From an uncultured Bacilli bacterium (GTDB lineage: Bacteria > Bacillota_I > Bacilli_A > RF39 > UBA660): a DNA stretch of 41,643 nucleotides. The notes under the pieces were generated by a model. That model made no database searches, was not told where the DNA came from, and was given only the letters and a program-made list of their open reading frames with translations. Both the position numbers and the translations under genes were made by a program. Below are positions 1 through 41,643 of the stretch, in pieces; within the stretch, counting starts at the first letter, position 1, and each line of letters starts with the position of its first letter. The stretch spans positions 1 through 41,643 of the forward strand of contig CALVIZ010000007.1 in NCBI GenBank assembly GCA_944331865.1. The letters are read 5' to 3'.

Positions 1-1134
1 TCCATAATCACTTACATACATTAATCCTATTTTCATACTATCTGTTGTACTACTTGATGAACTTCCTACTTCTACATCATAATATTGTTTTGCTGTGTAT
101 GATGAACTATCATCCATTGGCATTCCCCCTACTTTCCATGTATGTGTTGCTATTTTATTTTGCCATGTACTACTTAGTGTATTGTAATATGTTGTATTTA
201 ATGTATTTTTTATATCTGATGAGCTCCAAGTATTATCGCCTAATTTATTAGTAGTATCCCATGAATAACTTCCATAACTTATTGCTTTAATGAGTTTTAC
301 TTCTGAACCAAATACTCCTATTATTCGGTATAAATTGTCTTCTGGACATGGGTTTTCATCACTTCCAAAACATACATAGTTATTTGGGTCTGCTCCACCA
401 TATCGATAACTATTGTCTTCTGCGCTATTTGCTAGACTACTTGTATGATAATACATACTAGACATTTCTTGACCTGCTTCATTGTAATAATTTTTTATAC
501 ATGTTGCTAGATTTGTTCCATTGCTACATACATCTGCTAAGTATAATTCATTTATTGTTTCTGCGCTTATTGTATATACACTTGAATCTGCTCCACTTGA
601 ATCTTTTACATATACTTTTATTGTATATGTTGTTCCTTTATTTAGTCCACTAAATGTATAGGTATTACTTGTACTACTTGTGTAATTTTCATTATTTATG
701 GAATAGTAATATGTTGCTACATTATTTGTTCCTCCACTTGCTGATACACTTACACTTATTGAAGAAGTTGTTGTACCAGTTACTGTTACACTATTTACTA
801 TAGGATCTATATATTTATCAAAATAGACATAACATTTATCTGATTTGTTTGTTTTTAAAGTTATGGTTTTTAATTCATCATTCCAAATTAATTTGCCACC
901 ATTTTCACAATTACTTAAAACATCATTAAATATATAGCCAGTCTCTGGCCATGTACTAGTTGAAGATTTTTGATAAGACCCATCATCTTGTTCTAACATT
1001 AAAGTTAAAAAACCATTATTATTTACTTTTGTTTCAGTATCTTCTATTTCTTCTTTTGTTTTAGGTACACAAATATAAATTACTACTGATAATATTATTA
1101 GAACACTAAACATTACTACATACTTCTTTTTCAT
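1..1134 (-). CDS. Membrane-anchored surface protein with FN3 domain and CX7C ectodomain (partial, copy 1)
   Basis: The C-terminus runs off the left edge; 378 codons are visible. I read the frame by hand from the ATG at 1134 and found no stop. It begins MKKKYVVMFSVL with one N-terminal membrane segment (about residues 5-22). A short domain with a WPETGYIFND element follows, then CYVYFDKY, then an FN3-like beta domain ending FSGLNKGTTYTIKVYV. The last part is an ectodomain with YRYGGADPNNYVCFGS and a CX7C cysteine pair. It is a paralogue of the gene at 38252-39649, domain for domain, with exact DNA identity over runs of 49 and 62 nt. Family knowledge: such proteins are extracellular and membrane-tethered; the ligand is unknown. 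It is transcribed divergently from the XRE gene at 1246 from a promoter whose spacer is a palindromic operator. An adhesin or antigenic role is inference. Confidence 0.85.
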   Translation of the reverse strand, partial: MKKKYVVMFSVLIILSVVIYICVPKTKEEIEDTETKVNNNGFLTLMLEQDDGSYQKSSTSTWPETGYIFNDVLSNCENGGKLIWNDELKTITLKTNKSDKCYVYFDKYIDPIVNSVTVTGTTTSSISVSVSASGGTNNVATYYYSINNENYTSSTSNTYTFSGLNKGTTYTIKVYVKDSSGADSSVYTISAETINELYLADVCSNGTNLATCIKNYYNEAGQEMSSMYYHTSSLANSAEDNSYRYGGADPNNYVCFGSDENPCPEDNLYRIIGVFGSEVKLIKAISYGSYSWDTTNKLGDNTWSSSDIKNTLNTTYYNTLSSTWQNKIATHTWKVGGMPMDDSSSYTAKQYYDVEVGSSSSSTTDSMKIGLMYVSDYG

Positions 1135-1145
1135 ATTGCTTCTTT

Positions 1146-1225
1146 GTCTTTTATTCAGACTATTATAAATTAATTATATGTCTTTATTAAAGACAAGTCA
1201 AGTATTTGTTGTCTTTAAATGAGAT
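1146..1225. promoter_or_regulatory. Three putative XRE operators, copy 1
   Basis: Three 15-bp elements of the form GTCT-N7-AGAY lie in the divergent region: GTCTTTTATTCAGAC (1146-1160), GTCTTTATTAAAGAC (1180-1194, a perfect inverted repeat, 17 bp when extended to 1179-1195) and GTCTTTAAATGAGAT (1211-1225). Centres are 34 and 31 bp apart, about three helical turns. The middle one fills the promoter spacer of the surface gene. The third overlaps the GATAAT -10-like box of the XRE gene. The first lies just downstream of the expected start of the surface transcript. Binding by the adjacent XRE protein is inferred from position and symmetry. Confidence 0.7.
1173..1201 (-). promoter_or_regulatory. 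Sigma-A promoter of surface gene copy 1
   Basis: On the minus strand the -35 is TTGACT (1201-1196) and the -10 is TATAAT (1178-1173), separated by exactly 17 bp. The spacer is the palindrome TGTCTTTAATAAAGACA, so a bound repressor would cover the promoter. The start codon at 1134 lies about 40 nt downstream of the -10. Confidence 0.8.
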
Positions 1226-1245
1226 AATTTTTTTGGGTGATAATT

Positions 1246-1482
1246 ATGATAGGTAAAATACTAAAAACAATGCGAAAATCTAATAATTTAAGTCAAGAAC
1301 AAATAAGTAAATTAGTTGGTTATGCTAGAAATACAATATCACAATATGAAACAGAAACTATTCAACCTGATTTCAAAACTATAGAAAAAATTGCTAATGA
1401 ATGTGGCTATGAAATAACTTTTTATAATAAAAAATTAAATAAAACTTTAACTACTAAAAATATAGATCGTGAAGAAATATAA
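1246..1482 (+). CDS. XRE-family HTH regulator, copy 1
   Basis: A 78-residue single-domain DNA-binding protein of the Cro/C1 (HTH_3) type. The HTH spans about residues 15-36 (LSQEQISKLVGYARNTISQY), followed by helices with TIEKIANECGY and a short tail ending REEI. The ATG at 1246 is preferred over the in-frame GTG at 1237 because the GGTGAT ribosome site at 1236-1241 would overlap that GTG; the paralogue at 39760 starts equivalently. By hand count about 58 of 78 residues match that paralogue. It probably represses both itself and the divergent surface gene through the three operators between them (inference). A hairpin terminator overlaps its stop codon. Confidence 0.9.
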   Translation: MIGKILKTMRKSNNLSQEQISKLVGYARNTISQYETETIQPDFKTIEKIANECGYEITFYNKKLNKTLTTKNIDREEI

Positions 1483-1512
1483 GTAAATTAATACACATTT
1501 ACTTTTTATTTT
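1481..1512 (+). terminator. Rho-independent terminator after XRE copy 1
   Basis: AAGTAAAT (1481-1488) and ATTTACTT (1497-1504) form a perfect 8-bp stem with an 8-nt loop, followed by TTTATTTT. It overlaps the XRE stop codon. Confidence 0.7.
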
Positions 1513-1539
1513 GCATATATATTATTAGGTGATTAAACT

Positions 1540-1824
1540 ATGTTTGGACCAAATATGACTAATACTTTAACTTTAACAAGAATTCTCGGAGGTATTTCTA
1601 AAGGTTTAGGTATACTTAATCAGGCAATTCCATTATATAAAGAAATTAAACCTATGATTGGTAGTGCTAGAAAAGTTATGTCTGTTTTACAAGATTTAAA
1701 AATACCAAATAATATTGTAAATGAAACTAAAACTACTAATAATAATTATAATAAAAAAACAATTGATGCTGATGCCAAAGAAAAACAGATTGGCTCACAA
1801 TCTGCTCCGGTATTTTTTCAATAA
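1540..1824 (+). CDS. Small YqfQ (VrrA)-like protein
   Basis: 94 residues, with no signal peptide or clear membrane segment. The N-terminus is followed by a glycine-rich stretch (LGGISKGLGILNQ) and a segment IPLYKEIKPMIGSARKVM that resembles the conserved core of the YqfQ/VrrA family, known near rpoD and trmK in Bacillus-type genomes. The C-terminal third is Asn/Lys-rich and low-complexity. GGTGAT precedes the ATG by 7 nt. It converges on trmK and overlaps its 3' end by 30 bp. Function is unknown in the family; the assignment rests on motif resemblance and neighbourhood, so it is tentative. Confidence 0.6.
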   Translation: MFGPNMTNTLTLTRILGGISKGLGILNQAIPLYKEIKPMIGSARKVMSVLQDLKIPNNIVNETKTTNNNYNKKTIDADAKEKQIGSQSAPVFFQ

Positions 1825-2415
1825 TTTAAGATATTTTAAATATTCTTTATTTTGAGTTTTTTCAATTAATATACTATATTTTTCTATTAAATAATCAAAA
1901 TATTCTTTATTATTGTGTTTTCCTAATATTAATTCTTCTTCAGTTAATTCTTCATTATAATTTATATAATACATTATTATATAATATTTTTTATTATCTA
2001 AAATTACATATTCTTTTTCTAATTTATAATTTATTTTATTTAAATATTTTCTAACTAAATAATGGTCATTGTTGCTTTCAATAATTATTTTTTTTGGCAA
2101 TATTTGATTATTTAATATGTTAATAATAGTATGAGCTCCCATACCAGATATAATAGCAACATCATAATTTTCTTTGATATCTTTAAATCCATCACTTAAT
2201 ATTAGTTTTATATTATTTTCTAAATTATATTTTTTTAAACTATTATATGCATTTTCTAATGCTTTTTTAGAAATATCTGTTGCTGTTATATCATGTGTAA
2301 TATTATTTAGATATAAATATATAGGTACATATGCATGATCTGTACCTATATCAATTACTTTTTCATTTTTATTTACTAAATTTGCAATAGTTTGCATTCT
2401 TTTAGTTAATTTCAT
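1795..2415 (-). CDS. trmK: tRNA (adenine22-N1)-methyltransferase TrmK
   Basis: Class I SAM-dependent methyltransferase that makes m1A22 in bacterial tRNAs. The SAM-binding motif [13 protein letters not shown] is at residues 22-34, the acidic motif [13 protein letters not shown] at about 44-56, and the family signature ISGMGAHTI at 89-97. At 206 residues it is somewhat shorter than typical TrmK (about 230-240), with a reduced C-terminal helical part. Its ATG overlaps the rpoD stop in ATGA, so the two are translationally coupled in the dnaG-rpoD-trmK operon, the order also seen in Bacillus. Confidence 0.93.
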
Positions 2416-3518
2416 TCTTCTAGAAAATCCTTTAATTTTTTAGCTCTTGATGGATGTCTTAATTTTCTTAATGCTTTTGCTTCAATTTGTCTTATTCTTT
2501 CTCTTGTGACATTAAATTTTTTGCCAACTTCTTCAAGTGTATGACAAGTACCATCAATTAAGCCAAAACGAAGTTCTAATACTTCTTGTTCTCTAGCTTG
2601 AAGTGACATTAATACTTCTTTGATTTCTTCTTTTAATATTTCATTTTCAGTGTATTCTTCTGGAGATAAACTTGATTCGTCTTTAAGAAAATCACCTAGA
2701 TGTGAATCTTCTTCTTCTCCAATTGGAGTTTCTAAAGATACTGGTTCTTGACTTATTTTCATTACTTCTCTAACTTTTTCAACAGGTACTTTCATTTTTT
2801 CAGCAATTTCTTCAGCACTAGGTTCTCTATTTAATTCAAGTGTAAGTTGTCTTTGAACTCTAGACATTTTATTAATGGTTTCAACCATATGAACTGGTAC
2901 TCTAATTGTTCTTGCTTGATCTGCTAATGCTCTTGTTATTGCTTGTCTTATCCACCATGTTGCATAAGTTGAAAATTTATAACCTTTGTCATAATCAAAT
3001 TTTTCTACTGCTTTCATTAAACCTATGTTTCCTTCTTGAATTAAATCAAGAAATAATAACCCACGGCCAACATATCTTTTAGCAATACTTACTACTAAAC
3101 GAAGATTAGATTCTGCAAGTATTCTTTTGGCTTCTTCATCCCCTTCAGCTACTCTTTGAGAAATTTCCATTTCTTCTGTACCTGATAAAAGTGAGATTCG
3201 CCCTATTTCTTTTAAATACATTCTAACAGGATCATTAATGTTCATGTCTTTAGTTATATCTTCATCATCTAGTATTATTTCTTCTGTTTCTTCTTTTGGT
3301 TTTACGCGAGCTTCTCCAGTTGATGTATCTATATCTTGTTCTGTTACTACAGATATATTATTTTCAACTAATTTGTTATATAAATTATCTAAATCATCAC
3401 TATCTACTTCTAATCCTTTTAATTCTAATGCTAGTTCTTCAAATGTAATAAAACCTTTTTCTTTGCCTTTTTCAATTAAACTTTTTTCTCTTTCTTCTAA
3501 TGTTTTAATCTCATTCAT
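2412..3518 (-). CDS. rpoD: Primary RNA polymerase sigma factor (sigma-70/SigA)
   Basis: Housekeeping sigma factor, 368 residues, the Bacillus SigA size. A short region 1.1 lies at about 15-55, region 1.2 at about 93-122 ([13 protein letters not shown]), region 2 follows with [35 protein letters not shown] and the -10-reading helix [13 protein letters not shown], then region 3. Region 4 has VLELRFGL and the -35-reading [23 protein letters not shown]. The intact regions 2.4 and 4.2 agree with the TTGACA/TATAAT promoters seen in this window. It sits 3 nt downstream of dnaG and overlaps trmK. Confidence 0.98.
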
Positions 3519-3521
3519 AAC

Positions 3522-5249
3522 TTACACTTCCTTTTTAATTTCTGTTAATCTAGTCATTAACTCTACCTTTTTATTAATATCTAATTCATTTTTAATTTCT
3601 ACTTTTAATTTTTCTATCTCGTCTTCCTTTAATATTTTTAAAACTACTTCAATACAATTATTGAATTCTTCAATACTATCTTTAGTATTTTCATTTTCAC
3701 CTAATATATTATCTATAAACTCACTTAATTCTTCATTATTTAATATATAAGTTAAAAAATCAGCAATATTTATATAATTTTTACTATTATAATATATTAT
3801 TTCACTTGCTACTTCCCTTTCTTTCTTTTCTTTAAAATATCCTAATCTATTTTTATATATTGTTATATATTTATTGTCAAGCATCATCATATATAAAATT
3901 TTACTTACTGCTTTTTGATATTTACTTATTTTTGGTTTTCTTTCTTCTTTTTTATCTTCTTTTTGTTTAATTTGTTTAATATCAATATTTTGTTTTAATA
4001 TTTTCTCATCAATTTGATATTCCTTGCTTATTTTAGATATAATTAACTCTTTTGTCAAGTCATCTTCGTTATTTATGCTTAAAATTATACTATTTATATA
4101 TTTTTTTAAATCATTTATATTATTTAAATCTAATCCGTTCTTTAAACTTTCTAATAAGAAATCAATATAATTATTCGCATGATTTATATTATCTATTAAA
4201 GCATTTACTCCTTTAGTTTCTATATATTCATCTGGATCTTTTGCATCTTTTAATCTAACTACTAAAACTTCTATACCATTTTTTCTAAGTAGTTCACCAT
4301 TTTTAAATGTGGCATTTAATCCTGCAGAATCATTATCAAGCATAAGTATTATTGGAACATTTAATTTTTTTAGAATAATTATTTGTTCTTTTGATAATGC
4401 AACTCCCATTAATGCTATTACATTTTTAATTCCTTTAGCACTTAGTTTAATGGCATCCATATTTCCTTCGACTAATATGGCTTGTTTCTTTTCTCTTATA
4501 TAGTTTCTAGCATTATGAAAATTAAATAAAATATTTCCTTTTTTAAATATAATTGTTTCTTTTGTATTAATATATTTTGCTATGTCTTTTTCATTATGAT
4601 ATATTCTTCCTGTAAAACCAACTATTTGCCCTTTTATATCTTCAATAGGAATTATTATTCGGTTTTGAAATGTATCAAATACATCTAAATTATATTTGTT
4701 TACAAGACCTAATTTATCTAATTCATCTAATGAATAATTCTTTTTATTTAATATATTATATAAATCACTTGGTTTATCAGTAGCTAAGCCAATGTTAAAT
4801 TCTTTAATTATTTCACTAGTAATTCCCCTTTTATCTAAATATTTTCTTGCTTCTAATCCTTCTTTAGAATTTATATTATTCATGTAGTATTTAGCAGCAA
4901 AATTCATTATTTCATATTCTTTTTTATATTTGCTTTCTACTACATCATCATAATTACTTTTTAGATTATATCCTATTTTTTTGGCAACTATTTTTATTGC
5001 TTCTGGAAATGATACATTTTCATATTTCATAACAAAAGAAAATACATTACCACCAGTTTTACAAGTAAAACAATTAAATATTTGTCTTTCCTTAGATACT
5101 ACTAAACTTGGTGTGTGATCATCATGAAAAGGACATATTGCTACATAATTACGTCCTTTTTGTTTTAATTCTAAATAATCTCCAATAATTTCAACAATAT
5201 CAGCATTACTTCTTATTGTATTTATTTCTTCTTCATTTATATAAGCCAT
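3522..5249 (-). CDS. dnaG: DNA primase DnaG
   Basis: Synthesises RNA primers at the replication fork. The CHC2 zinc ribbon uses C39, H42, C60 and C63 (ICPFHDDHTPSL, then CFTC). The TOPRIM catalytic core shows ILVEGNMDAIKL and LMLDNDSAG, the acidic metal-binding motifs. The C-terminal third is a Lys/Glu-rich helical region corresponding to the helicase-interacting domain. At 575 residues it is near the usual 580-600. AAGGGG lies upstream of the ATG, and a good sigma-A promoter lies at 5312-5340. First gene of dnaG-rpoD-trmK. Confidence 0.98.
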   Translation of the reverse strand: MAYINEEEINTIRSNADIVEIIGDYLELKQKGRNYVAICPFHDDHTPSLVVSKERQIFNCFTCKTGGNVFSFVMKYENVSFPEAIKIVAKKIGYNLKSNYDDVVESKYKKEYEIMNFAAKYYMNNINSKEGLEARKYLDKRGITSEIIKEFNIGLATDKPSDLYNILNKKNYSLDELDKLGLVNKYNLDVFDTFQNRIIIPIEDIKGQIVGFTGRIYHNEKDIAKYINTKETIIFKKGNILFNFHNARNYIREKKQAILVEGNMDAIKLSAKGIKNVIALMGVALSKEQIIILKKLNVPIILMLDNDSAGLNATFKNGELLRKNGIEVLVVRLKDAKDPDEYIETKGVNALIDNINHANNYIDFLLESLKNGLDLNNINDLKKYINSIILSINNEDDLTKELIISKISKEYQIDEKILKQNIDIKQIKQKEDKKEERKPKISKYQKAVSKILYMMMLDNKYITIYKNRLGYFKEKKEREVASEIIYYNSKNYINIADFLTYILNNEELSEFIDNILGENENTKDSIEEFNNCIEVVLKILKEDEIEKLKVEIKNELDINKKVELMTRLTEIKKEV

Positions 5250-5311
5250 TATCTTTCCCCTTATTAATTGCTAGTACCCAATAAGTGGATATAAAATTAA
5301 AAATCGTTATT

Positions 5312-5340
5312 ATTTTATCACTTTTATAATATTATTTCAA
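5312..5340 (-). promoter_or_regulatory. Promoter of dnaG-rpoD-trmK
   Basis: Minus strand: -35 TTGAAA (5340-5335), 17-bp spacer, -10 TAAAAT (5317-5312), 63 nt before the dnaG start. Confidence 0.6.
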
Positions 5341-5369
5341 TATTTTTCTCATATTTTTATTCAATTGGT

Positions 5370-7046
5370 TTAATATTTGTTTCTATCTCTTTTTTTATTT
5401 TTAATATCAAAAATTATTTCGTTATAATCTTTATTATCTTTTATACTTTCTTTAAAGGTAATATCTTTTACATCAAAAATAATATCATTTGCTTTTTTTT
5501 CTTGTAATACAGTTGTTGGATCTAATAATGTTTTCATTATTATTAATAAAATGATATCCATTATTTGATTATTATTTATTAATTGAACTATATTTGGTAT
5601 TAATGATAGTCGATGTAGACTCTCAATATACCATAATATATATTCCAAAATTTTTCTATTAATTTCTTTTGGGTCTTTTTTTTGTAAGTCATTAAATGTT
5701 TCAATAATTTTTTGTTTTAATAAATCTCTTTTTTCATTTATTAATATCATATTTTTTAGTTTGATAATATTTCCTAATACAGTCATATAAAGTTGTCCAT
5801 TATTAAAATTGTTGTTTACATAATTATAAAAATCAGTAATTTCAGGATTATTTATTTTTTTTACTTGCTTTTCTAATTCATCAATTTCTTTTTTATATTC
5901 AAATCCTTCAGCAAAAATTTTGATAATTTTGTTATGCATTTTACTAAATTCATCTTTTATACTTGGGTTATTTGTATTCTTTACAAATTGTTCTTTTAAT
6001 TCTTTGTTGTTCAATATATATTTATATGTATTTGCTTTAATTTCTTCAATTTCTAGTTTTGCATAATTATATCCATTATAGTATTTATACTTTTCTGTTT
6101 CTTCTTCAATTTTATTTTTTAAAATTATTTCTATATCGTACTTATCTTTAATTTTAAGTAATTGTTCATAAAATTCATCTAAATTACAGTAATAATTTAA
6201 GTTGTATAAGTCACATTCTTTAATGTTAAAATCAAGTTTAAATTTAATTTTTAGTTGTAAATATAAACTTTTTATTGTATTTACAATAAAACTATATTCA
6301 TTATTTATATCATTAATTGAAACCCAATTTAGATTGTTAAAATGAGAAATCATTTCAATTATTTCTTGATAATAATCATGATAATATTCATTGTCTTTTT
6401 GAGGTATATATTTTTTTAATGATTCGCATTTTTCTTTATAATATTTTTCTAAAACTTTTCTTTGTTTTTTAGCTTCTAATAATTTTTCATAGATTTCATC
6501 AAAACTTAAATTTAAAATATTAATTGTAAATTTATTTGGAATATTATTTAACCTACAAAACAAATCGATAAAATCCTTTATTATATTTAAAATGTTTTCT
6601 TTAGCAGACATAAAAGCATTGGTGATGCTTATTATATCACATGTTGGAGATGTTTTTGAAAATATGTTTATAAATTTTTTAATAATTTTAATATATGATG
6701 CGTAAGGTTCTTCGTTTAATAATTCAAAATATTTTACAGGTAAATATTTTTCTAAATCTTTTTTCATCATTGCTATATATGCAGCATTATTTATTTTATT
6801 TTGTGATTGATTTTCTTTTTTATTATTATAGCTAGAATATTTACCATTTCTTTCTTTTAGTTGTTTTACTAGTGTATCATATGCTAGATTAATCTTTTTC
6901 ATCATTTCTTCAGCATAACTTTTATCTTTTATTGAAGTAGTGTCAGGATGATACTGTTTTGCTTTTTGTCGATAAGCATTTTTTAAAGTGATTTCATCAA
7001 AACCTTCTTCAACTCCCAATAAATTTAGTGCTTCATAATAATTCAT
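5370..7046 (-). CDS. J-domain (DnaJ-like) protein with long helical region
   Basis: 558 residues. The first about 65 residues are a complete J-domain: YYEALNLLGV, the KNAYRQKAKQYHPD helix with the HPD motif that stimulates DnaK ATPase, and the INLAYDTL helix IV. The rest has no glycine/phenylalanine region, zinc repeats or client-binding domain; it is Asn/Lys/Ile-rich and predicted largely helical. It is therefore a class III (DnaJC-type) co-chaperone with an unknown specific target, not DnaJ itself. Strong AAGGGGG site upstream; a promoter-like element lies at 7072-7103. Confidence 0.85.
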   Translation of the reverse strand: MNYYEALNLLGVEEGFDEITLKNAYRQKAKQYHPDTTSIKDKSYAEEMMKKINLAYDTLVKQLKERNGKYSSYNNKKENQSQNKINNAAYIAMMKKDLEKYLPVKYFELLNEEPYASYIKIIKKFINIFSKTSPTCDIISITNAFMSAKENILNIIKDFIDLFCRLNNIPNKFTINILNLSFDEIYEKLLEAKKQRKVLEKYYKEKCESLKKYIPQKDNEYYHDYYQEIIEMISHFNNLNWVSINDINNEYSFIVNTIKSLYLQLKIKFKLDFNIKECDLYNLNYYCNLDEFYEQLLKIKDKYDIEIILKNKIEEETEKYKYYNGYNYAKLEIEEIKANTYKYILNNKELKEQFVKNTNNPSIKDEFSKMHNKIIKIFAEGFEYKKEIDELEKQVKKINNPEITDFYNYVNNNFNNGQLYMTVLGNIIKLKNMILINEKRDLLKQKIIETFNDLQKKDPKEINRKILEYILWYIESLHRLSLIPNIVQLINNNQIMDIILLIIMKTLLDPTTVLQEKKANDIIFDVKDITFKESIKDNKDYNEIIFDIKNKKRDRNKY

Positions 7047-7071
7047 TATTATGCCCCCTTTTTTGATGCTT

Positions 7072-7103
7072 ATTATACTAGCATGCTTACTTTAATTTGT
7101 CAA
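7072..7103 (-). promoter_or_regulatory. Promoter of the J-domain gene
   Basis: Minus strand: consensus -35 TTGACA (7103-7098), 17-bp spacer, -10 TAGTAT (7080-7075) with an upstream TGC as in extended -10 promoters. A TATAAT also lies 3 bp further on (7077-7072). The element overlaps the 3' end of the rnfD-like gene. Confidence 0.5.
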
Positions 7104-7947
7104 TTTTTCTTATTAAATTATAAATTATGCTTATTAATAATATGGATATTATTGATCCACAATAAATATCTATATATTGTGTAAATATTGCTGATAATAA
7201 TCCTATTATTATTCCATATATTATTTTTTTGTTTCTTTTAATAGGGGTACTTAACATATCTGGTGCTATAAGTATCAATGATAATATGGCATTGCCATTT
7301 AATATATTAACTATATTAAAGTTATTTAATAATCCTATTAATAATATAAAACTTATAATACTACTAAGAGTTATTTCTTTTTTATATATTGTAAATATAC
7401 TAAAATATATAATTAATAATAAACCAATTATAATACTACTACTAGCAATACCTGCAGTGTTTCTACCAAAAAGCAAATCTAAAAATGAAAATGAATAACT
7501 TTTTGTCGCTTCTGCTAAATTCAAATAATTATAGTTTTTAAATATTATTAAAAATAATAAAATAAATAATATCATAAATGTTGTATTATTATATTTTAAT
7601 ACTTTTGATAAATAATGATTTAATATTAATCCTATAAATAAAGTTATTGTATAAATCAATATATTAACTGATGGTGGCATAAATAAAGGTATTATTAAAA
7701 TATTTAATACTTCTAAATTTAACTTAATTTTCTTTTTAAATATTAAACAATAAATAGTATATATTATTAAACTAATAATTAATAAATATAATATTTTAAA
7801 AATTTCTAAAAAATTAATTAAATTCAAATTGTATAATAAAATACCATTTTTATATATTCCATACATTATCAATGGAATTAATCCATAAATATACCTTAAA
7901 ATGTATTTATCTATTGTAATTTTAGAATTAATATATATTCTATTCAT
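7087..7947 (-). CDS. RnfD-like membrane protein (NQR2/RnfD/RnfE family)
   Basis: 286 residues, about eight to ten membrane segments, almost no soluble part. The C-terminal half resembles RnfD: FLDLLFGRNTAGIASSSIII matches the W..G...GS.GE.S..ALLLG region, and LILIAPDMLSTPIKRNKK matches the FFMATDPVTSP..NKGK loop. In Rnf complexes this subunit carries covalent FMN on Thr in a (S/D)GAT motif. Here only AEATKS is present near the expected place, without the glycine, so flavinylation is uncertain. The ATG at 7947 is chosen over 7956 because AAAGG would abut the latter. It overlaps the RnfC-like gene by 8 bp. No rnfG, rnfE, rnfA or rnfB is adjacent. Confidence 0.7.
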   Translation of the reverse strand: MNRIYINSKITIDKYILRYIYGLIPLIMYGIYKNGILLYNLNLINFLEIFKILYLLIISLIIYTIYCLIFKKKIKLNLEVLNILIIPLFMPPSVNILIYTITLFIGLILNHYLSKVLKYNNTTFMILFILLFLIIFKNYNYLNLAEATKSYSFSFLDLLFGRNTAGIASSSIIIGLLLIIYFSIFTIYKKEITLSSIISFILLIGLLNNFNIVNILNGNAILSLILIAPDMLSTPIKRNKKIIYGIIIGLLSAIFTQYIDIYCGSIISILLISIIYNLIRKIDKLK

Positions 7948-9037
7948 TTTTATCATCCTTTATTTTTGCTCTCAAATTAACTAAATTTGGACACATAAAA
8001 CTACATAAGCCACAATCAATGCATTTATCTAGATTCTTACTATTAATCATATCTACTTTTTTAGGGCATACTTTTAAACATAAACCACAATTAATACATT
8101 CATTGTTTTGTTTTGGAATCTTTTGTAATAAATGAATTGATTTAATTTCATCATCTAAAATATAATTATTAGAATCAGTTATTTCATATCCAGTCATTAA
8201 ACCATTAATTATAATATGATTATATTTTAAATCTTTATAAGCATATTTTATTAAATCACTTATTAATGTGTATTTTTTAGCTCTTATTACCTTACATGTT
8301 TTATTGTCTGATATTGTAATTAGTTTTGTTGTGGTATCTAATCCTTTAAGATAACGATTTATAGTATCTAATTCTTCTATTGTTAAGTATAATGTATTTC
8401 CGTTTATATTTAATTTATCTAATAAAAATTCTTTTTTCCCTAGTAAATATAAATCTTCAACTAATGTTAATGTTATTAAGGGATATGTCCCAAATAAGTT
8501 TAGGCATTCATCTATTATATATGATTCATCATTTTTAATTACGAGATAATTGTTTTTGCATTTTGTATTTATTCTTAAATCATCTATTAAGTCTAATAGA
8601 TCTCTTGTGTTTTCTTTTAATAAATATACATTATTAAAAACATTTATTTCATCATTTATAGCACTAATTACAATATTATCAAGTTTATCTAAATTAGTAA
8701 ATCTATTTAATAACTTTATTTCATTATTTTCTTTAAGAACTTTTTTAATATTATCGATATTTACTTTTGTTTTTGGTTCTTTTTTATTTTCTTTTTCTTT
8801 AAAATCATTGGCTATTACAAATACATTTTGATATTTTTCATTAAATATTCCTTTTTTTATATCTATTATTTTGCCAGATATGCTTGATTTATAATTATTA
8901 ATTTTTGTATTTATAAAAATATTGTCAAGTTTAATATTAGCATAATAAGGTATATAGATAAAATCAGGATTAATAAAGTTTTCAATTATAAAATTATCTT
9001 TAATTTTAATATTGGTATTTAATTTATAAAGATGCAT
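7940..9037 (-). CDS. RnfC-like ferredoxin-domain protein, degenerate NADH/FMN region
   Basis: 365 residues. The N-terminal barrel with SGKIIDIKKGIF resembles the RnfC/lipoyl-like domain. The C-terminal 60 residues carry two complete 4Fe-4S motifs, CINCGLCLKVCP and CIDCGLCSFMCP. In between, canonical RnfC has a glycine-rich GGAGFPT loop and NG.ECEPY for FMN/NADH. Here the matching stretch reads LLNRFTNLDKLDNIVISAIN and both motifs are gone. The ATG at 9037 (GAGG 9 nt upstream) is preferred to the one at 9052, which has little ribosome site and would deepen the uvrC overlap. It is coupled to the RnfD-like gene. It may shuttle electrons through its Fe-S clusters without oxidising NADH (inference). 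Confidence 0.7.
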   Translation of the reverse strand: MHLYKLNTNIKIKDNFIIENFINPDFIYIPYYANIKLDNIFINTKINNYKSSISGKIIDIKKGIFNEKYQNVFVIANDFKEKENKKEPKTKVNIDNIKKVLKENNEIKLLNRFTNLDKLDNIVISAINDEINVFNNVYLLKENTRDLLDLIDDLRINTKCKNNYLVIKNDESYIIDECLNLFGTYPLITLTLVEDLYLLGKKEFLLDKLNINGNTLYLTIEELDTINRYLKGLDTTTKLITISDNKTCKVIRAKKYTLISDLIKYAYKDLKYNHIIINGLMTGYEITDSNNYILDDEIKSIHLLQKIPKQNNECINCGLCLKVCPKKVDMINSKNLDKCIDCGLCSFMCPNLVNLRAKIKDDKNE

Positions 9038-10811
9038 TGTTTTTTTCCTCATTTCTTTCTTTTAAATAGTTGTATAAATTATTAGCAACATTTTCAGGTA
9101 TTATTTCTTTTAATTCAGATATTGATGCTTCACTCATTTTTTTAATACTACCATATTTTTTTATTAATTCCTTTTTTCTAATTTTACCTATGCCATCAAT
9201 GTTATCTAGTAAGCTCGCAATGGTGCCTTTATCTCGTAAAGTTTTATGATAAGTTATGGTAAATCTATGAACTTCATCTTGTATTCTGGTTAAATAATGA
9301 AAGACATTGCTATTTTTTTCTAAATTTATTGCTTCTAATGTATTGCCATCGATTAATTGATTTGTTTTATGATGATTGTCTTTTTTTAAACCACAAACTA
9401 ATATATCTAGTTTTAAACTATCTAAAACTTCTTTGGCAGCTCGTATCTGATTTTCACCACCATCAACAATTATTAAATCTGGCATTTCTAATTTCTCAAC
9501 TAATACTTTGTAATAACGACGATATATTATCTCTTTCATTGTATTATAATCATCATTTTTATCAATACTTACTTTATATTTGCGATATTCTTTTTTGGCT
9601 GGCTTACCATTAATAAATACCACCATGCCACTTACGGCATATGAACCAAAAAGATTAGAATTGTCAAATGCATCAATTCGATATAATACTTTCAAATGTA
9701 ATATGTCTTTTAATTTGTTATTTGCTTCAATAGTTTTTTCTTCATTATTATGAATTATTTGTAATTCTTGCTCTAAACTAATTTTAGCATTGGCTTTTGC
9801 CATGTCTAGTAGATTTTTCTTTTTACCTTTTAAGGGATTATATACTTTAGTTTTTAATATATTTCCTATTATTTCTGTATTTATATTATCTTCTACTAAT
9901 ATTTCTTTCGGTATTTCATGTTTGGTATAAAAATTTAGAATGTAGGTATTTAATTCATCTTTTAAGTCACTAATTAAATAAAACTTATCGTTATGACCTC
10001 CAACTATTTTACCATTGCGTAAAAATAAAATTTGGATAGATACAAGTCCATCATCTAAGTAACTTCCTATGACATCACGATTTATATAATCGTGTAATTC
10101 TACTTTTTGTTTATCTAAAATTATACTAATATATTCTAATTCTTTTTTTAAACTTAAAGCCATTTCATAATTTAGGTTTTTACTATATATATTAATTTTT
10201 TCTTTAATTTTATTTATTAATATCTTATCGTTTCCCTTTAAAAAATCTAATATTTCCATCTCCATTTGATCAAGTTTTTTGGTATCAAAGTTTTTTTCAC
10301 AATATCCTAAACATTCACCGATATGATAATATAAACATACATGTTTAGGCATCCCTTCACATTTTTTTAATGGATATAGTCTATTTATTAATTCAACTAT
10401 TTTTCTCGCTGCATAAGCATTAGGATATGGTCCAAAAAGTTTTTTGTTGTCTTTTTTTCTTATGTTTAAATATCTGGATACTTTTAATTTAGGATAGGGT
10501 TTGGCAATATATTCTATATATGGATAACTTTTATCATCTTTAAGTAATATGTTATATTTAGGATTATATTCTTTAATTAAGTTTAATTCTAATATAAATG
10601 CTTCTTGTTCTGTCGTAGTTGTTATATATGTAAAATCTGCTATTTCACTAACCATTATTGCTGTTTTTCCTGTCGCTGTCCCTTTAAAATAACTATTTAC
10701 CCTTTTATTTAAGTCTTTGGCTTTACCTACATATATTATATTATTATTTATATTTCGCATTTGATAGGAACCTGGTAGATGAGGAATTGTTTTTAATTTT
10801 TCTTTAAACAT
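9024..10811 (-). CDS. uvrC: Excinuclease ABC subunit C
   Basis: Makes both incisions in nucleotide excision repair with UvrAB. The GIY-YIG nuclease domain is at about 10-90 (LPGSYQMRN, IIYVGKAKDLNKRV), the UVR motif at about 190-235 (NYEMALSLKKEL), the RNase H-like domain has RIDAFDNSN and IIVDGGENQI, and the C-terminal HhH pair shows IDGIGKIRKKELIKKYGSI. 595 residues, the usual length. The ATG at 10811 follows GGTGGTGA by 5 nt; the upstream extension to 10910 has no support and would cross the divergent promoter region. It overlaps the RnfC-like gene slightly. Confidence 0.97.
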   Translation of the reverse strand: MFKEKLKTIPHLPGSYQMRNINNNIIYVGKAKDLNKRVNSYFKGTATGKTAIMVSEIADFTYITTTTEQEAFILELNLIKEYNPKYNILLKDDKSYPYIEYIAKPYPKLKVSRYLNIRKKDNKKLFGPYPNAYAARKIVELINRLYPLKKCEGMPKHVCLYYHIGECLGYCEKNFDTKKLDQMEMEILDFLKGNDKILINKIKEKINIYSKNLNYEMALSLKKELEYISIILDKQKVELHDYINRDVIGSYLDDGLVSIQILFLRNGKIVGGHNDKFYLISDLKDELNTYILNFYTKHEIPKEILVEDNINTEIIGNILKTKVYNPLKGKKKNLLDMAKANAKISLEQELQIIHNNEEKTIEANNKLKDILHLKVLYRIDAFDNSNLFGSYAVSGMVVFINGKPAKKEYRKYKVSIDKNDDYNTMKEIIYRRYYKVLVEKLEMPDLIIVDGGENQIRAAKEVLDSLKLDILVCGLKKDNHHKTNQLIDGNTLEAINLEKNSNVFHYLTRIQDEVHRFTITYHKTLRDKGTIASLLDNIDGIGKIRKKELIKKYGSIKKMSEASISELKEIIPENVANNLYNYLKERNEEKNNASL

Positions 10812-10827
10812 ATTTTTCACCACCATT

Positions 10828-10863
10828 ATTATACTACAAAATTTGTTGTTTTTACGATATAAT
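10828..10863. promoter_or_regulatory. Divergent -10 boxes between uvrC and the YigZ-like gene
   Basis: Perfect TATAAT boxes occur on both strands: 10833-10828 (minus, toward uvrC) and 10858-10863 (plus, toward the YigZ-like gene). Matching -35 elements are weak. Confidence 0.45.
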
Positions 10864-10878
10864 ATTAATTGTGATGTT

Positions 10879-11232
10879 ATGAAATTATTAAATGTTAGTG
10901 AATTAACCATTAAAAAATCAAAATTTATTGCTTTTTATTACCATATTGATGATATTAATGAAATAAAGTGTATCATTAATAATCTAAAATTAGAACATAA
11001 AAAAGCTAAACATGTAGTTTATGCTTATAGATTTTTAAATACGGCCGGTAAAAGTGATGATAAAGAACCTAAAGGAACTGCTGGGTTACCACTTTATAAT
11101 TTGTTAATGCAAAAAAAATTGAATAATAAATTAATTGTTGTTGTGAGATATTTTGGAGGTACTTTGCTTGGAGTAGGCCTTTTACAAAGAACTTATAAAG
11201 ATGTTGCCAGCAAAGCAATTAAAAATGATTGA
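10879..11232 (+). CDS. YigZ/IMPACT N-terminal-domain protein (single domain)
   Basis: 117 residues matching the IMPACT/UPF0029 N-terminal domain: KKSKFIAFYYHI, HVVYAYRF, DDKEPKGTAGLPL and VVVRYFGGTLLGVGLLQRTY. Full-length bacterial YigZ/YvyE is about 200-215 residues with a second ferredoxin-like domain (DUF1949), which is missing; the gene stops at TGA and abuts trxA. The ATG at 10879 is preferred, with GTGAT upstream. Family role is uncertain (possibly translation or stress related). It may be a natural single-domain form or a C-terminal loss. Confidence 0.85.
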   Translation: MKLLNVSELTIKKSKFIAFYYHIDDINEIKCIINNLKLEHKKAKHVVYAYRFLNTAGKSDDKEPKGTAGLPLYNLLMQKKLNNKLIVVVRYFGGTLLGVGLLQRTYKDVASKAIKND

Positions 11233-11250
11233 TTACTCAACCATTTTTTT
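11221..11250. terminator. Bidirectional terminator between YigZ-like gene and trxA
   Basis: AATGATTGA (11224-11232) and TCAACCATT (11237-11245) pair with one mismatch (a G-U pair on the minus-strand RNA), with a 4-nt loop. T-tracts follow on both strands. It overlaps both stop codons. Confidence 0.55.
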
Positions 11251-11523
11251 AATTTGATCCATGTTTTTAAAACCTAAATCTCTTTTAACTTCTTCACCAT
11301 TATTCATTAAAACTAATGTCGGAATGCTCATTACTCCAAATTTTGCAGCTAGTTCTTGATGTTTATCTACGTTAATTTTTATTATATCAATAAAGTCCAC
11401 TTCTTCAAGAATTGGAGCAAGCATTTGACAAGGACCACACCAATCTGCATAAAAATCTACTAAAACTTTCCCTTCTTTAACTAAATCTGTAAAATCTTTG
11501 CTACTCTCTAAATGTTTAACCAT
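11233..11523 (-). CDS. trxA: Thioredoxin
   Basis: 96-residue cytoplasmic disulfide reductase. The active site WCGPC is at residues 28-32 and the cis-proline loop MSIPT follows about 40 residues later, within the normal fold (VLVDFYADWCGPC, KINVDKHQELAAKFGV). It is slightly short of the usual 103-108 residues because the middle loop is trimmed. TAAGGAGG lies ideally upstream. It follows the CvpA-like gene by 10 nt, so the two are likely cotranscribed. Confidence 0.97.
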   Translation of the reverse strand: MVKHLESSKDFTDLVKEGKVLVDFYADWCGPCQMLAPILEEVDFIDIIKINVDKHQELAAKFGVMSIPTLVLMNNGEEVKRDLGFKNMDQIKKMVE

Positions 11524-11533
11524 TTTTTCCTCC

Positions 11534-12229
11534 TTATATTATAACTGTATTTTCAAAATGTATTTTATCATCATCAATTAATTTTTGTGCATCTTCTTTA
11601 GAAATTATACTGTAATGTACTATTTTGTGTAATACTTGAAAATTAACTGATTCTCTATCTTTTTCATTTTTCATATTGTCAACAATTTCTGCTATGTCTT
11701 CTAATGCTAAAGTTGTATCTACTGCCATTGGGCCAATTACTGGAGTTCGTTCAAGTATTATTATGGCAAATTTTGAATCTTTTACCATTGCATTTGTTTG
11801 GGGTAAATGAAACATTATAAATACTACTAAAAATGCCATTATTATTCCTTCAATTATTCCTAAAATTGCTCCAAGAATTTTTGAGGGTATTGCTAAAATT
11901 ACGGTTAATTTTAATATTTTTTCAATTAAACCAGAAATATTTATTAATATACTTAATACACAATATAATAGTATATATATTACAATAAATGAAATTAATT
12001 CATAAATTACTATATTTATTGATGTTATTCCTGCAAAAATACCACCAAAGTCAAAAAATGGTAAATATTTAATTAATATATCTGCAAGATAATCTTTAAA
12101 AACCCATGCTAGTACTAAAACTGCACATGTTCCAACTAATTGAACTAGACTTTTTATAACTCCCCTTTTAAAACCTAAAAGGGTAAATAAAACTATAATT
12201 ACTGAGCAAATAATATCCACTATATTCAT
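11534..12229 (-). CDS. CvpA-family membrane protein
   Basis: 231 residues with four N-terminal membrane helices and a soluble C-terminal third. MNIVDIICSVIIVLFTLLGFKRGVIKSL is the hallmark CvpA/YshB N-terminus, with the G-F-K-R-G turn between helices one and two. The family is tied to colicin V production and cell-envelope homeostasis in enterobacteria; its role in Gram-positives is not established. The ATG at 12229 is preferred to the GTG at 12238, which AAGGA would abut. Upstream of trxA and divergent from rnhC. Confidence 0.85.
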   Translation of the reverse strand: MNIVDIICSVIIVLFTLLGFKRGVIKSLVQLVGTCAVLVLAWVFKDYLADILIKYLPFFDFGGIFAGITSINIVIYELISFIVIYILLYCVLSILINISGLIEKILKLTVILAIPSKILGAILGIIEGIIMAFLVVFIMFHLPQTNAMVKDSKFAIIILERTPVIGPMAVDTTLALEDIAEIVDNMKNEKDRESVNFQVLHKIVHYSIISKEDAQKLIDDDKIHFENTVII

Positions 12230-12267
12230 AATCAACACATCCTTATATTAATTATATTATAATTATG

Positions 12268-12296
12268 CTGAAAAATAAAGTAAAATATGATAAAAT
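12268..12296 (+). promoter_or_regulatory. Promoter of rnhC
   Basis: -35 CTGAAA (12268-12273), 17-bp spacer, -10 TAAAAT (12291-12296); GTGGTGAT then precedes the ATG at 12317. Confidence 0.45.
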
Positions 12297-12316
12297 ATTT
12301 AATGTGGTGATTAATT

Positions 12317-13255
12317 ATGACAATTGTATTTAAAGTTAGTGATAATATTAAAGATAAAATGATTAAGTATTATCAAGACTTAAAAAGAGATAAAACTCCA
12401 CCCTATGCCATTTTTCAAGCACAAGAAGCCGATACAATAATTACTTTATATGAAAGTGGCAAAGTTATGTTTCAAGGAATTAGTGCTGATATCGATGCTA
12501 ATATTTGGATAGATTTAGAAAAAAAATTAAATAATAGAATCATTGATATTAAAACTGGTAAAGATAAAAAAGATAATAAAAAAAATGATTTAAATAATAG
12601 ATTATTTGATAATTTTAATACTATTGGTTCCGATGAAGTCGGAACAGGAGATTATTTTGGCCCAATAGTTGTTGCTGCTACTTTTGTTTCTAAAGAAAAT
12701 ATTGATTTTTTAAATGAATTAAAAGTTACCGATTCTAAAGCTTTAAGTGATGATTATATTAAATTAATTGCTCCAAAAATTATGGCAAAAATTCCTTATA
12801 ATGCTTTTATTTTAAATAATGAAAATTATAATAAATATTATAACGATAATTTAAATATGAATAAAATAAAAGCTATTTTACATAATAAAGTTTTGTATAA
12901 TATGGTTACTAAAAATTATAATTATGATAAAATTGTAGTAGATGAATTTGCTCCGGCGAATAAATATTATAGTTATCTAAATGATGTTGCTAGTAAAGTA
13001 ACTAATATTACTTTTGTTCAAAAAGCTGAGAGTAAGTGCTTGTCTGTTGCTTGTGCATCAATTATAAGTCGATATATATTTTTAAAAACGATGAATGAAA
13101 TGAGTAATGAAATTGGTAGTACTATTCCAAAAGGTGCTGGCTTGTTGGTTGATCAATTTGCTATTGAACTTGTTAAAAATAAGGGTTTTGATGTTTTAAA
13201 TAAATATGCTAAATTGAATTTTAAAAATACACAAAAAATTAAGGAATCTCTGTGA
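12317..13255 (+). CDS. rnhC: Ribonuclease HIII
   Basis: Degrades RNA in RNA-DNA hybrids. The N-terminal TBP-like substrate-binding domain (about 1-75) and a Lys/Asp-rich linker precede the catalytic domain, which starts at NTIGSDEVGTGDYFGPIVVA. Likely catalytic residues are D106, E107, D209 (IVVDEFAP) and E238 (KAESKCLSVACASIISRY). Length 312, normal for RNase HIII. GTGGTGAT lies upstream. Monocistronic between its own promoter and a terminator that overlaps its stop codon; convergent with holA. Confidence 0.97.
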   Translation: MTIVFKVSDNIKDKMIKYYQDLKRDKTPPYAIFQAQEADTIITLYESGKVMFQGISADIDANIWIDLEKKLNNRIIDIKTGKDKKDNKKNDLNNRLFDNFNTIGSDEVGTGDYFGPIVVAATFVSKENIDFLNELKVTDSKALSDDYIKLIAPKIMAKIPYNAFILNNENYNKYYNDNLNMNKIKAILHNKVLYNMVTKNYNYDKIVVDEFAPANKYYSYLNDVASKVTNITFVQKAESKCLSVACASIISRYIFLKTMNEMSNEIGSTIPKGAGLLVDQFAIELVKNKGFDVLNKYAKLNFKNTQKIKESL

Positions 13256-13265
13256 TTCCTTTTTT
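13241..13265 (+). terminator. Rho-independent terminator of rnhC
   Basis: AAGGAATC (13241-13248), 5-nt loop, GATTCCTT (13254-13261), then a T-run; the TGA stop lies in the hairpin. Confidence 0.8.
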
Positions 13266-14199
13266 ATATGCATGATTCTAACAAAAAACTTATTAAAGCA
13301 CTATCTTTATCCCAAATTCCTTTTTTGATATATGTATCAATTTTACATAAATCTACTAAATTTTTTTCAATTTCTTTATATGTATACTTTAAGGTGTTAT
13401 TATATATTTTATTAATTTGCCAATCTTGTAATTTTAATTTGTTACATATTTCATTAAAATTATTATTGTTTTGATACATTTTTTTTACATAATACATTAG
13501 TCGATATTCACGGGCTAAAAGATTTATTAAAATTATAGGTTCAACTTTATATATTTTTAAATCATTATATAAATTGTATGCTAATTTTAAGTTTTTATCA
13601 ATTACAGCATTTACAAAATGAAAGTTATTATTATCTATTACATTACTTATTGTTTTTATTAAGTCGCTATATTTAATAGTGGTTTTTTTATTATAATAAA
13701 GTATTATTTTATCTAATTCATTAAATATTATATCTAAATTATCATAACTATTATTAATTAAATAATTAATACATTTGTATTCTATATCATATCCTTTGTT
13801 TTTAACATATTTATTAATCTCTAATTCATAATCTTTATAATTAAATTTAGCTATATTTATTAAATTGTAATTAGTTTTTATTTCTTTAGTTATTTTTTTT
13901 CTTAAATCAATTGGATATTGAGTTGTAAATATTAAGGTAGTATTTTCAACTGGATTATTTAAGTATTTAATTAATATATCACTATCTTCTTCGCTTATTT
14001 TTTCAGTTCCAAAAAAATTAGCATTATTTATAACTATGTATTTTTTTTCTCCATTTAAAGAATAATAGTTTGCTTCTTCTATTATTTCTTTTATGCTAAT
14101 TTTAGCCATATTAAATATTATATAATCATTTTCTGTAATTATTTTTTTAATTTCTAAATCTATTAAATGATATGAAGGTATACTTATTAAATAAATCAT
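13264..14199 (-). CDS. holA: DNA polymerase III delta subunit
   Basis: Clamp-loader subunit that opens the beta clamp. 311 residues, low similarity but characteristic: the N-terminal ATPase-like domain lacks a Walker A and has ISIKEIIEEANYYSLNGEKKYIVINNA. TTLIFTTQ and the delta C-terminal region (FVNAVIDKNLKLAYNLYNDL, ILINLLAREYRLMY, a common HolA motif) follow. Position near comEC is conserved in Bacillota, here with one extra gene between. GTGATTTAAA precedes the ATG. Confidence 0.9.
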   Translation of the reverse strand: MIYLISIPSYHLIDLEIKKIITENDYIIFNMAKISIKEIIEEANYYSLNGEKKYIVINNANFFGTEKISEEDSDILIKYLNNPVENTTLIFTTQYPIDLRKKITKEIKTNYNLINIAKFNYKDYELEINKYVKNKGYDIEYKCINYLINNSYDNLDIIFNELDKIILYYNKKTTIKYSDLIKTISNVIDNNNFHFVNAVIDKNLKLAYNLYNDLKIYKVEPIILINLLAREYRLMYYVKKMYQNNNNFNEICNKLKLQDWQINKIYNNTLKYTYKEIEKNLVDLCKIDTYIKKGIWDKDSALISFLLESCI

Positions 14200-14229
14200 T
14201 TTAAATCACAATAATATTTTATCATAAAT

Positions 14230-14255
14230 AAAAAAAAGAAGAAACCGATTTCTTC
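14230..14255 (-). terminator. Terminator after the comEA-comEC-unknown operon
   Basis: On the minus strand GAAGAAA, loop TCGG, TTTCTTC (14255-14238) is followed by eight Ts (14237-14230). It separates the upstream operon from holA. Confidence 0.8.
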
Positions 14256-14334
14256 AATTTATATAACATTATATAATGTATTATATTATATGTTAATTTT
14301 ATTTATTTGTATATTTTAATTTACTATTTTTAAA

Positions 14335-15009
14335 TTATTGTTCTATTTCTGTTTTAGGATTTAATCTCTCTAATTTAGTTGGTTTTTCTAAAGAATCTTC
14401 AAAATATTTTTCAAATAAATCAATATCTAAAATTGCAAGTATTTCTTTTAATGTTATTAAATCTAGACTGTTAAAATAAGTAATTATTTCTTCTTTAGTT
14501 GCTCCTTCAATAAATAAAGCTTTTAATCTATTAGCGTTTTCACTATTCGTATTAACAAAATATTGAGCTTTTATTTGTTCTAAATATTCTTTTTTCTTTT
14601 CTAAATCATTTGCAAATTGTAATTCTACTGCAATATCATCAACAGATAGGCCTTTTCTTGCTCTTTCATTCCAATTTATTTTAAAATTTAGGTAAATTAT
14701 ATCTTTATCATCACTGTAAGTAATGACTCTTTTATCACTTAATATATAATTTATTATAGCAAAAATATAATTGATATATATAACTGAATCTAAAAAAGCT
14801 ATTTCTATTCCTTTTTGATATGCATTTGTACCATAAAATATTGTAATATATGTTTTATCTTTATATATTTTGATTAATATACTTATTTTAGGATTATCTT
14901 TATTATCACCTATTAAATTTATCCTATCTTCAACTTTAGGACAATATTTTAAAATAGCATTTTTTAACCATTTTAATATATCATTTTCAAATATTTCTAT
15001 TATTTCCAT
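14335..15009 (-). CDS. Unknown soluble protein between comEC and holA
   Basis: I do not recognise this 224-residue protein. No signal peptide. The N-terminal half looks alpha/beta (IEIFENDILKWLKNAILKYC, then beta strands around ISILIKIYKDKTYITIFYG). The C-terminal half is helical and acidic, with LKALFIEGATKEEIITYFNS. The ATG at 15009 is chosen because GGTGG precedes it by 4 nt; an extension to 15054 would overlap comEC. It lies 41 nt downstream of comEC in the same direction and ends before a strong terminator, so it is the last gene of the comEA-comEC operon. A role in DNA uptake is possible but unsupported. Confidence 0.75.
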   Translation of the reverse strand: MEIIEIFENDILKWLKNAILKYCPKVEDRINLIGDNKDNPKISILIKIYKDKTYITIFYGTNAYQKGIEIAFLDSVIYINYIFAIINYILSDKRVITYSDDKDIIYLNFKINWNERARKGLSVDDIAVELQFANDLEKKKEYLEQIKAQYFVNTNSENANRLKALFIEGATKEEIITYFNSLDLITLKEILAILDIDLFEKYFEDSLEKPTKLERLNPKTEIEQ

Positions 15010-15050
15010 AAAACCACCTGAAATTATTATAATATATATGGTTTTTTTAT

Positions 15051-17135
15051 TCAATATGGTGGATATGTATTAATCTTATAATCATTTTTATTTATCTTTA
15101 TTTTAATTGTACCATCTATATCTGTTCTGTATATTTTTGCTAAAGATAAATTGTTTAAAGTTTCTATATTAGGATGATTATATCTATTGTTTTCTCCAAC
15201 AGATATTATTGCATATTTAGGCTTTATACTATTTATAAAATCTATGCTAGAACTAGTATTACTGCCATGATGCCCTACTTTTAAAAAGTCTATATTATTT
15301 ATTTTATAATTATTTATTATATTTTCTTCTACATCTAATCCAGCATCTCCCATATAAAGAAATTTATAATTGTTAATTATAGAATATAGTAAAATGGAGT
15401 TATCATTTTCATTATTGTATAATTTATTATTAAGAAAATATATTAAATTATTTTTTATGTTTATTGTTTTTAGATTCTGATAATAGTTAATTTTCTTGCT
15501 TTTTAATAATTTTATTATATCTAATTCAAGATTATTATATTCTCCATTATTAAATATAACATTTTTAATTTTAATATTATTAATTAAATTTAATGCTTCT
15601 CCAGCATGATCATAATCACCATGGGTTAGTATTAAATATTCTAATTTATTAATACCTATGCTTTTTAAAAAACTTATTGTATTATCACTAATATTATATC
15701 CTTTATTGTTTTTTTGCCAATCTTCTAAGGAATAGACTATTTTACCTCCTGTATCTATTAAAATTGCTTTATTGTGGGGATAAACAATTAATATGCTATC
15801 TCCTTGACCTACATCTAAATAATAAATGTAATGATTTGTATTTAAATATGGTTTTATTATAAAGATAATAATTATTAAAATATTTATTATGAGCCATTTT
15901 TTATTTTTTTTCATTAATATTAAAAAAATATACATTGTAATTACAAATATCAGAGGTATTTTAGGTATATTAATAAATATACTAATTTTATCCCCAAAAG
16001 TATTTAAAATATTTGTTATGCTTAATAAAATATCTAATAAAGGATTTAGCAAAGGCAAAATGAATGTTAAAATAGCAAGTGGAAAAACAAAATAAGATAT
16101 TAAAGGAACAAAAATAATATTAATTAAAATTGTAGTTAAATTTATTTCATAATTAATATAACAATTTATTGGCAAACTAAATAAAAATGCAACAGTGCTT
16201 ACTTTTGTAATAGTATTTATTTTATTACCATTTATTTTATCTTTGTAAAATAAAATTCCAAAACAAACACTAAAGGAATATAAAAAACCTAAATCATAAA
16301 TTGCAAAGGGATTTATAAATATAATTAATATGGCTGTAAACAATAAGATTTGTAGGCTAGAATATTTTAAATTAAATTTTTTATTAATACTATTTAATAT
16401 ATAAAAATAAATTGCTCTATTTATGGATATACTATTATTTGTTATATATGCAAAAAATAGTAAAATTGCACTAATAATTATTAATTTTTTTAAATTATCT
16501 TTTTTAAATATAAAATTTAATGCTAATAATATTACTGCAATATGCATTCCTGATATAGCTAGTAAATGTGCTGTTCCATTATTTTTATATATATTATATT
16601 CTTCATTACTTATTAGAGCCTTATCACCAAGAACTAATAATAATATATAGTCACTATTTTTTAAATTATAAGCCCTTTTTATTAAATAATCTTTTGCTTT
16701 TTCAAATATATTATTATTTCCATATATATTTATTTTACTTGCATTAAATATATAATATATTTGGTTATTATAAAGATATTTTTGATAATTAAAAGTATTT
16801 GGTATGGTATTGTTTTTAGGTTTAGAAAATTCTCCTTTCAAATCCACCATTTTTCCTATAGTAATTTCTTTTTTTGTTTCATTTAATTCTTCTTCACTAT
16901 TAAAATAATAGTTTACTATTACTTCTTCTTTAGCTTTAATATTAATTTTTAATTTATTGCCATTTATATTATAACTTAAAATTTTACCAGTTAAATTATT
17001 TTCATTGCCATTATATTTTGATTCATATTTAATTACTATAGTAAATATAATTATGTATAAAGTTGCTAATAAATATAAAAATATAAGTAATTTGTTACAC
17101 TGTAATATAATCTTTAAGTTTTTCAAATGTTGCAT
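15051..17135 (-). CDS. comEC: DNA uptake channel ComEC/Rec2
   Basis: Polytopic membrane protein that moves transforming single-stranded DNA across the membrane. Order: N-terminal helix and OB-like extracellular domain (about 1-150), the Competence domain with many helices (LLALNF, AISGMHIAVILLALNF), then a cytoplasmic metallo-beta-lactamase-like domain with VGQGDSILIVYP, LILTHGDYDHAG, YMGDAGLD and VGHHGSNTSSS, a putative nuclease. About 694 residues, normal. Start is uncertain: ATG 17135 with GTGG 8 nt upstream, or TTG 17126 with GGAGAT upstream; both overlap the comEA end. Operon with comEA. Confidence 0.95.
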   Translation of the reverse strand: MQHLKNLKIILQCNKLLIFLYLLATLYIIIFTIVIKYESKYNGNENNLTGKILSYNINGNKLKINIKAKEEVIVNYYFNSEEELNETKKEITIGKMVDLKGEFSKPKNNTIPNTFNYQKYLYNNQIYYIFNASKINIYGNNNIFEKAKDYLIKRAYNLKNSDYILLLVLGDKALISNEEYNIYKNNGTAHLLAISGMHIAVILLALNFIFKKDNLKKLIIISAILLFFAYITNNSISINRAIYFYILNSINKKFNLKYSSLQILLFTAILIIFINPFAIYDLGFLYSFSVCFGILFYKDKINGNKINTITKVSTVAFLFSLPINCYINYEINLTTILINIIFVPLISYFVFPLAILTFILPLLNPLLDILLSITNILNTFGDKISIFINIPKIPLIFVITMYIFLILMKKNKKWLIINILIIIIFIIKPYLNTNHYIYYLDVGQGDSILIVYPHNKAILIDTGGKIVYSLEDWQKNNKGYNISDNTISFLKSIGINKLEYLILTHGDYDHAGEALNLINNIKIKNVIFNNGEYNNLELDIIKLLKSKKINYYQNLKTINIKNNLIYFLNNKLYNNENDNSILLYSIINNYKFLYMGDAGLDVEENIINNYKINNIDFLKVGHHGSNTSSSIDFINSIKPKYAIISVGENNRYNHPNIETLNNLSLAKIYRTDIDGTIKIKINKNDYKINTYPPY

Positions 17136-17760
17136 CTCCAATACCACTTACATTTTTTATTTCTTCAATATTTTTAAATAAACCATTTTCAGTTCGGTAA
17201 GTTATAATACTACTAGCTTTAACTTCTCCAACGCCTGGTATTTCCATTAGTTGACTTAAATCAGCTGTATTAATATTTATTAGATCAGTTTTTGCATTTG
17301 AATCAGTTGAAGAATCATTGCTACTTATAATACTGATGCTTCCTTCTGTACATGTATTTATAATATAAGATTCAGTTTTACATGTTGGTTGTATATTATT
17401 ATTTTTTTTAATTTCATCTTTAGTAAAAATATATATTACTAATTCATCTTCTACTTTTTTACTTAAATTAATATTATCAGTGTATGCATCTTTAGTTAAA
17501 CCACCAGCTTTATCAATTATGTCTTTTATTATTTCTCCATTATTGCTTTCATATACTCCAGGATTATTTATTGCCCCTTTAATATCTACAAATATTTTCT
17601 CATCGTTATTTGTTTCTTTATAATCAATTGTTAATTCATTTGTTTTGCATATACAATCTTTATTATAAAAATTAAAACATAAATAAGATAAAATTATAAT
17701 TAAAAATGCTAGAAATGTTATAATACCAATAATTATTTGTTTTTTTTCTAATATTTGCAT
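17095..17760 (-). CDS. comEA: Competence DNA receptor ComEA
   Basis: Membrane-anchored double-stranded DNA receptor for transformation. TM helix at about 9-30, a short linker, an SLBB domain at about 55-115 (FVDIKGAINNPGVY, DIIDKAGGLTKDA), a Ser/Asp-rich linker, then the helix-hairpin-helix DNA-binding domain at 161-221 (INTADLSQLMEIPGVGEVKA, then IKNVSGIGDATFEKL). 221 residues. AAGGAGG upstream. Overlaps comEC by about 40 bp, implying coupled translation. Confidence 0.96.
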   Translation of the reverse strand: MQILEKKQIIIGIITFLAFLIIILSYLCFNFYNKDCICKTNELTIDYKETNNDEKIFVDIKGAINNPGVYESNNGEIIKDIIDKAGGLTKDAYTDNINLSKKVEDELVIYIFTKDEIKKNNNIQPTCKTESYIINTCTEGSISIISSNDSSTDSNAKTDLININTADLSQLMEIPGVGEVKASSIITYRTENGLFKNIEEIKNVSGIGDATFEKLKDYITV

Positions 17761-17839
17761 ATTCCTCCTTTCTAAAAAAGTCTATAATGACCTTTCAATA
17801 TATATTTTAAAAAATTAAATATCATATTCTTTTTAAAAT

Positions 17840-17864
17840 TAAAAAAAGTATCATTGCGATACTA
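17840..17864 (-). terminator. Terminator of ylbL
   Basis: On the minus strand AGTATC, loop GCAAT, GATACT is followed by a T-run (17847-17840); it overlaps the ylbL stop codon. Confidence 0.75.
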
Positions 17865-18866
17865 TTTTAATATTTCTAATGCTTCATCAAACGTTGCAAC
17901 ACTATAAATCTTAATATCTAAATCAAATTCATTTTTTACTTCTATGGCTTCTTCATAATTTTCTTTAGGACATAAGAAGATATCAGCGTCATTTTTGACT
18001 GCACCAAGTAATTTATATTTAATGCCATCTATTTCTCCGACATTACCTAAAATATCTATTGTACCCGTTCCTACAATAGTTCTTCCTTTAGTTATATCAT
18101 AATCACTTATTGCATTATAAATTGCCAAACTTAACATTAAACCACCACTAGAGCCAGATTCACTAGATTTGGTTGAAATTTCAACTTCAGGATTAGTAGT
18201 ATATTTATATGTTGTTAAAAATGCTACTCCAATTTTTAATCCATCTCCACTTTCATATACTTTAGCACTGCATTCTTTTTCTTTTCCATCTCTATTTACT
18301 TTTATTTTAACTGTATCTCCATTATTTTTCTTATTGATTATAGTTTTTAATTCATCAATAGTATTTATTTTTTTTCCATCTACACTTAATAGTTCATCAT
18401 ATATCTGTAAATCTGTTTTTGCTTCTTCTGCTATAAAAATAATGTTATTGACATTTTCCGTTATATTTATTTCTTTATCAGCTTTTGTAAATGCTAAAAT
18501 AGTTGCATTATCTATTGATGATTGCATATATAATCGTTCTAGTTCTAATAATTCATTTACGGATTCATCTTCCATTGTTATTTCATCTTTATCTAATATA
18601 TCCCAATTTGGAATAATAGCTGCTAAAAGTAACATTGGAATCGTTCCTTTTACTAGTGATACATAACTCATATTTAATGATCCATTATCTTCTAAATTCG
18701 TTCCAGCAACTTTAATTCTATCTTCTAAATTTACTATCCCTCCTGGGGTATATATTACATAAGGTAATTCATAAAAAAACATAAAAATTAGTATCAACCA
18801 TACTATTAAAAATTTATAGTTATTTATTATAAATTCTTTTATTTTATCATATATTTTATTAAACAA
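17862..18866 (-). CDS. ylbL: YlbL/SepM-type membrane-anchored Lon-like (S16) protease with PDZ
   Basis: 334 residues. TM helix at about 18-36, then PYVIYTPGGIVNLEDR typical of the family. A PDZ domain lies at about 135-205 and the C-terminal S16 domain contains SSESGSSGGLML with the likely nucleophile S240 and general base K285 (EIDGIKYKLLGA). Homologues cleave extracellular peptides (SepM) or modulate cell division (YlbL). Starts at TTG with GGTGAT 7 nt upstream. An extended -10 (TGCTATAAT, 18892-18884 on the minus strand) lies upstream. Divergent from ylbJ, the same neighbourhood as in Bacillus. Confidence 0.92.
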   Translation of the reverse strand: MFNKIYDKIKEFIINNYKFLIVWLILIFMFFYELPYVIYTPGGIVNLEDRIKVAGTNLEDNGSLNMSYVSLVKGTIPMLLLAAIIPNWDILDKDEITMEDESVNELLELERLYMQSSIDNATILAFTKADKEINITENVNNIIFIAEEAKTDLQIYDELLSVDGKKINTIDELKTIINKKNNGDTVKIKVNRDGKEKECSAKVYESGDGLKIGVAFLTTYKYTTNPEVEISTKSSESGSSGGLMLSLAIYNAISDYDITKGRTIVGTGTIDILGNVGEIDGIKYKLLGAVKNDADIFLCPKENYEEAIEVKNEFDLDIKIYSVATFDEALEILK

Positions 18867-18883
18867 AATTAATCACCTAATTA

Positions 18884-18892
18884 ATTATAGCA
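18884..18892 (-). promoter_or_regulatory. Extended -10 promoter of ylbL
   Basis: TGCTATAAT on the minus strand, with no clear -35; close upstream of the GGTGAT ribosome site. Confidence 0.5.
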
Positions 18893-18907
18893 AAAAAGGA
18901 TATACTT

Positions 18908-19729
18908 ATGAAAAAAATTTTATTATATTTGACAATTTTTATACTTATTTTATTAATATTTTTTAATTATTCTGTTGTTTTAGATAGTACTATCTTTGCT
19001 GTAAATTTATGGTTATATAAAGTATTTCCTTACTTATTCATTATGATAATTATTAATGATATTTTAATATGTTCAGATTTTCAATCCTTATTTAAAAATA
19101 CTAGTCTTTATATTTTTATAATGTCCTTATTAAGTGGTACTCCAACAAGCGCTTATATAATAACAAATTTATATAAACTAAATAAAATTAGCAAAAATAA
19201 TGCCAATATTACTTTATTATTTACATATTTTTCTAATCCTTTATTTTTATATACAATTTTAAATGCTATTTTTTTATCTAAATATATAGCAATAAAGTTA
19301 ATGTTAATTCATTATTTAAGTAATATAATTATTTTTATTATTTATAATAAAAAATTAGATCGTTCAATTAAATCTTTTAATAAAATTAATATTAATATTA
19401 CTGAGTCCATAAAAAAAGCAATGAGTACAACTTCGATGGTTTTAGGTACTATTACTTTTTATTTAGTATTGAGTAATGTTTTAAATCTAAATTTCTATTT
19501 AAAAGGATTATTAGAAATGACTCAAGGTTTAAATTCTTTAATTAATTTAAGTATTAATTTTAAAGAGATTATTGCAATGATTTTTATTTCTTTTGGTGGT
19601 TTTTCTATACATACCCAAGTTAAATGTATTGTTGATGAAACTGATGTAGAATATAAATATTATTTTTTAGGTAGAATTTATCAAACTATTATTGCTGTAT
19701 TATTAACTTTTTTAACAACTATTACCTAA
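18908..19729 (+). CDS. ylbJ: YlbJ-like integral membrane protein
   Basis: 273 residues with about seven or eight membrane segments. Matches to YlbJ/nucleoside-recognition-like transport proteins are KVFPYLFIMIIINDIL, SLLSGTPTSAYIITNLY (the SG.P.GA motif), FSNPLFLYTIL and SFGGFSIHTQV. In Bacillus, YlbJ is a sporulation membrane protein implicated in dipicolinic acid movement and lies near ylbL, as here. At 273 residues it is shorter than Bacillus YlbJ (about 400). AAAGGATATACTT precedes the ATG. The 3' end overlaps the convergent pilin gene by 18 bp. Confidence 0.8.
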   Translation: MKKILLYLTIFILILLIFFNYSVVLDSTIFAVNLWLYKVFPYLFIMIIINDILICSDFQSLFKNTSLYIFIMSLLSGTPTSAYIITNLYKLNKISKNNANITLLFTYFSNPLFLYTILNAIFLSKYIAIKLMLIHYLSNIIIFIIYNKKLDRSIKSFNKININITESIKKAMSTTSMVLGTITFYLVLSNVLNLNFYLKGLLEMTQGLNSLINLSINFKEIIAMIFISFGGFSIHTQVKCIVDETDVEYKYYFLGRIYQTIIAVLLTFLTTIT

Positions 19730-20269
19730 ACAATTACTTATATTTATTGGCTCATATCCTATATAATTTATTAATATATCATCAATAGTATTATTTCTTA
19801 ATATGGTGTTATTTTCATTAGAAGTATGTATTTCAATATCAATGAGCAGTGTATAAATTGAATTTTCTCCTAGTTCACTATTATTTCTTAAATAAACATT
19901 CGCTTTATCTATATATACTGTCCCTTCATCTAATGTCCATTTTTCTGTCTTGCTATCACTTGCTAAATATTTGACTACATTTTTAGTACAGGTAATTGTT
20001 GATGATGTCGAATCAGTAAAGTTAATTGTAAATTTTAATTCAGAATTTGATGAGTTATCATCAACGCTTTTGATAATTTTATTTCTTATATCATCTTCTA
20101 TTGTTCTAATTATTTCTGCTCTTTTTATTTGGTTTCCTTTAGCATATTTATTGTTTGTTTCTGTATTATTTATATCAACCAATAATTTTATCATAAAAGC
20201 AAGAACTATAGAAATTAAAGCTATGCTTATAATTACTTCTACTAATGTAGTTCCTTTTTTATTAAACAT
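19712..20269 (-). CDS. Type IV minor prepilin (third of pilin operon)
   Basis: 185 residues. Class III prepilin leader MFNKKG followed by TTLVEVIISIALISIVLAFM, with the conserved Glu at +5 of the mature protein. The processing site KKG/TTLVE is recognised by prepilin peptidase. The remaining part is a beta-rich ectodomain with an NCLGNSC cysteine pair at the C-terminus. Similar in size to ComGF/PilW-type minor pilins; exact class cannot be fixed. Strong AGGAGG site; 1-nt gap after the previous gene. Confidence 0.88.
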   Translation of the reverse strand: MFNKKGTTLVEVIISIALISIVLAFMIKLLVDINNTETNNKYAKGNQIKRAEIIRTIEDDIRNKIIKSVDDNSSNSELKFTINFTDSTSSTITCTKNVVKYLASDSKTEKWTLDEGTVYIDKANVYLRNNSELGENSIYTLLIDIEIHTSNENNTILRNNTIDDILINYIGYEPINISNCLGNSC

Positions 20270-20270
20270 T

Positions 20271-21152
20271 TTAACCTCCTATAAAATAGGGATCAATATA
20301 TGTACCCTGCCCTTTAATTAATTTAATTGTACTTTTTAAATAAAATACCGGTTTAAGGTCATATTCATTGGTAATTTCAGCAGTTAAGATATTTGATGAG
20401 TTATCTAAATAATAATATTTATCTAATAAATCTTCTTCTGTATTTAATTTCGTTATAAACCAAGTATTACTATCTACTTTAAGCCAATTATTTCCTTCAT
20501 TATCACTTGCTCCTAAAAAGTCACTAATATACATTAAACCAACTTCTCTTAATATTGTAGAGCTTTCCATTTCAGCATTGTATATTGCTAATTTATCATT
20601 TAAAGTTATGCTTTCATCTATACCACCAATGTGCCAACTTGCAGGTTTAATTAAATCTATATAATTTTTTATAGTATCAAAATATGTTGTGGTGTCTATC
20701 ATTGATGAATTTAAATAATTTATTAATTTCGTTGAACTATATTCTCCTGTTTCTAAATCTATTGCAAAGTTTTTTATAGGTTCATTTTTAATTAATTTTA
20801 TGTTTCCATCAAATATGCCAATAATTCGATATAAATTATCGCTTGGACATGGATTTGTATCTGATCCAAAACATACATAGTTATTGGGATTTGCTCCAAC
20901 AAACCGGTATGAATAATCATTAAATGAATCTATATAATTTTGATATATTATATTGTTGCTTTCGTCTTTAGCTAAATTTATTAAATAGTAATTAAATTCA
21001 TCACTATAAATATCTTCTTTAATTTGATTATTTATTCTAGATACTAATAAACGATTGTTTATTAAATTGGTAACTATAAATAATAAAAGCATTAAGAATA
21101 CTAGAAAAAAAGAATAAACTAAAGATGTAGATAAAAAACCTTTTTTATTCAT
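20271..21152 (-). CDS. Minor prepilin-like protein carrying the surface-protein ectodomain (no Glu5)
   Basis: 293 residues. Leader MNKKG then FLSTSLVYSFFLVFLMLLLFI: a prepilin-type N-terminus without the Glu at +5, which in type II secretion/T4P systems is typical of the large tip subunit (GspK/PilX-like). From residue 79 to the end it is homologous to the C-terminal ectodomain of the surface proteins at 1-1134 and 38252-39649: YRFVGANPNNYVCFGSD, a CX7C pair, CPSDNLYRIIGIF, IGGI, VGLMYISDF and a terminal LKPVFYLKS...GTYIDPY. Likely a tip subunit that displays this domain on a pilus (inference). Cotranscribed with pilins on both sides. Confidence 0.85.
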   Translation of the reverse strand: MNKKGFLSTSLVYSFFLVFLMLLLFIVTNLINNRLLVSRINNQIKEDIYSDEFNYYLINLAKDESNNIIYQNYIDSFNDYSYRFVGANPNNYVCFGSDTNPCPSDNLYRIIGIFDGNIKLIKNEPIKNFAIDLETGEYSSTKLINYLNSSMIDTTTYFDTIKNYIDLIKPASWHIGGIDESITLNDKLAIYNAEMESSTILREVGLMYISDFLGASDNEGNNWLKVDSNTWFITKLNTEEDLLDKYYYLDNSSNILTAEITNEYDLKPVFYLKSTIKLIKGQGTYIDPYFIGG

Positions 21153-21159
21153 ACTAAAT

Positions 21160-21747
21160 TCACACTCCTAATGATGTAAAATAAGAGCGACAATTTGTAT
21201 CGGTTCCCCATACACAAGAAATAATTGCCCCTTCATCTTCTATATTTTCAGATATTTTTTCGGCATATTCAATAACTAATAGATAATCGTGAGTTGTAGT
21301 ATTTAATGATTTAACATAATTTCTAGTATTATAACTCAAAATTTCATATGAATTTTTACATACTTCATCTGTATCTATACCGGGGCCTTCACATTCATTT
21401 ATCATTTTTTGTGAAATTAAATAAACATGTGATATGTTAAAATAACTATAAATACTGGCAAAATTTATTTTATCATTATCATTAGTAAATAATCCACCAT
21501 ATTCATGAGATAATTGTGTTACATAAATATTATTAAATGCTGTTGTTTTAACTTTTTCTATTGTTGAATTATTCAATAAAAATTCTCTAATATAGTATGT
21601 GCGATAAATATATGCTGTATCATCATAATATACTCGCTCTTCTTCATTATTAATTATATTATTATATGAACTATATAAATATATTAAAGCGCCACATAAT
21701 ATTACAACTGTAACGATAGTCTCAATAAAAACGAACCCTTTTTTCAT
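21160..21747 (-). CDS. Type IV minor prepilin (first of pilin operon)
   Basis: 195 residues. Short leader MKKG then FVFIETIVTVVILCGALIYL with Glu at +5 of the mature chain, the classical type IV prepilin signature. The ectodomain has several cysteines (ECEGPG, EVCKNS, CVWGTDTNC), suggesting disulfides. AGAGGGATATA precedes the ATG. First of three tightly spaced pilin genes (gaps 7 and 1 nt), with a promoter at 21766-21794. Confidence 0.87.
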   Translation of the reverse strand: MKKGFVFIETIVTVVILCGALIYLYSSYNNIINNEEERVYYDDTAYIYRTYYIREFLLNNSTIEKVKTTAFNNIYVTQLSHEYGGLFTNDNDKINFASIYSYFNISHVYLISQKMINECEGPGIDTDEVCKNSYEILSYNTRNYVKSLNTTTHDYLLVIEYAEKISENIEDEGAIISCVWGTDTNCRSYFTSLGV

Positions 21748-21765
21748 TATATCCCTCTATTTTAA

Positions 21766-21794
21766 ATTATAACCTAATTATAGTTTTAAAACAA
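21766..21794 (-). promoter_or_regulatory. Promoter of the minor-pilin operon
   Basis: Minus strand: -10 TATAAT (21771-21766), 17-bp spacer, weak -35 TTGTTT (21794-21789). Confidence 0.45.
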
Positions 21795-21845
21795 GAGTTT
21801 AGCCATTAAAAAAATAAATACATATAATATATCAGGTGATATTAT

Positions 21846-22028
21846 ATGTATCCTTGCAAACGACCTAATTCTGGTTTTACTATAATTATTTTATTGATTT
21901 TATCTGTATTGATATTTTATCAATTAATTCTTACTTTAATTTTACCCTTTAGATGGAATATATTCTTATTATTACTTGAATTATTCTTGTTTTTCTTCTT
22001 TCTCTTCCGTATAATATGGTTTTATTAA
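21846..22028 (+). CDS. Small two-TM membrane protein, unknown
   Basis: 60 residues: a short polar N-terminus (MYPCKRPNSG) and two hydrophobic helices (about 11-31 and 37-58). Not recognised. Support is the strong GGTGAT ribosome site 5 nt before the ATG and a TATAAT at 21823-21828. It overlaps the 3' end of the convergent YsxE-like gene by 48 bp, and composition is low-complexity, so it may be spurious. Confidence 0.5.
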   Translation: MYPCKRPNSGFTIIILLILSVLIFYQLILTLILPFRWNIFLLLLELFLFFFFLFRIIWFY

Positions 22029-22883
22029 ATCTTCAGTTTTAAATATATAATCAATAACTTTATTATTGGTCATACATTGATTAAATATAGAGTCTTCTTC
22101 TTTTATTTCTGGTGGTAAAGTTATTAATATAAATAATAACTTTTTTTCATGAGCAAGCAATGGAAATTTATAAAAATATCTTTCTAATGCTTCACTAAAG
22201 TTCATATTTAAGTATTCATTTTTATATAATTTTACTATATCTATTACGGGTGTATCTATTAAATAATTATCCCAACTAATTAATACTTCTTTATTGCTTT
22301 TTAAAAAGTGATCAATACATAAATTGTTATGTACTATACAAACTCGAATCTTAGTTTCACCTTTAATTAATTCATACCATTCATCTAATTCTTTACTAGC
22401 AAAATCTAAGGCAGCATTGATTTTATAAAAATTGCGCATTAATTGATATGTAGATGGGCTTTGATATACTTCATTAAATCCTATTTCATATAATGTATCA
22501 TAATAATTTTTTAAATATGCAATATTGCTTTTAATATCTTCGTAAATTTCTTTATATGTATCTTCACTAACTTCTTTAAAATAGCTAGTTTTATTATGCA
22601 AACTAGCTATTAAATCAATTATATCATCACACATTTGTTCTTTTGGCATTCTTATAGTTTCTACATATTCAAATACATTGACATCTTTTCTTGATGCATC
22701 TATTAACTTAGGAAAATTATCAAATCCTCTGCTTATTAAATAATTGTATAACTCATTTAAGTCTTTATTTTTCGGTTTAACTAAAAAATTACCACTAGTT
22801 GTTTCAAGAATTGTTGCTTTACCTTTTAGTGTATAACGATATGGTTTATAAATAGATTTTAATATTTCTAAACTTCTATTCAT
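21981..22883 (-). CDS. ysxE: YsxE/CotS-like kinase-fold protein
   Basis: 300 residues of the CotS/YsxE/APH-type kinase superfamily. The N-lobe has ILETTSGNFLVKP with a plausible ATP-lysine. The catalytic-loop region reads VCIVHNNLCIDHFLK where active APH kinases have HGDLH..N, and the metal-binding region reads ISWDNYLIDTP instead of IDFD. So the catalytic Asp of the loop is replaced by Asn and activity is doubtful. In Bacillus ysxE follows spoVID; the same order appears here, with an 8-bp overlap, which supports the assignment. In spore formers this pair belongs to spore coat assembly. Confidence 0.72.
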   Translation of the reverse strand: MNRSLEILKSIYKPYRYTLKGKATILETTSGNFLVKPKNKDLNELYNYLISRGFDNFPKLIDASRKDVNVFEYVETIRMPKEQMCDDIIDLIASLHNKTSYFKEVSEDTYKEIYEDIKSNIAYLKNYYDTLYEIGFNEVYQSPSTYQLMRNFYKINAALDFASKELDEWYELIKGETKIRVCIVHNNLCIDHFLKSNKEVLISWDNYLIDTPVIDIVKLYKNEYLNMNFSEALERYFYKFPLLAHEKKLLFILITLPPEIKEEDSIFNQCMTNNKVIDYIFKTEDLIKPYYTEEKEEKQE

Positions 22884-23523
22884 TTAAATCAGGTATAATT
22901 AGCTTATCTCCAATTGCAACAGTACTCAAATCATTGTATTCATTTAAAACATTACTAGTTGTATTGTATTTTGTACATATTGTATCTATTGTATCGTTTT
23001 CTTGCATTATGTGTATGTGATAAGTAACAAATGATTCATCTTGTTCATTTATACTTTCAAGTATCGTTTTTTTGTCTTCTTCACTTACATTACGGGTTTC
23101 TTGAGTATCAATATTTTCATCACTTATTTCATCTAATATATCTTCCAAACTTTCTGTATCTTCAACCCTTTCAAATAATTCTTCTTTAGGTTCTTCTTCT
23201 TTTAATTCTAAAGCATTAATCGTATATTCAATATCTATTTTTAAAGTATCATTATCCTTTATTTCATAAGTAAAATCTTGAATTGCTAAATCAACTGTTT
23301 CACGATCAATTCTTGATGATATGTCTACTCTAAATGGTAATACATGTTCAAAATGCTCTTTATTAACACTTAATTCATGTGTTTTATAATCCCCACTAAC
23401 TATAAAATTACCTAATATTTCATCATTGTTAACTGTAAATTCATGTTCTAGTGAAATACTAGTAATTTCACTAATATTTGATGTAAATTTAATATCTTTT
23501 GTAAATGGTATTATTAAATTCAT
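22876..23523 (-). CDS. SpoVID-like LysM protein
   Basis: 215 residues. The N-terminal beta domain (about 1-105: ISLEHEFTVNNDEILGNFIVSGDY) resembles the SpoVID/CotE-binding N-terminal domain (SpoVID_N). An acidic Glu-rich linker at about 107-160 and a C-terminal LysM domain at about 165-213 (YHIHIMQENDTIDTICTKYN, then IGDKLIIPD) follow. Bacillus SpoVID (about 575 residues) anchors coat proteins to the forespore and also ends in LysM; this one is much shorter. AAGGAGG upstream. Coupled to the YsxE-like gene. Confidence 0.72.
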   Translation of the reverse strand: MNLIIPFTKDIKFTSNISEITSISLEHEFTVNNDEILGNFIVSGDYKTHELSVNKEHFEHVLPFRVDISSRIDRETVDLAIQDFTYEIKDNDTLKIDIEYTINALELKEEEPKEELFERVEDTESLEDILDEISDENIDTQETRNVSEEDKKTILESINEQDESFVTYHIHIMQENDTIDTICTKYNTTSNVLNEYNDLSTVAIGDKLIIPDLNE

Positions 23524-23594
23524 AATTTCCTCCTTAATAAAAATTATGAATAATTTCTAAAAATATGATATAATATATCGCTATAGGAGAAATT

Positions 23595-24362
23595 ATGATA
23601 AAAATTGCTAGAAAAGAAGTAGAAAATTATGAAGAATATGATCACAACTTATTTTGGGGCCCTCAACGTACATTATATAAAATATGTGATTTTTCATGCT
23701 ACGATGATATGCCAAGCCGTATAGCTTTTTTAAAATATATTTCTAGTCTTGAAAATATCCCTGGTTTAGTTTTGCCAATTAATTTATTAAAAGATTCAAA
23801 AATTTTTGGATATGAAATGCCATATATTGATGGCAGTTTAAATATTGATGAATTATTATATTATGGATTCAAAAATATTGATGTAAAAAAAATAATTGCT
23901 AGTATTTTTGCCAATTTAAGTGAAATTCATAAATACTTTATATTTAATGATGTTCGTAATGCCAATATTTTAATTAAAGGTGACAATGCTGTATTTATTG
24001 ATTGGGATTTAGGCATCGAATTAGATTCTTTGGAAAAACCTCCGACATGTTATTATTTCTATGAATATTTTACAAGTCCCCAAAAAATAGATGATTTAGC
24101 CAAAGCATTTATTAGTGCATTATGTTTATTTTATCATGCAGATTTTGAACATATTATTGCTAATTATGGACCTTATGATTTTAAGCAACTTCTCATTTCT
24201 GCAAAAATTAATGAAGAAATTATTCATTGCTTTTCCGAAATTATTTTAGCTTATAAGCAAAAAAGATCAACTATAGATTTTGATTTTTCAGGGTTGTTTG
24301 AAAGCATTAATTTGCCATCAAAAAGAGAAATTAAAAGAATTAGAAATAGAATAAACCTTTAA
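23595..24362 (+). CDS. Protein-kinase-fold protein, unknown substrate
   Basis: 255 residues. The catalytic-loop and metal motifs look intact: HKYFIFNDVRNANILIK, with D119 in the loop and N124 five residues on, and FIDWDLG (D136) as the DFG equivalent. Unlike the neighbouring YsxE-like protein it keeps the catalytic Asp. The N-lobe (WGPQRTLYKICDF) lacks an obvious glycine-rich loop. No membrane segment. AGGAG precedes the ATG, TATAAT lies about 25 nt upstream. Divergent from spoVID-ysxE and ends at a strong terminator. A RIO/CotH-like or small-molecule kinase is possible; not assigned. Confidence 0.75.
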   Translation: MIKIARKEVENYEEYDHNLFWGPQRTLYKICDFSCYDDMPSRIAFLKYISSLENIPGLVLPINLLKDSKIFGYEMPYIDGSLNIDELLYYGFKNIDVKKIIASIFANLSEIHKYFIFNDVRNANILIKGDNAVFIDWDLGIELDSLEKPPTCYYFYEYFTSPQKIDDLAKAFISALCLFYHADFEHIIANYGPYDFKQLLISAKINEEIIHCFSEIILAYKQKRSTIDFDFSGLFESINLPSKREIKRIRNRINL

Positions 24363-24386
24363 ATCTAGATAATTTAAAGGTTTTTT
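24353..24386 (+). terminator. Terminator of the kinase-like gene
   Basis: AAACCTTTAAAT (24353-24364), 7-nt loop, ATTTAAAGGTTT (24372-24383), then more Ts. A 12-bp perfect stem; it may also act weakly for the convergent queA transcript. Confidence 0.85.
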
Positions 24387-25398
24387 ATTTAATAAACATA
24401 GCATCACCAAATGAAAAAAATCTAAAATTATGTTTTATTGCATAATCGTAGGCATTTAGTATTTTTTCTTTACTTGATAATGCTGAAACTAACATTAGTA
24501 AAGTACTTTTAGGCAAATGAAAATTAGTAATTAGACCATCTATAGCTTTAAATTTAAAACCTGGATAAATAAATATGTCAGTATTACCACTACATGGAAC
24601 AAACTTTTCATTGTTTTTTCTTACTGTTTCTAATACTCTTGTTGAAGTTGTTCCTACAGCATATATTTTGCCTTTAGCATTATTTAATATATCTGCTGCT
24701 TCTTTAGTTAAAATATAATATTCACTATGCATATGATGTTTTGTTATATCACTAACTTCAACTGGTCTAAAAGTTCCTAAACCTACGTGAAGAGTTACAT
24801 ATACTAATGTGATTCCTTTTTCCTTTATTTTTTCTAAAAGTTCGTTTGTAAAATGTAACCCCGCAGTTGGAGCTGCAGCAGAGCCAATATGTTTAGCATA
24901 TACTGTTTGATATCGTGATTGATCTTCTAATGTTTTATGAATATATGGAGGGAGTGGCATAGTCCCTAATTTATCAAGAATTTCCATAAGTATTCCTTTG
25001 TATAATAATTTAACTATAACTATTCCTTCTTCTTTTTTTTCAAGAACTTCGGCTTTTAAAGTTCCATCTCCAAAAGATATTATGGTGCCGACATGAAGCC
25101 TTTTTTGAGGCTTTGATAGGCATTCCCATAAATCATTTTCAATATTTTTTAAAAGTAATAGTTCAATAACTGCATGAGTATCATTTTTTTCACCAATAAG
25201 TCTAGCAGGAATTACTTTAGTATCATTTAAAACTAATATGTCTTCAGGTTTTAAATAGTCTATTATATTTTTAAATATGCCTTCTTTTAATTTACCAGTT
25301 TTTTTATCCATGACTAATAATTTTGAGTCACTTCTGTTTTTAAGAGGTGTTTGAGCAATTAATTCCTGTGGTAAATAATAATCATATTCATCTATCAT
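24385..25398 (-). CDS. queA: tRNA preQ1(34) S-adenosylmethionine ribosyltransferase-isomerase
   Basis: Transfers the ribosyl group of SAM to preQ1 in tRNA to form epoxyqueuosine. [19 protein letters not shown] is the family N-terminus; [34 protein letters not shown] and [12 protein letters not shown] are its signature motifs, with [17 protein letters not shown] at the C-terminus. 337 residues, normal length. Overlaps tmk by 11 bp and is the last gene of the eight-gene operon. No tgt is adjacent. Confidence 0.97.
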
Positions 25399-26074
25399 TA
25401 ATTATTCCTTCTATCTTTTCTAATACCTCTTTATTGATGTCATCAATGGCTCTAATTACATCATTTTTTACGCAGTCTATTTTAATAAAATTGTATAAAT
25501 CAGTTAATTCTAAATAGGCTGTCTCAGCTTTTTTTAAATGTTCAACATTCGATTCATGTTGGTCAGTAATTTCTTTGCGACTTTGTTTTAAAATTATGGC
25601 ATATTCATATGGCATATATAAAAATATTACAGCATCAGGCCTAGGTAATTCCATAATACCAAATTCTAATTCATCAAGTTTTTGATAAATCTTTAGTCTT
25701 TCTTTTTTGTTTTTTATTTTACCACCTTGATGGGCCATATTTGATTCAACATATCTATCTAATATAACTATATCTCCATTTTCTAAATGTTCTTTTATTT
25801 TATGTATGTTATAACGACGATCTGCTGCATAATAAGCTGATGCCACCAATGCATCTACGTTTGGTGCTCCTTCAGGAAACCAACCTTCACATATATGCTT
25901 TTTTCCTAAATATGGTCCACCTACTATCTTTCCTGTTGGACTATCATAGTTTGGAAAATAATAATTGTATATGGTTTGGCCCTTTTTAGCAAATTCTAAA
26001 ACGGCTCTTTTAACTTGCGTTTCTTTTCCAGAACAATCGGTTCCTTCAATTACTATTAATTTACCTTTTTTCAT
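25388..26074 (-). CDS. tmk: Thymidylate kinase
   Basis: Phosphorylates dTMP to dTDP. The P-loop [10 protein letters not shown] is at about 11-20, the DR motif [14 protein letters not shown] in the middle. The acceptor region ([17 protein letters not shown]) resembles the longer, eukaryote-like Tmk variant; 228 residues versus the usual 205-215. 2-nt gap after dfrA. Its position next to thyA, dfrA and glyA fits dTTP production. Confidence 0.93.
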
Positions 26075-26076
26075 AA

Positions 26077-26547
26077 CTACCTTTCATATAATACAAATTT
26101 ATATTTTATATCTTCACTATTTTCTTCCTTTATAATTCTTTTTTTATACTGTTTTTTATCAAATGATGGAAAATAAGCATCAGCTTGGGCTTCAGCATCT
26201 ATTTCGGTTAAATATAATCTATCCGCATAGGGTAAAAATAATTTATATATGCTTGCCCCACCAATAATCATAACTTCTTCATCTAAATTTTTTAAATAAT
26301 TTAGTAAATCATTAAAATCTTTATAAATTATTGCATTTTCAATATTATTTAATTTACTAGATAATATTATATATTCTCGACCATCAAGATGTTTTGGAAG
26401 TGATTTATAGGTGCTTGCTCCCATAACTATTTTTTTATTCATTGTTAAATTTTTAAAATTAATTAAATCTTCTTTAATATGCCATATTAAATCATTATCT
26501 TTTCCTAATTCATTATTTTTACCTATGGCAGCAATAATACTAATCAT
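26077..26547 (-). CDS. dfrA: Dihydrofolate reductase
   Basis: NADPH-dependent reduction of the dihydrofolate released by ThyA. 156 residues with the DHFR signature ISIIAAIGKNNELGKDNDLIWHIKEDL, the substrate Asp in the LIWHIKED loop, MGASTYKSLP, the REYIILSS turn, VMIIGGASIYKLFLPYADRLYLTEID and a terminal KYKFVLYER. Sits 12 nt downstream of thyA, as in many Bacillota. Confidence 0.96.
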   Translation of the reverse strand: MISIIAAIGKNNELGKDNDLIWHIKEDLINFKNLTMNKKIVMGASTYKSLPKHLDGREYIILSSKLNNIENAIIYKDFNDLLNYLKNLDEEVMIIGGASIYKLFLPYADRLYLTEIDAEAQADAYFPSFDKKQYKKRIIKEENSEDIKYKFVLYER

Positions 26548-26559
26548 TTAATCACTTCC

Positions 26560-27459
26560 TTATTGAGCTATTGGAAATTTTATTGGCCCTAAATGCTCAT
26601 AATTTTCTATTTTTATGTCTTTTAATTCTTTAGAATTATCAAATTTATAAAAATCTTTAATTTCTGGATTTATCCATAGTGTTGGTGCTTTTAAATCGCC
26701 TTGCTCGTCAAATCTTTTGATTTGTTCTTTTATTCCATCAATTTGATTTACATAGATATGAGCATCTTTTATGCTATAATCTATTGTTCCAGGTTTTAAG
26801 TCACATATTTGAGCAATTAAACATAATAATACAGAATATTGAGTTACATTAAATGGCAATCCCAAAGGAACATCACAACTTCTTTGGTGAACCCATAAAT
26901 TTAAATAACCGTCAGTCACATCCCATTCTGTTGACCATACACAACTTGGTAAAACTGCAGTTTCTAAATAATCATCTTGCCATAAAGATATAACTAATCT
27001 CCTGTCTGTTGGATTATTTTTAATTGTATTAATAATTTTATCTGTAAAATTAAATTTATTAACTATATATCCATAAGCAGTTCCTATTGTATGTGCCATA
27101 TCTTTGCCAAAATCTTTTTTTACTTCTTTTTTTACTAATTTATTATCTTCTAAAACATTTTGGGTAGCACACCAATAACCATCTTCATTAATTTCCCATT
27201 CATCCCATATATGAACATTTCTTTCTTGTAACCATCTTACATCATTTGATTTTGCTTGATATATCCAAAGCATTTCTAATATTGCTTGTCTAAAATATAA
27301 TTGCTTAGTAGTTAAACAAGGAAATTCATCTTGCAAATTAAACTTTAAATGATAACTTGGTATTTTTATAGTATTAATTCCTGTTCTATTTTCTACTTCT
27401 TTGCCTTTTTCTAAAATTGTTTTACATAATTTTATATATTCTTTATCCCATTTTGACAT
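26560..27459 (-). CDS. thyA: Thymidylate synthase
   Basis: Converts dUMP to dTMP using 5,10-methylene-THF. 299 residues. LCKTILEKGKEVENRTG is the ThyA N-terminus, and the active-site Cys is in LPSCVWSTEWDV, followed by VHQRSCDVPLGLPFNVTQY, whose RSCD phosphate-binding motif and NVTQY helix are intact. The HIYVNQIDG element is also present. The residue after the catalytic Cys is Val rather than the usual His, a variant known in some Clostridia-like ThyA. The surrounding genes supply cofactor. Confidence 0.96.
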   Translation of the reverse strand: MSKWDKEYIKLCKTILEKGKEVENRTGINTIKIPSYHLKFNLQDEFPCLTTKQLYFRQAILEMLWIYQAKSNDVRWLQERNVHIWDEWEINEDGYWCATQNVLEDNKLVKKEVKKDFGKDMAHTIGTAYGYIVNKFNFTDKIINTIKNNPTDRRLVISLWQDDYLETAVLPSCVWSTEWDVTDGYLNLWVHQRSCDVPLGLPFNVTQYSVLLCLIAQICDLKPGTIDYSIKDAHIYVNQIDGIKEQIKRFDEQGDLKAPTLWINPEIKDFYKFDNSKELKDIKIENYEHLGPIKFPIAQ

Positions 27460-27468
27460 AATAACCTC

Positions 27469-28692
27469 CTAATACCATAATGGGTATTTACTTGTAATTT
27501 CTAGTACTTCTTTATCTAATTCTTTTAATATAGTTTCATTATCGTGATTTTTTAATGCTTTTGCTATAATTTTGCCAATATGTTCAAAATCTTCTTCTTT
27601 TAATCCACGTGATGTCATCGCCGGTGATCCTAATCTAATACCACTTGTTACCATTGGGCTTTCAGTATCATTTGGTATAGTATTTTTATTAACTGTAATG
27701 TGAATTTTATCAAGTAAGTTTTGAGCATCTTTACCCGTTATACCACATGCACTTTTAACATCAACTAGTATTAAATGATTATCGGTCCCATTTGATACTA
27801 TATGAAAGCCTTCTTCTTGTAACGTTTCAGATAAAACTTTAATGTTTTTTAATACTTGCATTTGATATTCTTTAAATTCTGGTTGTAATGCTTCATAAAA
27901 GCACTCTGCTTTTGCAGCAATTATGTGCATTAATGGGCCACCTTGAATTCCAGGAAAAATTGTTTTATCAATTTTTTTAGCAATTTCTTCGTTATTAGTT
28001 AATATTAAACCTCCACGTGGTCCTCTTAGAGTTTTATGAGTGGTTGTTGTAACAACATCAGCATATGGTACTGGTGATGGATGAAGCCCTGCAGCTACTA
28101 GACCTGCTATATGAGCCATATCTACAAAAAGATAAGCTCCAACTAAATCTGCAATTTCTCTAAATTTTTTAAAATCAATAAATCTAGAATATGCACTAGC
28201 TCCTGCTATAATCATTTTAGGTTTTTCTTTTAATACTTTTTCTCTTAATGTTTGATAATCAATTTCTTCTGTTTCTGGATTAACATCATAATCTACAATT
28301 TCATAATCAATACCACTAAATGATAGCTTGTGACCATGAGTTAAATGACCACCATTTGATAAATTCATTCCCATTACTTTATCACCATGATTAAGTAGGG
28401 CTCTATATACTGCCATATTAGCGCTTGATCCTGAATGTGGTTGGACATTAGCAAATCTTGCCCCAAATAACTTTTTAGCATAATCTCTTGCTGTGTCTTC
28501 AAAAATATCTATATATTCACAACCACCATAATATCTTTTGGCAGGATACCCTTCAGCATATTTATTGGTTAATATACTTCCTTGCAATTTTAATATATCA
28601 TTTGATACATAATTTTCTGATGCTATTAATTCAATATTATTTTCTTGTCTTTCTCGTTCTTTTCTTAACGCATTTTCTAAAATTTTATCCAT
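27469..28692 (-). CDS. glyA: Serine hydroxymethyltransferase
   Basis: PLP enzyme making glycine and 5,10-methylene-THF from serine. 407 residues. [14 protein letters not shown] and [17 protein letters not shown] are at the N-terminus, the PLP Lys is in [14 protein letters not shown], and [13 protein letters not shown] is near the C-terminus. Overlaps folD by 8 bp; 9 nt upstream of thyA. Supplies the one-carbon unit used by thyA. Confidence 0.98.
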
Positions 28693-29518
28693 TTTTACTT
28701 CTCTCCTTTAATTCGACTAAATTATCAATTATCATTGCAACTGTCATTGGCCCTATTCCACCTGGATTAGGTGTTATTGCAAAAACTTTATCTTTTACTT
28801 TATCAAAATCTACATCACCAATTATTTTCCCGTCAATACGGGAGACTCCTACATCTATTACTATAGAATTATTCTTAACCATATAATCTTTTACTAAATG
28901 CGCACAACCTGCTGCACTTATTAATATATCTGCTTCTTTAGTATACTTTTCTAAATCTTTGGTGTAGGTATGTAATACTGTTACAGTTGCATTTTTATTT
29001 TGCAGAGCTAAACTTAATGGATGCCCTACTATATTGCCTCTACCAATGATTACAATATCTTTGCCTTCTAAAGAAAAGTTATATGCTTCTAATAATTTTA
29101 TTATTCCTTTAACTGTGCATGGTAGTATTGTTTCTTTACCTAAATAGAGATTATAAATATTATCTTTTGTAAATCCATCTACATCTTTATTTGAATCAAT
29201 TAGATTGCTTACTTTATCAAAATCAATTTGATGTGGAACTGGGCTTTGTAAAATTATTCCCGTTACTGATATATCATTATTCAATTTTTTTATCAGTTCA
29301 ATTACTTCACTTTCAGGAGTATTATTTGTAAAAGTATATTTAATAGTTTCTATTCCAACATAATCACAATATTTTTCTTTGTTTTTTATGTATATTTTAC
29401 TTGCTTCATTATCCCCTACTAAAATAATTGCTAATTTAATTTTTAAATCTTCTCTTTTTATTTTTTCTTTAATCTCATCTAATATTTTATCTCTAACTAT
29501 TTTGCCATCTAATATCAA
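28685..29518 (-). CDS. folD: Methylene-THF dehydrogenase/cyclohydrolase
   Basis: Bifunctional enzyme linking 5,10-methylene-THF to 10-formyl-THF. 277 residues. Signatures [48 protein letters not shown] and [15 protein letters not shown] (the nucleotide-binding loop) and [13 protein letters not shown]. It starts at TTG, overlapping the TGA of ruvB (TTGA), with GGGGGAT 5 nt upstream. Confidence 0.97.
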
Positions 29519-30537
29519 AACAATCCCCCACTTTCAAATAAGCTTTGGTTATGATTTATTCCTAAATGTTCATAACTTTTTTCTGTAGCTACACGACCAC
29601 TACGTGTTCTTTTAATAAATCCTTCTTGTAATAAAAAAGGCTCTACTACATCTTCAATTGTTGTTATTTCTTCACCAATGGCTGTAGAAATAGTTTCAAC
29701 TCCTACTGGCCCTCCATTAAACTTGTTAATTAATGCTTCTAAATATTCAATATCAATATTGTCTAAGCCATATTTATCAACATTTAAACGATCCAAGGCT
29801 TTTAAAGTTATATCTAAATCTATTTTGCCATTACCTTCTACTAATGCAAAATCCCTTACTCTTTTAAATAATCTATTCGCTATTCTTGGAGTTTTTCGAC
29901 TTCTTTTAGCAAGTTCAACTGCGGCATCATCTGCAATATTCATATCTAATACTCGACTTGTTCTTTTTACAATATTTCCAAGTTCTATATCAGAATAATA
30001 TTCAAGTTTATTTACTATTCCAAATCTATCTCTTAAAGGACTTGATAAATCTCCAGCTCTTGTTGTTGCCCCAACTAATGTAAAAGGTGGTAAATCTATT
30101 TTAACACTTCGGCTTTTTCCTTCTGTGCCAATTACAATGTTTATTGTAAAATCTTCCATAGCAGAATATAATATTTCTTCAATAAATGATGGTATACGAT
30201 GTATTTCATCAATAAATAATACATCTCCAGCTTCTAAAGTTGAAAGTATTGCTGCTAAATCACCACTTTTTTCAATTGATGGGCCTGTTGCTGTTTTTAT
30301 GTTTGATTCCATTTCATTAGCAATAATATGGGCAAGAGTTGTTTTCCCTAATCCTGGAGGACCATATAATAATACATGGTCTAATGGCTCATTACGCATT
30401 TTCGCTGCTTTTATAAATATTCTTAGATTTTCTTTAATTTTTTCTTGACCTACATATTCTTCTAAATTTTCAGGTCGAATGTTTTTTTCAAATACATCTT
30501 CTGTTTTTAAATCGCTATCTATAAACCTATCGTTCAT
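29515..30537 (-). CDS. ruvB: Holliday junction branch-migration helicase RuvB
   Basis: AAA+ motor of the RuvABC complex. 340 residues. Walker [13 protein letters not shown], Walker B LFIDEIHR, sensor 1 [19 protein letters not shown], arginine finger and the C-terminal winged helix ([25 protein letters not shown]). GGGGAGG upstream of the ATG. ruvA is not adjacent, unlike the usual ruvAB-queA arrangement; ruvB and queA are instead separated by a five-gene folate/dTMP block in the same operon. Confidence 0.98.
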
Positions 30538-30538
30538 G

Positions 30539-31072
30539 TTAACCTCCCCAAAGTTTTATAATATAATCTTTAACTTCTTGCCAGTTTTTTACTTTATCGT
30601 GTTTACTAGTTTCATTATCTACTAAAAATTTTAATGTTTTTATTCCATGATCTTTTACTTCATCTAATACCCATTCTTTATCATCTATAAATAAGTCTAC
30701 TTTTTCTTTTTGACATGCTTTATATTTATGATTTTGATTATAAATTATCTTATCATAAATTATATTGTTTTGGCTTAAATACTTTTCTGTGATATGCTTC
30801 GATTTTAAGTAATTTAATGACCCTCTAGCTGTAATAATAACTATTCTAAAACCATTTGCATTTAAGTATTTTATTGTTTCTATAGCTTTGTCTTTTATGG
30901 TGGATTCTTTTTGGATTTTATATAAATATTTATTCAAAAATTTATTATACTCTTTTTTGCTTAAATTGTGATAATCTTTTAAACTTTCATCTTTAATAAA
31001 TTCTTTTAAATATTTATTTGCAGTTTCTTTAGTATCTATCAATGTATCATCTAAATCAATTCCAATCGTCAT
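30539..31072 (-). CDS. HAD-superfamily 5'-nucleotidase-like phosphatase
   Basis: 177 residues. HAD motif [10 protein letters not shown] at the N-terminus, motif II IITARG and motif [15 protein letters not shown]. The fold resembles the NT5C 5'(3')-deoxyribonucleotidase/DUF-type HAD family that dephosphorylates deoxynucleoside monophosphates. Location at the head of the dTMP operon makes a pool-balancing role plausible (inference). GGAGG upstream. Another HAD substrate is possible. Confidence 0.8.
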
Positions 31073-31132
31073 TTAATCCTCCATAAATATTTTATCATAA
31101 TTAAAAAAAATTTAATATACTAAAATTTAATA

Positions 31133-31161
31133 TTGTTAAAACTTTATTAATAGTGTATAAT
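31133..31161 (+). promoter_or_regulatory. Promoter of the PilB-like ATPase gene
   Basis: -35 TTGTTA (31133-31138), 17-bp spacer, -10 TATAAT (31156-31161); the ATG is 33 nt downstream. Confidence 0.55.
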
Positions 31162-31193
31162 AATTTTAGTATAAAGGGTATGTGTGATACAAG

Positions 31194-32492
31194 ATGTTTA
31201 GAGATTTTGATTACGAAAATAAACCTGTTGTTGATATAGTTAATGAAATGATTATTGATGCTATTAACAAAAAAGCATCTGATATTCATTTTGATCCAAC
31301 TGAAAATGAATTAAATGTCCGCATTAGAATAGATGGGGAACTTTTAGAATACGCAAAAGTTCCTAATTTTGTAAAGAAAAATCTTTTAACTAGAATAAAA
31401 ATTATTTCTGGAATGAATATTACAGAAACTAGATTACCTCAAGATGGTGCTATAAAAAATTTAGCAAATACAAATGAGTTAGATCTTCGTGTATCTTCCC
31501 TTCCTATTGTTGATGGTGAAAAGATAGTTATTCGTATTTTGAATTATTCTATGAGTAATAATGGTTTAGAAAATTTAGGCTTATCCGATGAAAATTTAGA
31601 AAAAATTAATAAATTATTAAAAATGCCTAATGGTATTATATTAACTTCTGGTGCTACTGGTACCGGTAAATCAACTACTGTATATGCTATGTTACAAATA
31701 TTAAATACTGTTTCTAAAAATATCATTACTGTTGAAGACCCTGTTGAAATGAAAATACCTGGTATAAATCAAGTTCAAGTTATGAGTGATATAGGCCTTA
31801 CATTTGGAAACACTTTAAGAAGTATTTTAAGACAAGACCCAGATATAATAATGATTGGGGAAATTCGTGATGATGAAACTGCTAGAATTGCTGTAAGAGC
31901 TTCAATAACTGGGCATTTGGTTTTATCGACTATACATACTAACAATTCACTTAATACTATTGAAAGATTATTAGATATGGAAGTTGAAAGATATTTATTA
32001 GGTAGTGCCTTAACAGGTATTATTGCTCAAAGATTGGTAAAAAAGTTATGTCCAAAATGTCGAGCAACTAGACCCACTACTAACTATGAAAAAGAACTTT
32101 TTAAAAAAGTTTTAAATAAAGATATTGATGAAATATATTCACCACAAGGTTGTAGTGAATGTATTAACGGTTATACCGGTAGAACAGCTTTACACGAAGT
32201 TTTAATAATAAATCAAGAAATTAGAGATGCTATTACTAATAATATTAGAAAAAATGAATTAAGACATTTGGTTTATGATAAACATGTTACTAGTTTGCTT
32301 AAAGATGGTTTAGAGAAAGTTGTTGCAGGTATTACAAGTATTGATGAAATATTAAGAGTTATCGATGTTGATGATGACTTTGGAGAAGATGAAGCAGATA
32401 TAAAAGCTGCATTAATTGGTAAACCACAACTTAATACTGCAGAAGAAATATTAGAAATAAATAATGCTCATAACGAAATTGAAACATTATAA
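31194..32492 (+). CDS. Type IV pilus/type II secretion assembly ATPase (PilB/GspE/ComGA type)
   Basis: 432 residues. The N-terminal domain has ASDIHFDPTENELNVRIRIDGEL (the N2 motif). Walker A GATGTGKST is at 153-161, Asp box GEIRDDETA around 223, His box STIHTNNS at 246-253. A zinc-binding CPKC...CSEC (C286, C289, C320, C323) follows, typical of extension ATPases. No PilC-like or prepilin peptidase gene is adjacent; its pilins may be those at 19712-21747. GTGAT precedes the ATG. Powers pilus extension and, with ComEA/ComEC, possibly DNA uptake. Confidence 0.92.
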   Translation: MFRDFDYENKPVVDIVNEMIIDAINKKASDIHFDPTENELNVRIRIDGELLEYAKVPNFVKKNLLTRIKIISGMNITETRLPQDGAIKNLANTNELDLRVSSLPIVDGEKIVIRILNYSMSNNGLENLGLSDENLEKINKLLKMPNGIILTSGATGTGKSTTVYAMLQILNTVSKNIITVEDPVEMKIPGINQVQVMSDIGLTFGNTLRSILRQDPDIIMIGEIRDDETARIAVRASITGHLVLSTIHTNNSLNTIERLLDMEVERYLLGSALTGIIAQRLVKKLCPKCRATRPTTNYEKELFKKVLNKDIDEIYSPQGCSECINGYTGRTALHEVLIINQEIRDAITNNIRKNELRHLVYDKHVTSLLKDGLEKVVAGITSIDEILRVIDVDDDFGEDEADIKAALIGKPQLNTAEEILEINNAHNEIETL

Positions 32493-32521
32493 AAGAAGAT
32501 TATTTTTGATCTTCTTCTTTT
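32491..32521. terminator. Bidirectional terminator between the ATPase gene and vanY
   Basis: AAGAAGAT (32493-32500) pairs with ATCTTCTT (32509-32516), 8-nt loop, with T-rich flanks on both strands. It lies at the 3' ends of both convergent genes. Confidence 0.75.
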
Positions 32522-33123
32522 GTAATTCTTGTTCGTGGTTGTCCTTTTAGCCTTGTGTAGTATTCTTCTAAAGTTATATTTTCATTATATAAATGTGTTG
32601 CTAGTTCAACTCCCACAAAACGATAGTGCCATCTTTCATAACTATACCCAGTTATAGCTTCTTTTCCAAGTGGATATCTTAATATAAAACCAAATTTATG
32701 TGAATTTTCTTTTAACCATATTATTTCTGGATCTTCATCACTAGTTTTTTCTTGATACTTACCATTATCCATATATGCTATATCAAATGCAATACCGGTT
32801 TGATGTTCACTTGAACCTGGTAAAGCTACTTTTTTACATGCTTCTTCATATCCTACTTCATCAACAAATTTATCAAATACTACTTTTTGATATTCATATG
32901 GACGATAACCACTATCTACAATAATTTCTTTTAATCCAGCATCTAAAGCAGCTTGTTGCATTGCCTTAAAATATGGCAATATACTTGCACTAATCATTGG
33001 TTTAAAATTTGGATCACGATAATTGTGAAAATTATTTTCATTGTTATCGGTGATAACTAAATCTTCAGGCACAAAATCACTTGAAAGTAAATTTTGTTTA
33101 TTGACTAATATTGCATAATTCAT
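32500..33123 (-). CDS. vanY: D-alanyl-D-alanine carboxypeptidase, VanY/M15B family, no signal peptide
   Basis: 207 residues. M15B signatures: SGYRPYEYQ, PGSSEHQTGIAFDI (H107, D114 zinc ligands) and YERWHYRFVG (E163, H166). These trim D-Ala from peptidoglycan stems. No N-terminal hydrophobic segment is present at either start, so export is unexplained. The ATG at 33123 is preferred (GGAGATG upstream) over the ORF extension. It is 24 nt downstream of a two-TM protein gene, last in a tight four-gene run. Confidence 0.9.
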   Translation of the reverse strand: MNYAILVNKQNLLSSDFVPEDLVITDNNENNFHNYRDPNFKPMISASILPYFKAMQQAALDAGLKEIIVDSGYRPYEYQKVVFDKFVDEVGYEEACKKVALPGSSEHQTGIAFDIAYMDNGKYQEKTSDEDPEIIWLKENSHKFGFILRYPLGKEAITGYSYERWHYRFVGVELATHLYNENITLEEYYTRLKGQPRTRITKEEDQK

Positions 33124-33147
33124 ATTTTCATCTCCTTTTTTAGACAA

Positions 33148-33837
33148 CTAATTACAAACTCTGATTAATTTCGTTGCTCTGTCTATTAATTTATCATCGG
33201 TTATGCTTTTGTTATATGCTATTATAAAATTTATTAAATCTTCTTTTAAATATTCTCTTTTCCTTAATTCATTATCATATTCTTGTTTTATTAAATATAT
33301 TCTTTCTTCTAAATCTTTTATGCTTTTATACCCTACTAATTCTTTTTTAGTTTTTTTGATATTTTCTAAAATACCTATAACAATAAATAATACTATACAA
33401 AAATCCATGGTATAAATAGTCGCTAATATTCTTTTTATATTTATCGTGCCATCTTCATTTATAAAAGCACTTAAACTATCAGGATTTGAATTTTCTTGAT
33501 AATTTAATTCAAATCTATCAGCACCAACCTGTAATGTATCAAAGGTAAAATCAACAGTTTCATAACTAGCAATGTTTCTTGTAGAAACTTCTGTATATTG
33601 TTGTTCATCTATTTTAGCTGCTATAGAATGGGCTAAAATACCAAAACATACTCCTAATGAAATTGTTGCTCCAATCGCCGCAATTTGCTTTCTAATTTTA
33701 AATTCTAAACTGTTAACTTGGTTTGCTTCTTTTCTTAATTCTTCCCCTTGACAATTAATATCATTTAATCTTTCATTTGCATTTTCTAATTTTTCAATTT
33801 TACTTTTTGCTTCTAAATCATAATTCATATTATTCAT
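33148..33837 (-). CDS. Two-TM protein, tandem family member 3 (short)
   Basis: 229 residues, not recognised. Cytoplasmic coiled-coil N-terminus (about 10-48), TM1 about 51-74, an extracytoplasmic loop about 75-136, TM2 about 137-159, cytoplasmic helical tail 160-229. The tail (EYLKEDLINFIIAYNKSITD, ending KLIRVC) matches the tails of the two upstream genes, so all three are paralogues of one family. GGAG lies 4 nt before the ATG. Cotranscribed with vanY. Confidence 0.75.
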   Translation of the reverse strand: MNNMNYDLEAKSKIEKLENANERLNDINCQGEELRKEANQVNSLEFKIRKQIAAIGATISLGVCFGILAHSIAAKIDEQQYTEVSTRNIASYETVDFTFDTLQVGADRFELNYQENSNPDSLSAFINEDGTINIKRILATIYTMDFCIVLFIVIGILENIKKTKKELVGYKSIKDLEERIYLIKQEYDNELRKREYLKEDLINFIIAYNKSITDDKLIDRATKLIRVCN

Positions 33838-33867
33838 TTCTCTCCATTACTAATTAAAAATATATCC

Positions 33868-35439
33868 TTATATTTTTTCACTTTCTTCTTTTTCTCTAAC
33901 TAATCTTAAATAAGTACTTTTAAACTCTGACATTTCTAATAAAAAACAATATTTATTATAAAATTCCCATAATTTATCTTTAATTTCTTCGACTTCCATG
34001 TTTGCTTTTTTATATTCATTTAATAAATTTAACAAATCTTCTTTTGCTTCTTTTGAATTAATTTTTTTCTTGTAATAGTTTAAATATTCTAAACTATCAC
34101 TAAATGTACAAAAAAATAAAAATGATCCAATAGCTAAAACAAATAAACATATTATAAAATATATATATTCATATTCATTATGGTCTTTAGCATTTTCATT
34201 TAAAGCGCTTGGATATATAACATGTATATTTTCCTCACTTAAATCTTGTGTATATTTCTTTACTTCATAATATTTTTCACTATACAAGTCTTCTGGTGAT
34301 AAAGCTTCTTTTCTTTCTGAATAACTTTGACTTTTTATTCCCAATTTTTCTAAATCTAGCAACAAATAATTTGCTAAATCTTCATAACTTATATGACTTA
34401 CATCATATTCTTTAACATTTCTACTAAAATTAGAATATCTAGTAAACTTTTTCCCCCAAGTATCATATTCATATACATATGTTGCAACTCCATCGTTATA
34501 TAATGGTAATTGATCACTTTCTGTAGTTATATTGCCATCTTTATCATACGTTGTAATACAAGTATCATATAAGCTCACTTTATGAAATGGTTTATATAAT
34601 CCCCAAACAATACCTGTAACTCCACTTAAAACTCCAATAGAACAAAATAAATTTAACAAACCCTTTTTCAAATGTTGTTTTGCTACAAGTTCTTTTTTCT
34701 TTATACCAATAATCTTATAATTTGTTGATTTTATTTCTTCATCTTTTTTTGCCAGTTTTTCTTCTAAAGCTTTTACATTATTTGTAACTTTTTTTACTAT
34801 TTTTTGATCTCTTAATTCTCTTGCTAAAATTTTAAGTAAATCTTCTTCTAAATATGGAAAAATTTCACCTTCGGAAGATTCTCTATTAACAATAATTGAT
34901 ATATCTTCATTTTGAATAAATTTTGTACTTTTACTAACAACTCTATTTAGATAATAACATAATTCTGACGATTGCTTTATATATTTTAGTAATTCTGAAC
35001 TACTTTTTAATTTAAATTCTTCAAGAATTAATATTAATATGCTTTCAAATATAAAATCTATATTGTTTCCTAATTTATTCATATTACTGGTTTTTCTAAG
35101 ATAATTTATTGCATCTTGAACAAATTCATCTAAACTTTCAGTTGTATCAATTTTATTAATATATTTTGCAAAAGTTATAAACATAAATGTATTCCATTCA
35201 CCTGCATTATTTACCATTACATTATATAAAACATCATAATACTTTTTATAAACTGCATCTTTTAAATCTTCTTGGAAAAATTCACTTTTTACTTGAGCAC
35301 ATTCGTTTTCACAGTTACTAATAGTGCTATTTAAAATATTTTCTAATTCTATAAATGGCAATCCATTTTCTTTGTAACTTTCAATTCTTGATCTAATTTC
35401 TGCTATAATTTCTTTATATATTCTTTCAATATTACTCAT
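33868..35439 (-). CDS. Two-TM protein, tandem family member 2 (long)
   Basis: 523 residues, not recognised. A large cytoplasmic helical N-terminus (1-258) that the other two lack, with a coiled coil at about 215-256; TM1 about 260-282; a loop of about 140 residues containing YVYEYDTWGKKF; TM2 about 424-445; helical tail with KDKLWEFYNKYCFLLEM and STYLRLVREKEE. The tail resembles DLINLFEEYGEKL..LCLRLVKEK of the first gene. 30-nt gap to the next gene. Large cytoplasmic addition could be a binding or sensing module (inference). Confidence 0.75.
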   Translation of the reverse strand: MSNIERIYKEIIAEIRSRIESYKENGLPFIELENILNSTISNCENECAQVKSEFFQEDLKDAVYKKYYDVLYNVMVNNAGEWNTFMFITFAKYINKIDTTESLDEFVQDAINYLRKTSNMNKLGNNIDFIFESILILILEEFKLKSSSELLKYIKQSSELCYYLNRVVSKSTKFIQNEDISIIVNRESSEGEIFPYLEEDLLKILARELRDQKIVKKVTNNVKALEEKLAKKDEEIKSTNYKIIGIKKKELVAKQHLKKGLLNLFCSIGVLSGVTGIVWGLYKPFHKVSLYDTCITTYDKDGNITTESDQLPLYNDGVATYVYEYDTWGKKFTRYSNFSRNVKEYDVSHISYEDLANYLLLDLEKLGIKSQSYSERKEALSPEDLYSEKYYEVKKYTQDLSEENIHVIYPSALNENAKDHNEYEYIYFIICLFVLAIGSFLFFCTFSDSLEYLNYYKKKINSKEAKEDLLNLLNEYKKANMEVEEIKDKLWEFYNKYCFLLEMSEFKSTYLRLVREKEESEKI

Positions 35440-35495
35440 AATTCCCCCTATAATTTATTAATTGGTTTATTTTTTTATATCTATTATTATCCACC

Positions 35496-36395
35496 TTATT
35501 CGTTTTTCTCCTTTACTAATCTAAGACATAATTCCCTAATATTTTCATCTTGTAATTTTTCCCCATATTCTTCAAATAAATTAATTAAATCTAATTTTAT
35601 CTCTTCAAGTGATATATTTAATTCTTTTGAGTTAATTAATAAATCATTTAATTCCTGTATTAATCTTTCATATGTTTTTTTATCCCTACTTATGTTTGTC
35701 AATCGGTTTATAAAATGTAGTGATAAATATCCTGTTCCAAATAAATCAATAATTAATAATATTACAAATAGTCCTATTATATTAGATGATTCCCATACTT
35801 TAATAATATCATTATAATCTTCTTGATAATACCTTATTAAAAGTCTTTTAATATCATCATTTTCTGGTTTTATATAAGTACTTATCGTATCAATTAAATT
35901 TCTTTCATATTCTGATAAATCAATAGATAAATAATCACTATTTTCATCTAGTTTTACATCCTCATAACAAACAATATCTCTTTCATACTGTAAAGCATAT
36001 TCTTCTCCAAAGGTAAAAAATTTATCAATTGGTTTTTCTTCCCAAGGTTCATATTCTATAATATCAAATCTATTGCCGTTTTCTAAATAAGGCATATAAT
36101 CTGGTTCTAAAGAAATTATTGTATCCTCTGTAACTAGTTCTCTATTTGTTCTAAAATAATATTGTGTCTGAATTTTTCTATTTACAAGATAACTTGTTAT
36201 ACCAAAACCAATTCCTAATGCTAAAGTACACGCTAGGGCTCTTCTACAAACTTTCTTTTTCTTATTTAAATTTGTATAACGGTTAATTTTAAATGTCAAG
36301 TTTTCTTTATCTTTTTCAAGTTCATCTATTTCTTGCATATTTTCTTGATACATATTATATCTATCTTTAAAATGCTGGTTTATTAAGCTATCCAT
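35496..36395 (-). CDS. Two-TM protein, tandem family member 1
   Basis: 299 residues, not recognised. Cytoplasmic coiled coil 15-45, TM1 50-72, extracytoplasmic loop about 73-204 with IIEYEPWEEKP and many acidic residues, TM2 205-228, cytoplasmic helical tail with ISLEEIKLDLINLFEEYGEK and CLRLVKEKNE. First of four genes in the same direction (gaps 56, 30, 24 nt). No enzyme motif. Membrane partner of the other two, perhaps a hetero-oligomeric complex (inference). Confidence 0.75.
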   Translation of the reverse strand: MDSLINQHFKDRYNMYQENMQEIDELEKDKENLTFKINRYTNLNKKKKVCRRALACTLALGIGFGITSYLVNRKIQTQYYFRTNRELVTEDTIISLEPDYMPYLENGNRFDIIEYEPWEEKPIDKFFTFGEEYALQYERDIVCYEDVKLDENSDYLSIDLSEYERNLIDTISTYIKPENDDIKRLLIRYYQEDYNDIIKVWESSNIIGLFVILLIIDLFGTGYLSLHFINRLTNISRDKKTYERLIQELNDLLINSKELNISLEEIKLDLINLFEEYGEKLQDENIRELCLRLVKEKNE

Positions 36396-36448
36396 AAAAC
36401 CTCCATATAGGTTTATATTTTATCAGTTTATTTCAATAAAATCAATTA

Positions 36449-37147
36449 CTAAAATTCATACTCATTGTTAGATTTATCTACTAAACCAATTTTTACATCA
36501 GCATTTAGTTTGTTTTTTAATATTTCTACAAATTCTTCTTGTAATTTTAACATGTCTTCTTTATTTTCTATAAAAGCATCTAATGGTATAAATATATTTG
36601 TTGTATTTTCGGTAATTTTACTATTTTCTCCCTGACGCCATGTCCATCTTCTAGTTTTGACATCGTTGCCACTTACATATATTATTTCTCCTTTATCTGG
36701 ATGTTCTACGCCTTCACCACCAAAAGGAATAAAATCTTCTGTACCTTTAGCTTCTCTGATTTCAATATCACCACTAAATTTATCAATATCGTGTATTCCT
36801 AATGGAATATTATACTTTAATGATAATGCATTTCCTAAGTCAACTAATGTATTTATATTGGGCATTTCTCCTTTTTTAACTGTTCTTGTAACTAATGCTT
36901 CAATAGAACACATATATTTATTTGGGTTAATATCTAATTTTCTAAAGGCATCACGATAATATGTTATCGGCACACTTTCTTTTATTACTTTTCCTTCATA
37001 ATATTTTTGACAATTTTTAATGCTTGTTTTCAATAATTCATCAATAAATTCATGTTTTTCATGATTATTTATACCTCTAGCAATAATTATTCCAAAAACA
37101 GCATTATCTACTTTTTCAAAAAAGTCTTTACTTACTATAAATTTCAT
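36449..37147 (-). CDS. B3/B4 tRNA-binding-domain protein (PheT-like editing fold)
   Basis: 232 residues of the stand-alone B3_4 family, homologous to the editing domain of phenylalanyl-tRNA synthetase beta. Motifs: YYRDAFRKLDINPNKYMCSI, EALVTRTVKKGEMPNINTLV, LGIHDIDKFSGDIEIREAKG and VKTRRWTWRQGENSKITE. Proposed to deacylate or bind mischarged tRNA; the substrate is not defined. The ATG at 37147 is used; the GTG at 37153 is possible. Divergent from the SpoIVB-like gene. Confidence 0.88.
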   Translation of the reverse strand: MKFIVSKDFFEKVDNAVFGIIIARGINNHEKHEFIDELLKTSIKNCQKYYEGKVIKESVPITYYRDAFRKLDINPNKYMCSIEALVTRTVKKGEMPNINTLVDLGNALSLKYNIPLGIHDIDKFSGDIEIREAKGTEDFIPFGGEGVEHPDKGEIIYVSGNDVKTRRWTWRQGENSKITENTTNIFIPLDAFIENKEDMLKLQEEFVEILKNKLNADVKIGLVDKSNNEYEF

Positions 37148-37200
37148 ATACACACTTCTTTCTTTTACTATTATACAATAAATTGCCTATTTTTGGTAGC

Positions 37201-37251
37201 AACCAATTATTGGTTTATTATATTTTCTTCTTATATCCATAATAATTATGG
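37201..37251. promoter_or_regulatory. Two perfect palindromes upstream of the SpoIVB-like gene
   Basis: AACCAATTATTGGTT (37201-37215) and CCATAATAATTATGG (37237-37251) are both 7-bp-armed inverted repeats with a 1-nt centre, 36 bp apart. They lie between the divergent B3/B4 and SpoIVB-like genes and could be operators. AT-rich DNA yields such repeats by chance, so confidence is modest. Confidence 0.4.
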
Positions 37252-37263
37252 AATGGTGATTAT

Positions 37264-38238
37264 GTGAAAAAATTAAAAATATTTATAATATCATTGTTAC
37301 TATTAATTCCTATTAATGTATTTGCATATTCAGATTTTATAATTCCCGGTGGTGAAACATTAGGAATTGAAATAAATAGTAAAGGAATTATGGTTATTGG
37401 TTTTTATCAAATAAATGGTAAATTTAATAAAGGTAATCCCGAATTAAAACCTGGAGATTATATCACCAAGGTTAATAATATTGATGTTTATACTGTAGAT
37501 GATTTAACAAGTGTAATTGAAGATAATATTAGTAAATCCGAAGTAAAAATTACTTATAATCGAAACGGAAAAATTAAAACTAGTAATTTGGAGTTAGTTA
37601 AAGATGATAATATTTATAAAACTGGATTGTATGTTAAAGATTCAATAACTGGTATTGGTACTTTATCATATATTGATCCAGAAACTAAAGTTTTCGGAGC
37701 TTTAGGACATGAAATAGTTGAATCAAATACTAAAAGTACGGTTGAAATTAAAAGTGGTGTAATTTTTAGAAACTACATTACAAGTATAGATAAAAGCACC
37801 AATGGAATACCTGGCAGTAAAAATGCTAAATTTTATTACGATACAACTTATGGTAGAATTATAAAAAATACCAATGTCGGTATTTATGGTATATATGATG
37901 CAATGTTACCACAAAAAGATTTAATCGAAGTAGCTGAACCAAATGAAGTCAAAATTGGTAAAGCTTATATTGAAACTGTACTTAATGGTGAAGAAATAAA
38001 ACAATATGATATCAATATAACTAGTATTAATGAAAATGCCGATATAAAAAATATTTCTTTTGAAATTACCGATGAAGAATTGTTAGATAAAACAGGTGGT
38101 GTTGTTCAAGGTATGAGTGGTTCACCAATTATTCAAAATAATAAAATTATAGGAGCTGTAACCCATGTAGTTATAGATAATCCAAGTAATGGTTATGGTA
38201 TATTTATTACTACAATGTTAGAAGAAGGAGAAAAGTAA
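37264..38238 (+). CDS. spoIVB: SpoIVB-family serine protease (S55) with PDZ
   Basis: 324 residues. Signal peptide or anchor 1-21 (KIFIISLLLLIPINVFA), a PDZ domain at about 30-110 (PGGETLGIEINSKGIMVIGF, LKPGDYITKVNNIDV), then the S55 peptidase with GIGTLSYIDPETKVFGALGH (H149), DKTGGVVQGMSGSPIIQ (S285 nucleophile) and GAVTHVVIDNPSNGYGIFI. In Bacillus SpoIVB signals from the forespore to activate SpoIVFB. Neither recN nor spo0A is adjacent. It starts at GTG after GGTGAT. Whether it still serves sporulation here is unknown. Confidence 0.92.
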   Translation: MKKLKIFIISLLLLIPINVFAYSDFIIPGGETLGIEINSKGIMVIGFYQINGKFNKGNPELKPGDYITKVNNIDVYTVDDLTSVIEDNISKSEVKITYNRNGKIKTSNLELVKDDNIYKTGLYVKDSITGIGTLSYIDPETKVFGALGHEIVESNTKSTVEIKSGVIFRNYITSIDKSTNGIPGSKNAKFYYDTTYGRIIKNTNVGIYGIYDAMLPQKDLIEVAEPNEVKIGKAYIETVLNGEEIKQYDINITSINENADIKNISFEITDEELLDKTGGVVQGMSGSPIIQNNKIIGAVTHVVIDNPSNGYGIFITTMLEEGEK

Positions 38239-38258
38239 TAAGCTTTTCTCCTTAATTT
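38225..38258. terminator. Hairpin between spoIVB and surface gene copy 2
   Basis: AAGGAGAAAAG (38225-38235) and CTTTTCTCCTT (38243-38253), 11-bp stem, 7-nt loop. It overlaps both gene ends. T-tracts are imperfect on both sides. Confidence 0.55.
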
Positions 38259-39649
38259 ATGCGAATTGGGTCACTATTTGTCCCAGATCCACTGACATAA
38301 GTTGTGGAAGATGCTAGATAGAAGCAAGGTCGAATAACTGTTGGAATCGCTATGTTAATACTAGAATTAGATACATACCCTTGATACATAATTAAAAAAG
38401 CACTATTACTGCCACTGCTATCTCTTGATATAGACCACTCATTAATATAACTAGAATAATTAGACTTTAATAATATCCAATTTGAATTTAATGCTAATCT
38501 ATAATCATTTTCGCTACTATTCCATCCTGGATATGTCCAATATGTATTTGTGGCTCCGTAATAATAATCACTTACATACATTAATCCTATTTTCATACTA
38601 TCTGTTGTACTAGCTGAACTACTTCCGACTTCATAGTTATAAGCTGTTTTTGCTCCATTTCCATATCCATTAGCAGAAGTCATTCCTCCAACTTTCCATG
38701 TGTGTGTTGCTATTTTATTTTGCCATGTTGCACTTAAAGAATTGTAATATGTTGTATTAAGCGCTAGCCTTACATCGGAATTACTCCATGTATTATCACC
38801 GCCTATTTTCCAACTTTCGTAACTATAATTAGATGCTTTAATTAGTTTTACTTCACTACCAAATACTCCTATTATTCGATATAAGTTATCTTCTGGACAT
38901 GTTGCTGCATCTGACCCAAAACATACATAATTATTTGGGTCTGCCCCGGCATATCGATATGAGTTATCTTCAGCACTATTTGCTAAACTACTTGTATGAT
39001 AATATATTCCATTTGAACCTTGGCTTGTATATAAACTTTTTATATATTCTGCTAATAATACTGTATTTTCTGTTTCAGCACTTGTTGTATATACACTTGA
39101 ATCTACTCCACTTGTATCTGTTACATATACTTTTATTGTATATGTTGTTCCTTTATTTAGTCCACTAAATGTATAGGTATTAGCTGTACTACTTGTAAAC
39201 TTTCCATTATTTATTGAATAATAATATGTTGTTACATTATTTGTTCCTCCACTGGCACTTACACTTATACTTATTGATGATGTTGAAGTATCTGCTACTG
39301 TTACATTATTTACTACAGGATTTATATATTTATCAAAATAGACATAACATTTATCTGATTTGTTTGATTTTAAAGTTATGGTTTTTAATTCATCATTCCA
39401 AATTAATTCGTCACCATTTTCACATTCACTTAAAACATTATTAAATATATAACCTGTCTTTGGCCATAAACTAGAAGAAGATTTTTGATAAGTTCCATCA
39501 TCTTGTTCTAACATTAAAGTTAAAAAGCCATTTGTATTTACTTTTGTTTCAGTATTTTTTATTTCATCTTTTTCTTTTGATATATAAATATAAATTAATA
39601 CCGATACTATTAATAGAACACTAAATATTACTACATACTTCTTTTTCAT
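38252..39649 (-). CDS. Membrane-anchored surface protein with FN3 domain and CX7C ectodomain (copy 2)
   Basis: 465 residues, complete. N-terminal membrane anchor (about 5-24), a linker, a domain with LWPKTGYIFNNVL and CYVYFDKYIN (about 40-110), an FN3-like domain at about 110-193 (FSGLNKGTTYTIKVYV), then the ectodomain at about 227-465: YRYAGADPNNYVCFGSD, CX7C, CPEDNLYRIIGVF, HTWKVGG, IGLMYVSDYYYGA, VIRPCFYLAS and a terminal SGTNSDPI. Similar domains are seen in many uncultured Bacillota surface proteins (reminiscent of DUF6273-type domains, not verified). The ATG at 39649 is chosen because GGAGAG lies 6 nt upstream. Divergent from the XRE gene at 39760; strongest sigma-A promoter in the window. 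Confidence 0.88.
   Translation of the reverse strand: MKKKYVVIFSVLLIVSVLIYIYISKEKDEIKNTETKVNTNGFLTLMLEQDDGTYQKSSSSLWPKTGYIFNNVLSECENGDELIWNDELKTITLKSNKSDKCYVYFDKYINPVVNNVTVADTSTSSISISVSASGGTNNVTTYYYSINNGKFTSSTANTYTFSGLNKGTTYTIKVYVTDTSGVDSSVYTTSAETENTVLLAEYIKSLYTSQGSNGIYYHTSSLANSAEDNSYRYAGADPNNYVCFGSDAATCPEDNLYRIIGVFGSEVKLIKASNYSYESWKIGGDNTWSNSDVRLALNTTYYNSLSATWQNKIATHTWKVGGMTSANGYGNGAKTAYNYEVGSSSASTTDSMKIGLMYVSDYYYGATNTYWTYPGWNSSENDYRLALNSNWILLKSNYSSYINEWSISRDSSGSNSAFLIMYQGYVSNSSINIAIPTVIRPCFYLASSTTYVSGSGTNSDPIRIN
38564..38612. repeat. 49-nt exact direct repeat of 4-52
   Basis: Identical to positions 4-52 in the same orientation; part of the paralogous surface genes. A second exact 62-nt match is 39121-39182 with 606-667. 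Confidence 0.85.
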
Positions 39650-39661
39650 ACTACTCTCCAT

Positions 39662-39740
39662 ATCTCATATTGTGATATTACAAATTAATTATAGTACTCA
39701 TTACGAGATATGTCAAGTAATTTAGTTCTTAAAATGAGAT
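39662..39740. promoter_or_regulatory. Three putative XRE operators, copy 2
   Basis: Three 15-bp elements: ATCTCATATTGTGAT (39662-39676), TACTCATTACGAGAT (39695-39709) and TTCTTAAAATGAGAT (39726-39740). Half-site consensus is ATCTCAT. Centres are 33 and 31 bp apart, matching copy 1 (34 and 31), but the sequence differs (GTCTTTA there). The middle element lies in the surface promoter spacer and the third overlaps the XRE -10-like GATAAT. Confidence 0.65.
39688..39716 (-). promoter_or_regulatory. Sigma-A promoter of surface gene copy 2 (full consensus)
   Basis: Minus strand: -35 TTGACA (39716-39711), 17-bp spacer containing the operator, -10 TATAAT (39693-39688). Both hexamers and the spacing match the consensus exactly, so the gene should be strongly transcribed unless repressed. 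Confidence 0.85.
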
Positions 39741-39759
39741 AATCAAAGTGGTGAAAATA

Positions 39760-39996
39760 ATGGTAGGTAAAATACTTAAAACTATGCGAAGAAAAAGCAA
39801 TTTAAGCCAAGAACAGATTGGTAAATTAATTGGTTATGCTAAAAATACAATATCACAATATGAAAATGAGACTCGTAATGCTGATTTTGATACAATAGAA
39901 AAAATTGCTAATGAATGTGGATATAAAATCTTATTTTATAATGAAGAAACTAATGATACACTTACAACAACAAATATTAATAGAGAAGAAATATAA
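39760..39996 (+). CDS. XRE-family HTH regulator, copy 2
   Basis: 78 residues, about 74 percent identical by hand count to the protein at 1246-1482. HTH at about 15-36 (LSQEQIGKLIGYAKNTISQY); recognition helix differs by R to K. Differences cluster just after it (NETRNADFDT versus TETIQPDFKT) and in the tail. The ATG at 39760 is preferred to the GTG at 39748; the GGTGA ribosome site lies between them. Ends at a strong hairpin. Likely represses itself and the surface gene (inference). Confidence 0.9.
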   Translation: MVGKILKTMRRKSNLSQEQIGKLIGYAKNTISQYENETRNADFDTIEKIANECGYKILFYNEETNDTLTTTNINREEI

Positions 39997-40025
39997 AAAG
40001 GAGTTAACTAAAAACTCCTTTTAAT
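39995..40025. terminator. Bidirectional terminator between XRE copy 2 and proS
   Basis: AAAAGGAGTT (39996-40005), 7-nt loop, AACTCCTTTT (40013-40022). T-runs on both strands; serves the XRE gene and the convergent proS. Confidence 0.85.
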
Positions 40026-41430
40026 ATTGTTTACCTACATATAATCTCGTTGTTGCTTTTTTACCACAAACAACACATGGTCCAGATATTTCTTCATTTT
40101 CTATAATACAACGAGATTTCATTGCTGTGTCTTCTTTAATCTTATCTTCACATGTACTATTACCACACCAATTTATTTTTACAAAACCTGGTTTGTTCTT
40201 AGCAATAGCCAATAATTCATTATATTCTTTAACATCATATATCATTTTATCTCTTCTAGCTTTAGCTTTATTATACATATCATTTTGCATCGTTTCTAAA
40301 AGACTTTTTATCGTAGGAATTATTTCTTCATATGTTACATTAATTTTTTCTAATGTGTCTCTTCTTACTAATGTAACTTGATTATTTTCTAAATCCCTTT
40401 TGCCAAGTTCTATTCTAATTGGATAACCTTTAACTTCTGCTTCAGCAAATTTGTATCCGGGTCTTTTGTTTGTTTCATCAGTTTTATATGTAATATTTGC
40501 TTCATTCAATTTATCTTTTAAATCATTTAATTTTTCCTCTACTTCACCAATTGGGATTATTATTACTTTAAATGGGGCAATTTTTGGGGGTAATACTAAA
40601 CCATGATTATCACCATGAACCATGATTATTGATCCTATCATTCGAGTTGATACTCCCCAGCTAGTTTGATATGGCGTTTTTAATGTATTATCTATATCTG
40701 TAAACCGAATTCCAAAGGCTTCTGCAAAGTGATTACCAAAATAATGGCTCGTTCCATTTTGTAATGCATAACCATCATACATCATGGCTTCAATAGTGTA
40801 TGTTATTTCTGCTCCAGCAAATTTTTCCTTTTCTGTCTTTCTACCAGTTATAACTGGAATGGCTAAATATTCTTCTTGAAATTTTTTGTATATATTAAAC
40901 ATTTTTAATGTTTCTTCAATTGCTTCTTCACTAGTTCTGTGCATTGTATGACCTTCTTGCCATAATATCTCACGACTTCTTAAAAATGGTCTTGTTGTTT
41001 TTTCCCATCTAACAATAGTACACCATTGGTTATATAATTTTGGTAAATCACGATATGTTTTAATAATCTTTTTATAGTGATCACAAAATAATACTTCACT
41101 AGTAGGCCGTACACACATTCTTTCTTCTAACTTTTCTTTACCACCATGTGTAACCCATGCAACTTCTGGGGCAAAACCTTCAACATGTTCTTTTTCTACA
41201 TTAAGTAGTGATTCTGGAATAAACATGGGCATTTGTACGTTTTCATGACCCGTTTCTTTAAACATTTTATCTAATATTTGTTCTATGTTTTCCCAAATTG
41301 CATAACCAAGAGGTCTTATAATCATACTTCCTTTAACTGTTGAATAATCTACTAAATCAGACGATAAACATACATCAGTGTACCATTTAGCAAAATCAAC
41401 ATCCCTACTCGTAATTTTATCTATTTCCAT
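40021..41430 (-). CDS. proS: Prolyl-tRNA synthetase, archaeal/eukaryote-type
   Basis: 469 residues, the short ProRS class without the bacterial editing insertion. Class II motif 1 GYAIWENIEQILD, motif 2 RWEKTTRPFLRSREILWQEGHT, motif 3 GVSTRMIGSIIMVHGD, then the anticodon-binding domain (FKVIIIPIGEV) and a C-terminal zinc domain (WCGNSTCE, then GPCVVCGKK) ending in the typical Tyr. AGGAGGTAATAAA precedes the ATG. Follows xseB. Confidence 0.97.
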   Translation of the reverse strand: MEIDKITSRDVDFAKWYTDVCLSSDLVDYSTVKGSMIIRPLGYAIWENIEQILDKMFKETGHENVQMPMFIPESLLNVEKEHVEGFAPEVAWVTHGGKEKLEERMCVRPTSEVLFCDHYKKIIKTYRDLPKLYNQWCTIVRWEKTTRPFLRSREILWQEGHTMHRTSEEAIEETLKMFNIYKKFQEEYLAIPVITGRKTEKEKFAGAEITYTIEAMMYDGYALQNGTSHYFGNHFAEAFGIRFTDIDNTLKTPYQTSWGVSTRMIGSIIMVHGDNHGLVLPPKIAPFKVIIIPIGEVEEKLNDLKDKLNEANITYKTDETNKRPGYKFAEAEVKGYPIRIELGKRDLENNQVTLVRRDTLEKINVTYEEIIPTIKSLLETMQNDMYNKAKARRDKMIYDVKEYNELLAIAKNKPGFVKINWCGNSTCEDKIKEDTAMKSRCIIENEEISGPCVVCGKKATTRLYVGKQY

Positions 41431-41442
41431 TTTATTACCTCC

Positions 41443-41643
41443 TTATTCAGCATTAAATTCTTCTAACTTATTGTCTTCGGTTAATATTTTATTAACTTTT
41501 GCTGTGGCATCATTTAATTTTTCACTACAAAATTTAGCAAGTTTCATAGCTTCAGTATACTTATTTATAGCTTTATCTAAATCGACATTACCACTTTCAA
41601 GTTCCTTAACTATTACTTCTAATTCTTGTAATGCTTGTTCAAA
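41443..41643 (-). CDS. xseB: Exodeoxyribonuclease VII small subunit (partial)
   Basis: 66 residues are visible; the N-terminus is beyond the right edge. FEQALQELEVIVKELESGNV and LDKAINKYTEAMKLAKFCSE are the XseB signature; the protein ends FNAE. Works with XseA in single-stranded DNA degradation and recombination. 12 nt upstream of proS in the same direction. Confidence 0.93.
   Translation of the reverse strand, partial: FEQALQELEVIVKELESGNVDLDKAINKYTEAMKLAKFCSEKLNDATAKVNKILTEDNKLEEFNAE

Follow-up and report, generated by a model that had tools for sequence, protein, structure and literature searches.

Divergent regulator–operator cassettes as putative individual switches for FN3/DUF6273 surface proteins in uncultured Bacilli

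The immunity region of phage lambda is governed by cI/cro through the operators OR1-OR3, small Cro/CI-type regulators acting on divergent promoters with non-overlapping specificities. In Bacteroides, the SusCD systems each have a dedicated ECF sigma/anti-sigma pair. Mycoplasma surface lipoproteins, for their part, are switched by homopolymers located in promoters (PMC10502178). We searched the literature for diversity-generating retroelements (DGRs) combined with XRE regulators or with promoter phase variation, and for XRE regulators with divergent surface genes; nothing matching was found, in a search that covers subscription journals weakly.

The window analysed here, 41,643 nucleotides long, is the entire contig C7 of a metagenome-assembled genome (MAG; 1.19 Mb, 57 contigs) of an uncultured Bacilli bacterium, hereafter the host. 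It harbours two cassettes in which a surface-protein gene faces a small regulator gene. We propose that each cassette of this type probably forms a self-contained and insulated unit for switching the expression of a single member of a large family of FN3/DUF6273 display proteins.

The two cassettes of the window

The layout described in the earlier note, with a minus-strand surface gene opposite a plus-strand gene for a 78-residue XRE, was recovered from the sequence for both cassettes, C7a and C7b. The two regulators are 74% identical, as that note had it, and both belong to HTH_3 in Pfam (51.3 and 50.2 bits, for a curated cut-off of 23). Direct reading and a computed scan of the intervals also agree on three 15-bp inverted elements in each, at +34/-31 bp in C7a and +33/-31 bp in C7b relative to the middle element, the very steps reported before. 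The features are listed below; the putative operators O1 to O3 carry no strand.

1..1134, minus strand: C7a surface protein, running off the contig end and cut before the variable region
1146..1160: C7a operator O1, GTCTTTTATTCAGAC, in the surface-gene leader, +34 bp from the middle element
1173..1178, minus strand: C7a surface -10, TATAAT
1180..1194: C7a operator O2, GTCTTTATTAAAGAC, filling the 17-bp promoter spacer
1196..1201, minus strand: C7a surface -35, TTGACT
1211..1225: C7a operator O3, GTCTTTAAATGAGAT, with mixed half-sites, -31 bp from O2
1223-1228: presumed -10 of the C7a XRE gene, GATAAT, read from the sequence, overlapped by O3
1246..1482, plus strand: C7a XRE regulator, 78 aa, recognition helix YARNTISQYE
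38252..39649, minus strand: C7b surface protein, 465 aa, with an N-terminal membrane helix, a beta domain, FN3 and a DUF6273-like domain
38255..39091, minus strand: C7b C-terminal DUF6273/putative C-type-lectin-like domain, residues 187-465
38327..38440, minus strand: C7b segment homologous to the DGR variable regions of paralogues
39071..39319, minus strand: C7b FN3 domain, residues 111-193
39662..39676: C7b operator O1, ATCTCATATTGTGAT, +33 bp from the middle element
39688..39693, minus strand: C7b surface -10, TATAAT
39695..39709: C7b operator O2, TACTCATTACGAGAT, inside the promoter spacer
39711..39716, minus strand: C7b surface -35, TTGACA
39726..39740: C7b operator O3, TTCTTAAAATGAGAT, -31 bp from O2
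39738-39743: presumed -10 of the C7b XRE gene, GATAAT, read from the sequence, overlapped by O3
39760..39996, plus strand: C7b XRE regulator, 78 aa, recognition helix YAKNTISQYE

In both cassettes, the middle element takes up the 17 bp that separate the -35 and -10 of the surface-gene promoter (TGTCTTTAATAAAGACA in C7a and TATCTCGTAATGAGTAC in C7b on the surface strand). The GATAAT hexamer overlapped by O3 may serve as the XRE gene's -10. Most likely, the XRE occupies the spacer, represses the surface gene and limits its own synthesis via O3, repression being deduced from operator position only. The surface promoter would be off when the repressor sits on the spacer operator, the second operator copy (O3), over the regulator's own promoter, would mediate autorepression, and the third (O1), in the surface-gene leader, would be bound by the same repressor.

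The earlier note held that the element sequences differ between the copies and that operator specificity has been rewired. This applies to O1 and O2, which are clearly different between the cassettes and have co-diverged with the regulators. It does not apply to O3, which is nearly identical: in C7a, it is made of one half-site of each kind. As O3 is almost common to both cassettes, the rewiring is incomplete, and some cross-talk is therefore possible at that site.

The repeated 7-mer score of the interval was reached by one of 100 dinucleotide shuffles for C7a and by eight of 100 for C7b, so that the C7b elements, taken alone, are only suggestive. Similarly, a per-interval repeat scan did not rise above chance for roughly half of the host cassettes, because AT-rich intervals of ~110 bp carry little power on their own. 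A cross-species comparison was used in its place, and the window elements are firm because that comparison agrees with them.

The cassette family in the host and its genus

A genome-wide family of cassettes had been anticipated, and it exists. Searching the host genome with the surface protein yielded 55 matches, and a third XRE of the window family was found on contig C47. At least 14 host cassettes were identified (C7a, C7b, C47, C2, C5a, C5b, C8, C1, C11, C40, C18, C10, C26 and C35). This is a minimum, as many contigs break within family genes; contigs C2, C6, C7, C9, C15, C22, C33, C36 and C47 end at such genes. The family members concerned share an N-terminal module, MKKKY... or MKNKK... 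followed by LTLMLEQDDG or a variant. All host genes with this module and with upstream DNA on their contig lie opposite a small HTH gene, except the pseudogene C9:8102. This pairing does not reflect background, since HTH_3 has only 42 matches in the whole host genome. For host genes that end in DUF6273 with other N-termini (C3, C17, C6:104, C42 and C4), no divergent HTH partner was found. The window itself contains, at 20271-21152 on the minus strand, a gene that matches the surface C-terminal domain (34%) without the N-terminal module. At C28:8640-9300, a decayed cassette consists of a surface 3' remnant adjoining an intact-looking HTH gene.

Among the 133 family genes of the genus for which 450 bp or more of upstream sequence is available, 96 have a divergent small regulator, 85 of which are XREs, seven ribbon-helix-helix (RHH) proteins and four other HTH proteins, with a median gap of 118 bp between surface gene and regulator. 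The XREs belong to diverse subfamilies. As for the RHH candidates, three of the five tested match HicB, Arc or RHH_1 and two have no Pfam match. Of 18 genus genomes searched (the host among them), 17 contain the N-terminal module, which was absent from all 12 genomes examined from other families of the class. In total, our tests covered more than 90 cassettes from about 20 genomes, and the claim that each surface protein has its own regulator held over that set. The genomes are MAGs; certain loci were present twice because their genome appears under two names, and such duplicates were removed by sequence only.

Through their HTH domain, the small XREs show similarity to profiles of antitoxins, RmrA and control proteins, as they would if the cassettes were selfish modules resembling toxin-antitoxin or restriction-control systems, with the XRE as antitoxin. 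We consider this highly improbable. In these cassettes, the XRE is paired with an FN3/lectin-like protein that is anchored by its N-terminus and devoid of defence or toxin matches, and such partner genes also occur as decayed copies (C28 and C9:8102). A type II toxin-antitoxin or defence assignment was rejected, as the partner protein P0002 has no Pfam toxin or PADLOC match.

About 36-37 family genes of the genus have no recognised regulator. A poly-T tract lies upstream of 15 of 37 regulator-less genes, versus none of 101 regulated ones. The tracts range from T17 to T39 and are mostly found between a TTGA, before, and a TATAAT-like hexamer, after; L130, L140, L149, L174, L213, L216 and L217 are among the genes concerned. 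These genes are candidates for slipped-strand phase variation. Because poly-T occupies this promoter slot in sister genes, and because promoter homopolymers switch mycoplasma lipoproteins, we suggest that the slot serves individual on/off control. The occupants of the slot also bear on the possibility that the cassettes form one coordinated regulon, in which the XREs would respond to a common signal and operator differences would be due to neutral drift of local autorepressors. A single promoter scaffold is indeed common to the cassettes, and the regulators, most of only 60-80 aa, are undistinguished by any ligand domain. Nevertheless, unrelated folds (XRE and RHH) in the same slot and poly-T promoters are hard to reconcile with a common regulon, which we regard as unlikely.

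Covariation and exchange of regulators and operators

The surface promoter comprises TTGACA or TTGACT, 17 bp and TATAAT, and in many cassettes of the genus the spacer coincides with the operator. Typical distances are ~44 bp between the -35 and the start of the regulator gene, and ~40 bp between the -10 and the start of the surface gene. We compared the 55 cassettes with a confident promoter across species. Spacer similarity follows regulator similarity (Mantel r 0.516; maximum of 0.12 in 2000 permutations), with spacer identity of 30.8% where regulators are less than 25% identical and 88.8% where they are at least 90% identical. Spacers also show greater symmetry than shuffled sequences (3.45 versus 2.71, sd 0.14). 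The proposal of co-diverged operators thus extends across species.

The earlier note had named beforehand, as a test that could refute it, a search for elements at the other copies. When this was done, the cassette's own operator was found to recur: copies matching it at 10 or more of 15 positions lie at -25/-31 in 30 of 55 cassettes (foreign operators, 3.0%) and at +30..34 in 23 of 55 (foreign operators, 4.4%). These offsets were picked after seeing the first scan, and the recurrence counts represent a control, not a blind test. In about half of the cassettes, no second operator copy exceeds the scan threshold.

In the XRE family of the window, an ARNT helix (YARNTISQYE, YARNTVSQYE or FARNTISQYE) goes with TGTCT-type operators in six of six cassettes, YAKNTISQYE (AKNT) with ATCTC-type operators in two of two, and GRSTLSDYE with a TGTGGA operator in five cassettes. 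Judging from these small numbers, the change in recognition helix follows the operator type. The idea that the helix is nearly silent between the two window copies must therefore be dropped, as ARNT versus AKNT goes with operator type.

Could the correlation between regulators and operators be due to common descent of whole loci that have kept their old operators, with no linked specificity? Near-identical regulators do occur with similar surface genes in sister species (L034/L114 and L046/L133). Nevertheless, regulator and surface similarity are uncorrelated (r 0.04), the spacer-regulator correlation is unchanged when the surface gene is controlled for (partial r 0.516; surface-spacer r -0.001), and the 17-bp flanks follow the regulator much more loosely (r 0.157) than the spacer does. 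In 58 pairs with regulators at least 70% and surface N-termini less than 50% identical, the spacers are 69.7% identical, versus 31.5% for background and 50.9% for the flanks. Identical regulators are even found opposite very different surface genes: L030 and L124 have exactly the same regulator and spacer (100%) with surface proteins 41% identical, and the regulators of L191 and L208 are 100% and their surface genes 35% identical. Likewise, L113 and L139 have regulators that are 100% and 99% identical to that of C7a, with surface N-termini that are 69% and 44% identical to the C7a one, respectively. Common descent thus appears to be quite an improbable explanation. By comparison of these loci, regulator and operator move together between surface genes as modules.

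Within a genome, the regulators are mutually unrelated, with a median identity of 24-26%. Identity of 55% or more is reached by 60 of the 91 surface pairs in the host, and only four of these 60 have regulators that are as alike. The view of the cassettes as duplicated circuits seems appropriate only for the window pair (plus C47) and not for most cassettes, in which paralogous surface genes face mostly unrelated regulators. Using a label permutation that counts orthologues as independent, no within-genome XRE pair reaches 80% identity versus 4.9 expected (seven of 2000 permutations as low), and two reach 70% versus 9.6 expected (five of 2000 as low). The closest pair is C7a/C7b, whose O1 and O2 differ. 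This deficit, a lack of close regulator duplicates, is consistent with selection for insulation. It could also stem in part from assembly collapse of repeats above 90% identity, or simply indicate that no regulator was duplicated recently.

Altogether, we favour a switch in which a divergent small repressor, an XRE or sometimes an RHH protein, would bind a private operator in the 17-bp spacer. Operator and regulator change in concert and are exchanged as a unit among surface genes, and each surface gene could be on or off without regard to the rest. Such independence is suggested because regulator-operator pairs co-move and close duplicates within a genome are nearly absent. From this arrangement, we infer that the regulators repress both the surface gene and themselves, that cross-talk is absent and that individual cells switch. 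Two promoters under one autoregulated repressor are not bistable alone, and an inducing signal or noise must therefore be assumed. Independent display of the surface proteins is the best reading. Stochastic or combinatorial display is plausible, its best indirect support being the poly-T tracts in the same promoter slot of sister genes, and one-at-a-time display is speculation.

Surface proteins, retroelements and known systems

In Pfam searches, the surface protein matches fn3 and DUF6273 just under their curated cut-offs. The C-terminal domain of the C7b protein (280 residues) was modelled with AlphaFold (pLDDT 92.8, pTM 0.91); the good model was obtained with 61 sequences and a poor one with 11. 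Its only strong PDB match in Foldseek is IgAse 9qa6 (E 1.3e-7), the IgA peptidase of Thomasclavelia ramosa, whose N-terminal DUF6273 domain was reported to be C-type-lectin-like (PMC12237041, PMC12402451). A C-type-lectin-like fold is thus indicated indirectly for the C7b domain, through the model and the DUF6273 of IgAse. The Foldseek search with this model gave no direct match to a DGR variable protein. Phage DUF6273 proteins likewise match the surface C-terminal domain. The region around the C-terminus is the most variable part of the 61 homologues, with a mean entropy of 2.34 versus 1.51.

The link of the surface family to DGRs was absent from the earlier account. In the host, DGR components come after the C1 cassette, namely a template repeat, an Avd-like gene and a reverse transcriptase (RT) in two ORFs. 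Between variable and template repeats, A was changed at 16/32 positions and non-A at 3/78 for C1 (p 5e-8), and at 18/32 and 4/78 for C42. In another group of variable regions (C5b, C11, C33 and C6l), 33 of 36 columns containing A vary, versus six of 59 without A; the template for this class was not found in the host assembly, and one relative has a related sequence. In relatives, the counts of changed A versus changed non-A between template and variable repeats are 15/36 versus 0/58, 8/19 versus 0/33, 15/32 versus 2/53, 15/38 versus 2/73, 17/38 versus 0/63 and 11/35 versus 1/59. There, DGRs adjoin family genes, of which several are XRE-controlled (L311, L312, L314 and L315) and one, L316, has a poly-T promoter. 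RT and Avd genes are adjacent in the genus. The adjacent RT matches RVT_1 (67.9 bits), and Avd matches DivGenRetAVD (E 1.7e-10, 41 bits for a cut-off of 80) and bAvd (29 bits for a cut-off of 40). The C1 RT carries the DGR-type motif LPIGNVSSQ and is split around 1708 (C1:1178-2587, L066); this DGR copy may be inactive, or the split may be an assembly error. The biased substitutions reveal, at the sequence level, DGR mutagenesis in paralogues of the window genes, in the host and in relatives. As for C7b, no template repeat for its homologous region was found in its own genome or in 29 other genus genomes, so that the window genes share homology with DGR targets and are not proven to be targets themselves; C7a is cut by the contig end before that region.

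Several other elements were observed at these loci. A small ORF between target and Avd (L316:2875-3255) matches MutS domain I (E 4.8e-5), and similar ORFs are present in L311-L315; the MutS match rests on one copy. This MutS-domain-I-like ORF is a possible DGR accessory protein. In a relative, a group II intron-like RT/maturase directly follows a truncated DGR RT (L315:5446-6741). The host also encodes a second, different RT of 313 aa (C20:8108-9049, L067), around which no DGR parts were noticed.

It is possible, if doubtful, that the whole constitutes an adaptive-receptor-like repertoire, in which a DGR-diversified lectin-like family is combined with orthogonal private repressors and single cells display one or a few members. 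Regulator-plus-operator modules would then be exchanged under selection against shared specificities. If our proposal of individual switches is correct, it adds a further route to gate a multigene surface family member by member, besides slipped-strand and inversion switches, and couples such gating to targeted hypermutation. With dozens of regulator-operator pairs set in an invariant promoter scaffold, the cassettes also form a natural library from which the evolution of HTH specificity in the absence of cross-talk could be learned. They likewise open to direct test the question of whether selection favours orthogonality among paralogous repressors.

Among described systems, lambda-type immunity regions similarly combine a small Cro/CI-type regulator, three operators between divergent promoters and immunity-like, non-overlapping specificities. 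They differ in that the output here is a chromosomal surface gene and the operator steps are ~31-34 bp. The 78-aa XREs of the window consist of the HTH only, lacking a CI-like C-terminal dimerisation/cleavage domain, and no opposing Cro gene or other second regulator was found in the window intervals. As in Bacteroides SusCD, many paralogous surface systems each have their own regulator, but SusCD control is positive and exerted by signal-sensing sigma factors, unlike the putative repressors with promoter-spacer operators described here. The mycoplasma lipoproteins (M. hyorhinis vlp, M. mycoides vmm; PMC10502178) are also multigene surface families switched singly, by a homopolymer or repeat in the promoter region that recalls the poly-T genes of sister species; in contrast, the window genes and most family members use a protein regulator and a private operator. 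Finally, like known DGR targets (Treponema TvpA, Legionella Ldt; Roux et al. 2021, PMC8144416), the family is surface-displayed with a C-terminal lectin-like domain, in several members an adjacent RT/Avd/TR locus rewrites that domain at template adenines, and there are several targets per genome. Unlike those targets, the family genes are individually placed under a putative private divergent repressor or a poly-T promoter.

Follow-up and report, generated by a model that had tools for sequence, protein, structure and literature searches.

Three adjacent genes in the window (the whole stretch of DNA analysed, 41,643 nt) appear to form a local tandem array encoding members of an undescribed family of membrane proteins, probably accessory and diversifying and resembling receptors or immunity proteins. 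This reading, with a mechanism that we infer, is tentative, and we assign it a probability of about 0.38. A part in cell-wall trimming seems a poorer fit for the family than an accessory role in reception or protection. The array and its surroundings are laid out as follows.

36449–37147, minus strand: stand-alone B3/4-domain protein, 232 aa, opening the co-directional run (Pfam PF03483, E 1.4e-31)
35496–36395, minus strand: short-form member of 299 aa, with a cytosolic helix, TM1, an ectodomain of ~140 residues, TM2 and a helical tail
33868–35439, minus strand: 523-aa member, the long (usual) form
34795–35439, minus strand: cytosolic helical N-domain of the 523-aa protein, residues 1–215, with Glu141 invariant (34 of 34 long members)
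34603–34671, minus strand: TM1 of the 523-aa protein, residues 257–279
34165–34590, minus strand: acidic ectodomain of the 523-aa protein, residues 284–425, with Arg340 invariant (34/34) and Tyr325 near-invariant (33/34)
34102–34164, minus strand: TM2 of the 523-aa protein, residues 426–446
33889–34092, minus strand: cytosolic helical tail of the 523-aa protein, residues 450–517, common to all three proteins
33148–33837, minus strand: short-form member of 229 aa, its loop ~66 residues long
32500–33123, minus strand: VanY/LdcB-type M15 peptidase, 207 aa counted from the ATG (Pfam VanY, 4.2e-35; PDB YodJ, E 4.5e-36)
33803–35439, minus strand: allele-replacement tract also present in species G016 (excluding the island, 19 differences over ~1451 nt)
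34905–35090, minus strand: diverged island within the tract, N-domain codons 117–179 (37 differences in 186 nt)

As originally predicted, ORFs for proteins of 299, 523 and 229 aa, followed by vanY, were found on the minus strand, and their coordinates confirm intergenic gaps of 56, 30 and 24 nt. The co-directional run starts one gene earlier than had been described, at the B3/4-domain gene. The vanY start is a TTG at 33147 in the ORF list, with an ATG at 33123, and the stop is at 32500. Promoter-like sites in the array region were no more frequent than expected by chance, a search for terminator-like sites gave none, and no Rfam family was found in 31000–38500.

The proposal that the three proteins share a two-TM design and homologous tails was borne out: each has two hydrophobic segments, and the tails aligned when profiles were compared with profiles. 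The long set (n=14) matched the short set (n=11) at E 4e-39 over 285 columns, and the 229-aa set (n=3) matched the short set at E 8e-11 (45 columns) and the long set at E 6e-8 (58 columns), in both cases in the tail. Against a held-out HMM, for which the profile was built without all three 229-like members, the 229-aa protein scored 44.4 bits, whereas the highest score among 300 segment-preserving shuffles was 14.1 bits. With single sequences, BLASTP gave E 1e-5 for the 299/523 pair and 2e-5 for the 299/229 pair. By these sequence comparisons the 299-, 523- and 229-aa proteins are confirmed as one homologous family, beyond chance.

The long form, which is the rule in the family, has a predicted cytosolic helical domain of ~230 residues, a TM segment, an acidic ectodomain of ~130 residues, a second TM segment and a helical tail; the short forms are without the N-domain. 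A 258-residue domain had been regarded as an extra possession of the middle protein, but most members outside the window's clade also have it, and so it is the short forms that probably lost the N-domain. Both TM segments were placed in 54 of 55 members, the remaining one being a contig-end fragment, and some members have a third hydrophobic stretch by hydropathy only. Positive-inside counts favoured N-in in 44 of the 54, a charge pattern that favours, and is consistent with, an N-in/C-in topology. The ectodomain is cysteine-poor as well as acidic, with a family mean net charge of -0.107 per residue. AlphaFold2 models were too poor for use, both for the 523-aa protein (alignment of 6 sequences, mean pLDDT 42.8) and for the ectodomain (alignment of 4 sequences, mean pLDDT 33.0).

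No known family had been recognised at the start, and this held in searches of Pfam, NCBIfam, PADLOC, PHROGs and the PDB, none of which gave a family-wide match. Any one Pfam family was matched by at most 2 of 53 members, any NCBIfam family by at most 1 of 53, and any PHROGs family by at most 1 of 14. PDB profile searches gave a best E of 0.004, with many designed or helical proteins among the matches. Weak Pfam hits to DUF1722, DUF4179, SieB and ZapG-like (the last in one member, at 3.2e-5) were rejected as not common to the family. In being restricted to a lineage and lacking a reference-library match, the family resembles entries of the FESNov catalogue of novel families from uncultivated taxa (PMC10849945).

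A first count gave 55 members at 29 loci; a later one, which also took in fragments, gave 82 hits spread over 48 loci and 17 genera. Presence is patchy: at least 36 of 337 genomes carry the family at E 1e-9 or better and at least 42 at 1e-4, both counts being lower bounds because only some candidates were scored per genome. Six of the 42 (G092, G067, G370, G394, G216 and G082) were left out of further counts; two weak matches among 19 (G315 and G245) were treated as doubtful. Firm matches are confined to one GTDB-level family. A search of 395 genomes gave just two hits beyond it, at E ~8e-5 and both with internal stops, and a hit in G021 (E 7e-4) was judged to be chance, the family profile giving no match there. 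A scan of named genomes gave one locus, on the G016 contig. Tandem copies, on the same strand and with gaps of -20 to 96 nt, occur at 14 of the 29 loci; in G255 six hits lie within 11 kb, interrupted once by an unrelated 348-aa gene. In the tree, copies from a single genus are scattered, as when G015 groups with four other genera (support 100/97), and three G011/G029 copies group with g28 (support 99/98).

The original prediction also proposed that the three proteins form a heteromeric envelope complex which, together with VanY, perhaps senses or organises the wall. Its undescribed family of homologous tandem membrane proteins stands; the wall role read from vanY does not, and we consider such a complex very improbable. 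The argument for it is that vanY lies 3' of the array in 6 of 6 species of one clade, with gaps that are mostly short (~780 nt in G022). This linkage is confined to that six-species clade of the genus. Outside it the genes are scattered without vanY: none was found beside the arrays of G011, G029, G027 and G006, and members in the 16 other genera lie at other sites, with no vanY family recurring among their neighbours. Elsewhere in the genus the vanY orthologue has another usual companion, its start overlapping the end of a gene for a 403–421-aa protein in 9 of 12 genomes; the one such product scanned is a Peptidase_M29, i.e., of aminopeptidase type. The window's VanY belongs to the same family as the LdcB, YodJ and VanXY-type M15 peptidases and keeps their zinc motif, SEHQTGIAFD and ERWH aligning with YodJ; the H...D...H ligands and the Glu of the M15/LAS fold are described in PMC4087270. 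It differs from them in that its orthologues in the genus usually adjoin an aminopeptidase-type gene, and in lacking a visible N-terminal export segment. By hydropathy and with the in-frame upstream extension included, none of the 18 VanY orthologues of the genus shows an N-terminal hydrophobic segment of the kind expected of a signal peptide, lipobox or TM anchor, while two further VanY-type proteins in the window's genome do carry an N-terminal TM. A wall link through VanY was rejected on the lack of an export segment, the other pairing in the genus and the absence of cross-genus synteny; VanY is a local neighbour rather than a constant partner. Of 30 genus genomes, 5 match the B3/4 gene, each of them having an array at the window's site; the gene adjoins the array only in the window's clade, G019 retaining 51 residues at a contig end. 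In the reading we prefer, VanY and the B3/4 protein would be neighbours through local synteny and not working parts.

The array genes were compared with their neighbours for rates of change. Over the 523-aa gene tract dS is 0.07, versus 0.36–0.77 in other genes, and such a tract was seen in one of 13 comparable pairs. We take it as an allele replacement; mis-assembly of the draft genomes is a less likely explanation. Values of dN/dS were 0.24, 0.34 and 0.41 for the 299-, 229- and 523-aa genes, and 0.04–0.16 for pulE, ruvB, the B3/4 gene and vanY, with spoIVB left out of the comparison because its alignment was faulty. Being below 1, the array values are no evidence of positive selection. Nor is rapid change special to the array, because the adjoining HAD gene (dN 0.151, dN/dS 0.20) evolves as fast as the 299-aa gene (dN 0.130, dN/dS 0.24). 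There are also signs of array loss in related genomes: an M20-type peptidase, 442 aa near the array in G006, survives as a truncated, scar-like gene in G002 (161 aa) and G028 (74 aa), and pulE and spoIVB are directly adjacent in five genomes. These losses, the internal stops in some matches and the high divergence (mean pairwise identity of 15–23% by region) would suit genes peculiar to the lineage and of small consequence for fitness, duplicating and decaying near neutrality. That account is rather improbable, given dN/dS well below 1, two residues invariant in all long members, and a two-TM architecture held by most members across 17 genera.

Within the genus the family occupies a variable interval, which, with its patchiness, its duplications and the one replacement tract, might also be expected of a membrane-located anti-phage protein acting by exclusion or abortive infection, encoded singly or in strings. 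When 129 neighbour proteins were run against PADLOC, 71 families were matched; the best 25 included SspA/DndA (3 members), HIT-type, RTasMBL and HamA with 2 each, and AbiLi, MzaA and some PDC models with one hit apiece. The SspA/DndA matches are probably ordinary cysteine desulfurases, and none of these best 25 families is frequent enough to point to a defence island. The family itself has no PADLOC model: 14 members scanned gave two models, in one member each, with a best E of 0.036. Among the best 25 of 113 Pfam families in the neighbours the most frequent are housekeeping families, some members adjoin rpsB-tsf, and neither inspection by eye nor those 25 families revealed a toxin, a secretion component or a phage partner next to an array. 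The queries used, which for viral contigs were closer alignments and one single protein, gave no relatives in phages, in plasmids or on viral contigs. An anti-phage role seems improbable, the AbiLi-like neighbour and the few other PADLOC matches notwithstanding.

One subfamily lies head-to-head with a gene for a predicted lipoprotein of ~240 aa at four sites in four genera; three of the sites were seeds and one (G269) was found independently. Two G208 rows in the lipoprotein search are pieces of a single gene, no match was found in the window's genome (G000), and no lipoprotein relatives were found in phages. The pairing, together with the invariant E141 and R340 and the near-invariant Y325, is what might be expected of a transmembrane signalling scaffold, in which the ectodomain would sense a cue from the envelope or a nutrient and the helical N-domain would pass on the signal, with no role in conflict. 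We regard this as an unlikely alternative; patchy presence, site losses and copy-number variation count against it, as does the finding that no neighbour family is common to more than 3 of the 17 genera.

In the receptor- or immunity-like reading, the copies would act as a repertoire. The ectodomain may bind a cell-surface protein, either an envelope lipoprotein or an incoming antagonist, and the coil and tail helices may hold homo- or hetero-oligomers together. Binding would then either stop the antagonist at the membrane or be passed to the cytosolic N-domain, and tandem duplication and homologous recombination would keep the repertoire changing. This reading draws on the patchy distribution, the tandem copies, the replacement tract, the dN/dS values, the scattered tree positions, the signs of loss, the lipoprotein pairing and the charge pattern. 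Counting against it are the equally fast HAD gene, the single tract among 13 pairs, the lack of a recognised toxin, secretion or phage partner, of a PADLOC match and of a defence island, the missing lipoprotein match in G000, and the negative searches of phages, plasmids and viral contigs. The nearest parallel is in the type VII secretion (T7SS) immunity genes of Firmicutes (esaG, tsaI/DUF443 and tipC), for which PMC9484751 describes strings of paralogues that are not identical and vary in copy number, with homologous recombination seen in esaG and tipC but little of it among tsaI genes. The tandem, non-identical paralogues at the 14 loci are alike in this respect. The differences are that DUF443 is absent from the 9 Pfam families matched by any of 53 members (E 0.01), that TsaI is described there as a membrane protein with five predicted TM segments versus two here, and that the present proteins have a large ectodomain and a cytosolic N-domain, with no toxin gene recognised beside the arrays. 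Because other systems already provide examples of changing paralogues in strings, membrane proteins among them, the array is not categorically new.

A wider proposal, unlikely as it stands, is that these proteins make up a previously unknown class of membrane receptors or immunity proteins that diversify within one bacterial family, carried singly or in strings of up to about six and moved between its genera. The ectodomain would dock on a surface lipoprotein, which in one subfamily would be a dedicated, co-moving partner, and the cytosolic helical domain would execute or relay the response. In sum, the family is without a match in the libraries searched, yet it is present in 17 genera of one bacterial family. 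With its copy-number change, the allele replacement and a subfamily paired with a lipoprotein, it is a candidate for a role in conflict with kin or phage that can be put to the test; should it be a sensor family instead, its two-pass receptor architecture would be new all the same.

Three tandem minus-strand genes encode proteins of 299, 523 and 229 aa in the window, contig C7 of a draft assembly (G000; 1.19 Mb, 57 contigs). The original prediction placed them in this order, separated by 56 and 30 nt and followed 24 nt later by vanY, and the coordinates agree. The run opens one gene upstream of the 299-aa gene, as follows.

36449-37147, minus strand: gene for a stand-alone B3/4-domain protein
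35496-36395, minus strand: 299-aa protein gene
33868-35439, minus strand: 523-aa protein gene
33148-33837, minus strand: 229-aa protein gene
32500-33123, minus strand: vanY, a 207-aa VanY/LdcB-type gene

A common design, homologous tail included, had been proposed for the three proteins, and profile-profile comparison bore this out. With hhalign, a set of long members (n=14) aligned to a set of short ones (n=11) at E 4e-39 over 285 columns spanning the coil, TM1, ectodomain, TM2 and tail. The 229-aa set (n=3) aligned over the tail to the short and long sets at E 8e-11 and 6e-8, respectively. Against a profile built without any 229-like member, the window's 229-aa protein scored 44.4 bits, versus 14.1 bits for the best of 300 shuffles in which the composition of each segment was preserved. 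By these comparisons, the three proteins share ancestry. The further claim that no known family is recognisable also held: scans of 53 members against Pfam and NCBIfam, and of 14 against PADLOC and PHROGs, gave no match common to more than two members, and profile searches of PDB sequences reached E 0.004 at best. The queries tried against phages, plasmids and viral contigs brought up no relative. The FESNov catalogue reportedly covers novel families from uncultivated taxa. Because mean pLDDT in AlphaFold2 models was 42.8 for the 523-aa protein and 33.0 for the ectodomain, too low for fold assignment, no fold is claimed.

Iterated search over the ORFs of the collected loci recovered 55 members from 29 loci, and after 19 further stretches 82 hits, fragments counted, at 48 loci in 17 genera. 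The long form is the usual one. In 34 long members the median lengths were 229 residues for the N-domain, 46 for the coil, 23 for TM1, 130 for the ectodomain, 21 for TM2 and 76 for the tail. Mean Lys+Arg counts within 15 residues were 5.15 before and 2.78 after TM1, and 1.54 before and 2.67 after TM2; charge favoured an N-in/C-in topology in 44 of 54 members. Glu141 of the N-domain and Arg340 of the ectodomain were invariant in all 34 long members, and Tyr325 was changed in one. Short forms lacking the N-domain, like the 299- and 229-aa proteins, occur chiefly in the window's clade; a 273-aa short form is found in a different genus (G174), and a G019 member retains roughly 38 N-terminal residues of the long form, after which the core follows directly. 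Two G128 members and one G255 member keep the N-domain with a loop of just 23-40 residues. The 258-residue domain of the middle protein had been described as an extra, but the distribution and the family tree argue otherwise: the N-domain is probably ancestral and the short proteins reduced.

The short-form profile matched 12 of 30 genomes of the genus, and the long-form profile matched one further genome (G007). At a threshold of 1e-3 the long profile matched 19 of 291 genomes of the GTDB-level family. An order search matched at least 42 of 337 genomes at 1e-4, at least 36 of them at 1e-9 or better; all genomes listed belong to the window's own family, and the search says little on other families. 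A class-wide draw of 395 genomes, for which the listing does not give the share from outside that family, yielded two weak hits outside it, both with internal stops. As a single query, the 523-aa protein had no match in 23 genomes from other families of the class.

Between G000 and its relative G016, dS was 0.07 for the 523-aa gene and 0.36-0.77 for pulE, vanY, the 229- and 299-aa genes and the B3/4, HAD and ruvB genes. The tract is structured as follows.

35439 to 33803, minus strand: near-identical tract with 19 differences over about 1451 nt, from the 523-aa start codon into the first part of the 229-aa gene
35090-34905, minus strand: diverged island interrupting the tract, 37 differences over 186 nt, in the part of the 523-aa gene that encodes the cytosolic N-domain

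Assembly error aside, this sequence pattern is a gene replacement via homologous recombination, the only one among 13 comparable member pairs of the genus. The 299-, 523- and 229-aa genes had dN/dS of 0.24-0.41, versus 0.04-0.16 for pulE, ruvB, B3/4 and vanY. The HAD gene had dN/dS of 0.20, and the rate contrast with neighbours is not uniform, because dN is higher for HAD (0.151) than for the 299-aa gene (0.130). On the family tree, members from the window's genus are spread over several well-supported groups containing other genera, and same-genome copies are often mutual nearest kin; this pattern, its details unsure owing to long branches, fits inter-genus transfer or old paralogues, plus local duplication.

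In the window's clade vanY follows the array in all six genomes (G000, G016, G022, G012, G019 and G001), and in five of them the B3/4 gene stands ahead of the array; the G022 contig stops within the array. Both pulE and spoIVB flank the stretch in G000, G016 and G001; one of the two is visible on the contig in the remaining three. G011, G029, G027 and G006 carry arrays of one to three genes at another block, with alpha/beta-hydrolase, DUF6320 and NUDIX-like genes and a 293-411-aa gene lacking a Pfam match. In G011 and G006 this array also lies between pulE and spoIVB; the contigs of G029 and G027 are shorter and include neither gene. In 16 more genomes of the genus, the fetched stretch held no array; spoIVB was absent from five of these stretches, pulE directly adjoined spoIVB in five genomes, and the hydrolase block lay between them in five others. 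An M20-type peptidase of full length 442 aa is truncated to 161 aa in G002 and 74 aa in G028, both of them among the five genomes with the hydrolase block, and lies two genes from the array in G006; the truncated gene reads as a scar of loss. Across the 48 loci, none of the families represented in the 343 neighbour genes was common to more than three of 17 genera. Sites common to two genera exist (g81/g99; suf genes in g59/g103).

In genus g117 a member adjoins spoIVB and proS (L214:4595-7047, L215:3829-6222), a neighbourhood as in the window's genus. G255 has about a dozen family hits, spread over four contigs: the three stretches examined there, L229, L133 and L230, account for two, three or six each, and C28 for one more. 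The set of six occupies 11 kb (L230:406-11197), within which an unrelated 348-aa gene intervenes. At L119, L213, L125, L135, L214, L215, L127 and L220, as assigned by eye, class II aminoacyl-tRNA synthetase genes stand within two genes of members; tRNA-synt_2b was matched by six and tRNA-synt_2 by two of 129 neighbours. The B3/4 gene adjoining the window's array is of tRNA-editing type. These proximities may be chance. At 38252-39661 the window encodes a 469-aa protein that looks exported and matches fn3 and DUF6273 weakly; its relatives recur close to the array in several genomes of the genus.

One subfamily has a distinctive partner. In G134, G091 (contig C27) and G321, a predicted lipoprotein of about 240 aa, its lipobox called by eye, with no Pfam family above threshold, lies head-to-head with a divergent member, 104-126 nt away. 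The lipoprotein carries an HVHxYT motif and is paired in this way in four genera, at the following loci.

L228:5358-6080, lipoprotein gene
L225:7883-8626, lipoprotein gene
L226:5014-5745, lipoprotein gene
L236:1477-2256, lipoprotein gene

A search seeded with the three proteins located lipoproteins of their kind in 25 of 386 genomes. The head-to-head member was present at the four loci with the closest matches, in four genera: those of the three seeds and that of G269, which was found independently. None of the other 24 matches, at 23 places, had a two-TM member within flanks of up to 1.5 kb. In that subfamily, the arrangement supports the view that ectodomain and surface lipoprotein work as a pair. 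At the search threshold, no such lipoprotein turned up in G000.

The vanY product retains the M15 zinc motif, described in PMC4087270, and can be aligned to the structures of YodJ and LdcB. By hydropathy, no N-terminal hydrophobic segment was present in any of 18 genus orthologues; two other VanY-type proteins of G000 have an N-terminal TM. In 9 of the 12 genomes in which vanY stands apart from the array, the gene overlaps at its start with the end of a 403-421-aa gene, and the one such partner scanned matched Peptidase_M29 (E 6e-112). Overlaps of signal-less vanY with the aminopeptidase-like gene were seen at L106, L107, L108, L109, L110, L111, L112, L113 and L115; the two may form a cytosolic pair that recycles peptidoglycan peptides. 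Given the missing segment and the overlap, cytosolic peptide recycling is more likely for VanY than the wall trimming with which the run had been said to end.

Immunity repertoires of Firmicutes include esaG, tipC and the membrane protein TsaI, with little recombination within tsaI, according to PMC9484751. The two-TM family resembles these repertoires in its accessory presence, paralogue strings, replacement and loss. It is not a member of those systems: it has no DUF443 match and, unlike TsaI, two TM segments rather than five; no toxin gene was recognised beside the arrays by eye or among the best 25 of 113 neighbour Pfam families. The alternatives are a signalling role, action against phages, near-neutral turnover and the wall complex originally proposed. 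In sum, because its accessory presence, paralogue strings, replacement and loss resemble those of immunity repertoires, the family may have a receptor- or immunity-like role, to which we tentatively give a probability of somewhat under four in ten.
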